Positions 1 through 64,000 of a stretch of 64,000 nt of DNA are shown one piece after another (within the stretch, counting starts at the first letter, position 1; the number at the start of each line of letters is the position of its first letter). Under the pieces are notes generated by a model. The model searched no databases, was not told where the DNA came from, and saw nothing but the letters and a program-made list of their open reading frames with translations. The stretch comes from Modestobacter roseus (GTDB lineage: Bacteria > Actinomycetota > Actinomycetes > Mycobacteriales > Geodermatophilaceae), in NCBI RefSeq assembly GCF_007994135.1, contig NZ_VLKF01000001.1, forward strand, positions 3,906,001-3,970,000, given 5' to 3'. A program made the position numbers and the translations under genes.

Positions 1-72
1 GTCGACGAGGTGGCCGTCGTCGTCGGCCACCTCCAGCGGTCCCAGCACCCGGAAGCGCACGGCGGGCAGCAT
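1..72 (-). CDS. SARP/BTAD-type transcriptional regulator, N-terminus only
   Basis: The reverse strand reads MLPAVRFRVLGPLEVADDDG and then runs off the left edge. RFRVLGPLEV is the standard opening of the winged-helix DNA-binding domain of AfsR/SARP (BTAD) regulators. The ATG is at 72-70; a GTG at 60-58 is an equally possible start, and neither has a clear ribosome site. It is divergent from the FAD oxidoreductase at 223, and the shared intergenic region carries direct repeats of the kind these regulators bind, so it probably controls that gene. Only 24 codons are visible, so the rest of the domain layout is unknown. Confidence 0.7.
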   Translation of the reverse strand, partial: MLPAVRFRVLGPLEVADDDGHLVD

Positions 73-111
73 GGCAGCGGGAGGCCGCGCTGCACAGGGG
101 CCTGGGACGTG

Positions 112-153
112 ACTGGAGCGGGCGGTACAGCGGGGCTCCAGTTCGGCTCCAGT
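112..153. promoter_or_regulatory. Candidate SARP operator: GGCTCCAGT repeats spaced 11 bp
   Basis: GGCTCCAGT occurs at 134-142 and again at 145-153, exactly 11 bp apart. An inverted copy, ACTGGAGC, lies at 112-119. Direct repeats with 11-bp (one helical turn) periodicity are the known binding architecture of SARP regulators, and a SARP-type gene starts at 72 on the other strand. The hairpin potential of the 112 and 134 copies is an alternative explanation. Confidence 0.6.
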
Positions 154-222
154 GCGGGGCGGGACGGTGTGCGCCGTCCGAACCACCGCCGCGGTGACCC
201 GCGGCCACCTGCGAGGAACCCG

Positions 223-1656
223 ATGAGCATCGCCGAACACCCCCAGTCCGACTCCGCAGCCGTGCGGCTGACCGTCCCGCCCGACGCCGCGGCCCTCGAC
301 GCCCTGCGCGCCCGCGTGCACGGGCCGGTGTACCGGTCCGGTGACGAGGGGGCTGCCGCGGAGGCGGCCTGCTGGAACGTCGCCGTCACCCACCGGCCGG
401 CCGTCGTCGTGGGCGCGACCTGCGCCGCCGACGTGGCCGCCGCGGTCGCCTGGGCCGTCGAGCACGACCTCCCGGTCGCGGCCCACGCCACCGGGCACGG
501 TCCGGTGCACGCCGCGGTCGGCGGGCTGCTGATCTCCACCCGCCGGATGCAGGGGGTGGCCGTCGACCCCGTGCGCCGGGTCGCCCGGGTCCAGGCCGGG
601 TCGAAGTGGGCCGCGGTGCTGGCCGCCACCGAGGAGCACCGGCTGGTGCCGCTCGTCGGCTCCTCGTCCGACGTCGGGGTGGTCGGGTACACCCTCGGCG
701 GTGGGGTGGGGCCCTTCGCCCGCCGGTACGGGTTCGCGGCCGACTCCGTGGTCGCCGTCGACCTGGTCACCGCCGACGGCGAACTGCGCCGGCTGACCGC
801 CGACGAGGAGCCCGAGCTGTTCTGGGCGGTGCGCGGCAGCCGGTCCAACCTGGGTGTGGTGACCGCGCTGGAGATCCAGCTGTTCCCCGCGGACGAGATC
901 CACGCCGGTTGCGTCTTCTTCGCCGGGGCCGACGCCGCCACCGTGTTGCACACCTACCGGCAGTGGGCGCCGGCGCTGCCCGAGGAGGTCACCACCTCGG
1001 CGTCGGTGCTGCGCCTGCCGCCGCTGGAGACGTTGCCCGAGCCGCTGCGCGGCCAGCTGGTCGTGCAGGTGACCTTCGCCGCCACCGGTCTCGCCCCGGA
1101 GCGGTGCGCGGAGCTGCTGGCCCCGATGCAGGCCGCCGGGCGCATCCTGCTCGGGCACGTCGGGCGGATGCTGCCCACCGAGCTGGACGCGGTGCACATG
1201 GACCCGGTCGACCCGATGCCCACCTGGGAGCGGGGTGTGCTGCTGCGCGAGCTGACGGCGGGGACGGTGGACGCGCTGCTGGCCGCCGCCGGCCCCGGCG
1301 TCGACGTGCCGCTGGTCTCCGTGCAGCTGCGCCAGCTGGGCGGCGCCCTCGCCCGGCAGCCGCGCGTGCCCAGTGCGGTCGCCGGCCGGGACGGCGCCTG
1401 GGGGCTGATGGTCATCGCCCCGGGTGTCCCCGAGCTGGCCGACGTGGTGCCGGTCGTGGTGCGCGGGGTGCTCGGCGCCGCGGAGCCGTGGCGGGCGCCG
1501 GGCGGGTTGCTGAACTTCCTCGGCGCGGTCGACGGCCCCGACGACGTCGTCGCCGCCTTCCCCGCCGAGGTGGCCCAGCGGCTGGTGGCGGTCAAGCGCC
1601 GGGTCGACCCGCGCGGGGTCTTCACGGCCGGGCACGCGCTCACCGCGCGGAGCTGA
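223..1656 (+). CDS. FAD-binding oxidoreductase (PCMH/BBE type)
   Basis: A 477-residue flavoprotein of the vanillyl-alcohol-oxidase/berberine-bridge class, predicted to oxidise a small organic substrate. The ATG at 223 follows GAGGA at 213-217; the open frame extends upstream to 10, but that part runs through the operator region and is not protein-like. The N-terminal half has the PCMH FAD-binding fold, with RPAVVVGATCAADVAAAV, ATGHGP (its His is the usual covalent flavin-attachment position) and YTLGGGVGPFARRYGFAAD. SNLGVVTALEIQLFP follows at the domain end. The C-terminus KRRVDPRGVF matches the BBE tail, although the usual terminal aromatic motif is weak. The gene is divergent from a SARP-type regulator. 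Substrate cannot be inferred. Confidence 0.9.
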   Translation: MSIAEHPQSDSAAVRLTVPPDAAALDALRARVHGPVYRSGDEGAAAEAACWNVAVTHRPAVVVGATCAADVAAAVAWAVEHDLPVAAHATGHGPVHAAVGGLLISTRRMQGVAVDPVRRVARVQAGSKWAAVLAATEEHRLVPLVGSSSDVGVVGYTLGGGVGPFARRYGFAADSVVAVDLVTADGELRRLTADEEPELFWAVRGSRSNLGVVTALEIQLFPADEIHAGCVFFAGADAATVLHTYRQWAPALPEEVTTSASVLRLPPLETLPEPLRGQLVVQVTFAATGLAPERCAELLAPMQAAGRILLGHVGRMLPTELDAVHMDPVDPMPTWERGVLLRELTAGTVDALLAAAGPGVDVPLVSVQLRQLGGALARQPRVPSAVAGRDGAWGLMVIAPGVPELADVVPVVVRGVLGAAEPWRAPGGLLNFLGAVDGPDDVVAAFPAEVAQRLVAVKRRVDPRGVFTAGHALTARS

Positions 1657-1664
1657 CCCGAGCG

Positions 1665-1707
1665 GCCGGTCGGGTGCGGGGCCTGCCCCCTCCCGCACCC
1701 GACCGGC
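1665..1707 (+). terminator. Strong hairpin terminator after the FAD oxidoreductase
   Basis: Starting nine bases after the stop codon, a perfect 16-bp stem (arms 1665-1680 and 1692-1707) encloses an 11-nt loop. There is no T-run, which is usual for high-GC actinobacteria. Confidence 0.75.
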
Positions 1708-1767
1708 AGCGGTCAGGGCAGCCTCTCCTGGCTGGCGGGTCCCCGGCGGTGCTGTCAGCCTGGTCAC

Positions 1768-2058
1768 ATGACCCAGATGCTGGACATGCCCCAGGTGCAG
1801 GACTGCTCGGTCGACAGCTGTTCGTACAACGCCGAGCACACCTGCCACGCCGGCGCCATCACCGTCGGCGGCGACCACGCCCACTGCGGGACCTTCGTGG
1901 AGATCTCGTTCCGCGCCGGGCTCGACCGCACCGGCGTCGTCGGCGCCTGCCACCGCTCGGACTGCGTGCACAACGAGGCACTCGAGTGCCGCGCGTCCGC
2001 GGTGCAGGTCGGCTCGGGTGCCGACGCGGCCGACTGCCTGACCTACAAGCCGAGCTGA
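1768..2058 (+). CDS. DUF1540 cysteine-rich protein
   Basis: A 96-residue protein with two DUF1540 modules. Each has the pattern C-x4-C-x6-C-x-A-x(4-6)-V followed by a later Cys: the first is DCSVDSCSYNAEHTCHAGAITV ending in HCGTF (about residues 11-50), the second ACHRSDCVHNEALECRASAVQV ending in DCLTY (about residues 68-93). The eight cysteines suggest metal or redox binding; the function of the family is unknown. A CAGCCT box sits 6 nt before the ATG, so the gene may be leaderless. It converges on the iron-box-controlled gene at 2069. Confidence 0.85.
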   Translation: MTQMLDMPQVQDCSVDSCSYNAEHTCHAGAITVGGDHAHCGTFVEISFRAGLDRTGVVGACHRSDCVHNEALECRASAVQVGSGADAADCLTYKPS

Positions 2059-2068
2059 CCGCCTGAGT

Positions 2069-2497
2069 TCAGCCGACCAGCTGTTCCAGCTGGTCGGAGT
2101 CGGGCAGCTGCTCGACGACCAGCTCCGGCGTGCGCAGCAGCCCGTCGGCCACCGACAGCGCCGCGACCGGGTCGCCGTCGTCGACGAGGACGGCGCGGCC
2201 CGCCCCGGCCACACCCCGCAGCGCGGCGAGCACCGCGTGCCGGTCGCCTGCGGCCAGGCCCACGGTCAGGTGGTCGACCAGGACCACGGACGCCGTGCCG
2301 GTACGCGCCTGCTCGACGGCCGCCAGCCGGTGCGGCACGTCGTCCCCGGGGGTGGCGGTCAGCCGGACCACCGGCAGCGAGGCGTGGCCGCCGGCGCAGC
2401 GGGCGCTGCCCGGGTCCAGCGCCGCCATCGTGGCTGCCCGGGTGCCCGCCGGACCGACCAGGACCGTCACGCCGCCGACCGGCAGTCGCAGACCCAT
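2069..2497 (-). CDS. Degenerate ABC-ATPase-like protein, probably iron-regulated
   Basis: A 142-residue protein that follows the layout of an ABC transporter nucleotide-binding domain but lacks its catalytic motifs. VTVLVGPAGTRAAT stands where GPNGAGKST (Walker A) would be and has no lysine. VVLVDHLTVGL stands where LLDEPTAGLD (Walker B/D-loop) would be, with the catalytic Glu replaced by His. GRAVLVDDGDPVAALSVAD matches the H-loop segment but the His is missing. The helical signature domain is largely absent. ATP hydrolysis is therefore unlikely. The ATG at 2497 follows GTGGGG; an in-frame GTG at 2509 is an alternative. A DtxR/IdeR-type box lies only 24 nt upstream, so iron is expected to repress it. 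Its role could be that of a regulator or a sequestering subunit, but this is unproven. Confidence 0.6.
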   Translation of the reverse strand: MGLRLPVGGVTVLVGPAGTRAATMAALDPGSARCAGGHASLPVVRLTATPGDDVPHRLAAVEQARTGTASVVLVDHLTVGLAAGDRHAVLAALRGVAGAGRAVLVDDGDPVAALSVADGLLRTPELVVEQLPDSDQLEQLVG

Positions 2498-2520
2498 CGA
2501 GAACCCCACTTCACATCGAG

Positions 2521-2539
2521 TGAGGCGAGGCTAACCTGA
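2521..2539 (-). promoter_or_regulatory. DtxR/IdeR-type iron box
   Basis: TGAGGCGAGGCTAACCTGA matches the consensus TTAGGTTAGGCTAACCTAA at 15 of 19 positions, with an intact AGGCTAACCT half. It lies immediately upstream of the degenerate ABC-ATPase-like gene, and on that strand a TAGCCT -10-like element falls inside it, as expected for an Fe2+-dependent repressor site. Confidence 0.65.
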
Positions 2540-2567
2540 CCGCTCGACCTGGCGCCAGCCGCCCAGG

Positions 2568-2909
2568 TCAGGCGGGCGCCGCCCGGTCGTCGGGGCGCGG
2601 CAGCAGCCAGGAGAGGCCGGCGCGCTCCAGCGTCGGGCGCAGCGGGTCGGGCAGGTGGAGCACCTGCAGCTCGCTGCCCCGGCGCCGCGGCTTGCGGGCG
2701 AGGTGCACCAGCAGCTCCAGCCCGGCCGTCTCCAGTGCGGTGACCGCCTCGAGGTCGACCCGTTCCGGCCAGGACGACGGCGGCATCTCCAGCCGGAACC
2801 TGCGGACGGTCTCCCGGTCGATCCTGCCGCTGAGCCGGAGCAGGGAGCCGGCGCCGTCCTCGGTCAGCACGACCGCGCCCGATCCGCGGGGATCGGGGCT
2901 GCTGGTCAC
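2568..2909 (-). CDS. STAS-domain protein (anti-sigma factor antagonist-like)
   Basis: A 113-residue single STAS domain. SLLRLSGRIDRETVRRFR forms the first strands, and VDLEAVTALETAGLELLVHLA matches the conserved loop normally read as DLSGVTFIDSSGL. The usual phosphorylatable Ser in that loop is replaced by Glu/Thr (LETAGL), so classical SpoIIAA-type phospho-switching is uncertain. The GTG start at 2909 has GAGGAGGAG further upstream than normal. A PP2C-type phosphatase of the SpoIIE class is encoded at 50368, but no partner kinase is adjacent. Confidence 0.75.
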   Translation of the reverse strand: MTSSPDPRGSGAVVLTEDGAGSLLRLSGRIDRETVRRFRLEMPPSSWPERVDLEAVTALETAGLELLVHLARKPRRRGSELQVLHLPDPLRPTLERAGLSWLLPRPDDRAAPA

Positions 2910-3157
2910 GACGGACTGGGTACCCGCTCCTCCTCGCTGAAACGTGACCCGGAACGAACCCGCAGGTCAGTGCGGTGCGACTCGCCCGGGTGAGGACGTC
3001 GCCGGTCGGCAGGGGGTGGCGGGACGCCCGGAGGGCGATGGGGGAGCTGGGGTCAACGGGGCGGGCGACGGTGACCGTCCGCGCCCGGCCTGCCGATGAC
3101 GGTTGCAGAGCGCGCCGACTTCCCCGGCGCGGTCGTCGATCAGTGGGGGTCTCTGGC

Positions 3158-3784
3158 GTGAGCGCGTCGAACGGTCATCAGCCCAGGACGGCGGTGGGGC
3201 GGGATGCCGACGCCGCCTGGTGGCTGGTCGACGAGGACGGCGTCGTCCTGGCCGGGCCGTTCCCCAGCCAGCTGGACGCCGCGGTCGCGGGGCTGACCGC
3301 CGACGGCTGGTTCGCCGAGCCCGGCTACGGCGCGTGCCGGGCCGACGGGACGCTGTCGCGGCAGTTCTCCCCCGAGGACCGGAGCTGGCTCGCGCACCTG
3401 TCCTCACTGCTGGACCGGCTGGCCGACGACTGGGACCCGCTGATCTCCGACGCCGACCCGCTCACCGGGCTGGTCTGCGAGATCACCGCCGCGGTCGCGG
3501 AGGCCGGCCTGCCGCTGCACGACTGCGCGGGCCGCACGGCGGACCGCGCGCTGGGTGGCGTGTGCTTGACACCGAGCCCGGAGCGGGACGGGGTCGTCGT
3601 CTCCTGGACCCAGCACGACCGGACGTCGGTCGGGCGGGTGCGCGGCCCGGAGACCGACGCCGTCGTGCAGCAGACGATGAACGCCGCGGTGGCCGACGTG
3701 CTGTCAGCCTCGGGCTTCCTGGTGGAGGCCCTGGGTGCCGTGGCCGTCGTCCGCGCCGCCGACAATCCCACCACCTGGGAATGA
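3158..3784 (+). CDS. Hypothetical actinobacterial protein
   Basis: A protein of about 208 residues that I do not recognise. The N-terminal segment WWLVDEDGVVLAGPFPSQLDAAVAGL resembles small actinobacterial proteins that take a per-record or per-cell input, but no catalytic motif is visible. No signal peptide or membrane segment is seen. The frame is open upstream to 2975; the GTG at 3158, preceded by GGGGG, is chosen because upstream residues are arginine-rich and not protein-like. A GTG at 3143 is an alternative. Confidence 0.55.
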   Translation: MSASNGHQPRTAVGRDADAAWWLVDEDGVVLAGPFPSQLDAAVAGLTADGWFAEPGYGACRADGTLSRQFSPEDRSWLAHLSSLLDRLADDWDPLISDADPLTGLVCEITAAVAEAGLPLHDCAGRTADRALGGVCLTPSPERDGVVVSWTQHDRTSVGRVRGPETDAVVQQTMNAAVADVLSASGFLVEALGAVAVVRAADNPTTWE

Positions 3785-3822
3785 CGTCCCACTGAATGGT
3801 CTGTCTGGTGCATCCTGCGCGG

Positions 3823-4635
3823 GTGGACACCTACACGCACGGGCACGCCGAGCCGGTCCTGCAGTCGCACCGCTGGCGCACGGTGGAGAACTCCGCCGGG
3901 TACCTGCTGCCGCAGCTGCGGCCCGGGCTCGACGTGCTCGACGTCGGGTGCGGCCCGGGCACGATCACCGTCGACCTGGCCGCCCGGGTGGCGCCGGGGC
4001 GCGTCGTCGGCCTGGACGTCGCACCGGCGCCGCTCGCCGAGGCGCGTGACCTCGCCGCCCGGGCCGGGGTGGCCGTCGAGTTCGTCACCGGCGACGGGTA
4101 CGCGCTCGCCTTCGACGACGACTCCTTCGACGTGGTGCACGCCCACCAGGTGCTGCAGCACCTGACCGACCCGGTCGCCGCGCTGCGGGAGATGGCCCGG
4201 GTCTGCCGGCCCGGGGGAGTGGTCGCCGTCCGGGACGTCGACTACGCGGCCACCACCTGGTTCCCCGCCTCCCCGGGCCTGGACCGGTGGCTGGAGCTGT
4301 ACGAGCGGGTGGCCCGTCGCAACGACGCCGAGCCCGACGCCGGGCGGCGGCTGCTCTCCTGGGCGCACGTCGCCGGGCTCCCCGACGTCACCGCGACGAC
4401 CTCGGCGTGGTGCTTCGCCAGCCCGGCCGAGCGGGAGTGGTGGGGCACGTCGTGGGCCGGGCGGGCTACGGCGTCGGCGTTCGCCGAGCAGGCGGTGGCC
4501 TACGGGCTGGCCACCCCGGCCGAGCTGCAGGAGGTCGCGGAGGCGTGGCTGGCCTGGGCGGCGGCCGACGACGGCTGGCTCGGCATGCTGCACGGCGAGC
4601 TGCTCATCCGCGTGCAGCCCAGCGGGTCGGGTTGA
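3823..4635 (+). CDS. Class I SAM-dependent methyltransferase
   Basis: A protein of about 270 residues with a Methyltransf_11-type fold. VLDVGCGPGTITVDLA is motif I (SAM binding), VGLDVAPAPLAEA contains the acidic residue that binds the ribose, and FDVVHAHQVLQHLTDP is motif IV. The start is taken at GTG 3823 (MDTYTHGHAEPVLQSHRWRT), the usual beginning of this family; the open frame continues upstream to 3796. The substrate is unknown. A CATCCT box 6 nt upstream may serve a leaderless transcript. Confidence 0.85.
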   Translation: MDTYTHGHAEPVLQSHRWRTVENSAGYLLPQLRPGLDVLDVGCGPGTITVDLAARVAPGRVVGLDVAPAPLAEARDLAARAGVAVEFVTGDGYALAFDDDSFDVVHAHQVLQHLTDPVAALREMARVCRPGGVVAVRDVDYAATTWFPASPGLDRWLELYERVARRNDAEPDAGRRLLSWAHVAGLPDVTATTSAWCFASPAEREWWGTSWAGRATASAFAEQAVAYGLATPAELQEVAEAWLAWAAADDGWLGMLHGELLIRVQPSGSG

Positions 4636-4647
4636 GCCGCCCCAGGA

Positions 4648-4681
4648 GACGTTGAGCCGTGTGCTGCCGCGGCTCAACGTC
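4648..4681. terminator. Bidirectional hairpin between convergent genes
   Basis: A 12-bp stem (4648-4659 with 4670-4681, core GACGTTGAGCC/GGCTCAACGTC) lies between the methyltransferase and the tail of the TfoX-like gene, overlapping the latter's stop codon. Confidence 0.6.
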
Positions 4682-5036
4682 CGCTGGAGCGGGTTGACCC
4701 GGCCCGGCGCGGGGGCAGGCTCCGGGCGACGTCCCGGCCGGTGGCGACCCAGCGGTGCAGCGCGTCCTCGTCGTCCAGCACGTCGGGCCGCACCAGCAGC
4801 CAGCCGTCCAGCTCGCGACCACGCATCACCATCCGGGTCACGCCGTCGGCCGCGGTGAGCTCGTCGGCGCGCGCCGGGTCGCTGCGCACCATCAGCCCGT
4901 CCTGCCCGGCGACGGCGACGGCCATCGCGCCGTCGAGGAGGAAGGCCAGGCCGCCGAACATCGCCTTCTCCGACACCCCGTGCTCGGTGGACAGCGCGGC
5001 CCGCACGCGGTCGGCCAGCTCCCGGTCGTAGGTCAT
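4674..5036 (-). CDS. TfoX/Sxy N-terminal domain protein
   Basis: A 120-residue protein. LADRVRAALSTEHGVSEKAMFGGLAFLLDGAMAVAV is the typical TfoX N-terminal fold opening, followed by GLMVRSDPARADEL and MVMRGRELDGWLLVRPDVL. Such stand-alone domains are common in actinobacteria and have no proven role in competence there. The gene lies 29 bp downstream of the MFS exporter on the same strand and may be co-transcribed with it. Confidence 0.85.
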   Translation of the reverse strand: MTYDRELADRVRAALSTEHGVSEKAMFGGLAFLLDGAMAVAVAGQDGLMVRSDPARADELTAADGVTRMVMRGRELDGWLLVRPDVLDDEDALHRWVATGRDVARSLPPRRAGSTRSSGR

Positions 5037-5065
5037 GCGCGCAGCATGCCGCGTCCGCGCCGGGT

Positions 5066-6313
5066 TCAGGCCGCTGCCGGCACCGGCGCCTCGTCGGCGT
5101 GCGCGATGTGCCGCAGCGAGCGCCAGATGAGCACCACGAACACCGCCGACCCGGCGAAGGCGAACCAGAACGGGGCGGTCACCCCCCAGTGCTGGGCGAG
5201 GACGCCGCCGATGCCCGAGCCGATCACCAGCCCGCCGTAGACGCCGACCACGTTGACGCTGCCCACCCGGCCCTGCAGCGCCGACGGCACCGCCCGCTGC
5301 CGCACGGCGACCGACGTCGTCCCCCAGATGAAGGCGTGCGCGCCGAACGCGAAGAAGACCGGCAGTGCGACCCAGGGGCTCGAGGTCAGCGCCAGGGCCA
5401 GGTGGGTCAGCGTCTCGACCACCAGGCCGATCCGCATCAGGTCGCCCAGGCTCACCCGGCGGGTGATCCACCCGTAGCTCAGGCCGCCGACGATGCCCCC
5501 GACGGCGCCGACGGTGGTCACCAGCCCGAAGCCGATCTCGCCCAGCCCGATCCGCTCGGTGGCGTAGAGCACCAGCACCGACCAGGCGGCGCCGAAGGTG
5601 ACGTTGAAGATCGTGATGGTCAGCACCAGCGTGCGGACGGCGGCGTGGTGCCGCGCCCAGCGCAGCCCTTCGGCGATGTCGTGCCGCATGGCGGTGCGCG
5701 CGCCGGTGCGCGGCTCCCGGGCCGGCAGGACGACGCGGGTGACGAGCACCGCGCCCAGCGCGATCAGCACCGCCTGCACCCCCAGCGCCCACGCGGCGCC
5801 GACGGTGAACAGCGCCGCGCCGAGCGGCGGGCCGGCGAGCTGGTTGACGGTGATGAACCCGGTCTGCAGCCGCGAGTTCGCCACCGCCAGGTCGTCCCGG
5901 GCGACCAGCATCGGCACCAGGGTCTGCGCGCTGTTGTCCGCGAACACCTCGGCGGTGGCCAGCAGGAACAGCGCGGCCAGCACCACGGCGATGGACACCC
6001 GGTCGGTGACCACCGCCAGGGTCAGCACGGTGAGGACGACGGCGCGGGCGAGGTCGACGACGAGCACGATCAGCCGCCGGTCCAGCCGGTCGGTCAGCGC
6101 CCCGGCGACCAGGCCGAACAGCAGCGGCGGCAGCCACTGCACGGTCGCGGCGAGGGCGACCAGGAACGGGTCCTCGGTGAGCGCGGCCACCAGCAGCGGC
6201 CCGGCGGCCAGCGCGATCCCGTCACCCAGGTTCGACGTCCAGGAGGAGGCGAGCAGCCACCGGAAGCTGTGCCCCAGCCGCGCCGGGACGAGGACCTCAC
6301 CGGCGCGGCTCAC
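5066..6313 (-). CDS. MFS exporter (MFS_3 / EntS-like)
   Basis: A 415-residue membrane transporter with about 12 hydrophobic segments. The N-terminal LASSWTSNLGDGIALAAGPLLVAALTEDP and the loop LTDRLDRRLIVLVVDLARAVVL are characteristic of the MFS_3 group, which includes the enterobactin exporter EntS and macrolide efflux pumps. A second cytoplasmic loop, GLRWARHHAAVRTL, precedes the C-terminal half. GTG start at 6313. No neighbour identifies the substrate. Confidence 0.85.
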   Translation of the reverse strand: MSRAGEVLVPARLGHSFRWLLASSWTSNLGDGIALAAGPLLVAALTEDPFLVALAATVQWLPPLLFGLVAGALTDRLDRRLIVLVVDLARAVVLTVLTLAVVTDRVSIAVVLAALFLLATAEVFADNSAQTLVPMLVARDDLAVANSRLQTGFITVNQLAGPPLGAALFTVGAAWALGVQAVLIALGAVLVTRVVLPAREPRTGARTAMRHDIAEGLRWARHHAAVRTLVLTITIFNVTFGAAWSVLVLYATERIGLGEIGFGLVTTVGAVGGIVGGLSYGWITRRVSLGDLMRIGLVVETLTHLALALTSSPWVALPVFFAFGAHAFIWGTTSVAVRQRAVPSALQGRVGSVNVVGVYGGLVIGSGIGGVLAQHWGVTAPFWFAFAGSAVFVVLIWRSLRHIAHADEAPVPAAA

Positions 6314-6459
6314 GAGGCCGGACCTTAGCCGGGCTCAGGGACGTCGTCGTCCGGTTTCCGCCGAGGGCGGACGTTCCACGTGCAACCGCCATGATGAGCG
6401 GAGCGGCGGGAGGACGACGGGGGACGAGCGTGCGGTGGTGGCGGGGTGGGTCACGACCG

Positions 6460-6921
6460 GTGGAGGACGCCGGACAGCGGGCGTACTTCGCGATCGACGT
6501 CCGGATGCTGCCGACCGAGCAGGGCGGACGACGCACGCCGGCCGGTCCCCGCTACCGACCGCAGCTCGATCTCGGGGAGCGGTCCGCTTCGGGCGAAGCG
6601 GTCCAGTGGGACTGCGAGTGGGTGATGGACGACGCTCTCGGACCCGGCGAGTCAACCGTCGTCTACCTGCGCCTCTTCGGGCTCTCGGACGAAGCACTCC
6701 GGTCGGGTCAGCACCTCGACTTCTTCGAGGGCAGGCAGCTGGTGGCCACGGGTGAGGTCGTCACCGTCGTCCGGGCCGGGGAGCCCCTTCCGCCCACGGT
6801 CGAGACGGCGTGCCGGGCATGCGGCTTCGACGAGGGCGACCACCGGTGGGTCGGCGGGTCCCCTCAGTACGTCATCTGCCCGGGATGCGGTGTCGAGTCC
6901 GGCGTGGGAGACGTCGGCTGA
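6460..6921 (+). CDS. EF-Tu domain III-like protein with zinc-ribbon tail
   Basis: About 153 residues. The first part (AIDVRMLPTEQGGRRTPAGPRYRPQLDLG, then LFGLSDEALRSGQHLDFFEGRQLVATGEVV) follows the C-terminal beta-barrel of elongation factor Tu, but there is no GTPase domain. The last 35 residues contain CRACGFDEGDHRW and YVICPGCGVESGVGD, two CxxC pairs that suggest a zinc ribbon. Similar tails occur in immunity-type proteins, but I cannot assign a role. The start is uncertain: GTG 6460 is used, with GTG 6430 and ATG 6391 in the same frame. It is divergent from the MFS exporter. Confidence 0.6.
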   Translation: MEDAGQRAYFAIDVRMLPTEQGGRRTPAGPRYRPQLDLGERSASGEAVQWDCEWVMDDALGPGESTVVYLRLFGLSDEALRSGQHLDFFEGRQLVATGEVVTVVRAGEPLPPTVETACRACGFDEGDHRWVGGSPQYVICPGCGVESGVGDVG

Positions 6922-6932
6922 GGGCTGCGCCC

Positions 6933-8024
6933 TCAGGCGGGGGTGGGGAACCGGACGTGTGCCTCCAGGGTCGCCAGCGAGCGGTGCATCCCGATCGTCA
7001 CCGCGGCCAGGGCGAAGAAGCCCTCGTCGTCGCCGATCTCCGAGCCGCGGAGCAGCGCGGTCAGCCGGTCCGCGGCCGCCAGCGCCGTCGCGATGGCGGC
7101 GTCCCGCTCGTCCGGCTCGGTGTCGGTGGCGTGGTAGGGGATCCGGACGACACCGGCCAGGCCGTCCAGCGAGTCGGCGAGCACCCAGCCGGTGCCGTCG
7201 TCCACCCGGTCCAGCCCCCGCCGGTGCGGCTGGAACTCCACCACCAGGGTGGTGAGGTCGTCGATCAGGACGGCGACCCGGTCCAGAGCGCGGGACTGCT
7301 CACGGATGTTGCTCGCGGTGCCCCGCCAGCGCCGGGCGCGCGGGTTGGCCCGCCGGGCGCGCTCGACCATCGCCTCGGCGCTGCGCATCCGGTCCAGCGC
7401 GTGGTCCAGCTGGTCGCCGCGCGCCTCCCACTCGCCGAGCTCGGGCACCTGGCCGCTGCGCAGCGACGCCGCGATCGTCTCCAGGTGCTCGGCGAGCAGC
7501 ACCCGGGTGCGGGCGATCCGCTGCTCGGCGGTGGTCAGCTGCAGCGGCGGGAACAGCAGGCTGGTCACCAGCACGCCGATCGCGGCGCCCAGCAGGGTCA
7601 GCCCCGCGTAGCGCAGCGCGTACTCGGCCGGGTCCGCCGTCCCCACGGTGAGCATGAGGACGGCGGCGAAGCTCACCCAGCTGGCCTGCTCGCGGAACAG
7701 CCACCGCCACTGCTCCACCACGATCGCGACGGCGACGATCAGCGCGATGGTGATCGCGTTGGAGACCCCCCGGGTCGCCTCGAACAGCGCGACCGCCAGG
7801 CCGAACCCGACCAGGATCGCCACGATGCTGCGCCAGGCCGCCGACGCCGAGTCGGCGACCGTGGGGCTGACCGCGATCACCGCACCGAGCGGGGCGTAGT
7901 AGGCGTACTCGGACAGCGACGGCGGCAGCAGCAACGCCACCTGCCACGACAGCCCGGCTGCCAGCGCCGCTCGCACCGCCCGCTGCACCCACGGCTGCTG
8001 CAGCCGCGCGATCACCCACCCCAC
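6933..8024 (-). CDS. FUSC-family aromatic-acid-exporter-like membrane protein
   Basis: About 363 residues. Six hydrophobic helices occupy the first 180 residues (for example YAYYAPLGAVIAVSPTVADSA and LTLLGAAIGVLVTSLLFPPL), followed by a long soluble helical region (RIARTRVLLAEHLETIAASL onward). This is the layout of the FUSC/ArAE group (aromatic acid or fusaric acid efflux). GTG 8024 is the best start; the frame stays open upstream through the hairpin element at 8113 and reads MQSLLCLG there, which is not coding. The gene lies downstream of the TipA-type regulator on the same strand, separated by that hairpin. Confidence 0.8.
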   Translation of the reverse strand: MGWVIARLQQPWVQRAVRAALAAGLSWQVALLLPPSLSEYAYYAPLGAVIAVSPTVADSASAAWRSIVAILVGFGLAVALFEATRGVSNAITIALIVAVAIVVEQWRWLFREQASWVSFAAVLMLTVGTADPAEYALRYAGLTLLGAAIGVLVTSLLFPPLQLTTAEQRIARTRVLLAEHLETIAASLRSGQVPELGEWEARGDQLDHALDRMRSAEAMVERARRANPRARRWRGTASNIREQSRALDRVAVLIDDLTTLVVEFQPHRRGLDRVDDGTGWVLADSLDGLAGVVRIPYHATDTEPDERDAAIATALAAADRLTALLRGSEIGDDEGFFALAAVTIGMHRSLATLEAHVRFPTPA

Positions 8025-8112
8025 GCCGACCAGGATGGGCCCTGTCCTCGGGGTGCCGTGAGCCGGGGCGGGGTGACGTCGCTCGCCCGGGTCAACCCCC
8101 GCGGGCGATCCG

Positions 8113-8174
8113 AGGCATAGGAGGCTTTGCACCCGGTCCTGGCCGGGAAACCGGGTGCAAAGCCTCCTATGCCT
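8113..8174. repeat. 25-bp perfect inverted repeat, element family B copy 1
   Basis: The arms 8113-8137 and 8150-8174 are perfectly complementary over 25 bp with a 12-nt loop. The arm begins AGGCATAGGAGGCTTTGCAC. The stop codon of the TipA-type gene lies inside the arm. The same arm recurs at 43255, again directly after a gene, so this is a dispersed element probably acting as a terminator. Confidence 0.85.
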
Positions 8175-8940
8175 GGAGTTCTCCGCCCTGGCGGGCGGCG
8201 TTGGCCTGGACGGCGGTGCTGACGTACCGCGCCAGGCCCGGTGCGATCTGCTCGTAGTGGGCGGTGAACCGCTCGTCCTCCACGTACATCCGGCCCAGGC
8301 CGGCGTGCATCTCGGGGGAGCAGTCGTAGAAGTTGCGGCTGATCTGCTGCCGGTGCTCCTCCGCCAGGTCCATCGCCCGTGGGGAGTCGGCGGGTACGCC
8401 GCCCGCCATCGCCTCGGCGAACCGGCGCTCGACGTCGTCGCCCTCGGCCTTGACCCGCAGCCAGTCCTCCTTGGTCATCGCCGTCGTCCGGCGCTGGGAC
8501 TGGGCCCAGGCGTCGGTGTCGCCCCACCTCTCCTCGGCCTCGGCGGCGTACTCCTCCGGGAGCCAGTCGCCGAACACCTCGAACCGTTCCTCCGGGGTCA
8601 GGGAGATCCCCATCTGCCGTGCCTCCATCTCCTTCTCCACGGCCGCGACCATCGCCTGGGTGCGCTCGAGCCGGTCCCGCAGCAGCCGGTGCTGCCGGCG
8701 CAGGTGCGCCGCGGGGTCGGCGTCGGGGTCGTCCAGCAGGGTCGCGACCTCATCGAGGGGGAACCCGAGCTCGCGGTAGAGCAGCACCTGCTGCAGCCGG
8801 TCCAGGTCGTGCACGTCGTAGCTGCGGTAGCCCGCCGACGTGCGCTCGCTGGGCCGCACCAGCCCGATCCGGTCGTAGTGGTGCAGAGTGCGCACCGTGA
8901 CGCCGGCCAGCCGGGCCAGCTCACCCACCGTCCAGCTCAT
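8167..8940 (-). CDS. TipA-type MerR family regulator
   Basis: A 257-residue protein. Residues 1-70 form a MerR DNA-binding domain (WTVGELARLAGVTVRTLHHYDRIGL, RSYDVHDLDRLQQVLLYRELGF), a coiled coil follows, and the C-terminal half (about residues 125-255) is a TipAS-like effector domain (EERFEVFGDWLPEEYAAEAEERW, ISRNFYDCSPEMHAGLGRMYVED). TipAS domains bind structurally diverse hydrophobic ligands such as thiopeptides. The ATG at 8940 has a GGGAGGGG ribosome site; the longer open frame is not coding. A MerR dyad at 8979-8995 suggests autoregulation. Confidence 0.9.
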   Translation of the reverse strand: MSWTVGELARLAGVTVRTLHHYDRIGLVRPSERTSAGYRSYDVHDLDRLQQVLLYRELGFPLDEVATLLDDPDADPAAHLRRQHRLLRDRLERTQAMVAAVEKEMEARQMGISLTPEERFEVFGDWLPEEYAAEAEERWGDTDAWAQSQRRTTAMTKEDWLRVKAEGDDVERRFAEAMAGGVPADSPRAMDLAEEHRQQISRNFYDCSPEMHAGLGRMYVEDERFTAHYEQIAPGLARYVSTAVQANAARQGGELQA

Positions 8941-8969
8941 CGCCCCTCCCTCCTCGGTTGACGGGGACC

Positions 8970-9000
8970 AGGCAACAGCCTGACGTGGCGTCAGGGTCAA
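8970..9000 (-). promoter_or_regulatory. MerR-type promoter/operator of the TipA-like gene
   Basis: On the minus strand TTGACC (9000-8995) is a -35 box and TTGCCT (8975-8970) a -10 box with a 19-bp spacer. The spacer holds the palindrome CCTGACGCCACGTCAGG (8995-8979). A long spacer with a central dyad is the hallmark of MerR-activated promoters. Confidence 0.65.
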
Positions 9001-9040
9001 GCCCGTTTCGGACGGCGGGACGGCGGGGCACCTCCGGGTC

Positions 9041-9934
9041 ATGGCCGACTCCACGCCCGTGCCCGCCGACGACCCGTTCCCGCGTTCCCGGGTGCGGGTG
9101 CACGACCACGAGATGGCCTACGTCGACGTCGGGCAGGGCGACCCGATCGTCTTCCTGCACGGCAACCCGACGTCGTCCTACCTCTGGCGCAACGTCATCC
9201 CGCACGTGCAGCACCTCGGCCGCTGCCTCGCGCCCGACCTGATCGGCATGGGGGAGTCGGACAAGCTGGCCGACCCCGGGCCGGGCAGCTACTCCTTCGA
9301 CCGGCACGCGGAGTTCCTCACCGGGTTCCTGCGGGAGGTCGGGGTCAGCGAGCGGGTCACCCTGGTGCTGCACGACTGGGGCTCGGCGCTCGGCTTCGAC
9401 TGGGCGGCCCGCAACCCCGACGCCGTGCGCGGCATCGCGTTCACCGAGGCGATCGTCACCCCGATGATCTGGGCCGACTGGCCGCGGGCGGCCAAGCCGG
9501 TGTTCCAGGCCATGCGCGGGGCCGACGGCGAGCGCAAGGTGCTCGAGCAGAACGTGTTCGTGGAGAAGATCCTGCCCGCCGAGGTTCGGCGTGGCCTCTC
9601 GGCGGAGGCGCACGATCGGTACCGGGCGCCCTTCCGCGAGCCCGCCGACCGCTGGCCGACGCTGGAGTGGCCGCGGCAGCTCCCGATCGAGCACGTGCCG
9701 CCGGGCGTGCACGACGTCGTCGACCGCTACGGCCAGTGGCTGGCGCACAGCGAGGTGCCGAAGCTGTTCCTCAACGCGGAGCCGGGGTCGATCCTGGTCG
9801 GCCGGCAGCGCACCAGGGTGCGGCGCTGGCCGGCGCTGACCGAGGTCACGGTGCCCGGCGGGCACTTCGTACCCGAGGACTCACCGGACGAGATCGGCCG
9901 CGCGCTGGCGGAGTGGATCCCGACCCTGCGCTGA
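9041..9934 (+). CDS. Haloalkane dehalogenase, DhaA-like (HLD-II)
   Basis: A 297-residue alpha/beta hydrolase predicted to cleave carbon-halogen bonds by hydrolysis. The nucleophile Asp112 and halide-binding Trp113 are in LHDWGSALGF, the second halide-binding residue Asn42 is in FLHGNPTSSYLW, Glu136 (FTEAIVTP) is placed as the catalytic acid, and His275 in GGHFVPEDSPDEIG completes the triad. Asn plus Trp as halide ligands with Glu as acid is the subfamily HLD-II pattern. No signal peptide. The gene is divergent from the TipA-type regulator, but no further catabolic genes are adjacent, so the physiological substrate is unknown. Confidence 0.9.
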   Translation: MADSTPVPADDPFPRSRVRVHDHEMAYVDVGQGDPIVFLHGNPTSSYLWRNVIPHVQHLGRCLAPDLIGMGESDKLADPGPGSYSFDRHAEFLTGFLREVGVSERVTLVLHDWGSALGFDWAARNPDAVRGIAFTEAIVTPMIWADWPRAAKPVFQAMRGADGERKVLEQNVFVEKILPAEVRRGLSAEAHDRYRAPFREPADRWPTLEWPRQLPIEHVPPGVHDVVDRYGQWLAHSEVPKLFLNAEPGSILVGRQRTRVRRWPALTEVTVPGGHFVPEDSPDEIGRALAEWIPTLR

Positions 9935-9959
9935 GCTGCCCTTGGGTGCCCGGGGGCGG

Positions 9960-10547
9960 TCAGCCGTGCCGGCCGCTGCCCTGGCGCTCGTGCCGGATCT
10001 GGGTCATCGCCTCGTTGGCCGAGGCGATCAGCGACTCCGGGGTCGACGCCCGCCCGGACAGCGCGACGCCGACGCTGAGCCGGACCCGGTGGCTGAGCTC
10101 CGGGGTCGGCTGCAGGGGTGCGTCGAAGGCGGCGGTGACCCGGTGGGCGATCCCCTCGGCGTCGGTGGGGTCGGTGATGCCGGGGCACAGCAGCACGAAG
10201 GTCTGCGCGCTGATCCGGGCGACGACGTCGCCCTGGCGGACGACGGAGACGAGTCGGCCGGCGGCCTCGGCGCGGGCGGCGTCGGCCAGGAGCCGGCCGT
10301 GGGTGTCCTCGACCGTGGTGATGCCGTCGAGGTTGCAGGAGAGCACCGCCAGCCGGCCGGTGTCGGGCCCGGCGGCGGCCAGGGCCAGCTCCAGCCGGTC
10401 GATGAGCAGGCTGCGCACCGGCAGCCCGGTGAGCGGGTCGGGGACCGTCCGCTGCCGGAGCCGCTGGGCGAACTGCCGCTGGGCGGCCACCACGGCGGCG
10501 GTCTGCACCAGCACGTCCTGCGACTGCTCGAAGCGGATGGTCTCCAT
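9960..10547 (-). CDS. Degenerate GGDEF-domain protein
   Basis: A 195-residue protein with a GGDEF fold (DPLTGLPVRSLLIDRLELAL near residue 37; VRLSVGVALSGR near the end) but with RISAQTFVLL where RxGGDEF should be. All catalytic and GTP-binding residues of that motif are gone, so it cannot be a diguanylate cyclase; a GTP- or c-di-GMP-sensing or scaffolding role is possible. A short N-terminal helix (EQSQDVLVQTAAVVAAQRQF) may dimerise. The ATG at 10547 follows GGGAG. It lies downstream of the LysE-type gene on the same strand. Confidence 0.75.
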   Translation of the reverse strand: METIRFEQSQDVLVQTAAVVAAQRQFAQRLRQRTVPDPLTGLPVRSLLIDRLELALAAAGPDTGRLAVLSCNLDGITTVEDTHGRLLADAARAEAAGRLVSVVRQGDVVARISAQTFVLLCPGITDPTDAEGIAHRVTAAFDAPLQPTPELSHRVRLSVGVALSGRASTPESLIASANEAMTQIRHERQGSGRHG

Positions 10548-10667
10548 GGTCGGTGCTCCCGTTCGCTGGGCGGCCGTCCCTCGGCCGTCACCGCAAGGAG
10601 TCGGCAGGGAGGCCGGGCCACTTGAGCACGTCGAGCCGCCGATCCCCCGGACGGGTGCGCCTACGGC

Positions 10668-11312
10668 TCAGGCTGCGCTCTGCGGACGTCCGGTCAGTGC
10701 GAGCCGGACGGCGAGGGCGCCGAGGACCCCGCCCATCAGCCACCGCTGGACGCGCAGCCAGGTGGGCCGGGTCGAGAGGAAGCCGGCCAGCGACCCGGCG
10801 AAGACGACGATGAGCCCGTTCACGGTGAGGGCGATGCCGATCTGGACGAGTCCGAGCACCAGGCTCTGCGCCGCCACCGAGCCGCGGTCGGGGTCGATGA
10901 ACTGGGGCAGCAGCGACACGTACAGCACGGCGATCTTGGGATTGAGCAGGTTGGTGACCAGGCCCATCAGGAACAGCGTCCGAGGTGGGTCGGGGCGGAG
11001 GTCCCGTGGCGCGAAGGCGCTGACGCCGCCCGGTCGCAGCGCCTGCCAGGCGAGGTGCAGCAGGTAGGCGGCGCCAGCGATCTTCAGCGCTGTGTAGGCC
11101 GCCGGCACGGCGACGAAGACGGTCGCCAGGCCGGCCGTGGCCGCAGCCAGGTAGACGAAGAACCCGGCGGCGACACCGAGGAGCGAGACCAGCCCGGCCC
11201 GGCGGCCCTGCGTGACCGACCGGGACACCAGGTAGATCATGTTGGGCCCCGGCGTCAGCACCAGGCCGAGTTCCACGAGCGCGACGCCGGCGACGGCAGC
11301 GGTGGTGACCAC
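10668..11312 (-). CDS. LysE/RhtB family amino-acid exporter
   Basis: A 214-residue membrane protein with about six helices. LGLVLTPGPNMIYLVSRSVTQGRRAGLVSLLGVAAG is the family signature at the N-terminus, and LLNPKIAVLYVSLLPQF is the second conserved stretch. It is predicted to export an amino acid or related metabolite. GTG start at 11312 with GGAGGAGG upstream. It follows the manganese-riboswitch gene on the same strand with a 47-bp gap that contains a possible TAGGGT -10 box. Confidence 0.88.
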   Translation of the reverse strand: MVTTAAVAGVALVELGLVLTPGPNMIYLVSRSVTQGRRAGLVSLLGVAAGFFVYLAAATAGLATVFVAVPAAYTALKIAGAAYLLHLAWQALRPGGVSAFAPRDLRPDPPRTLFLMGLVTNLLNPKIAVLYVSLLPQFIDPDRGSVAAQSLVLGLVQIGIALTVNGLIVVFAGSLAGFLSTRPTWLRVQRWLMGGVLGALAVRLALTGRPQSAA

Positions 11313-11359
11313 GTCGTCCTCCTCCGCCCGGGTCCGGCCGCGACCCTAGCGCGCGCCGT

Positions 11360-11956
11360 TCAGCCGGCCAGGGTGCGCACGGTCTCGACCACCGCGACCA
11401 CGGCGAAGAGAGCGAACAGCCCCGCGGCCACCCGGCGGATCACCGCGACCGGCAGCCGGTCGGCCAGCTTGCGGCCCAGGAAGGCGGCCAGCCCGGAGAC
11501 GACCAGCAGCGCCGCCCAGGAGCCGAGGAAGACCGACAACGGCTCCTCGTACCGGGCGGCGAGCCCGGCGGTGGCCAGCTGCGACAGGTCGCCCCACTCG
11601 GCGGCGAACAGCACGCCGAAGGAGATCGCCGCCGCGCGCAGGAACGAGGTCTGCTCCCGGGCCGCGGCGTCGTCGGCGTCCTCGGGGCCCTCGGCCGCGC
11701 TGCGCCACAGCAGCACGGCGCCGACCACGAACAGGACGGCGACGACGCCGCTGACCAGGGCCTCGGGCAGCAGCGACAGCAGTGAGCCGGCGGTGACGGC
11801 GATCGCCACCTGCAGGCCGAACGCGGTGGCGACGCCGGTGAACACCGGCAGCGCGGGGAACCGGGTGGCGAGCACCAGGGTGGCGAACAGCGTCTTGTCG
11901 GGCAGTTCGACCGGGAGGACCAGGACGAAGGCGGTCAGGATGACCGAGGGGACCAC
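11360..11956 (-). CDS. TMEM165/GDT1 family (UPF0016) Mn2+/Ca2+ transporter
   Basis: A 198-residue membrane protein with two homologous halves. Each half carries the family cation motif: ELPDKTLFATL in the first (variant of E-x-G-D-K/R-T) and AAEWGDLSQLAT in the second. A charged cytoplasmic loop rich in Asp/Glu (EGPEDADDAAAREQ) separates them. Bacterial members (for example MneA) export manganese. GTG start at 11956 with GAAGAGAG upstream. A yybP-ykoY riboswitch precedes the gene, so high Mn2+ should switch on its expression, which fits an efflux role. Confidence 0.88.
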   Translation of the reverse strand: MVPSVILTAFVLVLPVELPDKTLFATLVLATRFPALPVFTGVATAFGLQVAIAVTAGSLLSLLPEALVSGVVAVLFVVGAVLLWRSAAEGPEDADDAAAREQTSFLRAAAISFGVLFAAEWGDLSQLATAGLAARYEEPLSVFLGSWAALLVVSGLAAFLGRKLADRLPVAVIRRVAAGLFALFAVVAVVETVRTLAG

Positions 11957-12040
11957 AGTGCTCTCTTCCGCTCAGCACCGCCGAGCGGGGGGTGCGGGGC
12001 AGCCCTCGACCGGCGGCGCACCATCAAGGTGGCCGCGAGG

Positions 12041-12141
12041 CCGAAGGTCTCGCCCACCCGCGCCAGGCGCGGGCCCGCTGACCGGGCGCGCGGGCGCGCC
12101 AGCATGTCGACCAGCGGTCGGGGGGCTACTCCCCTTCTCGG
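12041..12141 (-). promoter_or_regulatory. Manganese riboswitch (yybP-ykoY class)
   Basis: The minus strand carries the conserved elements in order: CCGAGAAGGGGAGTAG (12141-12126), GGTCGACATGC, and CGAGACCTTCGG. P1 pairs GAAGG with CCTTC. These match the yybP-ykoY consensus (GGGGAGUAG, GUCNACAU, GACCUUU). It is located 85 nt before the TMEM165/GDT1 gene. The GGGGAGTAG loop doubles as the last codons and TAG stop of larC. Confidence 0.85.
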
Positions 12142-13349
12142 TGCGCGAGGCTACCCGATGCCCCGGGGTGGGCCGCGTGCGCCGCCGCCGTGGCGACCCG
12201 CAGCACCTCCTTCACCGGCAGCCCGGTGCGGCGGGCCAGGGCGGCGACGTCGTCGAACTCGACGCTCACGTTGAGCACCTGCCCGTCGAGGCCGGCCACC
12301 TTCACCCCGACCCGGGAGCCCAGCACCTCGACGCTGCCGGGCACCCGCTGCAGCACCACCTTGCGCACCGGCTGCACCCGCAGCCCGATGGTCGACGTGC
12401 CGGCGAACACCACGGCCTGGACGGCGGCGACGGCGGCGGGCCGGCACAGCACCGACAGGGTGTGCGCCGGGCGGCCCTTCTTCATCAGGATCGGGGTGAG
12501 CCAGGCGTCCGACGCCCCGGCGGCCAGCAGGTCGGCCAGCACCCCCGGCCAGAGCCGGGGGTCCAGGTCGTCGACGTTGGTCTCCAGCAGCAGCCCCTCG
12601 GTCTCCGGGCCCTCGGGCTGGCCGGCCGGCTCGCCCAGCACCAGCCGGACGACGTTGGGCAGCTCGACCGGGTCACGGCCGCCGGCGCCGCTGCCCACCC
12701 GGGTCACCCGCATCGGCGGCAGCGTCGTCCAGCGGTGCACCCGGGCGGCCAGGAGCGCCGCGCCCGTCGGGGTGCAGGCCTCCGCCGGCACCGGGCCGGC
12801 GTGCACGGGGACGCCGGCGAGCAGCTCGAGGACGGCGGGCCCCGGCACCGGGACGACGCCGTGCGCGCCGCGGGCCGAGCCGCTGCCCAGCGCCACGGGG
12901 GAGGCGGTGAGCTCGGTGAGCCCCAGGTGCTCGAAGCCGGCGACCACCCCGACGACGTCGGCGAGCGCGTCCAGCGCCCCGACCTCGTGGAAGTGCACGC
13001 GGTCGGGGGTGACCCGGTGCACGCGGCCCTCGGCGACCGCGAGCCGCTCGAACACCGCGAGGGCGCCGTCCCGCACGGGCCCGGGCAGGGCGGCGGTGGT
13101 GAGCAGGGCGCGCACGTCGGCCCAGGTGCGGTGCACGTCGCTGGCCGGGGCGTGCACGTGCACCCGGGTGGCGCCCAGGCCGTGCCGGGTGACGGCCTCC
13201 TCGGTGAGGGTGACCGGCTCGACGGGCAGGGCCGACACCGCCGCGGCGATGACCTCCAGCGGCACCCCGGCGTCGACCAGGGCGCCGAGCAGCATGTCGC
13301 CGCTCGCGCCCGCGGACAGGTCCAGCCAGCCGATCATGGGGGAGAGCAT
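12126..13349 (-). CDS. larC: LarC, nickel insertion for the nickel-pincer cofactor
   Basis: A 407-residue DUF111/LarC protein that inserts nickel into the pincer nucleotide cofactor using CTP. MIGWLDLSAGASGDMLLGALVDAGVP is the conserved opening, VHFHEVGALDALADVVGV the His-rich metal region, and LLLETNVDDLDP followed by DAWLTPILMKKGRPAHTLSVLC the C-terminal domain that is LarC2 in split versions; here both halves are one protein. Start at ATG 13349; ATG 13337 is an alternative. larB lies 32 bp upstream. larE and a larA-type racemase are not in the window. Its stop codon is inside the Mn riboswitch of the next gene. Confidence 0.92.
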   Translation of the reverse strand: MLSPMIGWLDLSAGASGDMLLGALVDAGVPLEVIAAAVSALPVEPVTLTEEAVTRHGLGATRVHVHAPASDVHRTWADVRALLTTAALPGPVRDGALAVFERLAVAEGRVHRVTPDRVHFHEVGALDALADVVGVVAGFEHLGLTELTASPVALGSGSARGAHGVVPVPGPAVLELLAGVPVHAGPVPAEACTPTGAALLAARVHRWTTLPPMRVTRVGSGAGGRDPVELPNVVRLVLGEPAGQPEGPETEGLLLETNVDDLDPRLWPGVLADLLAAGASDAWLTPILMKKGRPAHTLSVLCRPAAVAAVQAVVFAGTSTIGLRVQPVRKVVLQRVPGSVEVLGSRVGVKVAGLDGQVLNVSVEFDDVAALARRTGLPVKEVLRVATAAAHAAHPGASGSLAHREGE

Positions 13350-13381
13350 GCCCGCGTGACCGCGGACGGTGATGGAACGGG

Positions 13382-14011
13382 TCAGTCGCGGGCGGTGCGG
13401 CGGGCGATGCGGGCGGCGAAGACGCCGGCGGACCAGCCGTTGTCGATGTTGCTCACCACGACGCCGGGCGCCGCGGAGTTCAGCATGGTCAGCAGCGCGC
13501 TGAACCCGCCGAAGGTGTTCGCCTGCCCGGCCGAGGTGGGGACGGCGACCACCGGCACCTCGGTGAGGCCGCTGACCACGCTGGCCAGGGCGGCGTCCAG
13601 CCCCGCCACCACGATCAGGCAGTCGACGTCGGAGAGCAGCGACGGGTCGGCCAGCAGCGGGCGGATCCGGCTGCCGCCGACGTCCTCCACCCGGACCACC
13701 TCGGCGCCGGTGACCCGGGCGACGAAGGCGGCCTCGGCCGCGATCGGGGCGTCACCGCTGCTGGCGCACAGCACCGCGATCCGGCCGACCGACTCGGGCA
13801 CCGGGCCGACGGCGGCGGCCATCGCCACACCGTCCATCGTCGTGTAGGCGTCGTGCTCGCTGGCCAGCGCGACGAGGGTCTCGGCGCTGGCCCGCACCAC
13901 CACGGCCGGGTGGTCGGGGTGGTCGCGGCGGGCCTCGCGGACCAGGGCCAGCACCTGCTCGGTGCTGCGGCCGGTGGCCCAGATGACGTCCGGCCCGGAG
14001 GGGGCGAGCAC
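13382..14011 (-). CDS. larB: LarB-like AIR-carboxylase-fold domain
   Basis: About 209 residues from GTG 14011. PDVIWATGRSTEQVLALVREARRDHP opens the domain, and IAVLCASSGDAPIAAEAAFVARVTGAEVVRVEDVGGSRI, CLIVVAGLDAALASVVSGLTEVPVVAVPTS and NSAAPGVVVSNIDNGWSAG are the PurE/LarB core. LarB carboxylates and hydrolyses nicotinic acid adenine dinucleotide in pincer-cofactor synthesis. The usual ~50 N-terminal residues (with GFA..D..R..R.GFPEV) are missing. The frame continues upstream as an Ala/Pro linker (APEPAPAPAPAPAAA) to about 14100, where the GGDEF protein frame ends in a G/C run. It may therefore be the C-terminal domain of that protein, separated by one missing base. Confidence 0.8.
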   Translation of the reverse strand: MLAPSGPDVIWATGRSTEQVLALVREARRDHPDHPAVVVRASAETLVALASEHDAYTTMDGVAMAAAVGPVPESVGRIAVLCASSGDAPIAAEAAFVARVTGAEVVRVEDVGGSRIRPLLADPSLLSDVDCLIVVAGLDAALASVVSGLTEVPVVAVPTSAGQANTFGGFSALLTMLNSAAPGVVVSNIDNGWSAGVFAARIARRTARD

Positions 14012-16107
14012 CTCGCGGGCGGCCGCCGGTGCGGGCGCGGGTGCCGGCGCCGGCTCGGGCGCGGCCGGCTGCTCGGCGCGCGGCCGCCGGGCGGCGGGGC
14101 GGAGCCGAAGAGCTCGTCCAGCGGGCTCCGCGGGCGGGCCGGCTGCACCGGCGGCTCCAGCAGCAGCGACGCGAAGCCGTTGACGGCGGGCTCCGGCTGG
14201 TCGTCGGTGGGGCGGTCGGCCAGCGGGGAGGTGCTCACGTCGCCGACGATAAGGGCGAGGTCGGCCGAGCCCGGGACCTCGTCGGAGGCCGTGCCGGGGG
14301 CCGTCACAGCCGTCCCATCGGCCTCGTCCGCAGCGCGGGTCTGGGTGACCCCGGACAACCGCACGACCCGGTCGCGCCCGGCCCGCTTGGCGTCGTAGAG
14401 GACGCCGTCGGCGGCGGCGAACAGGGTGCGGCGGTCGTCCCCGCGCGTGGCCTGGGCGATGCCCACGCTGATCCGCACCGGCACCTCGACGCCGAGCGCC
14501 GACCAGTCGTGGGTGGCGATCGACCGGCGGATCCGCTCCATCGCCCGCTCCGCCTGCTCGGCGGTGGTCTCCGGCAGCAGGATGACGAACTCGTCGCCGG
14601 CCCAGCGGCACACCTCGTCGGTGTCCCGGCAGCCGTCGACCAGCAGCTGCCCGACCGCCCGCAGCACCGCATCGCCCCCGGGGTGGCCGGCGGCGTCGTT
14701 GATCGCCTTGAACCGGTCGATGTCGACGACCGCCAGGGCCGGGGCGGCCCCGGAGGTCAGCAGCCCGTCCAGGCGGGCCTCGGCGTACCGGCGGTTGGGC
14801 AGGTGGGTCAGCGGGTCCTCGTAGGCCTGCCGGCGCAGCTGGCCGGCGGCCCGCTCGGTCTCCAGCAGGCTCTTGCGCCGGCCGAACAGCTCCACCCAGC
14901 GGGTGCGCCGCTCGTCGACCCGGTCCAGCTCGTCGGCGAGGTAGGCCTGCAGGTACGGGAGCGCGCGGGCGGCGTCGTCGAGGTCGGCGTGCAGCGTGCA
15001 CAGCTCGCGCAGCGCCGCCCGGCGCAGCCGGGCCAGCCCGTGCTCGGTGGCCACGGTCAGCGCGGCGGCCAGGTGGTCGTCGGCGCGGCGCGGCTCACCG
15101 GACCGGCGCAGCGCCCGGCCCAGGCCGAGCTCCGCCGAGGCCAGCAGCGACCGGTCGCCGGCCCGCTCGGCGGCGCTGACGACGGCGTCCAGCAGCGGCA
15201 GCGCGGCGGTGTGCTCGCCGAGCCCGACCAGCGCCCAGCCGTGCACGACCTGGGCGTCCAGCACCGCGGGGTCGTCGGCGGTCAGCTCCTCCAGCGCGCG
15301 CTCGGCCAGCAGGCGGGCCTCGGCGAAGGAGGAGTGCGCGGACTCCGCGCCGCCGTCGTCCAGCACGCCCTCGCCGACCTCGGCGCACAGCGCGGCCAGC
15401 CGGGTGGCCGTCTGGCCCACCAGGCTCCGGGCCACGTCGCCGTCCTCGGCGGTGGCCGCCGCGGCGGCGGCGACCTCCGCGGCGCGGCGCTGGTAGTCCA
15501 GCGCCAGCGGCATCAGCTCCAGGTCGGCGAGCACCCCGGCCAGCGCGCTCAGCGTGTGCACCAGCAACGGACCGGGGGTCATCGCCGGGTCCAGCAGGCT
15601 GGCCGCCTCCACCGCCTCGTCCATCGCGGCGTCCACCCGGCGGGAGAGCAGCTCGATCCGCGCGTGCCGGACCAGCCCGGCGGCCCGCTGCAGTCCGTCG
15701 TCCTGGGCGTCGAACGCGGCCCGCGCCGAGCGCACCAGCGCGATCGCCTGGGCGGCCTGCTCGGCGGACTCCGACCGGGACTCCCGGTCGACCGGCTCGT
15801 CGTCACCGAGGGTGCTGCCCTGCAGGTCCAGCGGGGGCTCCTGCTCGGGGCCGCCGTCGACGAGCGGCTCGCCCAGCAGCGACCAGCCGGCCAGCCGCAG
15901 CCGGCGGACCAGCAGCTCCGCGCGCAACGTGTCGGCCCAGGCCCGGGCGAGCGAGGCCCGTGCGCCGGTCCGCTCGTCGGCCGGCGTGGCGGGCAGCTCG
16001 CCCTCGACCTGGCCCAGCAGCGTCTCCGCCTCGTCGAGTTCCCAGTTGGCCAACGCGGAGCTGACCCGCTGGTGCAGGAGTCCGGGCGGCACGAGGGCAC
16101 TCTGCAC
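14012..16107 (-). CDS. TPR-like/GGDEF diguanylate cyclase, frame broken at its 3' end
   Basis: About 670 residues of clear coding sequence: an N-terminal helical-repeat region (TPR-like, for example DAQVVHGWALVGLGEHTAALPLLDAV), then a GGDEF domain with DPLTHLPNRRYAEARLDGLL, VVDIDRFKAINDAAGHPGGD and CRWAGDEFVILLPET (active AGDEF variant). After DELFGSAPP near 14100 this frame becomes arginine-rich nonsense running to 13615 antiparallel in sense to larB's frame. Reading one base back in the GGGG run at 14096-14099 joins it to the LarB frame. Start GTG 16107 has GGGAGG; GTG 16191, overlapping the previous stop as GTGA, is the alternative. It is a paralogue of the upstream GGDEF gene. Confidence 0.75.
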
Positions 16108-16187
16108 GCTGCCTCCCGGCGTGTCACGCACCGGGGTGTCGGCCCGGCCGGCGGTGTCGCGGCCCCGGGCGCCGTTCAACCGCAGCC

Positions 16188-18002
16188 TCACGACCGGACC
16201 TCGCCGTCGTCGAACGCCCACCCCGGGCGGCGCGGCGCGCTGCCCAGCACCTGGGAGACCAGGTCGTCGACGGAAGCGGTGGCGGCGGGGGAGCGGGTCG
16301 GTACGGCGGACGGCTGGCCGCCCCCGGGGGCGCGCACCCGGTTGCGGCCGCCCCGCTTGGCGGCGAAGAGGTTCAGGTCGGCGCAGTCGAACAGCTCCCG
16401 CCACGACCGGGGACCGGACCCGCCGGACCCGCCGGACCCGTCGGTGCTGGCGACGCCGATGCTGACGGTCAGCGGCGCGGGGACCTCGAGCGCGGCCCAG
16501 TCGGCGTCGGCGACGGCGGCGCGCAGCCGCTCCATCGCGACCACCGCCTGCGCCTCCCCGGTGTCGGGCAGCAGCACCACGAACTCGTCGCCGGCCCAGC
16601 GGAACACCTCGTCGCCGGTGCGGCTGTGCTCCTCGAGCAGCCCGGCGACCGTCCGCAGCACGGCGTCGCCGTGCAGGTGGGAGTACTCGTCGTTGAACGA
16701 CTTGAACCCGTCGATGTCGACCACCGCCAGCGACACCGGGTCCCGGTCGTCGCGCAGCTCGGCCATCCGCCGCTCGGCGCTGCGCCGGTTGCCCAGCCCG
16801 GTGAGCGTGTCCTCCATGGCGTGCCGGCGGAGCACCGCGGTCTGCCGCTGGGCCTCCCGCAGCCGGCTGCGCCGGACGAACATCTCCGCCCACAGCTCCC
16901 GGCTGCGCAGGTGCGCCCGGCTGGTCTCGGAGCGGTAGGCGTCCAGCCAGTGCAGCGCCTCGCCGGTCAGCCCGAGGGCCGCGGTCGCCTGGCCGAGCTC
17001 CAGCAGGCACTGGCGGTAGCGGCGGCGGTCGCCGGCCGCGGCGAAGGCGCCGGTGGCCGAGACGAGCAGCTGCAGCGACTCCTCGCCCAGCTCCGACGGT
17101 GGCGTGGCGCCGGTGGGGAGCACCTCCCGGGCGCACATCCGGGCCAGCAGCCGGGCCAGCGCGAGGTCGGCGTAGCCGGCGAGCCAGGGGCCCCCGTCGC
17201 CGGCGGCGAGGTGGCGGTGGACGCGGCGCAGCGGGGGCAGCGCGGCGTCCAGCTCACCGGTGAGCGTCAGCGCCCACGCCTGCACCACGTCGAGCAGGTC
17301 GAGGTCGGCGTCGGTGGGCTCCCAGTCGAGCTGCCGGGCCTCGGTGGCGTACCGCAGCGCGGCCTCGGCCAGCTCCCGGGACCGGGCCAGGTCACCGCGC
17401 CGCTGCACCGTCTGCGCCAGTTCGGCGTGCTGCTGGGCACACAGCCGCAGCAGCTGCCAGCGGTCACCCAGGTCGGGCAGCTGCCCGGCGACGCGGGCGC
17501 CGCGCCGGGCCTGGCCGACGGCGAGCTCCTCCAGGTCCAGCCGGGTCAGCGCGAGGGAGAGCCAGTGGTGGGCCTGGTGCAGGGCGCGGGGCGAGACGGT
17601 GGCGCCCGGCTCACCGGCCGGCGCGCCGAGCTGGTCGGCCAGCAGGCTCGCGTCGACGGCCAGCTGCAGGGCGGCGTCGTACCGGTCGGCGCAGGCCTCG
17701 ACGTGCGCCAGGTAGGCCAGGGTCAGCGCCCGGTCGGCCGACGCCGGGCAGTGCTCGAGCGCCGCGCGCGCAGCGGCGACGGCGGCGGCGGCTCCGTCGG
17801 TGTCGCCGTCCAGCAGGAGGGCGCGGGCACCGAAGGCGTGCGACCAGGCGCTCCACGCGGGCTGCCGGGCGGCGGTGAGCACGACGGAGACCCGCCCCAG
17901 CTCCTCGGTGAAGGCGTGCGCGTCCTCGGCGCTGCTGGCCGCCAGGAGGCGCCAGCGGGCCGTGTCGAGCATCGGCTCGAGGGTGTCGGGTCCCGCGGTC
18001 AC
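16188..18002 (-). CDS. TPR-like/GGDEF diguanylate cyclase
   Basis: A 604-residue cytoplasmic protein. Residues 1-390 are alanine/leucine-rich helical repeats resembling TPR arrays (AAAVAAARAALEHCPASADRAL, ALTLTGELDAALPPLRRVHRHL). The GGDEF domain follows with DTLTGLGNRRSAERRMAEL, VVDIDGFKSFNDEYSHLHGD and FRWAGDEFVVLLPDT; Ala in place of the first Gly is tolerated in active cyclases. No membrane segment, so the repeats probably bind a protein partner. GTG 18002 follows AGGAGG at 18013-18008 with a 5-nt gap, which decides against the GTG at 18008. The gene is divergent from pheA. Confidence 0.88.
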   Translation of the reverse strand: MTAGPDTLEPMLDTARWRLLAASSAEDAHAFTEELGRVSVVLTAARQPAWSAWSHAFGARALLLDGDTDGAAAAVAAARAALEHCPASADRALTLAYLAHVEACADRYDAALQLAVDASLLADQLGAPAGEPGATVSPRALHQAHHWLSLALTRLDLEELAVGQARRGARVAGQLPDLGDRWQLLRLCAQQHAELAQTVQRRGDLARSRELAEAALRYATEARQLDWEPTDADLDLLDVVQAWALTLTGELDAALPPLRRVHRHLAAGDGGPWLAGYADLALARLLARMCAREVLPTGATPPSELGEESLQLLVSATGAFAAAGDRRRYRQCLLELGQATAALGLTGEALHWLDAYRSETSRAHLRSRELWAEMFVRRSRLREAQRQTAVLRRHAMEDTLTGLGNRRSAERRMAELRDDRDPVSLAVVDIDGFKSFNDEYSHLHGDAVLRTVAGLLEEHSRTGDEVFRWAGDEFVVLLPDTGEAQAVVAMERLRAAVADADWAALEVPAPLTVSIGVASTDGSGGSGGSGPRSWRELFDCADLNLFAAKRGGRNRVRAPGGGQPSAVPTRSPAATASVDDLVSQVLGSAPRRPGWAFDDGEVRS

Positions 18003-18103
18003 GCACACCTCCTGTCAACTGTCGGGGGACGTGACGAGCACGCACCCGGCCGGTGACGAGGCAGCTCCCCCCGCGCCGGGACCTGGATCCGACGCGGCCG
18101 CAC

Positions 18104-18109
18104 TACCCT
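18104..18109 (+). promoter_or_regulatory. -10 box TACCCT for leaderless pheA
   Basis: TACCCT ends 6 nt before the pheA ATG at 18116, so transcription would begin at or next to the start codon. No ribosome-binding site is visible. Confidence 0.5.
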
Positions 18110-18115
18110 CACCGG

Positions 18116-19096
18116 ATGCCGCGCGCAGACTCCCGCACAGCGCCGACGAGGTTCGCCTATCTCGGGCCCGAGGGTACCTTCGCCGAGGCCGCCCTCGCCG
18201 TGCTGACCTCCGACGCCGATGAGCCCGCCCACGTCCGTGCCCACGTCGATGCCCGCCCGGCGCCGAGCGTCGCCGCAGCGCTCGCGGCCGTGCGCGCCGG
18301 CGACCGGGACGCCGCCCTGGTGCCGCTGGAGAACTCGGTCGAGGGCTCGGTGCCGGCCACGATGGACGGGCTGGTCGACGGCGCGCCGCTGGTGATCACC
18401 CGGGAGGTGTTCCTGCCGGTGGCCTTCGTGCTGGCCGTGCGCCCGGGCACCGACGCCGCCGGGGTCCGGTCGGTGGCCAGCCACCCGCACGCCCTGGCCC
18501 AGTGCCGGGCCCGGGTCGCCGAGCTGGTGCCGGAGGCCGACGTCGTCCCGGCCGGGTCGACCGCCGACGCCGCGCGCCGGGTCGCCGACGGCGAGCACGA
18601 CGCCGCGGTCTGCGCGGCGATCGCCGCGGAGCGGTACGGGTTGGTGGCGCTGGCCACCGACCTGGCCGACCACCCCGGTGCGGTGACCCGGTTCGTGCTG
18701 GTCGAGCGGCCGGGGCCGCTGCCGGCGCCCACCGGGGCGGACAAGACCACGGTCACCGCGGTGGTCGCCGACCGCACCGGCGCCCTGCTCGACCTGCTGG
18801 CCGAGTTCGCCGTGCGGGGGATCAGCCTGACCCGGATCGAGTCGCGCCCCACCCGCGAACGGCTGGGGGTCTACTCCTTCTCCATCGACTGCGAGGGGCA
18901 CGTCGCCGACCAGCGGGTGGGTGACGCGCTGGCCGCGCTGCACCGGGCGGCCGACGAGGTGCGCTTCCTCGGCTCGTACCCGCGCGCCGACGCCCAGGCC
19001 GGCAAGCCGGTGGCGGAGCGGGTCGGCGACGCGGCGTTCACCGCGGCCGAGGAGTGGCTGGCCCGGGTGCGCGCCGGGACGGCCGGGCAGGGCTGA
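18116..19096 (+). CDS. pheA: Prephenate dehydratase
   Basis: A 326-residue enzyme of phenylalanine biosynthesis converting prephenate to phenylpyruvate. FAYLGPEGTFAEAAL opens the catalytic domain, LVPLENSVEGSVPATMDGL binds substrate, and AVTRFVLVERPG holds the Thr-Arg-Phe motif whose Thr is catalytic. The C-terminal ACT domain (VVADRTGALLDLLAEFAVRGISLTRIESRPTR) contains the GALL and ESRP motifs that bind phenylalanine for feedback control. ATG 18116 is preferred to the longer frame from 18053 because of the -10 box directly upstream. Confidence 0.95.
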   Translation: MPRADSRTAPTRFAYLGPEGTFAEAALAVLTSDADEPAHVRAHVDARPAPSVAAALAAVRAGDRDAALVPLENSVEGSVPATMDGLVDGAPLVITREVFLPVAFVLAVRPGTDAAGVRSVASHPHALAQCRARVAELVPEADVVPAGSTADAARRVADGEHDAAVCAAIAAERYGLVALATDLADHPGAVTRFVLVERPGPLPAPTGADKTTVTAVVADRTGALLDLLAEFAVRGISLTRIESRPTRERLGVYSFSIDCEGHVADQRVGDALAALHRAADEVRFLGSYPRADAQAGKPVAERVGDAAFTAAEEWLARVRAGTAGQG

Positions 19097-19227
19097 GCCG
19101 CCCTCCCGGGTGCACGATCCGACCGCCACGGTGACCCAGTGTGCGCGCTCAGGGACGCGCTGCACACCCTTGGTACCGGACCGTTCCGTCCCGCGCGCGT
19201 TCTCGCCGCGCGGCGGAGCCCGGACGG

Positions 19228-20178
19228 GTGTCTGCTGTCAGCGTGGCGCAGCGCTGGGTGGCGACGGACTTCGGCGGGCTCGACGTCTTCGAGCTCCAGC
19301 AGTACGAGGTGCCCCCGCCGGGCCCCGGGGAGGTGACCATCGCGGTCACCGCCGCCGGGATGAACCCCGCCGACGCCAAGCACGTCGCGCGCGGGGGCGA
19401 CCGGGACCAGCTGCCGGTGCCGGTCGGCTACGAGGTGGCCGGGCGCATCACCGCGGTCGGCGCGGACACCGAGATCGCCGCCGGCGGCGGCGAGGTCGGC
19501 GACGAGGTGCTCGCCTTCCGGATCGCCGGCGGGTACGCCACCGAGGTCACCGTGCCGGCGTCGGCGGTGTTCGCCCGCCCACCGGCGCTGGCGCCGGAGG
19601 AGGCGGCGAACCTGCTGCTCGCCGGCACCACGGCCGCCGAGATGCTGCACGTCACCGGCGTGACGGCCGGCGACACCGTGCTGCTGCACGGGGCCTCCGG
19701 CGCGGTCGGGGTGAGCGTGCTGCAGCAGGCCGCGCTGCTCGGCGCCCGGGTGATCGGCACCGCGGGGGAGGGCAGCGCCGACGTCGTCCGGCGGTTCGGG
19801 GGCGAGCCGGTGCGCTACGGCGACGGGTTGGCCGACCGGGTGCGCGCGCTCGCGCCGGACGGCGTGCAGGCGGCCCTCGACGCGGTCGGCACCGACGAGG
19901 CGGTCGACGTCTCGCTGGCGCTGGTGGCCGACCGGGAGCGGATCGTCACCATCGCGGCGGCCGGCCGGGCCGAGTCCGACGGCATCCGCATGATCGGCGG
20001 CGCGATGCCGGACAGCGCTGCCTACCGCGACTCGGTGCGCGCCCCACTGATCGAGCTCGCCGCGGACGGCCGGCTCGTCGTCCCGATGGCCCGCACCTTC
20101 CCGCTCACCGAGGCCCGGCAGGCGCTGGACCTGCTGATGAGCGGCCACCCCGGCGGGAAGCTCGCCCTGCTGCCGTGA
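19228..20178 (+). CDS. Zinc-independent quinone oxidoreductase-like (MDR) protein
   Basis: A 316-residue medium-chain dehydrogenase/reductase. GEVTIAVTAAGMNPADAKHVARGG and VPVGYEVAGRITAVG are the catalytic-domain motifs of NADPH:quinone reductases, VLLHGASGAVGVSVLQQAALLGARVIGTAG is the NADPH-binding Rossmann motif, and zinc-binding cysteines are absent. ARTFPLTEARQALDLLMSGHPGGKLAL closes the fold. GTG 19228 follows GGAG at 19215; GTG 19243 is an alternative. Substrate unknown. Confidence 0.88.
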   Translation: MSAVSVAQRWVATDFGGLDVFELQQYEVPPPGPGEVTIAVTAAGMNPADAKHVARGGDRDQLPVPVGYEVAGRITAVGADTEIAAGGGEVGDEVLAFRIAGGYATEVTVPASAVFARPPALAPEEAANLLLAGTTAAEMLHVTGVTAGDTVLLHGASGAVGVSVLQQAALLGARVIGTAGEGSADVVRRFGGEPVRYGDGLADRVRALAPDGVQAALDAVGTDEAVDVSLALVADRERIVTIAAAGRAESDGIRMIGGAMPDSAAYRDSVRAPLIELAADGRLVVPMARTFPLTEARQALDLLMSGHPGGKLALLP

Positions 20179-20182
20179 GCGC

Positions 20183-20213
20183 TTGCGGTGGAGTGCACTC
20201 CAGCTCCTAGCGT
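20183..20213 (+). promoter_or_regulatory. MerR-type promoter with central dyad for the adh operon
   Basis: TTGCGG (20183-20188) and TAGCGT (20208-20213) are separated by exactly 19 bp, and the perfect palindrome TGGAGTGCACTCCA (20189-20202) fills the spacer. This is the classical MerR activation geometry. The -10 box ends 7 nt before the adh ATG at 20221, so the mRNA should be leaderless. The likely regulator is the MerR protein encoded at 22087. Confidence 0.85.
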
Positions 20214-20220
20214 CCCCGGC

Positions 20221-21249
20221 ATGAGACCAGTCACCGGGTACGCCGCGTACGGAGACCGTGCGGGGCTGCGACCGCTGGAGTTCACCCGCCGCGACCTGCG
20301 CCCCGACGACGTCGCCGTGCGGGTCACCCACGTCGGGGTCTGCCACAGCGACCTGCACGCGGTCGAGGGCCTCGCCCCCGGTGCCGGCCCCCTGGTGCCG
20401 GGCCACGAGTTCACCGGCGAGGTGACCGCGGTCGGCGCCGAGGTGACCCGCGTCGCGGTCGGTGACGCGGTCGCCGTGGGCAACATCGTCGACTCGTGCG
20501 GGCGGTGCGAGAACTGCCTCGCCCACCGGGAGAGCTACTGCCGTGAGTTCCCGCAGCTCACCTACGGCGGCGTCGACCGGCACGACGGCACCCCCACGCA
20601 GGGCGCCTACTCCACCGAGTACGTCGTCCGGGACGCCTTCACCTACCGGCTCCCCGCCGGGCTCGACCCCGCGGGCGCCGCACCGCTGATGTGCGCCGGC
20701 GTCACCACCTGGTCGCCGCTGCGCCGGGCCGGGGTCGGCCCCGGGCAGCAGGTCGGCGTGGTCGGCTTGGGCGGGCTGGGCCACCTCGCGGTCCGGTTCG
20801 CGGTCGCGCTGGGCGCCCGGGTCACCGTGTTCACCACCTCGCCGGCCAAGGCGGACGACGCCCGGGCGCTCGGCGCGCGCGACGTCGTCGTCTCCACCGA
20901 CCCCGCGGCGATGGCCGCCGTCGCCGGCCGGCTGGACTTCGTGCTGGACACCGCCTCCGGCGCCCACGACCTGGCGCCCTACCTCGGCGCGCTCCGGCTC
21001 GACGGGACGCTCTGCGTGCTCGGGCTGCCCGAGCGGTACGTGGTGCCCCCGATGAGCCTGCTCGGCCGCACGCTCACCGTCTCCGGCTCCGGGGGCACCG
21101 CGGAGACCCAGGAGATGCTCGACTTCTGCGGCGAGCACGGCCTCACCGCCGACGTGGAGGTGCTGCCCCTGGCGGAGGTGGACACCGCGTTCGAGCGGCT
21201 CGCCCGGAACGACGTCCGGTACCGGTTCGTGCTGGCGGTGGCTCCGTGA
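20221..21249 (+). CDS. Zinc alcohol dehydrogenase, CAD family (YahK/AdhA-like)
   Basis: A 342-residue NADP-dependent alcohol/aldehyde reductase. GVCHSDLHAVEG and VPGHEFTGEV supply catalytic zinc ligands, the four-cysteine structural zinc lobe is SCGRCENCLAHRESYC, and VGVVGLGGLGHLAVRFAVALGARVTVF binds NADP. It is the first gene of an operon with an SDR and a MerR regulator. The arrangement resembles aldehyde-stress adhA/adhR systems in other bacteria, so detoxification of a reactive aldehyde is a reasonable inference. Confidence 0.92.
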   Translation: MRPVTGYAAYGDRAGLRPLEFTRRDLRPDDVAVRVTHVGVCHSDLHAVEGLAPGAGPLVPGHEFTGEVTAVGAEVTRVAVGDAVAVGNIVDSCGRCENCLAHRESYCREFPQLTYGGVDRHDGTPTQGAYSTEYVVRDAFTYRLPAGLDPAGAAPLMCAGVTTWSPLRRAGVGPGQQVGVVGLGGLGHLAVRFAVALGARVTVFTTSPAKADDARALGARDVVVSTDPAAMAAVAGRLDFVLDTASGAHDLAPYLGALRLDGTLCVLGLPERYVVPPMSLLGRTLTVSGSGGTAETQEMLDFCGEHGLTADVEVLPLAEVDTAFERLARNDVRYRFVLAVAP

Positions 21250-22076
21250 GCGCGGTCGACTGGCGCGGGCAGACCACGCTGGTCACCGGCGCCAGCGCGG
21301 GCATCGGCGCCGAGTTCGCCCGGCAGCTCGCGGCCCGCGGATCGGCCCTGGTGCTGGTCGCCCGCCGCGCGGAGCGGCTGGCGCAGCTGTCCGCGGAGCT
21401 CACCGCGGCGCACGGGGTGCGCGTCGACGTCGTCCCGCTGGACCTGGCCCGGCCGGCGGCCGGCAGGGCGCTCGCCGCCGAGGTCGACCGGCGGGGGATC
21501 GCGGTGACCAGCCTGGTGAACTGCGCCGGCTTCGGCACGCACGGACCGTTCCACCGGGAGGACCCCGACCGGCTGGCCGACATGATCGCCGTCGACATCA
21601 CCGCCCTGGTCGACGTCAGCCGGGCGTTCGTCGACCGGCTGCGGGCGGCCGGCAGCGGCGTGCTGGTGAACGTGGCGAGCATGGCCGCCTACCTGCCCAC
21701 GCCCGGCATGGCCGTCTACGCCGCGGCGAAGGCCTTCGTGCTGAGCTTCACCGAGGCGCTCTGGCAGGAGTCGTTGGGCGCCGGGCTGCGTGTGCTCGCG
21801 CTGTCGCCCGGCGCCACCGACACCGAGTTCTTCGACGTCGTGGGCACCGACGCGGCCGACGGCGGCCGAGGCCGGCAGTCGCCTCAGGAGGTGGTGGCCA
21901 CGGCGTTCCAGGCGCTGGACCGGCGCAAGCCGCCGCCGAGCGTGGCGGTCGGCCGGGCCAACCGGGCCTCGGTCCGGGCCGTGCGGCTGCTGACCCGGCG
22001 GCGCGCGGTGCTGCTGATGGCCGCGATCACCGGGCGGGCGGCGGAGGACGGGACCGGACGCCGTGCCGCCGCCTAG
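21246..22076 (+). CDS. Short-chain dehydrogenase/reductase
   Basis: A 276-residue classical SDR. TLVTGASAGIGAEFARQLAARG is the cofactor loop, VNCAGFGTHGPF the NAG region, NVASMAAYLPTPGMAVYAAAKAF contains the catalytic Ser, Tyr and Lys, and LSPGATDTEFF follows. The C-terminus is basic and helical (RRAVLLMAAITGRAAE), as in the DltE/YqjQ-like subgroup that may associate with membranes. The GTG start overlaps the adh stop as GTGA, so the two are translationally coupled. Confidence 0.9.
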   Translation: MSAVDWRGQTTLVTGASAGIGAEFARQLAARGSALVLVARRAERLAQLSAELTAAHGVRVDVVPLDLARPAAGRALAAEVDRRGIAVTSLVNCAGFGTHGPFHREDPDRLADMIAVDITALVDVSRAFVDRLRAAGSGVLVNVASMAAYLPTPGMAVYAAAKAFVLSFTEALWQESLGAGLRVLALSPGATDTEFFDVVGTDAADGGRGRQSPQEVVATAFQALDRRKPPPSVAVGRANRASVRAVRLLTRRRAVLLMAAITGRAAEDGTGRRAAA

Positions 22077-22079
22077 CCT
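22074..22079 (+). promoter_or_regulatory. -10 box TAGCCT for leaderless merR
   Basis: TAGCCT ends 7 nt before the ATG at 22087 and overlaps the TAG stop of the SDR gene, giving the regulator its own promoter inside the operon. Confidence 0.45.
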
Positions 22080-22086
22080 GGCGGCC

Positions 22087-22563
22087 ATGACGGCGGTGAG
22101 CGCGACGACGTCGCTCGGCATCCGGCAGGTCTCCGAGGAGACCGGCCTCAGCATCGACACGCTGCGCTGGTACGAGCGCGAGGGTCTGCTCCCGCTGGTG
22201 GAGCGGGCCCCCGACGGGCGGCGGCGCTACCCGCCCGGCGCCCTGCGGTTCATCCGGCTGGTGCAGGCGCTGCGCCGCACCGGGATGCCGGTGGCCGACG
22301 TCCGGCGCTTCGTCACGCTCGGCGGTGGGGAGCTGGCCAACCACCCGGAGCGGATGGCCCTGCTGGAGCGGCAGTGCGCGGCCATCGAGCAGCGGATGGT
22401 CGAGCTGCGCGACGACCTGGCCGTCGTGCAGGCGAAGATCGCCCAGTACCGCGAGCTGATCGCCCGCGGGGTCGACTGCGAGGACGAACTGCCCGCGGAC
22501 CTGCTGGCGCAGATCTCCGCCGACCCGCGGCTGCGCGGGACGCTGCCGGGGGTGCCGGCCTAG
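22087..22563 (+). CDS. MerR family regulator (AdhR-like)
   Basis: A 158-residue MerR protein. LGIRQVSEETGLSIDTLRWYEREGLL is the helix-turn-helix, RRRYPPGALRFIRLVQALRRTGMPVADVRRFV completes the winged helix, and RMALLERQCAAIEQRMVELRDDLAVVQAKIAQYREL is the dimerisation coiled coil. A single Cys (VDCEDEL) near the C-terminus could sense electrophiles such as aldehydes. It is the last gene of the adh operon, whose promoter carries a MerR dyad. The stop codon shares the CTAG with the stop of the convergent GroES-like gene. Confidence 0.9.
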   Translation: MTAVSATTSLGIRQVSEETGLSIDTLRWYEREGLLPLVERAPDGRRRYPPGALRFIRLVQALRRTGMPVADVRRFVTLGGGELANHPERMALLERQCAAIEQRMVELRDDLAVVQAKIAQYRELIARGVDCEDELPADLLAQISADPRLRGTLPGVPA

Positions 22564-22892
22564 AGGTAGAGGCCGGTGTTCTCCTCGATCCGGGCGGCGG
22601 CGACGGCGTGCACGTCGCGCTCGCGCAGGATGATCAGGTCCTCGCCGTGCACCTCGACCTCGTGCTGGTCCTCGGGGGAGAACAGCACCTGGTCGCCGAC
22701 CTTGATCTGGCGCACGCTCGGGCCGACACCCTTGGCCTCACCCCACACCAGCCGCTTGGCGACCTGCGCGGTGGCCGGGATCAGGATGCCGCCGGTGGAG
22801 CGCCGGTCGCCGTCCTCCTTGCGGAGGGCGACCAGCAGCCGGTCGTGCAGCATCTTGATCGGCAAGCCGCCGGTGGTCGCGTCCTCGGGCAC
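22560..22892 (-). CDS. GroES-like Cpn10 co-chaperone family protein
   Basis: About 110 residues with a Cpn10 fold. MLHDRLLVALRKEDGDRRSTGGILIPATAQ contains the opening strand and mobile loop, and IKVGDQVLFSPEDQHEVEVHGEDLIILRERDVHAV the remaining barrel. It diverges from authentic GroES and is not next to groEL, so it is probably the accessory paralogue that actinobacteria keep beside a zincin and guaB1. GTG 22892 is chosen because a TAGCGT -10 box ends 8 nt upstream; TTG 22901 is the alternative. Confidence 0.82.
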   Translation of the reverse strand: MPEDATTGGLPIKMLHDRLLVALRKEDGDRRSTGGILIPATAQVAKRLVWGEAKGVGPSVRQIKVGDQVLFSPEDQHEVEVHGEDLIILRERDVHAVAAARIEENTGLYL

Positions 22893-22929
22893 GTCCGGCA
22901 ACGCTACCCGCCGTCCCCGATCGGGTTTG

Positions 22930-22968
22930 GGCGCCGAAAGCCGGACGGGGTTCGGCGCGGAAACCCGG
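22930..22968. repeat. GGCGCCGAAAGCCGG repeats, family C
   Basis: GGCGCCGAAAGCCGG at 22930-22944 and TTCGGCGCGGAAACCCGG at 22951-22968 lie between the GroES-like and zincin genes. They are degenerate relatives of the tandem units at 58228-58292. Confidence 0.55.
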
Positions 22969-22971
22969 GGG

Positions 22972-24761
<1,790 letters not shown>

Positions 24762-24783
24762 TCAAATTTCGACAGGGTTGAAG

Positions 24784-26355
24784 CTAGTGGCGATGCGTGC
24801 GGCGCAGGGCTAGTTCCGCTTGCGCTCGAAGCGCATCCGCGTCATCGCGGGACACTGCTCCAAGGTTGTACAACCGATCGGCAAGACTGGCGATGCTCAC
24901 CCGCAGCCTCGCAGCAATAGATTGCGCGGTCCTGTAGTTCGCGAGATCGCCGTCGGTACGCTTGGCGGCATCAAGAAGAAGTTCTCGAGGCATCAATAGT
25001 GCAGCGGCGAAGGCATTGGCGCGTTGCTCGATCGACTTAGGGGCCCATGGTCCACTTGAAACTGCAAGTGTGGAGCCACTCTGGCGATCCAGCAGCAAGT
25101 GCGCCAGCTCGTGAGCCAGGGTGAAACGGTGCACCGTAATGTGGTTGCCGCGAGAGTAGTTCTCGTTAGCGACAACTACCGCATGGCCGAAAGTGTCGTA
25201 CACGGAGACGCCTCGAAGAAGTCGGTCGGACAACTTCAGTGTCCTATGACTGACCGACCAAGCGTCGAGCAATGACTTGATATCGACATGCCCGTCTTGC
25301 ACGTGTCGATCTTTTGCAAATTGCTCGTAAGCTCTTTCGCCCAGGTCTGATCCGATCTCGCCGGGAGTGAGACCGTTCATATTGTCTTCGTCTTCGACCC
25401 ACCCTCCGGGCACGGTGGCAACTGTGTCACTCGGGTGCGCCGCAAGTGACGTAAGAACCATTACGTCGCCTGAACTGATAGTGGGACTTGTCGAGCCGAA
25501 CAGGAGAGCCAGCCGAGCGCCAGCCAAAACCAGCTGACCCGGTTCCGGCTCACCTACGGCGCCGGCGATGTCGGAGGGGTCAACTGCTGCCAACGAGGTC
25601 TCCACCTCCTGCCAAAGAGTGCGAAATCCCTCTTGATCCGGTCCAGCTCCGCTGAGCCACGCGAATCGAGCAAGGTAGCGACTCGGGCCGTCCTTTAGTG
25701 ACTCGATCACGTCGCAAAGCGTTCTGATTCGTTCTGACTCAGGTTGCAGATCAGACAGCTTTGCTGTGACGGCGCTAAGAATGTCGAACAGTGACTGGCT
25801 GGCGCTAAAGAGGTCAACCTTCGCGACCCCTTCGATGGAGTAGGCGAAGTGGCTCGGAGTTCCCGGGTCTCGTGTTAGTCCCACGCTCACCTCGAGCGAG
25901 TCCTGGCTCCGACGTAGCCACAAGTCTGGAAGTAGTCCTCCTTCCGCTCCGGCGCGAAGGGAGTGGCGGTTCCGCCACTCATAGACCTGCGTCATCGCTG
26001 CCCAGTCCGGTTCGTCGTCCAGGCCGAATGTCCTGCGATCGGCTTCGAGCGCGGCCCTGGATGCGCGGTCGGTCAACGTTGGGAAAGGCAGTCGTTCCTC
26101 GTGAAAGATGGCGTCCCAGTTTTCCGTCAGCCACTCGATCAACGGAAGAAGATACCAGTGGGCGCCAGTGAGGAGCTCCCCCTGCTCTTCGTGCATGCAG
26201 ACATTGCGGCCGTTCATCCAGATGCGAAGAGCGCCCCAGGATGCGCGCTCGTCCGGGTCGACCATCGAGTCGTCGACCCCATCGTCGAGCAGGCTCATCT
26301 CGATGGCGAAAGTCGACGTGTCGCCTGACAGGTAGGACCACTTGATGGCGCTCAC
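24784..26355 (-). CDS. ImmA/IrrE-family metallopeptidase with large unknown N-terminal region
   Basis: A 523-residue protein. The C-terminal zincin has HELAH at residues 415-419 (HRFTLAHELAHLLLDRQSG), a probable third ligand Glu443 in IEQRANAFAAALLMP, and a helical tail (IAARLRVSIASLADRL) that resembles a helix-turn-helix. The 380-residue N-terminal part (WGALRIWMNGRNVCMHEE, HWYLLPLIEWLTENWDAIFHEERLP) is unfamiliar. ImmA/IrrE peptidases typically cleave repressors or antitoxins. Base composition is low: a sampled line (25321-25380) counts 57% G+C against 73% in guaB1. GTG 26355 overlaps the previous stop as GTGA and has GAGAGG upstream. Recent horizontal acquisition is likely. Confidence 0.85.
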   Translation of the reverse strand: MSAIKWSYLSGDTSTFAIEMSLLDDGVDDSMVDPDERASWGALRIWMNGRNVCMHEEQGELLTGAHWYLLPLIEWLTENWDAIFHEERLPFPTLTDRASRAALEADRRTFGLDDEPDWAAMTQVYEWRNRHSLRAGAEGGLLPDLWLRRSQDSLEVSVGLTRDPGTPSHFAYSIEGVAKVDLFSASQSLFDILSAVTAKLSDLQPESERIRTLCDVIESLKDGPSRYLARFAWLSGAGPDQEGFRTLWQEVETSLAAVDPSDIAGAVGEPEPGQLVLAGARLALLFGSTSPTISSGDVMVLTSLAAHPSDTVATVPGGWVEDEDNMNGLTPGEIGSDLGERAYEQFAKDRHVQDGHVDIKSLLDAWSVSHRTLKLSDRLLRGVSVYDTFGHAVVVANENYSRGNHITVHRFTLAHELAHLLLDRQSGSTLAVSSGPWAPKSIEQRANAFAAALLMPRELLLDAAKRTDGDLANYRTAQSIAARLRVSIASLADRLYNLGAVSRDDADALRAQAELALRRTHRH

Positions 26356-26672
26356 GATTGACCTCTCTTAAAAACTCGGGGTGTCACTACCTGCTGCTGA
26401 ACCCAATGTTTCTTGATTGGCACAGGAACGCTGTGCCATGCAACGGGAAAGCCGTGCCAAACATCGTCGCCCTCTGCGTTTACTGTGTTGGTTGGCTTGG
26501 CTTGGAACGCGTCGGTGCCGTCGGTCGCGAATCGACGACGAGGGTTCTTAGGATCTGAGACGCTCTGTGCGAGCAGGGTCGGGCCGTCGGCTCCCTTGGG
26601 GCAGCGGCTTCCTTGGGCGCCGCGCTGCCAGGGGTCTCGATGGCGAGGGTTGCCCTCGTACGCCAGTCCCAC
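26352..26672 (-). CDS. Small partner protein of the ImmA/IrrE peptidase
   Basis: A 106-residue protein. YEGNPRHRDPWQRGAQGSRC and VWHGFPVAWHSVPVPIKKHW recall a bacterial family with a YEGNP opening and a late W/YHG-P segment, whose function I do not know. No transmembrane segment. The GTG at 26672 has GGAGG at 26681-26677; the frame continues upstream to 26777 but crosses a strong terminator and is not coding there. Its TGA overlaps the peptidase GTG, so the pair is translationally coupled. Codon use and G+C are as atypical as in the peptidase. Confidence 0.7.
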   Translation of the reverse strand: MGLAYEGNPRHRDPWQRGAQGSRCPKGADGPTLLAQSVSDPKNPRRRFATDGTDAFQAKPTNTVNAEGDDVWHGFPVAWHSVPVPIKKHWVQQQVVTPRVFKRGQS

Positions 26673-26701
26673 GCAACCTCCAAGGTTCAGCCCACACGAC
26701 G

Positions 26702-26736
26702 AAAGCCCCAACTCGGACATAGCGAGTTGGGGCTTT
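26702..26736. terminator. Perfect hairpin isolating the low-GC module from serS
   Basis: A 14-bp stem (AAAGCCCCAACTCG at 26702-26715 with its complement at 26723-26736) encloses a 7-nt loop and is flanked by A/T bases on both arms. It lies upstream of the small partner gene and could stop transcription in both directions. Confidence 0.8.
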
Positions 26737-26882
26737 GGGGGCTCACGTGTTGCCGAGCCGCTTGGAACGTACACCAAGTGACGTCCGGTTGCATGGGACT
26801 GACTCGGTCGAGGTAGATGTCCCTCGCCGGCGGAGCTGCGTCAAGGCGCGGCCAGCGTGGGGGATCAGATCAGGCGGGCACC

Positions 26883-26888
26883 TACGAT
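26883..26888 (+). promoter_or_regulatory. -10 box TACGAT for leaderless serS
   Basis: TACGAT ends 7 nt before the GTG start at 26896. No Shine-Dalgarno sequence precedes the gene. Confidence 0.6.
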
Positions 26889-26895
26889 CAGCCGT

Positions 26896-28197
26896 GTGAT
26901 CGACCTGCGACTCGTGCGTGAGGACCCCGAGCGGGTCAAGGCCAGCCAGCGCGCCCGGGGCGCCGACGACTCCCTGGTCGACCGGCTGCTGGCCGCCGAC
27001 GCCGACCGCCGGGCCGCGGTGAAGGCCGCCGACGACCTGCGCGCCGAGCAGAAGGCCGCCTCGCAGGCGGTGAAGAAGGCCACCCCCGAGGAGCGCCCCG
27101 CCGTGCTGGAGCGGGCGAAGGCGCTGGCCGCGCAGGTGAAGGAGGCCGAGGAGGCCGAGCGCACCGCGGACGCCGCCCTGCACGAGCTGCACCTGCGCAT
27201 CCCGAACCTGGTGCACGACGACGTCCCGCCCGGCGGCGAGGACGACGCGGTGGAGATCCGGACCGTGGGCGAGGTGCCGGCCTACGACTTCGAGGTCAAG
27301 GACCACCTGCAGATCGGTGAGGCCCTCGGCGCCATCGACATGGAGCGCGGCGCGAAGGTCTCCGGCGCCCGGTTCTACTTCCTCACCGGCCCCGGCGCGC
27401 TGCTGGAATTCGCGCTCGCCCAGCTGGCGATCACCCGCGCCGTCGCCGCCGGGTTCACCCCGGTGGTCGCCCCGGCACTGGTCAAGCCCGAGGCGATGGA
27501 GGGCACCGGCTTCCTCGGCGAGCACGACGAGGAGGTCTACCGGATCGAGCGCGACGACCTGTACCTCGTCGGCACCTCCGAGGTCGCCCTCGCCGGCATG
27601 CACAGCAAGGAGGTGCTCGACCTCTCCGCCGGCCCCAAGCGGTACGCCGGGTGGTCCTCCTGCTTCCGCCGCGAGGCCGGGTCCTACGGCAAGGACACCC
27701 GCGGCATCATCCGCGTGCACTGGTTCGACAAGGTCGAGATGTTCAGCTTCTGCGCCCCCGAGGACGCCGCTGCCGAGCACCGCCGGCTGCTGCAGTGGGA
27801 GGAGGAGTTCCTCCAGGCGCTGGAGCTGCCCTACCGGGTGGTCGACATCGCCGCCGGCGACCTGGGCACCAGCGCGGCCCGCAAGTTCGACATCGAGGCG
27901 TGGTTCCCCAGCCAGGGCACCTACCGCGAGCTGACCAGCACCTCGGACTGCACCACCTTCCAGGCCCGCCGGCTGCAGATCCGCTACCGGGACGCCGACG
28001 GCCGGCCGCAGCCCGCGGCCACGCTGAACGGCACGCTGTGCGCGATCGCGCGCACCATCGCCTGCCTGCTCGAGGTGCACCAGCGGGCCGACGGCTCGGT
28101 GCACGTGCCGGCGGCGCTGCGCCCGTGGCTGGGCGGCCACGAGGTGCTCACCCCCGGCATGGCGCTCGCCGCGGTCACCCCCGGCCCCGCCGCATGA
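26896..28197 (+). CDS. serS: Seryl-tRNA synthetase
   Basis: A 433-residue class II aminoacyl-tRNA synthetase charging tRNA-Ser. [22 protein letters not shown] starts the N-terminal tRNA-binding coiled coil (residues about 30-105, ending in [14 protein letters not shown]). Class II motif 2 is [47 protein letters not shown] binds serine, and [17 protein letters not shown] is motif 3. GTG 26896 is chosen because homologues begin [11 protein letters not shown] and a -10 box lies directly upstream. Confidence 0.96.
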
Positions 28198-29147
28198 GCG
28201 GTGGCCGGCCGGACGGCGGCGGGCTGACCGCCCCGGCGGCGGCCGCGGCCGCCGGCGAGGTGGTCGACCTCGGTGACCTGGGCGCCCGCCTGGGTGGCTG
28301 GCGGCCCCGCCTGGTGGTCAGCGACCTGGACGGCACGCTGCTGGGTGCGCACGGGGAGGTCAGCCCGCGCACCGCCGCGGCGATCGCCGCCTGCCGGGCC
28401 GCCGGGCTGCCGGTGGTCGGTGCGACCGGGCGCGGGCCGCGGCTGCTGGAGAGCGTCCGGGCGGCGCTCGCCGGGCAGGGGACGGCCGTCCTGGCCCAGG
28501 GCGGCTACGTCGTCCGGTTCGGGGCCGGCGGTGCGCCGGACGAGGTGCTGCGCACCGTGGGCATGCCCCGCGAAATGGCCACCGAGGTGATCGCCGCGAT
28601 CGAGGGCGTCGCCGGCGAGCTCATCGTGGCGGTGGAGGACGCCGCCGAGCAGGCCGAGGCGATGCGCCCGCTGCGGGTGCAGCACGGCTTCGACTGGCCC
28701 TACCCCGAGCCCGCGCACCTGCTGCCGCGGCACCAGGTGCTGCCGGTCGGCGCCGTGCTCAAGGTGTTCCTGCGCTCGCCGCACCTGGGGGAGGACGAGC
28801 TGGTGGCGCTGGCCCGCACCGTCGTCGACCCCGCGGTCGCAGAGCTCACCCACGCCGGGCTGGGCTTCATCGAGGTGCTGCCGCCGGGGGTGACCAAGGC
28901 CAGCGGTCTGGAGGTCGTGCTCGGCGCCCTGGGCCTGGGCTTCGGCGACGTGCTCGTCTTCGGCGACATGCCCAACGACCTGCCGATGATCGAGGCGGTC
29001 CAGAGCGGCGGCGGCCGGGCGGTCGCCGTGGCCAACGCCCACCCGTTGGTGCGCGCCGCGGCCGGCGACCGGACGAGCGGCCACGAGGCCGACGGCGTGG
29101 CGCAGTACCTGGAGGCGCTGCTGGCGCTGGAGGGCACCGGTGGCTGA
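28194..29147 (+). CDS. HAD-family hydrolase, Cof-type
   Basis: A 317-residue phosphatase of HAD subfamily [24 protein letters not shown] is motif I with both catalytic Asp, [14 protein letters not shown] motif [20 protein letters not shown] the conserved lysine motif III, and [18 protein letters not shown] motif IV. The N-terminal 40 residues are an Ala/Gly-rich extension. The ATG overlaps the serS stop as ATGA. Likely substrate is a sugar or nucleotide phosphate; serS-HAD pairing is common in actinobacteria. Confidence 0.9.
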
Positions 29148-29946
29148 CCGGCCGCGGCTCATCGTCAGCGACCTGGACGGCACGCTGCTGCGCAGCGACG
29201 AGTCGATCAGCGACGCGACCCTGGCCGAGCTGCGCTGGTGGGAGGCCGAGGGGGTGCCGCTGGTGCTGGCCACCGGGCGGCCGCCGCGCTGGATGCTCGG
29301 GGTGCGCGAGCGGCTGGGCGGGGGGACGGCGATCTGCTGCAACGGCGCCGTCCTGCTCGACCTGACCGCGTTCACCGTGCTCGACGAGCAGCCGGTGCAA
29401 CCGGAGGTGCTGCGGGTGATCACCGCCCAGCTGCGGGACCGCCAGCCGGACACCTGGTTCGCCGTCGAGTACGGCGACCAGTTCCGGCACGAGCCGATCT
29501 ACCGGCCGCGCTGGGACAAGGACGCCCCCGGTGTCGCGGTGGCGACCCTGGAGGAGATGGTCGCCCAGCCGGTGGCCAAGCTGCTCGCCCGGCACGAGCG
29601 CCTGTCCCGGGACGAGTTCGTGGCGCTGGTCGCCGAGGTCGTGGGGGACACCGCCACGGTCACCACCTCCTCCTCCGACGCGATGGCCGAGATCTCCGCG
29701 GCCGGCGTGACGAAGGCGACCGGCCTGGCCCGGCTGGCCGCCGAGCGCGGGCTGGCGCCGGCCGACGTCGTCTACTTCGGGGACATGCCCAACGACATCG
29801 CGGCCTTCGAGTGGGTGCGCAGCGGCGGCGGGCGGGCGGTGGCGATGGAGCGCGCGCACCCCGACGTCCTCGCCGTCGCCACCGACGTGACCCTCGCCAA
29901 CGACGACGACGGGGTCGCCGCCTTCCTGGCCACGCTTCGCGCCTGA
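29140..29946 (+). CDS. HAD-family hydrolase, Cof-type (tandem paralogue)
   Basis: A 268-residue paralogue of the preceding gene. [50 protein letters not shown] and [18 protein letters not shown] are motifs I to IV. The GTG start lies 8 bp inside the end of the previous gene, so the two are translationally coupled and probably arose by duplication. Confidence 0.9.
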
Positions 29947-29993
29947 CACCTCACTCGATCCAGCGGACTTTCTGGTTCCAGTACGGACGCTGG

Positions 29994-30020
29994 CTCCAGA
30001 ACCGGCTGCCTGCTGCCGAT
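29994..30020 (+). promoter_or_regulatory. Weak sigma-28-like promoter before the first chemoreceptor
   Basis: CTCC (29994-29997) is followed after 17 nt by GCCGAT (30015-30020). Actinobacterial motility promoters are reported as CTCA with a 15-17 nt spacer and GCCGAA/T. The -35 box has one mismatch. Confidence 0.35.
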
Positions 30021-30070
30021 CTCCGGCTCACAGGGACGCGCTGGTGCGTCCGTCGCAGGAGAGGCACGCC

Positions 30071-31702
30071 ATGACCGACGTCCGGGCCACCCAGGCCACC
30101 CACACTGATGCGGACCGACGTCCGGGGCTCGTCCAGCGCACGGGCCTGCGCACCCGGCTGCTCGCCGCCTTCCTGCTGGTGGCGCTGGCCACGCTCGCCG
30201 TCGGTGCGCTCGGCGTCACGCGCATGAACGAGCTGAGCCGACAGGCCGAGGAGGTCTACACCGAGGGCGCCGTCCCGCTGCGGGACATCCTGCTGCTCCG
30301 CTCCACCTACTGGCAGTACCAGGCCACGATCTCGCGCGGGCAGGGCGTCGGGCTCACGCCGGACATCGTCCAGTCCCTGCAGGAGCAGCAGGTCACCATC
30401 CGCGAGACGCTCGACGAGCTCCGCGCCGGCCTCGACGAGCTCTCCCTCCGGCCGGCCACCGAGGCCGCCTTCCAGGACTTCCAGGCCGCCATCGCGCTCT
30501 ACGACGACACCAGCGCGAAGATGGCGGAGATCGGCGCCGCCGGGGGCAACGCGCTCTCGGAGCTGCCCACGTTGATCCAGGCCGAGACCAACGCGATCGA
30601 CGCGCTCACCGCGGCCAGCGACGCGCAGATCGCCGTCACCTCGGCCACCGTCCAGGAGGCCCGCGACGCGGCCGCGAGTGCCCGCACCCTCACCATCATC
30701 GGTGTGGCGATCGGCCTCGTCGTGTCGGTCGTGCTCGCCGTCCTCATGGCCCGCAGCGTCACCCGCCCGGTCCAGCGCATCCGCGAGACCCTGGAGCAGG
30801 TCGCCGCCGGTGACCTCCGGGTGCGCGCCGGCAACGTCGGCGGGGCCGAGCTGGGCGAGGTCGCGCACTCGCTGGACGCGACCCTGGACTCCCTGGGCGG
30901 CGTGCTGACCCTGGTGAGCGACTCGGCGGGCCGGCTGGGTGCGGCCTCGCAGCAGCTGACCGCCGGTGCCCAGGCGATGGCGGCGAACGCCCGGACGGCG
31001 GCCGGTCAGGCCGACGTCGTGGTCGCGAACGCCGGCGAGGTGGCCTCGAGCGTGGACACGGTCAGCACCGGCTCCCAGCAGATGGAGGCGGCGATCCGGG
31101 AGATCAGCCAGAACGCCAGCGAGGCGTCCCGGGTGGCCAACCAGGCGGTGAGCGTCGCGGAGAACACCACCCGCACCGTCGGCAAGCTGGGTGACTCCTC
31201 GCAGGAGATCGGCAACGTGGTGAAGACCATCACCTCGATCGCGGAGCAGACGAACCTGCTGGCGCTGAACGCGACGATCGAGGCCGCCCGGGCCGGTGAG
31301 GCCGGCAAGGGCTTCGCGGTGGTCGCCAACGAGGTGAAGGAGCTGGCGCAGGAGACCGCACGGGCGACGGAGGACATCGCCCGTCGGGTGGAGGCCATCC
31401 AGGCCGACACCGCCGGTGCGGTGGACGCGATCGGTCAGATCAGCTCGGTGATCGGGGAGATCAACGACTTCCAGGCCACCATCGCCGCGGCCGTCGAGGA
31501 GCAGACCGCCACCACGAACGAGATGAACCGCAACGTGATCGAGGCGGCGTCGTCCTCGCAGAGCATCGCCTCGGCGATCACCGGGCTGGCCGCGGGCACC
31601 GCGGAGACCAACCAGCGGGTGGAGGAGGCGCAGCGTTCGGCGGAGGAGCTGTCCCGGATGAGCGACGAGCTGCAGGCCGCCGTCAACCGGTTCGCCGTCT
31701 GA
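30071..31702 (+). CDS. Methyl-accepting chemotaxis protein
   Basis: A 543-residue membrane chemoreceptor. TM1 ([20 protein letters not shown]) is near residue 30, a four-helix periplasmic-type sensor follows ([22 protein letters not shown]), and TM2 ([21 protein letters not shown]) is near residue 210. A HAMP domain ([23 protein letters not shown]) leads to a long signalling coiled coil with the hairpin tip [36 protein letters not shown], which binds CheA and CheW. ATG 30071 has GGAGAGG upstream. The ligand is unknown. Confidence 0.93.
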
Positions 31703-31715
31703 CCCCGGCGACTCG

Positions 31716-31753
31716 GGGAGGGCCCGTCCGGCGTGTGCCGGGCGGGCCCTCCC
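31716..31753 (+). terminator. 17-bp hairpin after the first chemoreceptor
   Basis: Arms 31716-31732 and 31737-31753 (GGGAGGGCCCG paired with CGGGCCCTCCC at the base) form a 17-bp stem with one G-T pair and a 4-nt loop, 13 nt after the stop codon. Confidence 0.8.
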
Positions 31754-31791
31754 GCGTTCGGGGGACGTCTCCTCCACCAGGACCGGTTGCG

Positions 31792-31819
31792 CTCAACCGT
31801 TCCCCCGCCCTGCCGATAG
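31792..31819 (+). promoter_or_regulatory. Sigma-28 (FliA/WhiG)-type promoter
   Basis: CTCA at 31792-31795 is followed after 16 nt by GCCGATAG at 31812-31819. This matches the motility sigma factor consensus of bacteria (TAAA-N15-GCCGATAA) and its actinobacterial form. It drives the second chemoreceptor. Confidence 0.7.
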
Positions 31820-31870
31820 GGGGTGCGAGAACGCTGCTCGGGAGGGTCCCGCCGGCGGAGAGGGCAGGAC

Positions 31871-33508
31871 ATGACTGCGGTGGACGACTCGGTGACGGAC
31901 GGCGGCGCACGGGGGGGTGGCAGCGACCTCGTCGCCCGTATCGGCCTGCGCGGGCGGCTGGTCCTGGCCCTGGCGCTGGTGGCCCTGGCCACCGTCTCGG
32001 TCGGGATGTTCGGCGTCCAGCGGATGTCGGTGCTCAGCGACAAGGCCGAGCAGGTCTACACCGAGGGCGCCGTGCCGCTCGACGCGCTGCGCCAGCTGCA
32101 GGCCGACTGGTGGCAGTTCTCGGCGAACAACGCGCGGGCCAGCGTGGCCGGCCTGCCCGCCGAGACGCTGGCCGCCTTCCGGCAGACCGCGCAGGAGAAC
32201 CTGCAGACCCTGCAGGAGCACACCGAATCGGCCTCCGACCTGCCGCTGGCCGCGGACGCGCGCGCCGGTTTCGAGACCTACGCCGCGGGGACCCAGCAGT
32301 ACCTGGCGCTCCTCCAGCAGCTCAGCGCCGGCCAGGGGACCCGGACGCCGCAGGAGACGCTGGCCCTCATCGCCCAGCTGAACGAGCAGGAGAGCAGCAT
32401 CTCCACCTCGATCACCACCGCCGCCGACACCCAGGCCGCTGACGCCCGGGCGACCGCCGACGAGGCGCGGGAGGCCTACACCTCCGCGCGCGCCCTGACC
32501 CTGCTCATCGTCGGCGTCGGCCTGGTCGTCTCCTTCGTGCTGGGGCTGCTGGTGGTCCGCTCGGTGATGCGGCCGGTGCAGCGGGTCCGCGAGGTGCTCG
32601 ACCAGGTCGCCGACGGCGACCTCAGCGTCCGTGCCGGGGCGACCGGCGGGGCCGAGATCGGCGAGGTCGCGGCGTCGCTGGACCGCACGCTGGACTCCCT
32701 GGGTGGCGTGCTGCGGCTGGTCAGCGACTCGGCCGGTCAGCTGGCGGCCGCCTCCCAGCAGCTCAACGCCAGCGCCGGTGCGATGGCGGAGAACGCCCGC
32801 ACGGCGGCGGGTCAGGCCGACGTGGTCGTCGGCGCGGCCGGCGAGGTGGCCACCAGCGTGGACACCGTGGCGACCGGCTCGCAGCAGATGGAGGCGGCGA
32901 TCCGGGAGATCAGCCAGAACGCCAGCGAGGCCAGCCGGGTCGCGAACCAGGCGGTCGGCGTCGCGGAGGAGACCAACCGGATGGTCGGCAAGCTGGGCGA
33001 CTCCTCCCAGGAGATCGGCAACGTGATCAAGGTGATCACCGGGATCGCGGAGCAGACCAACCTGCTGGCGCTCAACGCCACGATCGAGGCCGCGCGGGCC
33101 GGCGAGCTGGGCAAGGGCTTCGCCGTCGTGGCCACCGAGGTCAAGGAGCTCGCGCAGGAGACCGCGCGGGCCACCGAGGACATCGCCCGGCGGGTGGAGG
33201 CCATCCAGTCCGACACGTCGGGAGCGGTCGGTGCGATCGGTGAGATCAGCTCGGTGATCGCGCAGATCAACGACTTCCAGGCCACCATCGCCGCGGCGGT
33301 GGAGGAGCAGACGGCGACGACGAACGAGATGAACCGCAACGTCGGCGAGGCGGCGACGTCCTCGCAGAGCATCGCCTCGGCGATCTCGGGGCTGGCCGCG
33401 GGCACGGCGGAGACCAACCAGCGGGTCGACGAGACCCAGCGGTCGGCCGCGGAGCTCTCCCGGATGAGCGACCAGCTCCAGGCCGCCGTCCACCGCTTCA
33501 CCCTCTGA
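31871..33508 (+). CDS. Methyl-accepting chemotaxis protein (paralogue)
   Basis: A 545-residue paralogue of the preceding receptor with the same layout: TM1 [20 protein letters not shown], four-helix sensor ([22 protein letters not shown]), TM2 [25 protein letters not shown] ([20 protein letters not shown]) and a signalling tip [20 protein letters not shown]. The signalling half is almost identical to the first receptor, while the sensor regions differ, which indicates duplication followed by change in specificity. ATG 31871; a sigma-28-like promoter lies 52 nt upstream. Confidence 0.93.
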
Positions 33509-33515
33509 TCGGCTC

Positions 33516-33557
33516 GCACCACCCGTCGCACGAGGTGCCTCGTGTGACGGGTGGTGC
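33516..33557 (+). terminator. Long hairpin after the second chemoreceptor
   Basis: A stem of about 18 bp with one mismatch (GCACCACCCGTC at 33516 paired with GACGGGTGGTGC ending at 33557) and a short loop directly follows the gene. Confidence 0.75.
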
Positions 33558-33658
33558 ACGCGCGGAACGGACGGTCTCGTCCGCTGTAGAACCGGGGTGT
33601 GACGGCCGACATCAACAGTGTCCGACCAGATCGTCCCCCAGACATCGAGGTGCTCCGC

Positions 33659-36469
33659 ATGCCCACCCCCGCCGGCAAGCCTGCCGCGACCGACGACGTG
33701 CGCGAGCTGTGCCGGATCGCCGAGGCCTTGCGTGCCTCGTCCGCGATGGTCGAGCTCGCGCTGGACGGGACCGTGCTGACGGCCAACCGGCACTACCTCG
33801 ACATCATGGGGTACTCCTCCGCCGAGCTGGTCGGGCAGCACCACCGGACGGTCTGCGACCCCGCCCACGCGGCGTCGGCCGAGTACGCCGCGTTCTGGGC
33901 GCGGATGGCCGCCGGGCAGGTCGACGCGGGCGTGGTCGTGAAGCGGCTGGCCAAGGGTGGCCGTGAGGTGTGGCTGCGCGCCTCCTACATCCCCATCCCG
34001 GACGACTCCGGCCGGCCGGCGAAGGTCGTCGTGCTGGCCACCGACATCACCGAGGGCAAGGTCGCCGCCCTCGAGCGGCAGAGCCAGGCCGTGGCGCTGG
34101 ACCGGTCCCAGGCGGTCATCGAGTTCGCCCTGGACGGCACCGTGCTCACCGCCAACTCCAACTTCCTGGACGCGATGGGCTACACGCTGGCCGAGGTGCG
34201 CGGCAAGCACCACCGGCTGTTCGTCGAGCCGAGCACGGCCGCCAGCGCCGAGTACGCCGAGTTCTGGCAGCGGCTGGGGCAGGGCCAGTTCGAGGGCGGG
34301 GTCTACAAGCGGCTGGCCAAGGGCGGCCGCGAGGTGTGGCTGCAGGCCACCTACAACCCGATCCTGGACGAGGAGGGTCAGCCTCTCAAGATCGTGAAGT
34401 TCGCCAGCGACATCACCGTGGCGCGCCTGGCCGACGTCGAGTCCCGTGGCAAGGTCGCCGCCATCGACCGCGCCCAGGCGGTGATCGAGTTCAAGACCGA
34501 CGGCACCGTGCTGACCGCGAACGCCAACTTCCTGGCCACCATGGGCTACGCCCTGCACGAGGTCCAGGGCAAGCACCACCGGGTGTTCTGCGAGCCGACC
34601 CTGGCCAGCAGCGCCGAGTACGAGGAGTTCTGGGCCCGGCTGGCCAGCGGCGCCTACGAGTCCGGGGAGTTCAAGCGGCTGGCCAAGGACGGCCGCGAGG
34701 TGTGGCTGCAGGCCACCTACAACCCGATCCTCGACGACACCGGCAAGCCCCTCAAGATCGTGAAGTTCGCCAGCGACATCACCGAGGCCAAGTTCGCCGG
34801 CGCCGAGGCGCGCGGCAAGGTCGCGGCGATCGACCGCGCCCAGGCGGTTATCGAGTTCGACCTGGCCGGGCGCATCCTCGCCGCCAACCAGAACTTCGTC
34901 GACACCATGGGGTACCCGCTCAGCGAGATCCGCGGCAAGCACCACCGGATGTTCTGCGAGCCCTCCTACGCGTCCTCCGCCGAGTACGCCGAGTTCTGGC
35001 AGCGCCTCGGGCAGGGGCACCACGAGAGCGGGGAGTTCAAGCGCCGCGACAAGGACGGTCGCGACGTCTGGCTGCAGGCCACCTACAACCCGATCCTCGA
35101 CGACTCGGGCCGGGTCGTGAAGATCGTCAAGTTCGCCACCGACGTCACCCGGGAGAAGCGGAAGAACGCCGAGTACACCGGCAAGGTCACCGCGATCGAG
35201 CGCGCCCAGGCGGTCATCGAGTTCAACCTCGACGGCACGATCATCACCGCCAACCCCAACTTCCTGGACGCGCTGGGCTACACGCTGGCCGAGGTGAAGG
35301 GCAAGCACCACCGGATCTTCTGCGACCCGGTCTACACCACCACCCAGGAGTACCGGGACTTCTGGGAGAAGCTGGGCAGCGGCGACTTCCACAGCGGGGA
35401 GTACCGGCGGATCCACAAGAACGGCAAGGACGTCTGGATCCAGGCGACCTACAACCCGATCCTCGACGACCTGGGCCGGCCGTTCAAGGTGGTCAAGTTC
35501 GCCAGCGACGTCACCGCGGCCAAGCTGCGCGCCGCGGAGATCGAGGCGCGGGTCAACGCCGTGGATCGGTCCCAGGCGGTCATCGAGTTCGACCTGGACG
35601 GCAACGTCCTGTCGGCCAACGACAACTTCCTCCGCACCATGGGCTACTCGCGGCGGGAGATCATCGGTCACCACCACAGCGAGTTCTGCGACGACGCGTA
35701 CATCCGCTCGCCGGAGTACCGGGACTTCTGGCTGCGGCTGGGCACCGGTGAGGTGCTGGCCGGCCGCTTCCACCGCAAGGGCAAGTACGGCCGGGACGTG
35801 CACATCCAGGCCACGTACAACCCGATCCTCGACCTCACCGGACAACCGTTCAAGGTGGTCAAGTTCGCCTACGACGTCACCGCGGAGGTCGAGCGGGAAC
35901 GGCGGATCGCCTCGGGCACGCAGGACATGACCGCCTCGGTGCGGGAGCTGGCGGCGTCCATCGAGGACATCGCCCGCAGCTCGCAGACCGCCACCGGGCT
36001 GGCCGCGGAGACCCAGGACAACGCGCGCCAGGGGGTGGAGGCGCTGCGCGCCTCGCTGGAGGCGATCGCGCTGATCCAGAAGTCGTCGAACTCGATCACC
36101 GAGATCGTCCGGGTCATGGGCGAGATCGCCAACCAGACGAACCTGCTGGCGTTCAACGCCTCCATCGAGGCGGCCCGCGCCGGCGAGCACGGCGTCGGCT
36201 TCTCGATCGTCGCCGGTGAGGTGCGCAAGCTGGCCGAGCGGTCCTTCGAGGCCTCCCAGCAGATCGGCAAGCTGATCGAGGAGTCCGCCGAGCGCGTCGC
36301 GCTGGGCTCGGAGGTCTCCAAGCGGGCCGAGGACGCGTTCGAGCGGATCGTCAGCAGCGTCACCCGGACCAACGAGACGATCCACAGCATCTCCACGTCC
36401 ACCCAGCAGCAGCAGGAGGCGTCCCGCCAGGTCGACGAGCTCATCGCGCAGCTCGCCGTCGCGGACTGA
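33659..36469 (+). CDS. Soluble chemoreceptor with six PAS domains (BdlA-like)
   Basis: A 936-residue cytoplasmic protein. Six PAS repeats of about 122 residues are visible, each with a variant of [11 protein letters not shown].[17 protein letters not shown], and [24 protein letters not shown]. They start near residues 25, 147, 269, 391, 513 and 635. The C-terminal 180 residues are an MCP signalling domain with the tip [38 protein letters not shown]. There is no transmembrane segment, so it senses an internal signal, possibly redox or energy state. BdlA of Pseudomonas has two such PAS domains. ATG 33659 has GAGG with 8-nt spacing; the open frame from 33599 is longer. Confidence 0.92.
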
Positions 36470-36474
36470 CGGTC

Positions 36475-37976
36475 GTGACCACCCCGGAGGCCCCCCGCGG
36501 GGACGTCGTCTACGGCCTGCTGCGGCTGGCCGGGACCGATGTCGCCCTCCCGCTGTCCGCGCTGCGCGAGGTGGTGCCCTGCCCGGCCGAGCTGGCCGGG
36601 CTGCCCGCGGCCGCGCCCGGCCTGCTCGGCGCGATCGAGCTGCGCCGGCTGGTCCTCCCGGTGCTCGACCTGCAGGTGGTCACCGGTCGGGGTGAGGCGC
36701 GGCGTCCCGACCAGGTGGTGGTGGTCGTGGCCTCCGACGACCGGGTGCTGGGCCTGCTGGCCGACCAGGTGCAGGGCATCTGCGAGGTGCCGGCCGACAC
36801 CCTGGTCGCCGCGCACGCGGAGGGTGGGGGACTGCTGTTCTCGCACACCTTCCGCCATCCCGAGACCGGCCGCGCCTACAGCGTGCTGGACGCCGCTGCG
36901 GTGCTGCGGCTGCCGGGCGTGCCCACGGTCACCGACGTCACCCGGGCCGCCGCGCCGGTGCGGGACGGCGGCCCGCTGGCCGGCCGGCGCACCCTCACGG
37001 TGCTGCGCTGCGGGGGATACCGGCTGGCCATCGACGCGGCGCACGTGCACACCACCATCCCCACGCCGGACCTGCGTGCCTCCGTGCTGACCAGCCCCAC
37101 CTGCCCGGGGACCGTGGTGTTCGACGACCGCGAGGTGCCGGTCGTGGACCCGCTGGTGCTGCTCGGGCTCGGCGAGCTGGCGCGGGCGGACACCGGTGCC
37201 GGGCTGGTGCTCGACCTGGGCACCGGCTATGTCGTGCTGGCGCTCAGCGAGCTGCTGGAGCTGGCCCAGGTCGGCCCGGACGACGTCCTGCCCACCCCGT
37301 CGTTCGCCCTGCCCCGGCCCGACCTGCTGGCCGGGGTGGTGGAGGTGACCGGCGTCGGGGACTGCCTGGTGCTGGACGGCGACGCGCTGCTGGTCGACCC
37401 GCAGCTGTCGGCGTTCGCGGCGGTGAACACCGCCCTGGAGACCACCCGGAGCGGGGACGACGCGGCGGTGACCGCAGCGGCCGCCGCGGCCGGTGGGGCG
37501 CCGTCCTACCTGACCTACTCCATCGGCCTGGACCTCGCCTCGCGGCTGGACCAGGTCAGCGAGATCCTGCCCTACCCGGACACGCTGACCCGGACGTCGG
37601 TGCCCGGCCTCCTCGGCCTGGTCACGCACCGGCGAGCCGTCGTACCGGTGCTGTGCCTGTCCACGCTGCTCGGGCGCGCGCAGCGGGAGGTCGGGCCGTC
37701 GACCTGCCTGCTGCTGGTGGAGGTGGACGACGAGGTGGTCGGCTTCGCGGTCGACGCCCTGCGCAGCATCGCGCCGCTGACCTGGACCGACGCCGACCAG
37801 GCGGTGCGGGGCGAGGCGGGGGACCGGGGGCCACGCTCCGCTCGGCCCCGCTGGTGCGGGTCGGGGAGGAGAGCCGGCTGCTGCCCGACCTGGACCTGCG
37901 CGCCGTGGCCCGACGGCTCAGCCCACCGCCGGTGCCGACCCCGCGCCCGCCGGCCGACGAGCTCGCGGCCGTCTGA
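36475..37976 (+). CDS. Triple CheW-domain protein, frame broken near the end
   Basis: Three successive CheW-like domains of about 140-170 residues. The first begins VVYGLLRLAGTDVALPLSALREVV, the second RRTLTVLRCGGYRLAIDAAHVH, the third SYLTYSIGLDLASRLDQVSEILPYP. Five nt separate the GTG from the previous stop, so it is co-expressed with the six-PAS receptor and likely couples receptors to CheA. After GEAGDRG the frame turns arginine-rich. Moving back one base in the GGGGG run at 37826-37830 restores ATLRSAPLVRVGEESRLLPDLDL and a stop at 37976, which is what the family needs. Uncorrected, the frame runs to 38046. Confidence 0.82.
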
Positions 37977-38040
37977 GGCGAACCCGCGGACCCGACCACG
38001 CAGGTGGGGAACGGCAGGGACCCGCACGCGCGAGCGTGCT

Positions 38041-38084
38041 CGGTGATCCGGTCGCGGGGCCGGAGGTTCCCGACCGGATCACCG
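38041..38084. terminator. Hairpin between the CheW gene and bpa
   Basis: A perfect 14-bp stem, CGGTGATCCGGTCG (38041-38054) with its complement at 38071-38084, lies between the two convergent genes. Confidence 0.7.
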
Positions 38085-38144
38085 GCAACGGCTCAACGAC
38101 GGCCGGGTACGGCCGCTGGCCGCGGTGGAGGCCGGTAGGCCGAC

Positions 38145-38678
38145 TCAGAGATATTGCCCGCCGCCGTGCCGGGGCTCGGGGCCGGGCTGGCTGCCGCCGG
38201 GCAGCGCCTTGCGGCGCATCTCCTCCAGCTGCGCGCGGGCGGCCATCTGCTGGGCGAACAGCGCGGTCTGGATGCCGTGGAAGACGCCTTCCAGCCAGCC
38301 GACCAGCTGGGCCTGGGCGATCCGCAGCTCGGCGTCCGACGGGGTCTCGCCCTCGGTGAACGGCAGCGTGATCCGCTCCAGCTCCTCCCTGAGCTCGGGC
38401 GCCAGGCCCTGCTCGAGCTCACGGATGGAGGAGGCGTGGATGTCGCGGAGCCGGTTGCGGCTGGCGTCGTCCAGGGGCGCGGCCCGGACCTCCTCCAGCA
38501 GCTGCTTGATCATCGTGCCGATCCGCATCACCTTGGCGGGCTGCTCGACCAGGTCGCCTACGCCGGGACCGCCGTCCTCCCCGCCCTGCGCCATCGGCAG
38601 CGAGCCGACCGGCTGACCGTCGGGACCCACGACGAGGACCTGCTGGGGGTGGGGCTCACCGGTGCCAGGAGCAGTCAT
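38145..38678 (-). CDS. bpa: Bacterial proteasome activator Bpa/PafE
   Basis: A 177-residue DUF2587 protein. The ring-forming helical core is VMRIGTMIKQLLEEVRAAPLDDASRNRLRDIHASSIRELE followed by AQLVGWLEGVFHGIQTALFAQQMAARAQLEEMR. The C-terminus ends GGQYL, the GQYL motif that docks into the 20S proteasome and opens its gate without ATP. This implies the organism has an actinobacterial proteasome. ATG 38678; a CAGGAT box lies 6 nt upstream. Confidence 0.95.
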   Translation of the reverse strand: MTAPGTGEPHPQQVLVVGPDGQPVGSLPMAQGGEDGGPGVGDLVEQPAKVMRIGTMIKQLLEEVRAAPLDDASRNRLRDIHASSIRELEQGLAPELREELERITLPFTEGETPSDAELRIAQAQLVGWLEGVFHGIQTALFAQQMAARAQLEEMRRKALPGGSQPGPEPRHGGGQYL

Positions 38679-38754
38679 GCCCCCATCCTGCCCCGCGTCC
38701 GGCAGCCGCGTGCCCGGGGCCGCCCGAGGTGACCGCCGCCACCGCCGCACGAAC

Positions 38755-38760
38755 TACGCT
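38755..38760 (+). promoter_or_regulatory. -10 box TACGCT for a leaderless gene
   Basis: TACGCT ends 6 nt before the ATG at 38767; no ribosome-binding site is visible. Confidence 0.5.
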
Positions 38761-38766
38761 CGCGGC

Positions 38767-39984
38767 ATGTCATCGGGTGCCGGGCGGCTGGACGTCGCCC
38801 GCGTCCGGGGGCTGTTCCCGGGCCTGTCCGACGGCTTCGTGCACGCCGACGGCCCCGGCGGCACGCTGGTGCCGGAGAGCGTGGTGCGCGCGGTCTCCCA
38901 GGCGATGCGGGTGCCGATCGCCAACCGCGGCGGGGTGTTCCCGTCCTCCGCACGCGCCGAGCAGCTGGTCTCCGGCGCGCGCTCGGCGGTCGCGGACCTG
39001 GTGGGCGGGGTGCCGGCCGGGGTGGTGCTGGGCCCGAACGTCACCTCGCTGACCTACGCCGTCGCCCGTGCGCTGGCCAAGCACTGGCGGGCCGGGGACG
39101 AGATCGTGGTGAGCCGGCTGGACCACGACGCCAACGTCCGGCCGTGGCTGCAGGTGGCCGACCGGCTGGGGCTGGTCGTGCGCTGGGCCGAGGTCGACAT
39201 CGAGACCGGGGAGCTGCCGGACTGGCAGTACGACGAGCTGCTCACCAACCGCACCCGGCTCGTGGCGGTCACCGCGGCCAGCAACGCCATCGGCACCTGC
39301 CCGGACGTCGCCGCGATCACCCGCCGCGCCCACCAGGTCGGGGCCCTGGTGTTCGTCGACGCGGCGCACGCCGCCCCGCACCTGCTGCTGGACCTCGAAC
39401 AGCTCGGGGCGGACTTCCTCGCCGTGTCGGCCTACAAGTGGTGCGGCCCGCACGTCGGCGCCGTCGTCGCCGACCCCGGTCTGTGGGAGGAGCTGTGGCC
39501 GGACAAGCTGCTGCCGGCGTCGGACCGGGTGCCGGACCGGTTCGAGCCGGGCACCCCGCCGTTCGAGCTGTACGCCGGGGTGGCGGCCGCCGTCGACCAC
39601 TTCGCCGCGCTCTGCCCGGAGTCGACGGGCACCCGGCGGCAGCGGCTGGTCACCGCGATGGCCGCCGTCGGCCGGTACGAGGGCGAGCTGTTCGACCGGC
39701 TGGACACCGCGCTGCGGCGGATGCCGCACCTGCACGTGCTGGGTGAGCCCTGGCCGCGCACCCCGACGCTGTCGTTCACCGTCTCGGGGATGCGCCCGCG
39801 GCAGGTCGCCGGTGAGCTGGCCCGCCGCGGCATCTGCGCCTGGGACGGCGACTTCTTCGCCCGCGAGCTGTTCGACGCGATCGGCGTCAACGAGGCCGGG
39901 GGCGCCGTCCGGCTGGGGCTGATGCACTACAACACGGCCGAGGAGGTCGAGCGGCTCGTCGAGTGCATCGACGACCTCCGCTGA
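38767..39984 (+). CDS. Cysteine desulfurase-like PLP enzyme
   Basis: A 405-residue class V aminotransferase-fold protein. HADGPGGTLVPESVVRA and NVTSLTYAVARALAKHW are N-terminal features, VFVDAAHAAPHLLLDLEQLGADFLAVSAYKWCGPHVG includes the PLP-binding Asp and His and the Schiff-base Lys (AYKW). The C-terminal catalytic Cys loop of SufS is replaced by AWDGDFFARELFDAIG, so it belongs to the desulfurase-like group of unknown substrate rather than being a proven IscS/SufS. No Fe-S assembly genes are adjacent. Confidence 0.88.
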   Translation: MSSGAGRLDVARVRGLFPGLSDGFVHADGPGGTLVPESVVRAVSQAMRVPIANRGGVFPSSARAEQLVSGARSAVADLVGGVPAGVVLGPNVTSLTYAVARALAKHWRAGDEIVVSRLDHDANVRPWLQVADRLGLVVRWAEVDIETGELPDWQYDELLTNRTRLVAVTAASNAIGTCPDVAAITRRAHQVGALVFVDAAHAAPHLLLDLEQLGADFLAVSAYKWCGPHVGAVVADPGLWEELWPDKLLPASDRVPDRFEPGTPPFELYAGVAAAVDHFAALCPESTGTRRQRLVTAMAAVGRYEGELFDRLDTALRRMPHLHVLGEPWPRTPTLSFTVSGMRPRQVAGELARRGICAWDGDFFARELFDAIGVNEAGGAVRLGLMHYNTAEEVERLVECIDDLR

Positions 39985-39986
39985 CC

Positions 39987-40976
39987 TCAGTCTGGGAGCA
40001 GCAGGACCTTGCCGATGTGCGAGCTCTCCTCCAGCAGGGCGTGCGCCTCCGCCGCGCGGGACATCGGCAGCCGGCGGTCGATGACCGGGCGGACCACGCC
40101 GCGCTCGACGTCGGGCCACACGTCGTGCCGGACCGCCGCGACGATCTCCGCCTTGCCGCCCCGGCCGGTCGCGGGCCGGGAGCGCAGCGCGGTGGCGTGC
40201 ACGCTGCCCCGCTTGGCGAGCAGCCGGCTGAGGTCCAGCTCGGCCTTCCGGCCGCCCTGCATGCCGATGACCACCAGCCGTCCGCCGTCGGCGAGGACGT
40301 CGACGTTGCGGGCCAGGTAGGCGGCCCCCATGTTGTCCAGGACGACGTCCGCGCCGTGCCCGCCGGTGGCCGCCCGCACCCGTTCGACGAAGTCCTCGTC
40401 CCGGTAGTTGACGACGATCTCGGCGCCGAGTTCCCGGCAGACGGCGAGCTTGGCCGGGCTGCCGGCGGTGGTGGCCACCCGGGCGCCGGCCCGCACCGCC
40501 AGCTGGATCGCCATCGTGCCGATGCCGCTGGAACCGCCGTGCACCAGGAACACGTCGCCCGCGCGCAGCCCGGCCAGCAGGAACACGTTGGACCAGACGG
40601 TGCAGGTGACCTCCGGCAGGGCCGCCGCGCTCGCGAGCTCCACCCCCGCGGGCCGGGGGAGCAACTGCCCGGCCGGGACGGCGACCCGCTCGGCGTAGCC
40701 GCCGCCGGCCAGCAGCGCGCACACCTCGTCGCCGACCGCCCAGCCCGCGACGCCGTCCCCGACCTCGCTGATGACGCCGCTGCACTCCAGCCCGAGCACC
40801 TCGCTGGCGCCCGGCGGGGGCGGGTAGAAGCCCTGCCGCTGCATCAGGTCGGCCCGGTTGACCGCGGTCGCGACGACATCGACCACCACCTCACCCGGCC
40901 CGCACACCGGGTCGGGCACCTCACCCCAGCCGAGGACGTCGGGGCCGCCGGGCTCGCTGACCGTCACCGCACGCAT
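39987..40976 (-). CDS. NAD(P)H quinone oxidoreductase (PIG3-like MDR)
   Basis: A 329-residue zinc-independent MDR enzyme. VVVDVVATAVNRADLMQRQGFYPPPPGASEVLGLECSG is the hallmark of the TP53I3/PIG3 group, FLVHGGSSGIGTMAIQLAVRAGARVATTAG is the NADPH-binding motif, and VIGMQGGRKAELDLSRLLAKRGSVHATALRSRP follows. Its stop lies 2 bp from that of the convergent desulfurase-like gene. A TAGCGT box lies 7 nt before the ATG at 40976. Confidence 0.92.
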   Translation of the reverse strand: MRAVTVSEPGGPDVLGWGEVPDPVCGPGEVVVDVVATAVNRADLMQRQGFYPPPPGASEVLGLECSGVISEVGDGVAGWAVGDEVCALLAGGGYAERVAVPAGQLLPRPAGVELASAAALPEVTCTVWSNVFLLAGLRAGDVFLVHGGSSGIGTMAIQLAVRAGARVATTAGSPAKLAVCRELGAEIVVNYRDEDFVERVRAATGGHGADVVLDNMGAAYLARNVDVLADGGRLVVIGMQGGRKAELDLSRLLAKRGSVHATALRSRPATGRGGKAEIVAAVRHDVWPDVERGVVRPVIDRRLPMSRAAEAHALLEESSHIGKVLLLPD

Positions 40977-40983
40977 GCCCCCG

Positions 40984-40989
40984 ACGCTA
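40984..40989 (-). promoter_or_regulatory. -10 box TAGCGT for leaderless quinone oxidoreductase
   Basis: On the minus strand TAGCGT (40989-40984) ends 7 nt before the ATG at 40976. Confidence 0.5.
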
Positions 40990-41019
40990 TGCCCGTGGTG
41001 CGGCCGCCGCGCGCCCGGC

Positions 41020-41092
41020 GTTGATCATGGCGTTGTTGCCCGGTGACACGCCGTCGGACGGCGTGTCACCGGACGATCTCCCCATGATCAAC
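41020..41092. repeat. Nested palindrome
   Basis: The outer arms GTTGATCATGG (41020-41030) and CCATGATCAAC (41082-41092) enclose a perfect 16-bp inner stem (41040-41055 with 41057-41072). It lies between the start of the quinone oxidoreductase and the stop of the acyl-CoA ligase, both on the minus strand, and could terminate ligase transcripts. Confidence 0.75.
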
Positions 41093-41108
41093 CGGGAGAG
41101 GGGCCGGG

Positions 41109-42707
41109 TCAGGCGCGGGCCTTGAGGTCCTTGCGGAGGATCTTGCCGGCCATCGACTTGGGAACCTGCTCGATGAACTCGACCAGGCGCACCTTCTTGT
41201 GCGGCGCCACCCGCTCGGCGACGAACGCGATGACACCGTCCTCGTCGAGGGACGAGCCGGGGGCCCGGACGACGAACGCCTTGGGCAGCTCGTCGCCGGT
41301 GTCCCGCTCCAGCACGCCGATCACCGCGGCGTCGGTGATCTCCGGGTGGCCCAGCAGCACGGCCTCCAGCTCGGCCGGCGCCACCTGGTAGCCCTTGTAC
41401 TTGATCAGCTCCTTGACCCGGTCGACGACGGTGTAGCGGCCCTCGTCGTCGACGATCGCCACGTCACCGGTGTGCAGCCACCCCTCGCGGTCCAGGGTGT
41501 CCGCGGTGGCCTGGGGGTTGTTCAGGTAGCCGGCCATCACCTGCGGGCCGCGCACCCACAGCTCGCCGCGCTCGCCGGGGGCGCAGTCCTCCCCGGTGGC
41601 CGGGTCGACCAGGCGGCACTCGGTGTTCGGCAGCGCGTAGCCGACGGTGCCCTTGGGGGTCGGGCCGGCGCCCGCGGGTTCCAGGCCGACCTCGGGGGTG
41701 GTGTGCGAGACCGGCGAGAGCTCGGTCATGCCGTAGCCCTGGCCCACCGAGGTGCCCTCCGCGGCGCCCTTGCGCAGCCGGTCCTGGGCGGCCTGGGCCA
41801 GCGACTCGTCCAGCGGCGCCGCGCCGGAGGTGACGCTGCGCAGCGAGGACAGGTCGAACTGGTCGACCATCGGGTGCTTGGCCAGGGCCAGCACGATGGG
41901 CGGGGCGACGAACGCGCGGGTGATCCTGTGGTCCTGGATGGCGCGCAGGAACTGCTCGAGGTCGAAGCGGGGGAGCGTGACGACGGTGCCGCCCCACTGC
42001 AGGCCCTGGTTCATCAGCACGGTCAGCCCGTAGATGTGGAAGAACGGCAGGACGGCGATGATCCGCTCGTCGCCGTCCTCGACGCCGGCCAGCGGGCGCG
42101 ACTGGGTCACGTTGGCGACCAGGTTGCGGTGGGTGAGCATGACGCCCTTGGGCAGGCCGGTGGTGCCGCTGGAGTAGGGCAGCGTGACCAGGTCGGTAGC
42201 CGGGTCGATGTCGACCTGGACGGCGGGGGCATCGGTGGTGAGCAGGTCGCGCAGCGAGGCGTGCCCCTCCGCGCCGTCCATCACCACGATCTCGTCGACG
42301 GGTGCCTGCGCCACCGCGGCCTGTGCCCGGTCCAGGAACAGCGAGATGGTGATCAGCACCTTCGCGCCGGAGTCCTTCAGCTGGAAGGCGATCTCGTCGG
42401 GCGTGTAGAGGGCGTTGATCGGCGAGACCACGCAGCCGGCCGCCGCGATGCCGTGGAAGACCACCGGGTACCAGATGGTGTTCGGGGCGAACACGGCGAC
42501 GACGTCGCCCTTGCGGAGGCCGCGGGCGGCGAGGGCGGCGGCCAGGCGCTCGACGTAGAAGGCCAGCTCGCCGTGGGTGATCGTCTCGCCGGAGGTCCCG
42601 TCGATCAGCGCCGGGGAGTCCCGGCGCTCGGCGGCGCCGGCCAGCACGAACTGCGGGACGGACAGCTCGGGGATCTCGACGTCCGGGTAACGACTGGCCA
42701 GCGCCAC
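41109..42707 (-). CDS. 4-coumarate-CoA ligase-family acyl-CoA synthetase
   Basis: A 532-residue adenylate-forming enzyme that activates an aromatic or medium-chain carboxylic acid to its CoA ester. PYSSGTTGLPKGVMLTHRNL is the ATP-binding P-loop, GQGYGMTELSPV the A5 motif, GWLHTGDVAIVDDEGRYTVVDRVKELIKYKGYQVAP the hinge region, and PKSMAGKILRKDL carries the catalytic Lys. GTG 42707 has GGAGG with 5-nt spacing. The thioesterase gene lies upstream on the same strand. Confidence 0.92.
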   Translation of the reverse strand: MALASRYPDVEIPELSVPQFVLAGAAERRDSPALIDGTSGETITHGELAFYVERLAAALAARGLRKGDVVAVFAPNTIWYPVVFHGIAAAGCVVSPINALYTPDEIAFQLKDSGAKVLITISLFLDRAQAAVAQAPVDEIVVMDGAEGHASLRDLLTTDAPAVQVDIDPATDLVTLPYSSGTTGLPKGVMLTHRNLVANVTQSRPLAGVEDGDERIIAVLPFFHIYGLTVLMNQGLQWGGTVVTLPRFDLEQFLRAIQDHRITRAFVAPPIVLALAKHPMVDQFDLSSLRSVTSGAAPLDESLAQAAQDRLRKGAAEGTSVGQGYGMTELSPVSHTTPEVGLEPAGAGPTPKGTVGYALPNTECRLVDPATGEDCAPGERGELWVRGPQVMAGYLNNPQATADTLDREGWLHTGDVAIVDDEGRYTVVDRVKELIKYKGYQVAPAELEAVLLGHPEITDAAVIGVLERDTGDELPKAFVVRAPGSSLDEDGVIAFVAERVAPHKKVRLVEFIEQVPKSMAGKILRKDLKARA

Positions 42708-42792
42708 GGGGTCCTCCTCGACTCGGGGTGTGGCGTCAGTCTCACACCGGGCGTGTCGCGAGTCACACCCGGGGGTTACCCGCAGGTAGCGA

Positions 42793-43221
42793 TCACCCGC
42801 GCGGCCAGAGCACCGACTGGGTGCAGCGGAACAGCGCGAGGGTCTTGCCCGCAGCCGGGGCGGTGACCACGGCGTCCCACACCTGCGTCGTCCGCCCGGC
42901 GTGCGCGTTGGTGGCGACCACCTCGATCCGGCCCTCCCGGGCGGTGCCCAGGTGGTTGCTCTTCAGCTCGATCGTGGTGAACCCGCTCGCGCCCTCGGGC
43001 AGCAGCGCCCGGGTGGCCAGCCCGCAGGCGGTGTCGGCCAGCGCCACCACGCTGGCCGCGTGCAGGTAGCCGTTGGGTGCCAGCAGGTCGGGCCGGACGT
43101 CGAGGTGCGCGGCGAGCCGGCCGGGCTCGTGCTCGTCGATGACGATCCCGAGCAGCCCGGGCAGCGTCCCCGGCAGCAGGTCGTTGAGCTCGGCGGCGGA
43201 GTGGAACCCGGTGGCGGCCAT
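42793..43221 (-). CDS. PaaI-like hotdog thioesterase
   Basis: A 142-residue hotdog-fold protein. PNGYLHAASVVALADTACGLATRALLP matches the active-site helix of PaaI thioesterases (normally HGG...LADTA), FTTIELKSNHLGTAREGRIEVVA forms the following strands. It is expected to hydrolyse acyl-CoA esters. ATG 43221; the longer open frame runs into the repeat element at 43255 and is not coding. It is located upstream of the acyl-CoA ligase. Confidence 0.88.
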   Translation of the reverse strand: MAATGFHSAAELNDLLPGTLPGLLGIVIDEHEPGRLAAHLDVRPDLLAPNGYLHAASVVALADTACGLATRALLPEGASGFTTIELKSNHLGTAREGRIEVVATNAHAGRTTQVWDAVVTAPAAGKTLALFRCTQSVLWPRG

Positions 43222-43254
43222 GCCCGCGAACCTAGCTGCGGCGGCCGCCGATCC

Positions 43255-43316
43255 AGGCATAGGAGGCTTTGCACCCGGTCTGCGGCCGAGAAGTGGGTGC
43301 ACAGGCTCCTATGCCT
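43255..43316. repeat. Inverted repeat element family B copy 2
   Basis: The left arm (43255-43279) is identical over 25 bp to that at 8113-8137; the right arm (43293-43316) pairs with it with two mismatches. It begins 7 bp after the folP2-like stop codon in transcription order, the same placement as copy 1. Confidence 0.85.
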
Positions 43317-43322
43317 CTGCCT

Positions 43323-44183
43323 CTAGGCGAGGCCGCGGATGCTGCGCACCGGGGGACGGTCGCCCTTGATCGAGGCCACCATGTCCAGCGTCTGCCGGGT
43401 CGCGGCGACGTCGTGCACGCGGAACACCCGGGCGCCCAGCCACGCGCTCACCGCGGTCGCCGCGAGCGTGCCGGTCAGCCGCTGGTCGACCGGAACGTCG
43501 AGGGTCTCCCCGACGAAGTCCTTGTTCGACAGCGCCACCAGCACCGGCCAGCCGGTCGCCACCAGCTCGTCCAGCCGGCGGGTCGCCTCCAGGGAGTGCC
43601 GGGTGTTCTTGCCGAAGTCGTGCCCCGGGTCGACCAGCACCCGCTCCGGGTCCACCCCGGCGGCGACCGCCGCCTCGGCCAGCGCCGTCGTCCGCGCGAC
43701 GACGTCGGCCACGACGTCGTCGTAGACCACCCGGTGCGGCCGGGTGCGCGGCGGCAGGCCGCCGGCGTGCGTGCAGACGATGCCGGCACCGGCCTCGGCG
43801 GCGACCACCGCCAGCTGCGGGTCGACCCCGCCCCAGGCGTCGTTGACCACGTCCGCCCCGGCGGCCAGCGCCTCCCGGGCGACCTCGGCGCGGTAGGTGT
43901 CGATGGAGATCGGCAGCGTCGGGTGCGCCGCGCGGATGGCGGCGACCAGGTCGACGGTGCGCCGCACCTCCTCCGCGGGGGACACCTCCGCGCCGGGCGC
44001 GGCCTTCACCCCGCCGACGTCGACCATGTCCGCGCCCTCGGCCACCACCTGCGCGACCCGGGCCAGGGCGGCGTCCAGCTCGTAGGTGGAGCCGCGGTCG
44101 TAGAAGGAGTCGGGGGTGCGGTTGACGATCGCCATGACGACGAGTCCGCCGTCCGGCACGTCGAGGGACCCGATGCGCAGCAC
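43323..44183 (-). CDS. folP2: FolP2-type dihydropteroate synthase paralogue
   Basis: A 286-residue TIM barrel. MAIVNRTPDSFYDRGSTYELDAAL, VDVGGVKAAPGAEVSPAEEV, SIDTYRAEVAREALAAGADVVNDAWGGVD, DPGHDFGKNTRHSLEATRRLDEL and SNKDFVGETL match mycobacterial FolP2 closely. The normal DHPS motif GGEST-RPG is replaced by GGVKAAPG. Mycobacterial FolP2 is reported to lack dihydropteroate synthase activity, so the real substrate is probably different. GTG 44183. No other folate genes are adjacent, which agrees with a non-folate role. Confidence 0.87.
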   Translation of the reverse strand: MLRIGSLDVPDGGLVVMAIVNRTPDSFYDRGSTYELDAALARVAQVVAEGADMVDVGGVKAAPGAEVSPAEEVRRTVDLVAAIRAAHPTLPISIDTYRAEVAREALAAGADVVNDAWGGVDPQLAVVAAEAGAGIVCTHAGGLPPRTRPHRVVYDDVVADVVARTTALAEAAVAAGVDPERVLVDPGHDFGKNTRHSLEATRRLDELVATGWPVLVALSNKDFVGETLDVPVDQRLTGTLAATAVSAWLGARVFRVHDVAATRQTLDMVASIKGDRPPVRSIRGLA

Positions 44184-44208
44184 GGGGCCAGCCAACCAAA
44201 CTGCTGCC

Positions 44209-44757
44209 ATGACCGAGTTCCCCGCCGCTCCCGACCGCGTCGACCCGCCGTACCTGGACGGCGAGCGTGCCGCCCTGGACGCCTGGCTGGAGTTCCACCG
44301 CGGCACGCTGCTGCACAAGTGCGCGGGTCTGAGCCCCGAGCAGCTCGGCGAGCGGTCGGTGCCGCCGTCGGCGCTGAGCCTGCGCGGCCTGCTCCGGCAC
44401 ATGACCGAGGTCGAGCGGGCCTGGTTCCAGCGGATCATCGCCGGCCGGGACGACGCCGGGGACCTCTACTGCGGCCCGGACGACCCGGACGGCGACTTCG
44501 ACGGGGTGGGCCGCGACGGCGACGACCCGCCGGCCGCCGTCCCCGCGGAGCTGGCCGCGTTCACCGCCGCGGTGGAGGCAAGCCGGGAGGTGGCGGCGCG
44601 GGGCTCGCTGGACGAGCTCAGCCTGGGACGCACCCGACGGAAGCGCGAGCAGGTGTCGCTGCGCTGGGTGTACCTGCACATGATCGAGGAGTACGCCCGG
44701 CACAACGGCCACGCCGACCTGCTCCGCGAGCGCATCGACGGCGCCACCGGCGACTAG
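44209..44757 (+). CDS. DinB/DUF664 family protein
   Basis: A 182-residue helical protein. LEFHRGTLLHKCAGLSPEQL, SLRGLLRHMTEVERAWFQRIIAG and VSLRWVYLHMIEEYARHNGHADLLRERIDG contain the three conserved His of the DinB metal site. Related enzymes are thiol-dependent transferases (mycothiol or bacillithiol S-transferases); substrate unknown. Divergent from the folP2-like gene, convergent with the acetamidase, with which it shares a CTAG stop overlap. Confidence 0.9.
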   Translation: MTEFPAAPDRVDPPYLDGERAALDAWLEFHRGTLLHKCAGLSPEQLGERSVPPSALSLRGLLRHMTEVERAWFQRIIAGRDDAGDLYCGPDDPDGDFDGVGRDGDDPPAAVPAELAAFTAAVEASREVAARGSLDELSLGRTRRKREQVSLRWVYLHMIEEYARHNGHADLLRERIDGATGD

Positions 44758-45707
44758 CGGATGGCGCCCCAGGGGAGGACGGCGTGCACGCCGACCACCT
44801 GGTTGACCACCTGGGTGACCCGCAGGTGGACCACCACGCTGGCCAGCGCCAGCGCGTCGGACCGGCCGATGCCGTGCACCGCGGCCATCACGTCGAGCAT
44901 CGCGTCCAGCGCCACCGCCGTCGCCTCGTCCAGGTCGTCGGCGACGCCCATGGTCACCCAGCCCGCCGGGGTGCGGGCGACCGGCGTGGTCAGCGCACGG
45001 CCGAACAGGTCGGGCAGCACGTCGAGGGTCAGGTCGATCCGCTCCAGCGGGCACTCGATGGCGGTGCCGGCCACCTCACCGTCGCCCTGCGCGGCGTGCC
45101 CGTCACCGACCGACAGCAGCGCACCGGGCACGGTCACCGGCAGGTACAGGGTCGAGCCGGCGACCAGCTCGCGGCAGTCCAGGTTCCCGCCGTGCCAGGA
45201 GGGCGGGATCGTCGAGTGCTGCCCCGGTTCGGCCGGCGGCACCCCGATCACGCCCGGGAACGGCCGCAGCGCGACCGAGTGCCCGGCGTGGTTGCGGCCG
45301 ACGCCGGCGGTCGCGTCGAGGGTCCACCGGTGGACGACGGGGGCGGCGGTCACCCCGAGCCACTCGTTGAGCGCCGTGGACCGCAGCCCGACGTAGGTGG
45401 TGCCGAACGGGCCGGGGACGACGTCGTCGATGCGGACGGCGAGCACCTGCCCGGGCTGGGCGCCGCGGACGGCGACCGGGCCGGTGAGCGCGTGCCCGTG
45501 CGCCGGGTCGTGCGCGGGGTGCCGGGGCCGGGCGGCGAGCCCTGCGACGGTGTCCGGGCCGGTGTACGGGCCGGTCGACCAGCCCGAGTCCAGCGTGCCC
45601 AGCCGCACCGAGGAGCCCGGGTCGACGGTCAGCACGGGCGGGCGCGCGGGGTCCCAGGAGCCGTGCAGGGTGCGCTCGTCGGGCAGCAGGACGTGGCTGG
45701 GCTCCAT
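44754..45707 (-). CDS. Acetamidase/formamidase family protein
   Basis: A 317-residue FmdA/AmdA protein predicted to hydrolyse a short-chain amide. ALTGPVAVRGAQPGQVLAVRIDDVVPG is the conserved core of the N-terminal barrel, GVIGVPPAEPGQHSTIPPSWHGGNLDCRELVAGSTLYLPV contains the conserved GGNLD metal or substrate motif, and LLSVGDGHAAQGDGEVAGTAIECP is the signature. ATG 45707. The paired palindromic element of family A lies immediately upstream. Confidence 0.92.
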   Translation of the reverse strand: MEPSHVLLPDERTLHGSWDPARPPVLTVDPGSSVRLGTLDSGWSTGPYTGPDTVAGLAARPRHPAHDPAHGHALTGPVAVRGAQPGQVLAVRIDDVVPGPFGTTYVGLRSTALNEWLGVTAAPVVHRWTLDATAGVGRNHAGHSVALRPFPGVIGVPPAEPGQHSTIPPSWHGGNLDCRELVAGSTLYLPVTVPGALLSVGDGHAAQGDGEVAGTAIECPLERIDLTLDVLPDLFGRALTTPVARTPAGWVTMGVADDLDEATAVALDAMLDVMAAVHGIGRSDALALASVVVHLRVTQVVNQVVGVHAVLPWGAIR

Positions 45708-45718
45708 GCCGCCATCCT

Positions 45719-45790
45719 CCCCTCGGGGCGGAAATGGCCATTTTCGCCCTCCGGTCCTGGGGCGGAAATGGCCATTTTCGCCCCGAGGGG
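45719..45790. repeat. Palindromic element family A, locus 1 (two copies)
   Basis: GGGCGGAAATGGCCATTTTC... at 45726-45749 and a 26-bp copy at 45759-45784 are near-perfect palindromes centred on TGGCCA. The outer ends CCCCTCGGGGCG and CGCCCCGAGGGG make the whole block a larger inverted repeat. Confidence 0.85.
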
Positions 45791-45791
45791 G

Positions 45792-47030
45792 TCAGAGCAG
45801 GGCCTGCTGCACCAGGGGGCGGAGGTGGTTGCGCACCGGCAGGGTGCTCGAGGGCAGCAGCTGGGTGTAGAAGCTGACCGTCAGGTCCTCCACGGGGTCG
45901 ACGTAGAACTCCGTGGACGCCGCCCCGCCCCAGCCGTAGGTGCCCACGCTGGCCACCCCGCCGTAGCGCACCGGGTCCAGCACCATGGAGAACCCGAGCC
46001 CGAAGCCGACGCCGCGCAGCGGGGTCTCGGCGTACAGCGGCCGGCCGGCCGACTCCAGGTCCAGGCCGCCGGGCAGGTGGTTGCGCACCATGTGCGCCAC
46101 CGTGCGCGGGCCGAGCACCCGCTCACCGGACGGCGTCACCCCGCCGGCCCGCAGCATCTCGACGAACCGCAGGTAGTCACCGGCGGTGGAGACCAGCCCG
46201 GCGCCGCCGGCGAGGAAGGTGGGCTTCCGCAGCGCGGCCTGGGCGAACGGGGCCGGCATCGGCGTCACCCCGGGCCCGTAGAGCTGGGCGAGGGAGTCGG
46301 GGTCGTCCTCCGGGCGCAGCCCGAACGACGTCTGGGTCATGCCCAGCGGGCCGAACACCCGCTCGGCGAACACCTCGTCCAGCGGTATGCCGGCGATCAC
46401 CTCGACCAGCCGGCCCAGGACGTCGGTGGAGACGCCGTAGTTCCACTCCGTACCGGGCTGGAACAGCAGGGGCAGCTCGGCGAACTGCCGCACCACCTCG
46501 GCGGAGTCGGCGCCGGGCGGGGTGCCCCACTCGTGCCCGCGCAGCCGGTAGGCGCCGTCGACCGGGTGCGCGTGGTGGAAGCCGTAGGTCAGCCCGGAGG
46601 TGTGGGTGAGCAGGTGCCACACCCGGATCGGCTCCATCAGCGGGGCGGTGACGGGCTGCTGCGCCGGCCCGGCGGTCCACACCCGGGTCTCGGCGAACTC
46701 CGGCAGCCACCGGCTGATCGGGTCGGTCAGCTCGAAAACCCCCTCCTCGTACAGCGACATCGCCGCGACCGAGGTGACCGGTTTGGTCATCGAGTAGATG
46801 CGCCAGCGCGTGTCGGTGGTGACCGGGCGGCCGGCCTCGACGTCCCGCAGCCCGCCGGTGCCCACGTGCACCAGCCGGCCGTGCCGGGCGACGGTCACCA
46901 GGTACCCGGGCAGCCGGCCCTCGTCGACGTAGCGGTCCAGCCGGTGGTCCAGCCGCTGCAGCCGGGCGGCGTCCAGCCCGACCTCGGCCGGGTCGGTGGT
47001 CACGGTCAGGTCGGTCTGCACGGCCGTCAT
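45792..47030 (-). CDS. Serine hydrolase, class C beta-lactamase/EstB-like
   Basis: A 412-residue cytoplasmic protein of the beta-lactamase fold. Ser80 and Lys83 are in YSMTKPVTSVAAMSLYEEG (SxxK), NYGVSTDVLGRLVEVI is the tyrosine motif, and YGWGGAASTEFYVDP provides the third box (normally H/KxG). No signal peptide, so it is more likely an esterase or peptidase than a secreted lactamase. ATG 47030. Confidence 0.9.
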   Translation of the reverse strand: MTAVQTDLTVTTDPAEVGLDAARLQRLDHRLDRYVDEGRLPGYLVTVARHGRLVHVGTGGLRDVEAGRPVTTDTRWRIYSMTKPVTSVAAMSLYEEGVFELTDPISRWLPEFAETRVWTAGPAQQPVTAPLMEPIRVWHLLTHTSGLTYGFHHAHPVDGAYRLRGHEWGTPPGADSAEVVRQFAELPLLFQPGTEWNYGVSTDVLGRLVEVIAGIPLDEVFAERVFGPLGMTQTSFGLRPEDDPDSLAQLYGPGVTPMPAPFAQAALRKPTFLAGGAGLVSTAGDYLRFVEMLRAGGVTPSGERVLGPRTVAHMVRNHLPGGLDLESAGRPLYAETPLRGVGFGLGFSMVLDPVRYGGVASVGTYGWGGAASTEFYVDPVEDLTVSFYTQLLPSSTLPVRNHLRPLVQQALL

Positions 47031-47073
47031 GCGGGCGCTCCGCTCGTCGCGGGCCCCGGCTCCCCGATGAGCA

Positions 47074-47122
47074 GCGCCCCCGTGCGCATCCTGACACGGG
47101 GTCAGGAGCGCGACGGGGGCGC
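47074..47122 (-). terminator. Imperfect hairpin downstream of the HU gene
   Basis: GCGCCCCCGT (47074) pairs with ACGGGGGCGC (ending 47122), and TCCTGA pairs with TCAGGA inside; a small internal loop separates them. It lies between HU and the serine hydrolase, both on the minus strand. Confidence 0.6.
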
Positions 47123-47198
47123 GTGACGTCCTCGAACGGCCTGGCTGCAGGGTCCCGCGGCGCGCGGAGCGTGTCGTGGGGAGCAGCCAGGTCCTTCC

Positions 47199-47486
47199 TC
47201 AGTCGACCGGAACGGCCGCGGCAGCCTTCTTCAGGTTCGAGCCGGCGGACACCTTGGCGGTGTGCGCAGCGGCGATCTCGATGGACTCGCCGGTCTGCGG
47301 GTTGCGCCCGGTGCGAGCGGAGCGCTGCGAGCGCTCGACGGTGAGCAGGCCGGGGATGGCCACCTTGTCGCCGCGGGTGATGGCGTCGACGAGCTCCTCC
47401 TGGAGACCGTTGATCACGGAGTCGACGGTGCTGGCGGGGACGTCGGCGCGCTTGGCGATGGCGGAGACGAGTTCGGCCTTGTTCAT
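47199..47486 (-). CDS. hup: HU family DNA-binding protein
   Basis: A 95-residue nucleoid protein. MNKAELVSAIAKRADVPASTVDSVINGLQEELVDAITRGDKVAIPGLLTVERSQRSARTGRNPQTGESIEIAA is the complete HU core, including the DNA-intercalating RNPQTG arm. The long Lys/Ala tail seen in many actinobacterial HU proteins is absent; the C-terminus is LKKAAAAVPVD. ATG 47486 has AGAGGA upstream. Confidence 0.95.
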   Translation of the reverse strand: MNKAELVSAIAKRADVPASTVDSVINGLQEELVDAITRGDKVAIPGLLTVERSQRSARTGRNPQTGESIEIAAAHTAKVSAGSNLKKAAAAVPVD

Positions 47487-47822
47487 CGGGTTCCTCTCGG
47501 TGTCGTGATCGGCGGCCCGGCCCTCGGGCGGGCCGCCGTGGTTCGTCGCGCCCGGTCGGACCGGGCGCGGCCCCCGGGAGTCCTGGCGGACACCGGGGCC
47601 TCCACCAGGCCCGCCGCCGGTGTGGCGGGTGCCCGGTGGGCGGATCTGGCCGACCACGTCGTCGACCAGCAACGGGCGGCACGTTGCCATGCCGACCTGG
47701 GTGTTGGCGAGCTGTGAGCCCGGATTCCCGGGGTTTTCCTACCCGCAGGTCACTTTCGTCACGCAGTTGATCACGCCGGGTCCGACGCGCGCGGCACCGG
47801 GTGCCGCCCTAGCGTGGGGGCC
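47487..47822. other. Intergenic region between HU and the aldo/keto reductase
   Basis: This 336-bp stretch contains no convincing gene. It holds a perfect 11-bp palindrome (47547-47569, CGCGCCCGGTC and complement) in the HU upstream region and the -10 box of the aldo/keto reductase. The open frame continuing upstream from HU is Gly/Pro/Arg-rich and not protein-like. Confidence 0.7.
47810..47815 (+). promoter_or_regulatory. -10 box TAGCGT for leaderless aldo/keto reductase
   Basis: TAGCGT ends 7 nt before the ATG at 47823, as in the adh and quinone oxidoreductase promoters. Confidence 0.5.
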
Positions 47823-48746
47823 ATGCCTCAGTTGCCCGCGACCGACCTGACCGTCAGCGACCTCTGCCTCGGCGGCAACGTCTTCGGGTGGACCGCCGAC
47901 GAGCCGACGTCCTTCGCCCTGCTGGACCGGTTCGCCGACGCCGTCCCGAGCACCCAGTCGCCGTTCGTCGACACCGCCGAGATGTACGGCAACGGCGTCT
48001 CGGAGACGATCCTGGGGAACTGGATGGCCGAGCGCGGTGCCCGCGACCGGATGGTGGTGGCCACCAAGGCCAGCCCGGGGGAGAAGGAGCACCCGCTGTC
48101 GGCGGCGGAGGTCCGGGCGGCCTGCGAGCGGTCGCTGCGCAACCTGCGGACCGACCACATCGACCTCTACTACGCGCACTACGACGACGACAGCACGCCG
48201 CTGGAGGAGACGCTGCGTGCCTTCGACGAGCTCGTGCAGGCCGGCAAGGTGCGGTACGTGGCGGCGTCGAACTACTCCGCCGCTCGGCTCACCGAGGCGC
48301 TGCGCACCTCCGGCGAGCTCGGCGTCACCCGGTACGTGGCGCTGCAGCCGCACTACAACCTGATGGAGCGCGCGGTCTACGAGGACGAGCTGCAGGCCGT
48401 GGCGGCCGAGCACGAGCTCGGGGTCATGCCCTACTTCGGGCTGGCCCGCGGCTTCCTCACCGGCAAGTACCGGGCCGGGGAGACCATCGACTCCCCGCGC
48501 GCCAAGGGGGCCGCGCAGTACGTGGGGGAGAAGGGTGACCGGGTGCTCGCCGCGCTGCAGCAGGTCGCCGACGCCCAGGGCGTGACCGGCGCCGCCGTCG
48601 CGCTCCGCTGGCTCGCCGACCGGCCCACGGTGACCGCGCCCATCGCCAGTGGCCGCAGCGTGGAGCAGCTGGCCGACCTGCTGCCGATGCTGGACCTGGT
48701 GCTCACCGACGACCAGCGGCAGCTGCTCACCGACGCCTCCGCGTGA
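47823..48746 (+). CDS. Aldo/keto reductase
   Basis: A 307-residue NADPH-dependent (beta/alpha)8 enzyme. LCLGGNVFGWTADE, FVDTAEMYGNGVSETILGNW (Asp and Tyr of the catalytic tetrad), MVVATKASPG (Lys) and LYYAHYDDDSTPLEETLRAFDELVQAGKVRYVAASNY (His) are all present. IASGRSVEQLADLLPMLDLVLT is the C-terminal cofactor loop. Substrate unknown; probable aldehyde reduction. Confidence 0.93.
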   Translation: MPQLPATDLTVSDLCLGGNVFGWTADEPTSFALLDRFADAVPSTQSPFVDTAEMYGNGVSETILGNWMAERGARDRMVVATKASPGEKEHPLSAAEVRAACERSLRNLRTDHIDLYYAHYDDDSTPLEETLRAFDELVQAGKVRYVAASNYSAARLTEALRTSGELGVTRYVALQPHYNLMERAVYEDELQAVAAEHELGVMPYFGLARGFLTGKYRAGETIDSPRAKGAAQYVGEKGDRVLAALQQVADAQGVTGAAVALRWLADRPTVTAPIASGRSVEQLADLLPMLDLVLTDDQRQLLTDASA

Positions 48747-48748
48747 TG

Positions 48749-48808
48749 AAGGACCCCCTCGCCCCCCACCGCTCGCACGCTCGCGGCGGGACCCGGCGAG
48801 GGGGCCTT
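48749..48808 (+). terminator. Hairpin after the aldo/keto reductase
   Basis: AAGGACCCCCTCGCC (48749-48763) pairs with GGCGAGGGGGCCTT (48795-48808) with a single bulged A. Confidence 0.7.
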
Positions 48809-48841
48809 CGGCTGGGCGCGGTGCGGAGCCACCGCGCGTGG

Positions 48842-49015
48842 CTACGCGGCGACGATGCGGGCGCGGACCTGCTCGACGAGCTCGGGCGGCACGCTGCCCC
48901 GCCCGTGGTCGGCGGTCGCGTGCGCCGCGACCTGGGTGAGGACGGCGTCCTCGTCCGGGCCGGTGAACGTGGTGGTGCAGCCGGGGACGACGTCCCCGCA
49001 GGCGAACGCCTTCAT
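48842..49015 (-). CDS. DUF1059 small protein
   Basis: A 57-residue protein. MKAFACGDVVPGCTTTFTGPDEDAVLTQVAAHATADHG matches the DUF1059 pattern, with Cys6 and Cys13 and two His in AAHATADHG that could bind metal. Function unknown. ATG 49015 has GGAG 5 nt upstream. Confidence 0.85.
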   Translation of the reverse strand: MKAFACGDVVPGCTTTFTGPDEDAVLTQVAAHATADHGRGSVPPELVEQVRARIVAA

Positions 49016-49101
49016 GTGGTCTCCAGTGTGGTGCGGGAACCCGCCCACCGGACGGTGGCCAGGGGTGGTGCGCCGGGGGCGGGTGCACGGCCCCCGGGGG
49101 C

Positions 49102-50268
49102 TCAGGGGGTGGTGGCGGCCGCGGAGGCGAGGTCCTCGATCCGCAGCAGACCCAGGACGGCGCCGCTGCGGTCGGTGCACAGCACCGGGTCGAAGCGGTG
49201 CACCGGCGGCCGGGTCAGCGCCCGCTGGAGCGTCTCGGTGACCCCCGCCGAGGGGTGCACGCGCAGCGAGACCGGCGCGCGGTAGGCGGCTCCGGTGCGC
49301 GGGTCGGCGAGCACCAGCTCCTCCGGGACCCCCTCGGCGTCCACCAGCACGTAGGGCGGCGGTGAGCCGACGTCGTCCCCGGCGTCGTGCTGCCGGAGCG
49401 GGCGCAGCAGGCTGGCGACGCTCTCGGCCAGCTGCGCGCGGGCCACCTGGGTGCGCACCAGCTGGGCGACCTCGGGCGACAGCGGGGCGAAGTACGGGGC
49501 GGGCCGACCGAACAGCCAGCCCTGGGCGAGCGGGACGCCGAGCCGGGCGAAGACGGCCAGCTCACCGGCGGTCTCCACGCCCTCGGCGAGCAGCCAGGCG
49601 TCGATCCGGCTGGTGAAGGTGCCGACCATCTCGGCCAGGGCGGCCTTCACCGGGTCGGTGTCGGCCCCGGCGACGAGCGCCCGGTCGAGCTTGACCAGCT
49701 GGGGCCGCACCTCGGCGAGCTGCTGCAGGCCGGCGTAGCCGGAGCCGGCGTCGTCGATGGCGATCAGGGCGCCGCGGCCCCGCAGCGCCGCGGTCTGCTC
49801 CCGGAGCGCGGCCAGGTCGGGCGTGGGCATGTGCTCGGTCAGCTCGACCACCACGCGGCGCAGCGTGGCCGGGGCGGCGAGGGCGGCGGCGACCGGTGCG
49901 GCACCCAGCAGGTGCGGGCTGACGTTGACGGTCAGGAACGTGTTGGGCGGCAGGTCCGGCAGGGCGGCCAGCGCCTTGCGCAGCGCGAGGGCCTCCAGCT
50001 CGGCGCCCAGGCCCGCTTCGGCGGCGGCGGCGAACCACACGTCGGGGGACGCGGTTCCCGGGAAGCGGGCCAGCGCCTCGTAGCCGGCGATGCTCGCCGA
50101 GGCGAGGTCGACGATCGGCTGGAACACGACGGTGAGGTCGTCGGCACCGGCCAACAGCGGACGGCAGTCCTCCCGCTGGGGAGGCAGGGTCGCGGTCACC
50201 TCCTCCAGATCGGCGCCCCGGTGGTGCTCCTTGAGGCCGTCCCGGTGTCCGACGCCGACGCCGTTCAC
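49102..50268 (-). CDS. EAL-domain c-di-GMP phosphodiesterase with C-terminal CBS-like region
   Basis: About 388 residues. The EAL domain has VFQPIVDLASASIAGYEALARF (EAL motif), LTVNVSPHLL, VELTEHMPTPD, IAIDDAGSGYAGLQQL (DDFGTGYS variant), VKLDRALV, LLAEGVETAGEL and AQGWLFGRPAPY, so the metal and general-base residues are present and activity is likely. The last ~110 residues (RAPVSLRVHPSAGVTETLQRAL, DRSGAVLGLLRIEDL) look like a CBS or GGDEF-neighbour sensor region. Start uncertain: GTG 50268 is used; GTG 50199 sits too close to its GGAGG. It is divergent from the SpoIIE-type gene. Confidence 0.87.
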   Translation of the reverse strand: MNGVGVGHRDGLKEHHRGADLEEVTATLPPQREDCRPLLAGADDLTVVFQPIVDLASASIAGYEALARFPGTASPDVWFAAAAEAGLGAELEALALRKALAALPDLPPNTFLTVNVSPHLLGAAPVAAALAAPATLRRVVVELTEHMPTPDLAALREQTAALRGRGALIAIDDAGSGYAGLQQLAEVRPQLVKLDRALVAGADTDPVKAALAEMVGTFTSRIDAWLLAEGVETAGELAVFARLGVPLAQGWLFGRPAPYFAPLSPEVAQLVRTQVARAQLAESVASLLRPLRQHDAGDDVGSPPPYVLVDAEGVPEELVLADPRTGAAYRAPVSLRVHPSAGVTETLQRALTRPPVHRFDPVLCTDRSGAVLGLLRIEDLASAAATTP

Positions 50269-50367
50269 CCGGTTCGTGCAGGTGACGTGCCAGCATGGTG
50301 CGCCGCAGGTGGGCGTCCGGGCGGCCGGACGTCGCTGCGCGCGGGGAGCAGGGGGAGGCGGGCCGGC

Positions 50368-53187
50368 GTGTCCGAGGTGGGTCCGTCCCCCGATCCGCTG
50401 GCCGACCCGCGCCGGGTCGACGTCGCCCGCCGGCTCGCCGCCGAGCTGACCGGCACCGCCCCGTTCGACCGGCTGGCCGGGATCGCCACCCGGCTGGTGG
50501 GCGTCCCGTCGGCGCAGGTGGTGCTGCTCACCGACGTCGCGGTGGCGCTCGGTGGCGCCGGCCGGCCGATCGCGGTGGGCGAGGCCACCCCGCTGAGCGA
50601 GGTCCCCGGGTCGGTCGCCGTCCGTGCCGGTGCCGTGCTGGTCGTGCCCGACGCCGCCACCGACCCGCGCGTCGCCGGCCTGCCCGCGGTCGCCGCCGGG
50701 ACGCTGGGCGCCTGCCTGTCGGTGCCGCTGCAGCTGGCCTCCGGGGACCGGGTCGGCGCGCTGAGCCTGCTCTCCCCGACCCCGCGGGAGTGGACCGACC
50801 GGGACCTGCTGGTCGCCCGGGAGGTCGCGGCGACCGTCGTGACCGAGCTGGAGCTGGTCGCCGCCTCGGCCACCGTCCGCTCCTCGCTGACCCGGCTGGA
50901 GCTGGCGCTCGCGGCCGGCGCCGTCGGCACCTGGGAGACCGACCTCACCACCGGCCGGATCAGCTGGGACGAGGGCAACGCCGCGATCTTCGGGGTCGCC
51001 GGTCCGGTCGAGTTCGCCACCGACGAGGCGCTCGTGGGCCGGATCCACCCCGACGACCACGCCGCGGTCGAGGAGGCGATGCGGGCCGCGCTCGCCGGCA
51101 GCGGGGAGTTCGTGGTCGAGATCCGGGTGCTGCGCGCCGACGGCGCCGAGCGGTGGGCGGTCACCCGGGGGCGGGTGCTGCGGGACGCCGCTGGCGCCCC
51201 GCTGCGCCTGGTCGGCACCACCGTCGACGTCACCGACGCGCGTGAGGAGACGCAGCGCCGGCTGGCCGCCGTGCAGCGCGCGGCCGCGATCGCCGAGGTC
51301 GCCGTCGAGCTGGCCAACGTCACCGGGATGCCCGACCTCGCCGAGATCGCCCTGCGCGGCTGCCGCGCCGTGCTGGGCGCCTCCGGTACCGCGCTGGCGG
51401 TGTTCGACCCGGCCACCGGTGAGCTGCTGCTGCACCTCACCCGCGGCCTGGTCGACGCGGTGGAGTCCGGCGCGGACGTCCAGCTGCCGGCCCGGGGCGT
51501 CGACCTGCCGCTCGACGACGCCCTGCCCACCCAGTACGTGGCCCGGCACGGTGAGCCGGTGCTGCTGGCCGACCGGGCGGCGGCGGTGGCCCGGTTCCCG
51601 GGGATGGCCGACGTCAGCGACCTGGTCGGCGTGGGCGCGGTGGCCGCCCTGCCGCTGCGGGTGGAGGGCCGGCTGCTGGGCAGCTTCGTGGCGGTCTGGC
51701 CCGACGGCCGGGCGTTCAGCGCCGACGACGTCGCCATGCTGGAGGCGCTGACCGCGCAGATCGGGCTGAGCGTGTCCCGGCTGCAGGCCGACGACCAGCG
51801 GGACGCCGCGGTCCGGGCGCTGACCGTGGCGAACGCCCGGCTGCAGCTGCTGGCCGAGGTGGGGCGGGTGCTGGCCGGCACGCTCGACATCGACCAGCAG
51901 CTGGACCGGCTGGCCGAGCTGGTGGTGCCGGCCCTGGGTGACTGGTGCTGGGTCGTGGTCACCGACGAGCAGGGCCGGATGCGCCGGGTCGCCTCCGCGC
52001 ACTCCGACCGCAGCCGCCGCGAGGAGCTGGAGGCCTACGTGCGGGCCATGGTCACCGGCATGAGCGACGACGCCGCCGCGCGGGTGGTGACCCGCACCGG
52101 CCGCCCCGTCGTCCTCTCCGAGCTGGACGCGGCCTACGTGGAGCGCGCCCTGCCGGACGCCGGGGCACGCGCGATGCTCGCCGCGCTGGCCCCGCGGGCC
52201 GGCGTCGTCGTCCCGCTGGTGGCCCGGGGTGAGACGCTCGGCGCCCTGGGCATCTACACCGACGCGGGCCGGGACGTGCGGACCGAGGCGCAGCTGGACA
52301 CCGCGGTCGAGGTCGGCCGCCGGGCCGGGGCGGCCCTGCAGCAGGCCCGGCTGTTCGGCCAGCAGCGGCAGCTCGCCGAGACCCTCCAGCGGAGCATGCT
52401 CACCGCCCCGCCGGCGCCGGACCACTGCGAGATCGTCGTCCGCTACGTCCCGGCCGCCGCGGGGGCGGAGATCGGCGGTGACTGGTACGACGCCTTCGTG
52501 CAGTCCGACGGGGCCACCGTGCTGGTGATCGGTGACGTGGTGGGCCACGACAGCCGGGCGGCGGCCGCGATGGGGCAGTTGCGCGGGCTGCTGCGCGGCA
52601 TCGGGCACCACACCGGCGGCAGCCCGGCCGAGCTGCTCAGCGGGCTGGACCGGGCCTCCGCCGGGCTCGACCTGGACACCATGGCGACGGCGGTGGTCGC
52701 CCGGCTGGAGCAGGACGACCCGGAGCTGCAGCACAGCGAGACCCGGGTGCGCTGGGCCTCGGCCGGTCACCCGCCGCCGGTGCTGATCGGGGTCGACGGC
52801 ACGGTCACGCTGCTCGACGACCAGGCTCCGGACCTGCTGCTGGGCGTCGACCCGCGCACCTCGCGCAGCGACCGGGTCGCCGTCGTCGACCGGGGCGGCA
52901 CCCTGCTGCTCTACACCGACGGCCTGGTCGAGCGCCGCGACCGCGACCTCGACGCCGGCCTCGCGGAGCTGCGCCGGGTGCTCATCGACCTCGCCGACCT
53001 GCCGCTGGAGCAGCTGTGCGACCAGCTGCTGGCCCGGATGTACCTGCCCGACACCGAGGACGACGTCGCGCTGCTCGCCGTCCGGGTCCACCCGCAGGAC
53101 CTGCCCCGCCCGCCGGAGGCCGGGCCGCAGCGGGTGCCGCCGGGGATCGAGCCGGCGCCGGCCGTCAGACCGCCGGCCGCCGGCTGA
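50368..53187 (+). CDS. Multi-sensor SpoIIE/RsbU-type PP2C phosphatase
   Basis: A 939-residue cytoplasmic protein. In order: a GAF domain (residues about 20-165), a PAS domain (about 175-290, AAGAVGTWETDLTTGRISWDEG, HPDDHAAVEEAM, WAVTRGRVLRDAAG), a second GAF (about 300-470), a third GAF (about 490-660), and a C-terminal PP2C/SpoIIE phosphatase (LQRSMLTAPPAP, EIGGDWYDAFV, IGDVVGHD, WASAGHPPPVL, LLLYTDGLVERRDRDLD). It should dephosphorylate anti-sigma antagonists of the STAS type and so regulate an alternative sigma factor. GTG 50368 follows GGGGGAGG. The only STAS protein in the window is at 2568. Confidence 0.92.
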   Translation: MSEVGPSPDPLADPRRVDVARRLAAELTGTAPFDRLAGIATRLVGVPSAQVVLLTDVAVALGGAGRPIAVGEATPLSEVPGSVAVRAGAVLVVPDAATDPRVAGLPAVAAGTLGACLSVPLQLASGDRVGALSLLSPTPREWTDRDLLVAREVAATVVTELELVAASATVRSSLTRLELALAAGAVGTWETDLTTGRISWDEGNAAIFGVAGPVEFATDEALVGRIHPDDHAAVEEAMRAALAGSGEFVVEIRVLRADGAERWAVTRGRVLRDAAGAPLRLVGTTVDVTDAREETQRRLAAVQRAAAIAEVAVELANVTGMPDLAEIALRGCRAVLGASGTALAVFDPATGELLLHLTRGLVDAVESGADVQLPARGVDLPLDDALPTQYVARHGEPVLLADRAAAVARFPGMADVSDLVGVGAVAALPLRVEGRLLGSFVAVWPDGRAFSADDVAMLEALTAQIGLSVSRLQADDQRDAAVRALTVANARLQLLAEVGRVLAGTLDIDQQLDRLAELVVPALGDWCWVVVTDEQGRMRRVASAHSDRSRREELEAYVRAMVTGMSDDAAARVVTRTGRPVVLSELDAAYVERALPDAGARAMLAALAPRAGVVVPLVARGETLGALGIYTDAGRDVRTEAQLDTAVEVGRRAGAALQQARLFGQQRQLAETLQRSMLTAPPAPDHCEIVVRYVPAAAGAEIGGDWYDAFVQSDGATVLVIGDVVGHDSRAAAAMGQLRGLLRGIGHHTGGSPAELLSGLDRASAGLDLDTMATAVVARLEQDDPELQHSETRVRWASAGHPPPVLIGVDGTVTLLDDQAPDLLLGVDPRTSRSDRVAVVDRGGTLLLYTDGLVERRDRDLDAGLAELRRVLIDLADLPLEQLCDQLLARMYLPDTEDDVALLAVRVHPQDLPRPPEAGPQRVPPGIEPAPAVRPPAAG

Positions 53188-53190
53188 GGA

Positions 53191-53922
53191 TCAGCGCCGT
53201 CCGCGCCGCCGGGTCCTCTCGCGGCGAGGCGTCTCCCGCCGGGACAGCCGCCGGCCCAGCCGGCTGCGCGCCCGCTGCGGCAGGTCGACCGCGACCGGCG
53301 CCTCCCAGCCACGCCACACCGACAGCACCCGCAACCCCGCCACCAGGGTGATGACGATCGCGGCGACCGGCAGCGGCGGCAGGTCCAGCGGCCCGGCCAG
53401 CACGGTCAGCACGGACGCCCCGATCAGGGCCGCGACCGCGTTGTACGGCCCCGGCCCGACGATGTCCGCCCGCTGGGCCAGCAGCACGTCGCGGATGAGC
53501 GTGCCGCCGACCGCGGTGAGCGTGCCGAGGAAGACCACCGACGCGCTGGGCAGCTCGGCCAGCTGGGCCTTCTGCGCGCCGATGACGGTGAAGAAGCCCA
53601 GGGTGAGGGCGTCGAGCACCACCAGCAGCCGGGTGAGCCGGGACAGCCAGCCGGAGAAGTAGAACGTCACCGCGGCGGTGACCGCGACGGTGGGCAGGTA
53701 GGCCGGGTCGGTCAGCGCCACCGGCGGGGCCGAGGCGAGCAGGACGTCGCGGATCAGCCCGCCGCCGAGGCCGCCGCTGACCGCCAGCAGCAGCACGCCG
53801 GAGACGGCGAACCCCTCCCGGGCGGCCAGCAGCCCACCGGTGAGCGCGCCGATGACGATCGCCGTCAGGTCGACCACCTGCGGGATGCGCAGCGTCTCGA
53901 CCGTCGCCGCCAGGACCTCCAC
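53191..53922 (-). CDS. TRIC-family cation channel
   Basis: A 243-residue membrane protein (UPF0126). Two repeated halves carry the signature GGxxRD: SGGLGGGLIRDVLLASAPP and AVGGTLIRDVLLAQRADI. About seven hydrophobic helices are visible, followed by a highly basic C-terminal tail (RRLSRRETPRRERTRRRGRR). Prokaryotic TRIC proteins form trimeric K+ channels. GTG 53922. Converges with the SpoIIE-type gene, 3 bp apart. Confidence 0.92.
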   Translation of the reverse strand: MEVLAATVETLRIPQVVDLTAIVIGALTGGLLAAREGFAVSGVLLLAVSGGLGGGLIRDVLLASAPPVALTDPAYLPTVAVTAAVTFYFSGWLSRLTRLLVVLDALTLGFFTVIGAQKAQLAELPSASVVFLGTLTAVGGTLIRDVLLAQRADIVGPGPYNAVAALIGASVLTVLAGPLDLPPLPVAAIVITLVAGLRVLSVWRGWEAPVAVDLPQRARSRLGRRLSRRETPRRERTRRRGRR

Positions 53923-53976
53923 GGCCGCACATCATCCGGTCCCGCCTGCCGCCTTCGGGCGCCACCACCCCCTCGA

Positions 53977-54034
53977 GGGCGAAAATGGCCATTCTCGCCC
54001 CCTGACGGAGGGCCGAGAATGGCCACTGTCGCCC
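53977..54034. repeat. Palindromic element family A, locus 2 (two copies)
   Basis: GGGCGAAAATGGCCATTCTC... (53977-54000) and a more degenerate copy (54010-54034, centred on TGGCCA) lie between the TRIC start and the fadE5-like stop codon. Confidence 0.8.
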
Positions 54035-54043
54035 TGCGGGGGG

Positions 54044-56089
54044 CTACTGGGCGGGGGCGAGCTCCAGGTCGGTGGCGGTCTCCTCGGCCTGCGGCTCGGT
54101 GCCCTGTGCCCGCAGCGTGCTGTCGTGGGCGGCCATCGTCTCCTGGCGGCGCGGCTCCTCGGCCAGGATCGCGCAGTTCAGCCAGGCGTCGGGGACGGCG
54201 AAGGCGTCGACCAGGGTGCGCATGTGCGGGCGCAGCTCGGCCAGCAGCTCGTTGACCGCGCCGGTGAGCGCCTTGGCCCGGGGCGGGCTGATCCGCGAGT
54301 GCTCCAGGTACCAGCCCTTGTCCGCCTCGATGGTGGTCAGGGCGAACAGGTCGCAGACCCGGGACAGCAGCGCCCGCGCCGCCGGGTCCGCCGTCCGCTC
54401 GATGCCGGCGACGAACGCCTCCAGCACGATCCGCTCCATGTGCGCCTCGGCGGCCTTGAGGGCGTGGTCCTGCACGTCGTTGAAGACGTCGAACTGCCGG
54501 CCGTCCCGGTGGGTGGCGGCGTTCTTGCGCAGCCGCTTGATCACGCCCTCCAGGACGTGCTCCTCCCGGTCCTCCAGCATCTTCAGCTGCCAGCCGCGGT
54601 CGGTGAAGGGGACGTCGTCCTCCCGGCCGGGCACGGCGTCGACCAGCCGCTGGATCAGCGCCCGGGCCGCCGTGCGCTCCAGCACGGTCTCCCGCACCTG
54701 CTCGGCGACGAACGCGGCCTTGCCCCAGCCGTCGAGGGAGCCGAAGGCGTCCCGGTAGCCGGTGAGCAGGCCCTTGGCGACCAGCTGCAGGAGCACCGTG
54801 TTGTCGCCCTCGAAGGTGGTGAAGACGTCGGTGTCGGCCTTCAGCCCGGGCAGCCGGTTCTCCTGCAGGTAGCCGGCGCCGCCACAGGCCTCGCGGCACA
54901 GCTGGATGGTCTGCGTGGCGTGCCAGGTCTGCAGCGCCTTGAGCCCGGCGGCCCGGGACTCCAGCTCGCGCTGGGCCCCCTCGTCGACGGCCTCGGCACC
55001 CAGCACGTCGTGCATCGTGCAGAGCAGCTCCTCCTGGGCGAAGGAGAACGCGTAGCTGCGCGCCAGCGCGGGCAGCAGTTTCCGCTGGTGCACCAGGTAG
55101 TCGTTGACCACGACCTCGCGCTCCTCGCCGGGGGTGGAGAACTGGCGCCGCACGTCGCCGTAGCGGACGGCGATCTCCAGCGCCACCTTCGTCGCCGAGG
55201 ACGCCGAGCCGCCGACGCTGACCCGCCCGCGCACCAGGGTGCCGAGCATGGTGAAGAAGCGCCGGGTCTCGTTCTCGATGCTCGAGGTGTACGTGCCATC
55301 GGGGGCGACCTGGCCGTAGCGGTCCAGCAGCATGTCCCGCGGGACGGTCACGTGGTCGAAGCTCAGCCGGCCGTTGTCGACGCCGAGCAGCCCGGCCTTC
55401 GGGCCGTCGTCCCCGATGGTCACCCCGGGCATCGGGTTGCCGTCGGCGTCGCGGATCGGCACCAGCCAGGCGTGCACGCCGTGCCGCTGGCCGCCGGTGA
55501 CCAGCTGGGCGAAGACGACCGCCATCCGGCCGTCCTTCGCCGCGTTGCCGATGTAGTCCTTGCGGGCGGCCTGGTGCGGGGTGTGCAGGTCGAAGGTCTG
55601 CGTCGCCGGGTCGTAGGTGCAGGTGGTGCGCAACTGCTGGACGTCGGAGCCGTGGCCGGTCTCGGTCATCGCGAAGCAGCCGGGCAGGTCGAAGGAGATG
55701 ATCCGGGGGAGGAACTCGTCGTGGTGGCGCTGGGTGCCCAGCGCCTGCACGGCGCCGCCGAACAGGCCCCACTGCACGCCGGCCTTGACCATCAGCGACA
55801 GGTCGGCCTGGGCGAGCATCTCGATGGAGACCACCGAGGCGCCGGCGTCGTCGGACCCGCCGTACGCCCGCGGGTAGCCGAACGCGACGGTCCCGGTGGT
55901 GGCCAGGTCGGCGGCGAGGCGGGTCGCCCGGTCGCGGGCCTCGGTCATCGTCTCGCCGTGCACGGTCGCGTAGTGGGCGGTGCCGAGCTTCTCTCGGGCG
56001 TCGCGGCGCACGTGCGCCCAGCGGCCGTCGAGGACCTCGGTGAGCCGGGCGGGGTCGACCTGCGTCAGCGGCGTCGGTGTGCTGGTCAT
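54044..56089 (-). CDS. fadE5: Acyl-CoA dehydrogenase, FadE5-like
   Basis: A 681-residue acyl-CoA dehydrogenase/oxidase-type flavoprotein, longer than typical (~380) enzymes. GCFAMTETGHGSDVQQLRTT is the FAD/substrate loop, AARKDYIGNAAKDGRMAVVFAQL, RRFFTMLGTLVRGRVSVGG and CREACGGAGYLQENRLPGLKADTDVFTTFEGDNTVLLQLVAKGL (active-site region) resemble acyl-CoA oxidases and mycobacterial FadE5. ATG 56089 overlaps the tetR stop as ATGA and uses GGAGG inside tetR. Arrangement next to fadA2-fabG4-htdX matches Mycobacterium, where FadE5 dehydrogenates a broad range of acyl-CoAs. Confidence 0.92.
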   Translation of the reverse strand: MTSTPTPLTQVDPARLTEVLDGRWAHVRRDAREKLGTAHYATVHGETMTEARDRATRLAADLATTGTVAFGYPRAYGGSDDAGASVVSIEMLAQADLSLMVKAGVQWGLFGGAVQALGTQRHHDEFLPRIISFDLPGCFAMTETGHGSDVQQLRTTCTYDPATQTFDLHTPHQAARKDYIGNAAKDGRMAVVFAQLVTGGQRHGVHAWLVPIRDADGNPMPGVTIGDDGPKAGLLGVDNGRLSFDHVTVPRDMLLDRYGQVAPDGTYTSSIENETRRFFTMLGTLVRGRVSVGGSASSATKVALEIAVRYGDVRRQFSTPGEEREVVVNDYLVHQRKLLPALARSYAFSFAQEELLCTMHDVLGAEAVDEGAQRELESRAAGLKALQTWHATQTIQLCREACGGAGYLQENRLPGLKADTDVFTTFEGDNTVLLQLVAKGLLTGYRDAFGSLDGWGKAAFVAEQVRETVLERTAARALIQRLVDAVPGREDDVPFTDRGWQLKMLEDREEHVLEGVIKRLRKNAATHRDGRQFDVFNDVQDHALKAAEAHMERIVLEAFVAGIERTADPAARALLSRVCDLFALTTIEADKGWYLEHSRISPPRAKALTGAVNELLAELRPHMRTLVDAFAVPDAWLNCAILAEEPRRQETMAAHDSTLRAQGTEPQAEETATDLELAPAQ

Positions 56090-56796
56090 GAGTCCTCCAT
56101 CGGACGAGCGGGGGCGGTGGTTGAGGGCCTGGTGTTCCGCGACGCGGGGGTGACGACCCCGCGCAGTCCGGTCCAGGCCAGGTCGGTCAGGTGCGCGGCG
56201 AGCTGGGTGCGCGGCATCGGGCGGTCGGCGCGGAGCCACCAGTCGGCGGCGGCGCGGACCAGCCCGATCACCCCGTGTCCCCACGGCGCGGCAGCGGCGG
56301 TGTCCTGCCCGGCGCGGTCGAGCGCGACGGCGACCAGGGCGCCGACCTCGTCGCCGATCAGGTCCGACAGGCTGCTGATCGGGTCCTTGCCCTCGGTCAT
56401 CAGGTCGACCGGCCGGTCGGCGAGGGACTGGCCGACGACGAAGCGGTACACGCCCGGGTCGGCCTCGATGAACGCCAGGTAGGTCTCGACGGCGGCCGAG
56501 ACCATCTGCCGGGGGTGCTCGCTGCTGCCGATCGCCTCGCGCAGCTTGCGGGTCAGCTGCTCGGCGACCCGGGCGCAGACGGCGACGTGCAGCTCGCTGC
56601 GGTCGGCGAAGTGCCGGTAGACGACGGTCTTGCTGGTGCCGGCCTCGGCGGCGATCTCGTCCATCCCGACGCCGGGTCCGTGCCGGCCGACGGCGGCCAG
56701 CGTCGCCTCCACCAGCTGCTCGCGCCGCGCGCGCCGGTGCGCGTCCCAGCGGGAGTCGCGCCGGTCCCGCGGTGCGGGCGCCGTCTCGGTGTTCAC
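56086..56796 (-). CDS. TetR family regulator of the fatty-acid gene cluster
   Basis: A 236-residue TetR protein. RREQLVEATLAAVGRHGPGVGMDEIAAEAGTSKTVVYRHFADRSEL is the DNA-binding domain, the rest a helical ligand-binding domain (VETYLAFIEADPGVYRFVVG, LVRAAADWWLRADRPM). GTG 56796. Coupled to the acyl-CoA dehydrogenase and divergent from the thiolase operon; a palindrome lies between. It probably senses an acyl-CoA and represses both arms. Confidence 0.9.
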   Translation of the reverse strand: MNTETAPAPRDRRDSRWDAHRRARREQLVEATLAAVGRHGPGVGMDEIAAEAGTSKTVVYRHFADRSELHVAVCARVAEQLTRKLREAIGSSEHPRQMVSAAVETYLAFIEADPGVYRFVVGQSLADRPVDLMTEGKDPISSLSDLIGDEVGALVAVALDRAGQDTAAAAPWGHGVIGLVRAAADWWLRADRPMPRTQLAAHLTDLAWTGLRGVVTPASRNTRPSTTAPARPMEDS

Positions 56797-56814
56797 GGCA
56801 CCGAAAGTACCTGA

Positions 56815-56825
56815 TACCGTCGGTA
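56815..56825. promoter_or_regulatory. Candidate TetR operator
   Basis: TACCGTCGGTA is a perfect 11-bp palindrome in the divergent promoter region, flanked by direct repeats GTACCTGA (56807 and 56823) spaced 16 bp. The ACCG-N-CGGT layout is common for TetR fatty-acid regulators. Confidence 0.6.
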
Positions 56826-56847
56826 CCTGACAGCGCTCACCCCCCTC

Positions 56848-56902
56848 GGGGCAGAAATGGCCATTTCTGCCCCGCGTGCGGGGGCGGATATGGCCATCAA
56901 CG
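56848..56902. repeat. Palindromic element family A, locus 3 (two copies)
   Basis: A perfect 26-bp palindrome (56848-56873, centre AGAAATGGCCATTTCT) is followed by a degenerate half-copy (56881-56902, GGCGGATATGGCCATC). It is located between tetR and the thiolase gene, where it might be read by the promoter of either. Confidence 0.8.
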
Positions 56903-56919
56903 ACCTCGGAGGTCCTCCC

Positions 56920-58203
56920 ATGGCTGCACAGACCCGGAAGGCCGCGATCGTCGGCGGCAACCGCATCCCCTTCGCCCGCGCCAACGGCGCCTACGCCCGG
57001 GCGAGCAACTCCGACATGCTCACCGCCACCCTCGACGGGCTGGTCGCCCGCTTCGGGCTGCAGGGCGAGCAGGTCGGGGAGGTCGTCGCCGGCGCCGTCC
57101 TCAAGCACTCCCGCGACTTCAACCTGACCCGCGAGGCGGTGCTCGGCTCGCGCCTGTCGGCCGCGACCCCCGCCTACGACGTGCAGCAGGCCTGCGGCAC
57201 CGGCCTCGAGGCGGCGGTCCTCGTCGCGAACAAGATCGCCCTCGGTCAGGTCGAGTCGGGCATCGCCGGCGGCGTCGACACCGCCTCCGACGCCCCGGTC
57301 GCGGTGAGCGAGGACCTGCGCCGCGTGCTCATGGAGCTCAACCGGGCGAAGACCGTGCAGCAGCGGCTCAAGGCGCTCGGCCGGCTGCGCCCGGGCCAGC
57401 TGGCTCCCGAGATCCCGCGCAACGCCGAGCCGCGCACCGGCCTGGCGATGGGCGACCACGCGGCCATCACCGCGAAGGAGTGGGAGATCGGCCGCGCGGA
57501 GCAGGACGAGCTCGCCGTCCGCTCGCACCACGCGCTGGCCGCGGCCTGGGACGCCGGCTTCTTCGACGACCTGGTGACGCCGTTCCTGGGGCTGGCGCGG
57601 GACAACAACCTGCGGCCGGACACCTCGGTGGAGAAGCTGGCGGCGCTGAAGCCGGTCTTCGGGCGCGGCGACGACGCCACGATGACCGCCGGCAACTCCA
57701 CCCCGCTCACCGACGGCGCCTCCGCCGTGCTGCTGGCCAGCGACGAGTGGGCCGCCGAGCGCGACCTGCCGGTGCTCGCCCACCTCGTCGACGCGCAGAC
57801 CGCCGCGGTCGACTACGTGCACGGCGGCGAGGGCCTGCTGATGGCCCCCGCCTACGCCGTCCCGGTGCTGCTGGCGCGCAACGGGCTCACGCTGCAGGAC
57901 TTCGACTTCTACGAGGTCCACGAGGCGTTCGCCTCCACGGTGCTCGCCACGATGAAGGCCTGGGAGAGCCCGGCGTTCTGCAAGGAGAAGCTCGGGCTGG
58001 ACGCCCCGCTCGGGTCGATCGACCGGGCGAAGCTGAACGTGCACGGCTCGTCGCTGGCCGCCGGGCACCCGTTCGCCGCCACCGGCGGCCGGATCGTCGC
58101 GACGCTGGCGAAGACGCTGCACGAGGCCGGCCCGGGCAAGCGCGGGCTGATCTCCATCTGCGCGGCCGGCGGCCAGGGCGTCGTCGCGATCCTCGAGTCC
58201 TGA
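56920..58203 (+). CDS. fadA2: Acetyl-CoA acyltransferase (thiolase), FadA2-like
   Basis: A 427-residue thiolase that cleaves 3-ketoacyl-CoA. Catalytic Cys92 is in VQQACGTGLEAAVL, GNSTPLTDGASAVLL is the central motif, DFYEVHEAFASTVLATMKAW holds the active His, NVHGSSLAAGHPFAATGGRI is the CoA loop, and ICAAGGQGVVAIL the second Cys. ATG 56920 follows CTCGGAGG. First gene of an operon with fabG4 and htdX-like genes. Confidence 0.93.
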   Translation: MAAQTRKAAIVGGNRIPFARANGAYARASNSDMLTATLDGLVARFGLQGEQVGEVVAGAVLKHSRDFNLTREAVLGSRLSAATPAYDVQQACGTGLEAAVLVANKIALGQVESGIAGGVDTASDAPVAVSEDLRRVLMELNRAKTVQQRLKALGRLRPGQLAPEIPRNAEPRTGLAMGDHAAITAKEWEIGRAEQDELAVRSHHALAAAWDAGFFDDLVTPFLGLARDNNLRPDTSVEKLAALKPVFGRGDDATMTAGNSTPLTDGASAVLLASDEWAAERDLPVLAHLVDAQTAAVDYVHGGEGLLMAPAYAVPVLLARNGLTLQDFDFYEVHEAFASTVLATMKAWESPAFCKEKLGLDAPLGSIDRAKLNVHGSSLAAGHPFAATGGRIVATLAKTLHEAGPGKRGLISICAAGGQGVVAILES

Positions 58204-58227
58204 CCCGCCACCACCCACTTCCAGGTC

Positions 58228-58292
58228 TCGGCGCCGAAACCCGGCCGGCATTCGGCGCCGAAACCCGGCCGGCATTCGGCGCCGAAAGCCGG
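58228..58292. repeat. 24-bp tandem repeat, family C
   Basis: Two exact 24-bp units (58228-58251, 58252-58275, beginning TCGGCGCCGAAACCCGG) and a partial third (58276 on) lie between the thiolase and fabG4 genes. Each holds the palindrome TTCGGCGCCGAA at the joints. Related copies occur at 22930. Confidence 0.85.
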
Positions 58293-58309
58293 ATCGAAGG
58301 AGATCACCT

Positions 58310-59662
58310 GTGAGCGACTGGTACCGCGACTTCGCCAACTCCGGCGTCGGTACGACCATCACCAAGCAGCTGGGGCTGCCCCGGCCGGCGCAGCTGCGCC
58401 GGTACGAGCCCGGCCAGCCGCTGCTCCCCGGGCCTGCGCTGGTCGGCTCCGCCGGTCAGGGCCGGCTGCGGGACCAGGTGACCGCGTTGCTGCGCGACGC
58501 CGGGGTCACCGTGGTCTCCCCCGTGGTGGCCGACGGCGACGACGGCGGCGCGAAGCTGGGCGCCGTCGTGCTGGACGCCACCGGCCTGACCGGCCCGGGC
58601 GACCTCGCCGCCGCCCACGACCTGCTCGCCCCCGCGATGAAGCGGCTCGGGGCCAGCGGGCGGGTGCTGGTGCTGGCCGACCCGCCGGCGACGGCGGAGG
58701 GCCCGGCGCAGGCCGCGGCCCGCCAGGCGCTGGAGGGGCTGGTCCGCTCGCTGGCCAAGGAGCTGCGCAACGGCGGCACCGCCAACCTGGTGCTCGTGCC
58801 CGAGGGCGCCGAGCCGGCGCTGGGCGGCCCGTTGCGGTTCTTCCTGTCCGGCCGCGCGGCCTACGTCGACGGTCAGGTGCTCACCCTGACCGGCGCCACC
58901 CCGGCGAGCCAGGACGACGAGCGCCCGCTGGCCGGGAAGGTCGCCGTCGTCACCGGCGCGGCCCGCGGCATCGGTGCGGCGATCGCCCGGGTGCTGTCCC
59001 GCGACGGCGCGCACGTCGTCGCGGTCGACGTCCCGGCCGCCGGCGAGCAGCTGGCGTCGGTGGCCAACGAGATCGGGGGGACGGCGGTCGCGCTCGACAT
59101 CACCGCCGACGACGCCGGCCCGCGGCTGGCGACGCAGCTGATCGCCCGGCACGGCGGGGTGGACGTCGTCGTGCACAACGCCGGGATCACCCGGGACAAG
59201 CTGCTGGTGAACATGGACGCCGCCCGCTGGAACTCCGTCATGGCGGTGAACCTGCAGGCGCAGCTGGACATCACGCAGGCGCTGCTGGACACCGACGGCG
59301 CGCTGAAGCCGGGCGCCCGGGTGGTCAGCGTCAGCTCGCAGTCGGGCATCGCGGGCAACCGCGGGCAGACCAACTACGCGGCGTCCAAGGCCGGGATCAT
59401 CGGCATGGTGCGCGCCTGGGCGCCGGAGTTCGCCGAGCGGGGCGCCACGATCAACGCGGTCGCGCCGGGCTTCATCGTCACCGAGATGACCGCGACGATG
59501 CCGCTGGGCACCCGCGAGGTCGGCTCGCGGCTGAACTCGCTGCAGCAGGGCGGGCTGCCGGTCGACGTCGCCGAGACGATCGCCTTCCTCGCCCAGCCGG
59601 CCAGCGCCGGGGTCAACGGCCAGGTCGTGCGGGTGTGCGGCCAGTCGCTGCTGGGGGCGTGA
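58310..59662 (+). CDS. fabG4: High-molecular-weight 3-oxoacyl-ACP/CoA reductase, FabG4-like
   Basis: A 450-residue reductase. The N-terminal ~200 residues form the flavodoxin-like domain typical of FabG4 (MSDWYRDFANSGVGTTITKQLGLPRPAQLRRYEPG), the C-terminal SDR domain has VAVVTGAARGIGAAIARVLS, HNAGITRDKLLVNM, SVSSQSGIAGNRGQTNYAASKAG (Ser, Tyr, Lys) and VAPGFIVTEMTA. It uses NADH in Mycobacterium. GTG 58310 has AAGGAG upstream. Confidence 0.94.
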   Translation: MSDWYRDFANSGVGTTITKQLGLPRPAQLRRYEPGQPLLPGPALVGSAGQGRLRDQVTALLRDAGVTVVSPVVADGDDGGAKLGAVVLDATGLTGPGDLAAAHDLLAPAMKRLGASGRVLVLADPPATAEGPAQAAARQALEGLVRSLAKELRNGGTANLVLVPEGAEPALGGPLRFFLSGRAAYVDGQVLTLTGATPASQDDERPLAGKVAVVTGAARGIGAAIARVLSRDGAHVVAVDVPAAGEQLASVANEIGGTAVALDITADDAGPRLATQLIARHGGVDVVVHNAGITRDKLLVNMDAARWNSVMAVNLQAQLDITQALLDTDGALKPGARVVSVSSQSGIAGNRGQTNYAASKAGIIGMVRAWAPEFAERGATINAVAPGFIVTEMTATMPLGTREVGSRLNSLQQGGLPVDVAETIAFLAQPASAGVNGQVVRVCGQSLLGA

Positions 59663-60510
59663 TGATCGTCCTCACCGACCCGCCGAACATGGCGGCGCTG
59701 TTCGCCAGGGCGGCGGTCACCGCCCGCGGCCGCGGCGGCGACCTGCCCGACACCCACCTGGCCCGCACCGGGGTGACCGTCGACCCGGCGCAGCTGGCCG
59801 ACTACGCCGCCGTCTGCCGGTTCCCGCTGGCCGACGCGCTGCCGGTCACCTTCCCGCACGTGCTCACCTTCCCGCTGCAGGTCGCGCTGATGGCCGACCG
59901 GTCGTTCCCGCTGGCGCTGCCCGGGCTGGTGCACGTGCGCAACCGGATCACCGTGAACCGGCCGATCGGGGTCGACGAGGCGCTCGACCTCGAGGTCTGG
60001 GCCGACCGGTTCGCCACCCACCGGAGCGGGGCGACCGTCGACCTGGTGGCCTCGGTGCGCAGCCGGGGTGACGAGGTCTGGCGCGGCCGGTCGACCTACC
60101 TGGCCCGCGGGGCCGCGGCGCCGGACGGCGCGCCGGAGGCCGACGTCGAGGTGCCGGTGGGCGAGGTCGAGCGGGTCGCCGCCCGCTGGCGGGTGCCCGA
60201 TGGCGCCGGACGGCGGTACGCGAAGGTCTCCGGCGACGTGAACCCGATCCACCTCTCCGGGCTGACCGCCAAGGCGTTCGGCTTCAAGCGGGCGATCGCG
60301 CACGGCATGTGGGTCAAGGCGCGGGCGCTGGCGGCGCTGTCCGGCCGGCTGCCCGACGCGGTCAGCGTGGACGTCGGCTTCCGCAAGCCGCTGTTCCTGC
60401 CCTCCACCGTCACCCTGGCGACCGAGCAGCGGGACGGCGGCTGGGACCTCGCCGTCCGCAACGAGAAGAGCGGCGTCGAGCACGTGGTCTCCGTCATCCG
60501 TCCCGTCTGA
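59662..60510 (+). CDS. htdX: MaoC-like 3-hydroxyacyl dehydratase (HtdX type)
   Basis: A 282-residue double-hotdog hydratase/dehydratase. The catalytic motif is KVSGDVNPIHLSGLTAKAFGFKRAIAHGMW (Asp and His of the hydratase 2 signature). FPHVLTFPLQVALMADRSFPLALPGLVHVRNRI is the N-terminal hotdog. The ATG overlaps the fabG4 stop by 1 nt (TGATG), so they are coupled. Dehydratase step complements the neighbouring dehydrogenase, reductase and thiolase in fatty-acyl metabolism. Confidence 0.9.
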   Translation: MIVLTDPPNMAALFARAAVTARGRGGDLPDTHLARTGVTVDPAQLADYAAVCRFPLADALPVTFPHVLTFPLQVALMADRSFPLALPGLVHVRNRITVNRPIGVDEALDLEVWADRFATHRSGATVDLVASVRSRGDEVWRGRSTYLARGAAAPDGAPEADVEVPVGEVERVAARWRVPDGAGRRYAKVSGDVNPIHLSGLTAKAFGFKRAIAHGMWVKARALAALSGRLPDAVSVDVGFRKPLFLPSTVTLATEQRDGGWDLAVRNEKSGVEHVVSVIRPV

Positions 60511-60644
60511 CCCCTCCGACTTCCGCCTGGCGGCAGGTCGCGCGCCGGGAGGGCGTGACATTCCGGCGCGGGTGTCGGACGGTTCTCCCCGACAGCGCCG
60601 TCGCGGAGGGCGGCCCCCCGCGGGGCTGCCCGGGAGAGGGAGAG

Positions 60645-62132
60645 ATGAGCACCGACACACTGACCCAGGACCACGCCGAGCAGGTCGTGCTGCCCCCGGG
60701 GAAGCACTACATCGACGGTCAGTGGTCCGACGGCAGCGGCAGCGAGCGCCGCGACGTGGTCGACCCGTCGACCGGCCGCGTCGTCACCACGGTCCCCGAG
60801 GGCACGGTCGAGGACGTCGACCGCGCCGTCGCCGCCGCCCGCCGGGCCTTCGACAGCGGACCGTGGCGCACGATGAGCCCGCGCGAGCGCGGCGCCGTCC
60901 TGCAGCGCGCCGCCGCGCTGATCATGGAGCACGGCGAGGAGCTGGCCCGGCTGGAGAGCCTGGACACCGGCAAGCCGATCACCTTCGCCCGGATGATCGA
61001 CACCAACACGACCGCCGAGCACTTCTCCTACTTCGCGGGGCTCGCCGGCGCGATCGAGGGCGCCACCCGCGGCATCCGCGGCCCGGGCCTGGCCTACACC
61101 CGGCGCGAGCCGCTGGGCGTGGTCGCCGCGATCACCCCGTTCAACTTCCCGATGATCCTGTCGACGTCGAAGATCGCCCCCGCGCTGGCGGCCGGGAACA
61201 CCGTCGTCCACAAGCCCGCCGAGGACACCCCGCTGACCGCGCTGCGGATCGCCGAGCTGCTCACCGAGGCCGGGCTGCCCGCCGGGGTGCTGAACGTGGT
61301 CACCGGGCACGGCGCCGTCGCCGGCGACCGGCTCACCCGGCACCCGGACGTGGACCGGATCGCCTTCACCGGCTCGACGAAGGTCGGCAGCGCGATCGCC
61401 GCCACCGCGGCCGCGAACGTCACCCCGGTGACCATGGAGCTGGGCGGCAAGTCGGCCAACATCGTGTTCGACGACGCCGACCTGGACGAGGCCGTGCAGG
61501 CGGCGGTCTCCGCGTTCGTCTTCAACACCGGCCAGTTCTGCATGGGCGGCACGCGCCTGCTGGTGCAGCGCGGGGTCTACGAGCAGGTGCTCGCCGGCGT
61601 CGTCGGCGGTGCCACGCACGTGCCGGTCGGCGACCCGCTGGACGAGGGCACGGTCGTCGGGCCGATGGCCGGCGAGCGGCACCTGGAGAACGTCGAGCGG
61701 TTCGTGGCGCTGGCGGACGGCGAGGGCGGCCGTGGCCGGGTCGTCGCCGGCGGGCAGCGGATCGAGAAGGACGGCGGCTTCTACATGGCGCCGACCGTGG
61801 TCGCCGACGTCGCCCAGGACTCCCGGCTGGTGCAGGAGGAGATCTTCGGCCCGGTGCTCACCGTGCAGGTGTTCGACACCGAGGAGGAGGCGATCGCGCT
61901 GGCCAACGGCACGCCCTACGGGCTGGCCGCCGGTCTGCACACGAAGGACGTCGCCCGCGCCCACCGGGTCGCAGCACGGCTGGAGGCCGGGCTGATCTGG
62001 GTGAACACCTACGGCATCCTCGACGTCTCGCTGCCCTTCGGCGGCTACAAGGCGTCGGGCTACGGCCGGGAGAACGGTCCCGAGGCGCTCGACGAGTACC
62101 TGCAGACGAAGTCGGTCTACGTCGCGCTCTGA
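60645..62132 (+). CDS. NAD(P)-dependent aldehyde dehydrogenase
   Basis: A 495-residue ALDH. ITPFNFPMILSTSKIAPALAAGNTVVHKPAEDTP binds the cofactor, FTGSTKVGSAIAATAAANVTPVTMELGGKSANIVFDDADLDEAV carries the general-base Glu, and NTGQFCMGGTRLLVQRG the nucleophilic Cys. PFGGYKASGYGRENGPEALDEYLQTKSVYVAL is the C-terminal signature. ATG 60645 has a GGGAGAGGGAGAG ribosome site. A TGTCGG/CCGACA inverted repeat upstream (about 60570-60592) could be an operator. Confidence 0.93.
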   Translation: MSTDTLTQDHAEQVVLPPGKHYIDGQWSDGSGSERRDVVDPSTGRVVTTVPEGTVEDVDRAVAAARRAFDSGPWRTMSPRERGAVLQRAAALIMEHGEELARLESLDTGKPITFARMIDTNTTAEHFSYFAGLAGAIEGATRGIRGPGLAYTRREPLGVVAAITPFNFPMILSTSKIAPALAAGNTVVHKPAEDTPLTALRIAELLTEAGLPAGVLNVVTGHGAVAGDRLTRHPDVDRIAFTGSTKVGSAIAATAAANVTPVTMELGGKSANIVFDDADLDEAVQAAVSAFVFNTGQFCMGGTRLLVQRGVYEQVLAGVVGGATHVPVGDPLDEGTVVGPMAGERHLENVERFVALADGEGGRGRVVAGGQRIEKDGGFYMAPTVVADVAQDSRLVQEEIFGPVLTVQVFDTEEEAIALANGTPYGLAAGLHTKDVARAHRVAARLEAGLIWVNTYGILDVSLPFGGYKASGYGRENGPEALDEYLQTKSVYVAL

Positions 62133-62148
62133 GACGCACGTGGCCCTC

Positions 62149-62181
62149 GCGGCCGCCGTCCGCAGCCTGGACGGCGGCCGC
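62149..62181 (+). terminator. 13-bp hairpin after the aldehyde dehydrogenase
   Basis: A perfect stem (GCGGCCGCCGTCC at 62149-62161 with its complement at 62169-62181) and a 7-nt loop follow the gene by 16 nt. Confidence 0.8.
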
Positions 62182-62288
62182 CGCCGCATGATCACGAAGC
62201 GGCAACGATCACCGGTCCCGGCCTGCAACGACCCGGCGGCAGGACCAGGGTCGGGAGTGGATCTGACGTCGACCCCGGAGGCAAGCCC

Positions 62289-63818
62289 GTGCGCGCCCCA
62301 CGACTCCTGTTCCTCGGCACCGCCGGTGCGCTGGCGCTGACCGCCTGCTCCGGCGGGGAGAGCGTCGACACCGGCAACGGCGGTGGCAGCTCCGGCGGCG
62401 ACAACACGCTCGTCGCCGCGGTGAGCGCCCAGCCCGACCAGTTCGACCCGCACGTGACCAGCGCCTACCCGAGCTTCCAGGTGCTGGAGAACGTCTACGA
62501 CACCCTCGTGGTCCCCAACCCCGAGGACCTCACGATGGAGCCCAGCCTCGCCACCGACTGGGAGACCAGCGACGACGGGCTGACCTGGACGTTCACCCTG
62601 CGGGACGACGTCACCTTCCACGACGGCAGCGAGTTCGACGCCGCCGACGTCGTCTACTCCTACGACCGGATCATCGACGAGGAGCTGAACAACGCCTACC
62701 GGTTCGCCAACGTCGAGTCGGTGACCGCGGTCGACCCGACCACGGTCGAGATCCAGGTGAGCCAGCCGACGCCGAACCTGCCGGCGCTGATCGGCGGCTT
62801 CAAGGGGATGGCGATCCTCCCCGAGGGTGCGGCCGAGGAGTACGACCTGACCACCGAGGCGGTGGGCACCGGGCCGTTCACGCTGGAGAGCTCCGACGCC
62901 GGCAGCACCGAGCTGGCCGCCTACGAGGACTACTGGGGTGGCGCGCCGAGCGTCGACGGCGTCGAGTTCCGCTACATCACCGAGCCCGCCGCCGCGCTGA
63001 CCGCGCTGGAGAACGGCGAGGTGCAGTGGACCGACAACGTCCCGCCGCAGCAGATCGAGTCGCTGGAGGGCAACGACCAGGTCGAGCTGGCCACCACCCC
63101 GAGCGTCGACTACTGGTACATGTCGATGAACTACGCCCGGGAGCCGTTCGGCAACCCGGCGGTGCGCCAGGCGATCGCCACCGCCATCGACCGCGGCGCG
63201 GTCACCGAGGCGGCCCGGTTCGGCGCCGCCGAGCCGAACCAGACGGCGATCCCCGAGGACAGCTTCTTCTACTCCGACTACGCCCCCTACGACGCCGACC
63301 CGGCGGCCGCGGAGCAGCTGCTCCAGCAGGCCGGCGTGCAGACGCCCATCTCGATGGGCCTGATGGTCACCGACGAGTTCCCGGAGACGGTCACCGCCGC
63401 CCAGGTGATCGCCAGCCAGCTGGAGCCGATCGGGATCGACGTGGACGTGCAGACCGTCGACTTCGCCACCTGGCTGGACCGCCAGTCGCAGGGTGACTTC
63501 GACGCCTTCCTGCTGGGCTGGCTGGGCAACATCGACCCGTTCGACTACTACCACGCCCAGCACATCACCGACGGCTCCAGCAACTACCAGGGCTACAGCA
63601 ACCCCGAGGTCGACCGGCTGCTGACCGCGGCGGCCAGCGAGACCGACCAGGACGCCCGCAAGGACCTCTACGACCAGGCCGCGCAGCTGATCGTCGACGA
63701 CGCCTCCTACGTGTACCTCTACAACCCCGACGTCGTGCAGGCGTGGGCTCCGGGGCTGTCGGGCTACACGATCCGGCCGGACAAGGCGATCAACTTCGAG
63801 GACGTGGAGCTGCCCTGA
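62289..63818 (+). CDS. ABC transporter substrate-binding lipoprotein (SBP family 5, peptide/nickel type)
   Basis: A 509-residue solute-binding lipoprotein. The signal peptide MRAPRLLFLGTAGALALTAC ends in the lipobox LTAC with the lipid-attachment Cys20. A Gly/Ser linker leads to the mature domain: PDQFDPHVTSAYPSFQVLENVYDTLV, WTFTLRDDVTFHDGSEFDAADVVYSYDRI and NPAVRQAIATAIDRGAVTEAA are SBP_bac_5 motifs. Substrate is probably an oligopeptide or similar. GTG 62289 with GGAGG 8 nt upstream. The permease starts within its stop codon. Confidence 0.93.
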   Translation: MRAPRLLFLGTAGALALTACSGGESVDTGNGGGSSGGDNTLVAAVSAQPDQFDPHVTSAYPSFQVLENVYDTLVVPNPEDLTMEPSLATDWETSDDGLTWTFTLRDDVTFHDGSEFDAADVVYSYDRIIDEELNNAYRFANVESVTAVDPTTVEIQVSQPTPNLPALIGGFKGMAILPEGAAEEYDLTTEAVGTGPFTLESSDAGSTELAAYEDYWGGAPSVDGVEFRYITEPAAALTALENGEVQWTDNVPPQQIESLEGNDQVELATTPSVDYWYMSMNYAREPFGNPAVRQAIATAIDRGAVTEAARFGAAEPNQTAIPEDSFFYSDYAPYDADPAAAEQLLQQAGVQTPISMGLMVTDEFPETVTAAQVIASQLEPIGIDVDVQTVDFATWLDRQSQGDFDAFLLGWLGNIDPFDYYHAQHITDGSSNYQGYSNPEVDRLLTAAASETDQDARKDLYDQAAQLIVDDASYVYLYNPDVVQAWAPGLSGYTIRPDKAINFEDVELP

Positions 63819-64000
63819 CCGGGTACCTGCTCCGGCGCACCGGTCAGTCGCTGGTCGTGCTGGCCGGGGTGAGCGTCATCGTGTTCGCCCTGGTCCACCT
63901 CGTCCCCGGCGACCCGGTGCGCCTGGCGCTGGGCACCCGGTTCTCCCAGGAGAGCTACGACGCCCTGCAGCAGCGGTCCGGGCTGGACCAGCCGCTGCTG
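63815..64000 (+). CDS. ABC transporter permease, DppB-like, N-terminus only
   Basis: The frame reads TGYLLRRTGQSLVVLAGVSV, then IVFALVHLVPGDPVRLALGT, to the window end; this is the standard first membrane segment and loop of DppB/OppB permeases. No ATG, GTG or TTG precedes it in frame after the SBP stop. The best start is CTG at 63815-63817, overlapping the TGA as CTGA, with GGAG 5 nt upstream. Start at a non-standard codon is therefore inferred, not proven. Confidence 0.75.
   Translation, partial: MTGYLLRRTGQSLVVLAGVSVIVFALVHLVPGDPVRLALGTRFSQESYDALQQRSGLDQPLL

Follow-up and report, generated by a model that had tools for sequence, protein, structure and literature searches.

A putative toxin–antitoxin pair with an ImmA/IrrE-type zincin and a CdiA-CT-like small protein between guaB1 and serS of Modestobacter roseus

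Two overlapping genes are present between guaB1 and serS of Modestobacter roseus, and the question that they raise is whether they form a unit of foreign origin and, if so, what this unit might do. The window, by which is meant the whole 64-kb stretch of DNA that was analysed, had previously been read from its letters only; the names guaB1 and serS come from this sequence-only reading and agree with the ORFs by eye. The coordinates, the lengths, and the GTGA overlap that it gave for the pair are correct.

24784-26355, minus strand: large gene, GTG start, 523 aa, putative antitoxin
26352-26672, minus strand: small gene, GTG start with GGAGG just 5', 106 aa, putative toxin
26352-26355, minus strand: GTGA overlap of the small-gene stop and the large-gene start
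24750-24783, minus strand: 34-bp spacer that separates the large gene from guaB1 and includes a ribosome site, GAGGAG; at several junctions without the pair a GGGACACTGGGG-like sequence occupies this place before guaB1

The gene guaB1 is on the same strand as the pair, 34 bp 3' of the large gene, and serS is divergent, starting 223 bp upstream of the small gene. The GC content is 0.598 for the large gene and 0.611 for the small gene, against 0.745 for guaB1 and 0.739 for serS. At the third codon position the values are 0.66 and 0.63, against 0.996 and 0.982, with a range of 0.976-0.996 in five nearby genes, these being the two flanking genes and three others. When the whole 64-kb window was scanned in 1572-bp windows at 200-bp steps, the GC content was below 0.66 only in those starting at 24001-25601. 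Between guaB1 and serS the two genes form a foreign island, as had been proposed, the 57% G+C quoted earlier being that of one sampled line. There were no tRNA genes found in the 64-kb window, and three Rfam matches near the module were each under the gathering score and were rejected. In its own genome the large gene has a single match at E up to 0.01.

A comparison of this junction across relatives had been suggested as a check, and it shows a patchy distribution. While guaB1 is present in all 23 genomes of the genus, 18 of which are at least 90% complete, the pair is present in two of them, the window genome and G086, at the same junction; universal conservation with matching composition was not seen. 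In 17 of the 21 genomes without the pair serS is within 1.5 kb of guaB1, with 58-286 bp between the two genes in 13 and an insert of 0.6-1.0 kb of native GC content in the other 4. By eye, these inserts are a cupin and MarR-like pair (L111, L127), a cupin (L115), and something else (L113). In the remaining four genomes serS is about 5-7 kb off in three and was not found in L132. The guaB1-serS junction is a variable spot of the genus (L111, L113, L115, L127, L129-L132).

In a guaB1 tree of 23 sequences, one of them partial, the window genome groups with G099, G091, and G093, and G086 groups with G103, so that the two carriers are in distant parts of the genus and their neighbours lack the pair. 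Between the window and G086, dS is 1.2 for the small gene and 1.8 for the large gene versus 0.26-0.30 for serS and guaB1, a contrast that is no proof on its own because the flanking-gene values may be held down by extreme codon bias. The dS contrast and the tree together favour separate acquisitions over descent with many losses, on the limited evidence of one tree of one gene that is itself beside the insertion. It is thus probable that the pair was gained more than once in the genus, separately at one site. The dN/dS values for the same comparison are about 0.13 and 0.08 for the two genes, both of which are under purifying selection between the window and G086.

Including the window, seven distinct intact pairs were found.

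Window, minus strand: GTGA overlap
G086 (L011): same genus, same guaB1-serS junction
G125 (L012): another family of the same order, genes 1 bp apart
Thiodictyon plasmid pTs417 (L010)
Agrobacterium plasmids (two, L016 and L017): one pair under identical protein accessions, different upstream neighbours
G411 (L141): other family of the phylum
G494 (L142): other family of the phylum

The small gene is always followed by the large gene, and the two overlap or are 1 bp apart, which bears out the earlier description of a compact, coupled pair that is toxin-antitoxin-like. The genes that flank the pair on the plasmids of Thiodictyon and Agrobacterium, and also in G125, are others than guaB1 and serS. 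Genes of MazE/PemK type are annotated near the pair on the Thiodictyon plasmid (L010 8470-9017), as are genes of VapC/Phd type on one of the two Agrobacterium plasmids (L016 7633-8306).

There is asymmetric decay at two loci, in each of which the small gene is broken and the large gene is kept. In a Chromatiaceae MAG (L102) an in-frame stop interrupts the small gene while the large gene is open, and in G399 the small gene is cut down to its end while the large gene is kept and reaches the contig edge, with what is probably the rest at the end of another contig. The opposite, a broken large gene with the small gene kept, was not seen among the loci examined. A more distant large protein in Azospirillum has another upstream partner (P0003, 262 aa) without similarity to the small protein, and at L149 in G399 the upstream partner is weakly similar to the small family, in collinear fashion (E 0.005); these other partners fit with partner swapping and weaken the case for one-to-one coupling. 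The L149 locus (1477-3413, minus strand) has a divergent large protein that has lost its zinc motif, next to this weakly similar partner, and the two are perhaps a second branch of the module.

Few genomes have the pair. Searches with the single small protein sequence detected genuine members in 3 of 298 genomes within the order (its own, G086, and G125) and in 1 of 396 genomes of the phylum (its own), and a profile search found them in 2 of 394 genomes of the class (its own and G125); these samples overlap, and the counts are lower bounds, since the phylum search missed G411 and G494, which are probably in that sample. An N-terminal profile matched 4 of 246 genomes of the phylum (its own, G399, G411, and G494). 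The large protein has matches in 3 of 112 genomes of its family, with G102 matched via the zincin region only, and in 5 of 120 genomes of the G125 family, where four of the matches are likewise limited to the zincin region. Its profile matched 1 of 3 genomes in the family of G399 and 3 of 21 in that of G494, two of the latter by the zincin region only. The matches of G102, L135-L138, L150, L152, and L153 are confined to the zincin region.

Outside these samples, 2 of 72,556 plasmid records matched the window large protein and none matched the window small protein, the Agrobacterium plasmids being reached only with the Thiodictyon proteins as queries. None of 50,697 phage records matched, a result that bears on phage carriage only. 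In a viral-contig scan with the large-protein alignment the matches listed, at least 80 loci, are all within residues 344-519. Pattern scans of genome contigs gave no relatives among 9 matches and then one, the Chromatiaceae MAG, among 99. Two further candidates, one each from the order and the phylum searches with the small protein, were rejected as chance, the frame in G293 running through a CRISPR-looking repeat array and that in G488 being a fragment with an internal stop. By eye, the array in G293 (L013 8400-10700) is dense and lies beside a Cas3-like ORF.

The large protein has a Pfam Peptidase_M78 domain at residues 409-495 (E=7.7e-16, 58.5 bits against a cut-off of 22), which confirms the ImmA/IrrE-type zincin with HELAH that had been recognised by eye. 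The zinc ligands of M78 peptidases are HExxH and a downstream glutamate, and with HELAH at 415-419 and E443 the window protein has the full set. Its domain resembles a phage transcription-regulator family and IrrE structures, and is matched by the PADLOC models CapP (E=1.7e-20, residues 341-499) and RmrA (best E 7.4e-14, residues 393-510); the NCBIfam model antitox_spr1629 reaches 41.7 of 335 bits, far under its cut-off. The N-terminal 400 residues or so have no Pfam match above cut-off, a weak hit to PAS_PdeA at 253-302 having an E value of 0.43, and no HTH was matched in the large protein (Pfam, E up to 10). In contrast, L150 has the form HTH_3 plus M78, and the G125 large protein has a sub-threshold HTH_50 hit only (E 0.04). 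An AlphaFold model of the large protein, from a shallow alignment of the window and L102 sequences, has a pLDDT of 34, too poor for use.

The HExxH and the downstream glutamate are kept in eight of the nine aligned large proteins (alignment A10). The exception is L141 in G411, which has RALGH in place of HExxH and no downstream glutamate, and L149 in G399, outside this alignment, has RALWH and has lost HExxH while still being recognised as M78 (26 bits against the cut-off of 22). The loss of the zinc motif in L141 and L149 indicates that catalysis is seemingly dispensable in some lineages. Elsewhere in the window a frame at 22972-23400 on the minus strand, 3' of guaB1, ends in the zinc-protease-like motif HEIAHHFG, and the same sequence is 3' of guaB1 in G086 (L011 12156-12581).

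No model of Pfam, NCBIfam, or PADLOC matches the small protein at E up to 10, an HTH included (Pfam), and none of PHROGs does at E up to 1. In plasmid records it is labelled 'hypothetical protein' and the large protein only 'ImmA/IrrE family metallo-endopeptidase'. Across the seven aligned members of the small family Y5, H11, C24, P25, L33, A58, H73, and P76 are invariant. An AlphaFold model of the small protein alone has a pLDDT of 57, too poor for use, the alignment being shallow. A glycine-rich ORF with a TTWHGWPV end on each of two viral contigs was rejected as a chance match, and because such matches occur the WHG-P motif by itself is no evidence of relationship.

When a profile of five small proteins was used to search the PDB, the sole match at E up to 10 was 5t87_E, 'CdiA toxin', at E 0.11; with the profile of seven sequences 5t87 falls to E 0.62 and second place. 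With 5t87 alone as the query, 2 of 296 genomes from the class of the window were seen to have long ORFs that end in a related domain (L104 and L105, the latter looking Rhs-Hint-like by eye), and a Nonomuraea ORF (L103) has such a domain as well. A profile of 5t87, L103, L104, and L105, A7, was made with no small protein included; two Neisseria gonorrhoeae records that also have the CdiA-type domain were left out of it. Aligned with hhalign, the small family and A7 score 34.3 (P 1.2e-5, probability 81%), while the best of 200 column-shuffled controls scores 17.0. With seven small proteins the score is 32.1, where 150 shuffles reach at most 17.8, and it is 29.3 without 5t87 itself. The aligned region has 55-58 columns with (W/Y)HG....W at its end; a 66-residue piece yields nothing in Pfam at E up to 10.

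Reciprocal searches used 11,811 ORFs from 146 sequences, the window and 145 loci, some of which overlap. In this set A7 ranks its own three loci first and, directly behind them, small proteins from G086 (E 0.005), the window (E 0.025), and G125 (E 0.13), with those of Thiodictyon and the MAG reached only at E about 5. In the other direction the CdiA-type ORF L103 of Nonomuraea comes up at E 1.5e-4 with A1, a small-protein profile; L104 is found by small-protein profiles at E 0.65-1.6, ranked under two phage-contig chance matches, and L105 is absent. The two most divergent members, L141 and L142, alone score 11.8 against A7, under the best shuffles, and in a scan of its own genome with A7 the window small gene is absent and another place is listed at E 0.5. 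The small protein is likely, although not certain, to be homologous to the 5t87-type CdiA toxin domain. By eye, the genes that follow the CdiA-type toxins in L104 (1145-1561, minus strand) and L105 (about 1764-2161, plus strand) are alike, and they are perhaps the immunity genes of these toxins.

The CdiA-CT type of 5t87 is cd20695, on which Rickettsia toxins have been modelled (PMC9111745); in the available portions of that paper no activity is given for it. Many characterised CDI toxins are described as RNases (PMC9111745, PMC9086364), and by analogy the small protein is probably a nuclease. Compared with the CdiA-CT of Cupriavidus taiwanensis, from which 5t87 comes, the small protein shares the aligned columns and the motif at their end. 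It differs in being free-standing, at about 105-148 aa, without delivery domains and with a zincin gene behind it, and in having an extra N-terminal Y...H...CP part.

Among systems that use an ImmA domain, the nearest appear to be the RosmerTA-like ones (RmrA/RmrT; NetFlax node D25, ImmA). As far as the available text of PMC10440598 describes them, the ImmA domain is an antitoxin hub with diverse toxins, the toxin is first in 58%, and a small N-terminal HTH is 'often' before the ImmA domain and is therefore not strictly defining. The likeness here consists of an ImmA/IrrE domain in the presumed antitoxin, an adjoining putative toxin gene, and a small gene that comes first, matching the common toxin-first order. 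The differences are the roughly 400 Pfam-less residues of the large protein with no recognised N-terminal HTH, a partner that is CdiA-CT-like and has no PADLOC match, RmrT included, at E up to 10, and the loss of the zinc motif in two relatives of the large protein. A 2009 paper (PMC2701414) describes COG2856-Xre fusions that have PIN or RelE toxins next to them. The pairs CapP/CapH, IrrE/DdrO, and ImmA/ImmR share the M78 zincin domain, but among the two genes here there is neither an HTH repressor nor a CBASS gene. A system that includes both proteins was not found in the searches run, nor was a description of this gene pair found in open-licence PMC papers. The pair is best read as a variant of the RosmerTA/ImmA-antitoxin kind, apparently unnamed.

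On balance, these observations favour a mobile toxin-antitoxin module in which the small protein is the toxin and the large protein the antitoxin. That the toxin gene comes first, that the antitoxin gene overlaps it, that other partners occur, and that the toxin can be lost where the antitoxin persists are all in keeping with such a module, for which we infer toxicity, neutralisation, a direction of control, and a trigger. The small protein would be a stand-alone toxin related to the CdiA-CT domain of 5t87, which the N-terminal part of the large protein would most likely bind and neutralise. The ImmA/IrrE domain, where intact, most likely senses a trigger or times the release, one way being to cleave itself or its partner. 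Since the zinc motif is lost in some relatives, binding, and not proteolysis, would be the core function. Both PprI/IrrE and CapP are reported to be activated by ssDNA (available text of PMC10904395), which makes DNA damage or infection a reasonable trigger.

If infection were the trigger, the pair might serve in anti-phage defence proper. This is compatible with the toxin-antitoxin explanation and is possible, although somewhat doubtful: some ImmA-antitoxin pairs of the RosmerTA kind were shown to be active against phages, one system with an ImmA antitoxin being protective (PMC10440598, in the text available), and the pair is patchy and partly plasmid-borne, but the PADLOC matches cover the C-terminal region of the large protein only, the small one having none.

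The region between serS and the small gene and that in front of guaB1 bear on how the module may be expressed, and on whether it might be a regulatory switch.

26702-26736: inverted repeat, 14-bp stem and 7-nt loop, possible leader hairpin or terminator
26766-26779, minus strand: ACTTGGTGTACGTT box, identical in both carriers of this junction

The sequence-only reading had a perfect terminator isolating the module on its upstream side. The 14-bp inverted repeat is there, and a 71-nt stretch that includes the hairpin has a fold z of -4.3, which none of 200 shuffles equals. That it isolates the module need not follow, there being no T-run after the hairpin and a candidate -10 box, TACGTT within ACTTGGTGTACGTT, upstream of it; the hairpin may instead be in the module's own leader, and if TACGTT is the -10 box it would lie in the transcript and may attenuate it. 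Terminator and promoter scans of this region found nothing. The two carriers share ACTTGGTGTACGTT, a GGCTC...GAGCC element, the 14-bp stem, and the GGAGG before the small gene, with the loop changed in G086. Several empty junctions have the GGGACACTGGGG-like sequence right at the ATG of guaB1, where both carriers have the ribosome site instead, and with its leader so replaced guaB1 may have become a third gene in the operon of the module.

This arrangement, with guaB1 34 bp 3' in the same direction and without the leader found in relatives, would fit a switch like ImmA/ImmR or IrrE/DdrO, in which the small protein or a distant repressor is cut by the zincin and downstream genes, for example guaB1, are thereby controlled, with no toxin involved. 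The likeness of the M78 domain to CapP, the RmrA models, the sub-cut-off spr1629, the phage regulator family, and IrrE structures is also consistent with it. Such a switch is nevertheless quite unlikely, as there is no HTH match in the window proteins and only the sub-threshold HTH_50 of the G125 large protein, the pair has other neighbours on the plasmids and in G125, and the zinc motif is gone in two relatives. Simple cleavage of a regulator, the usual role that the sequence-only reading gave for such peptidases, is not favoured for the first and last of these reasons. More improbable still are reversed roles, with a harmful zincin protein and the small protein its antitoxin or inhibitor, as predicted for COG2856 toxins beside Xre antitoxins by Makarova et al. 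2009 (available text of PMC2701414) and in keeping with the complete zinc ligands of the window protein, since it is the small gene that is the broken one (at two loci only), the zinc motif is lost in two large-protein relatives, and the small protein, without an HTH match, is similar to a toxin domain. Both of these rank below the explanation in which the small protein is the toxin.

With the small protein as toxin, a fuller history can be tentatively suggested, which we consider rather unlikely as a whole: a toxin domain of the kind that is delivered to rivals would have turned into an intracellular mobile toxin-antitoxin module whose zincin antitoxin is a non-catalytic binder in some lineages, and the cassette would have landed at least twice in the gap between serS and guaB1 and taken over guaB1 transcription, which would couple a housekeeping purine gene to the module.

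This two-gene module spans more than one phylum, and it links the toxin domains of intercellular CDI and polymorphic toxin systems with intracellular ImmA-type antitoxins. The presence of both intact and degenerate zinc versions in one family makes the question of proteolysis versus binding in ImmA antitoxins a testable one.
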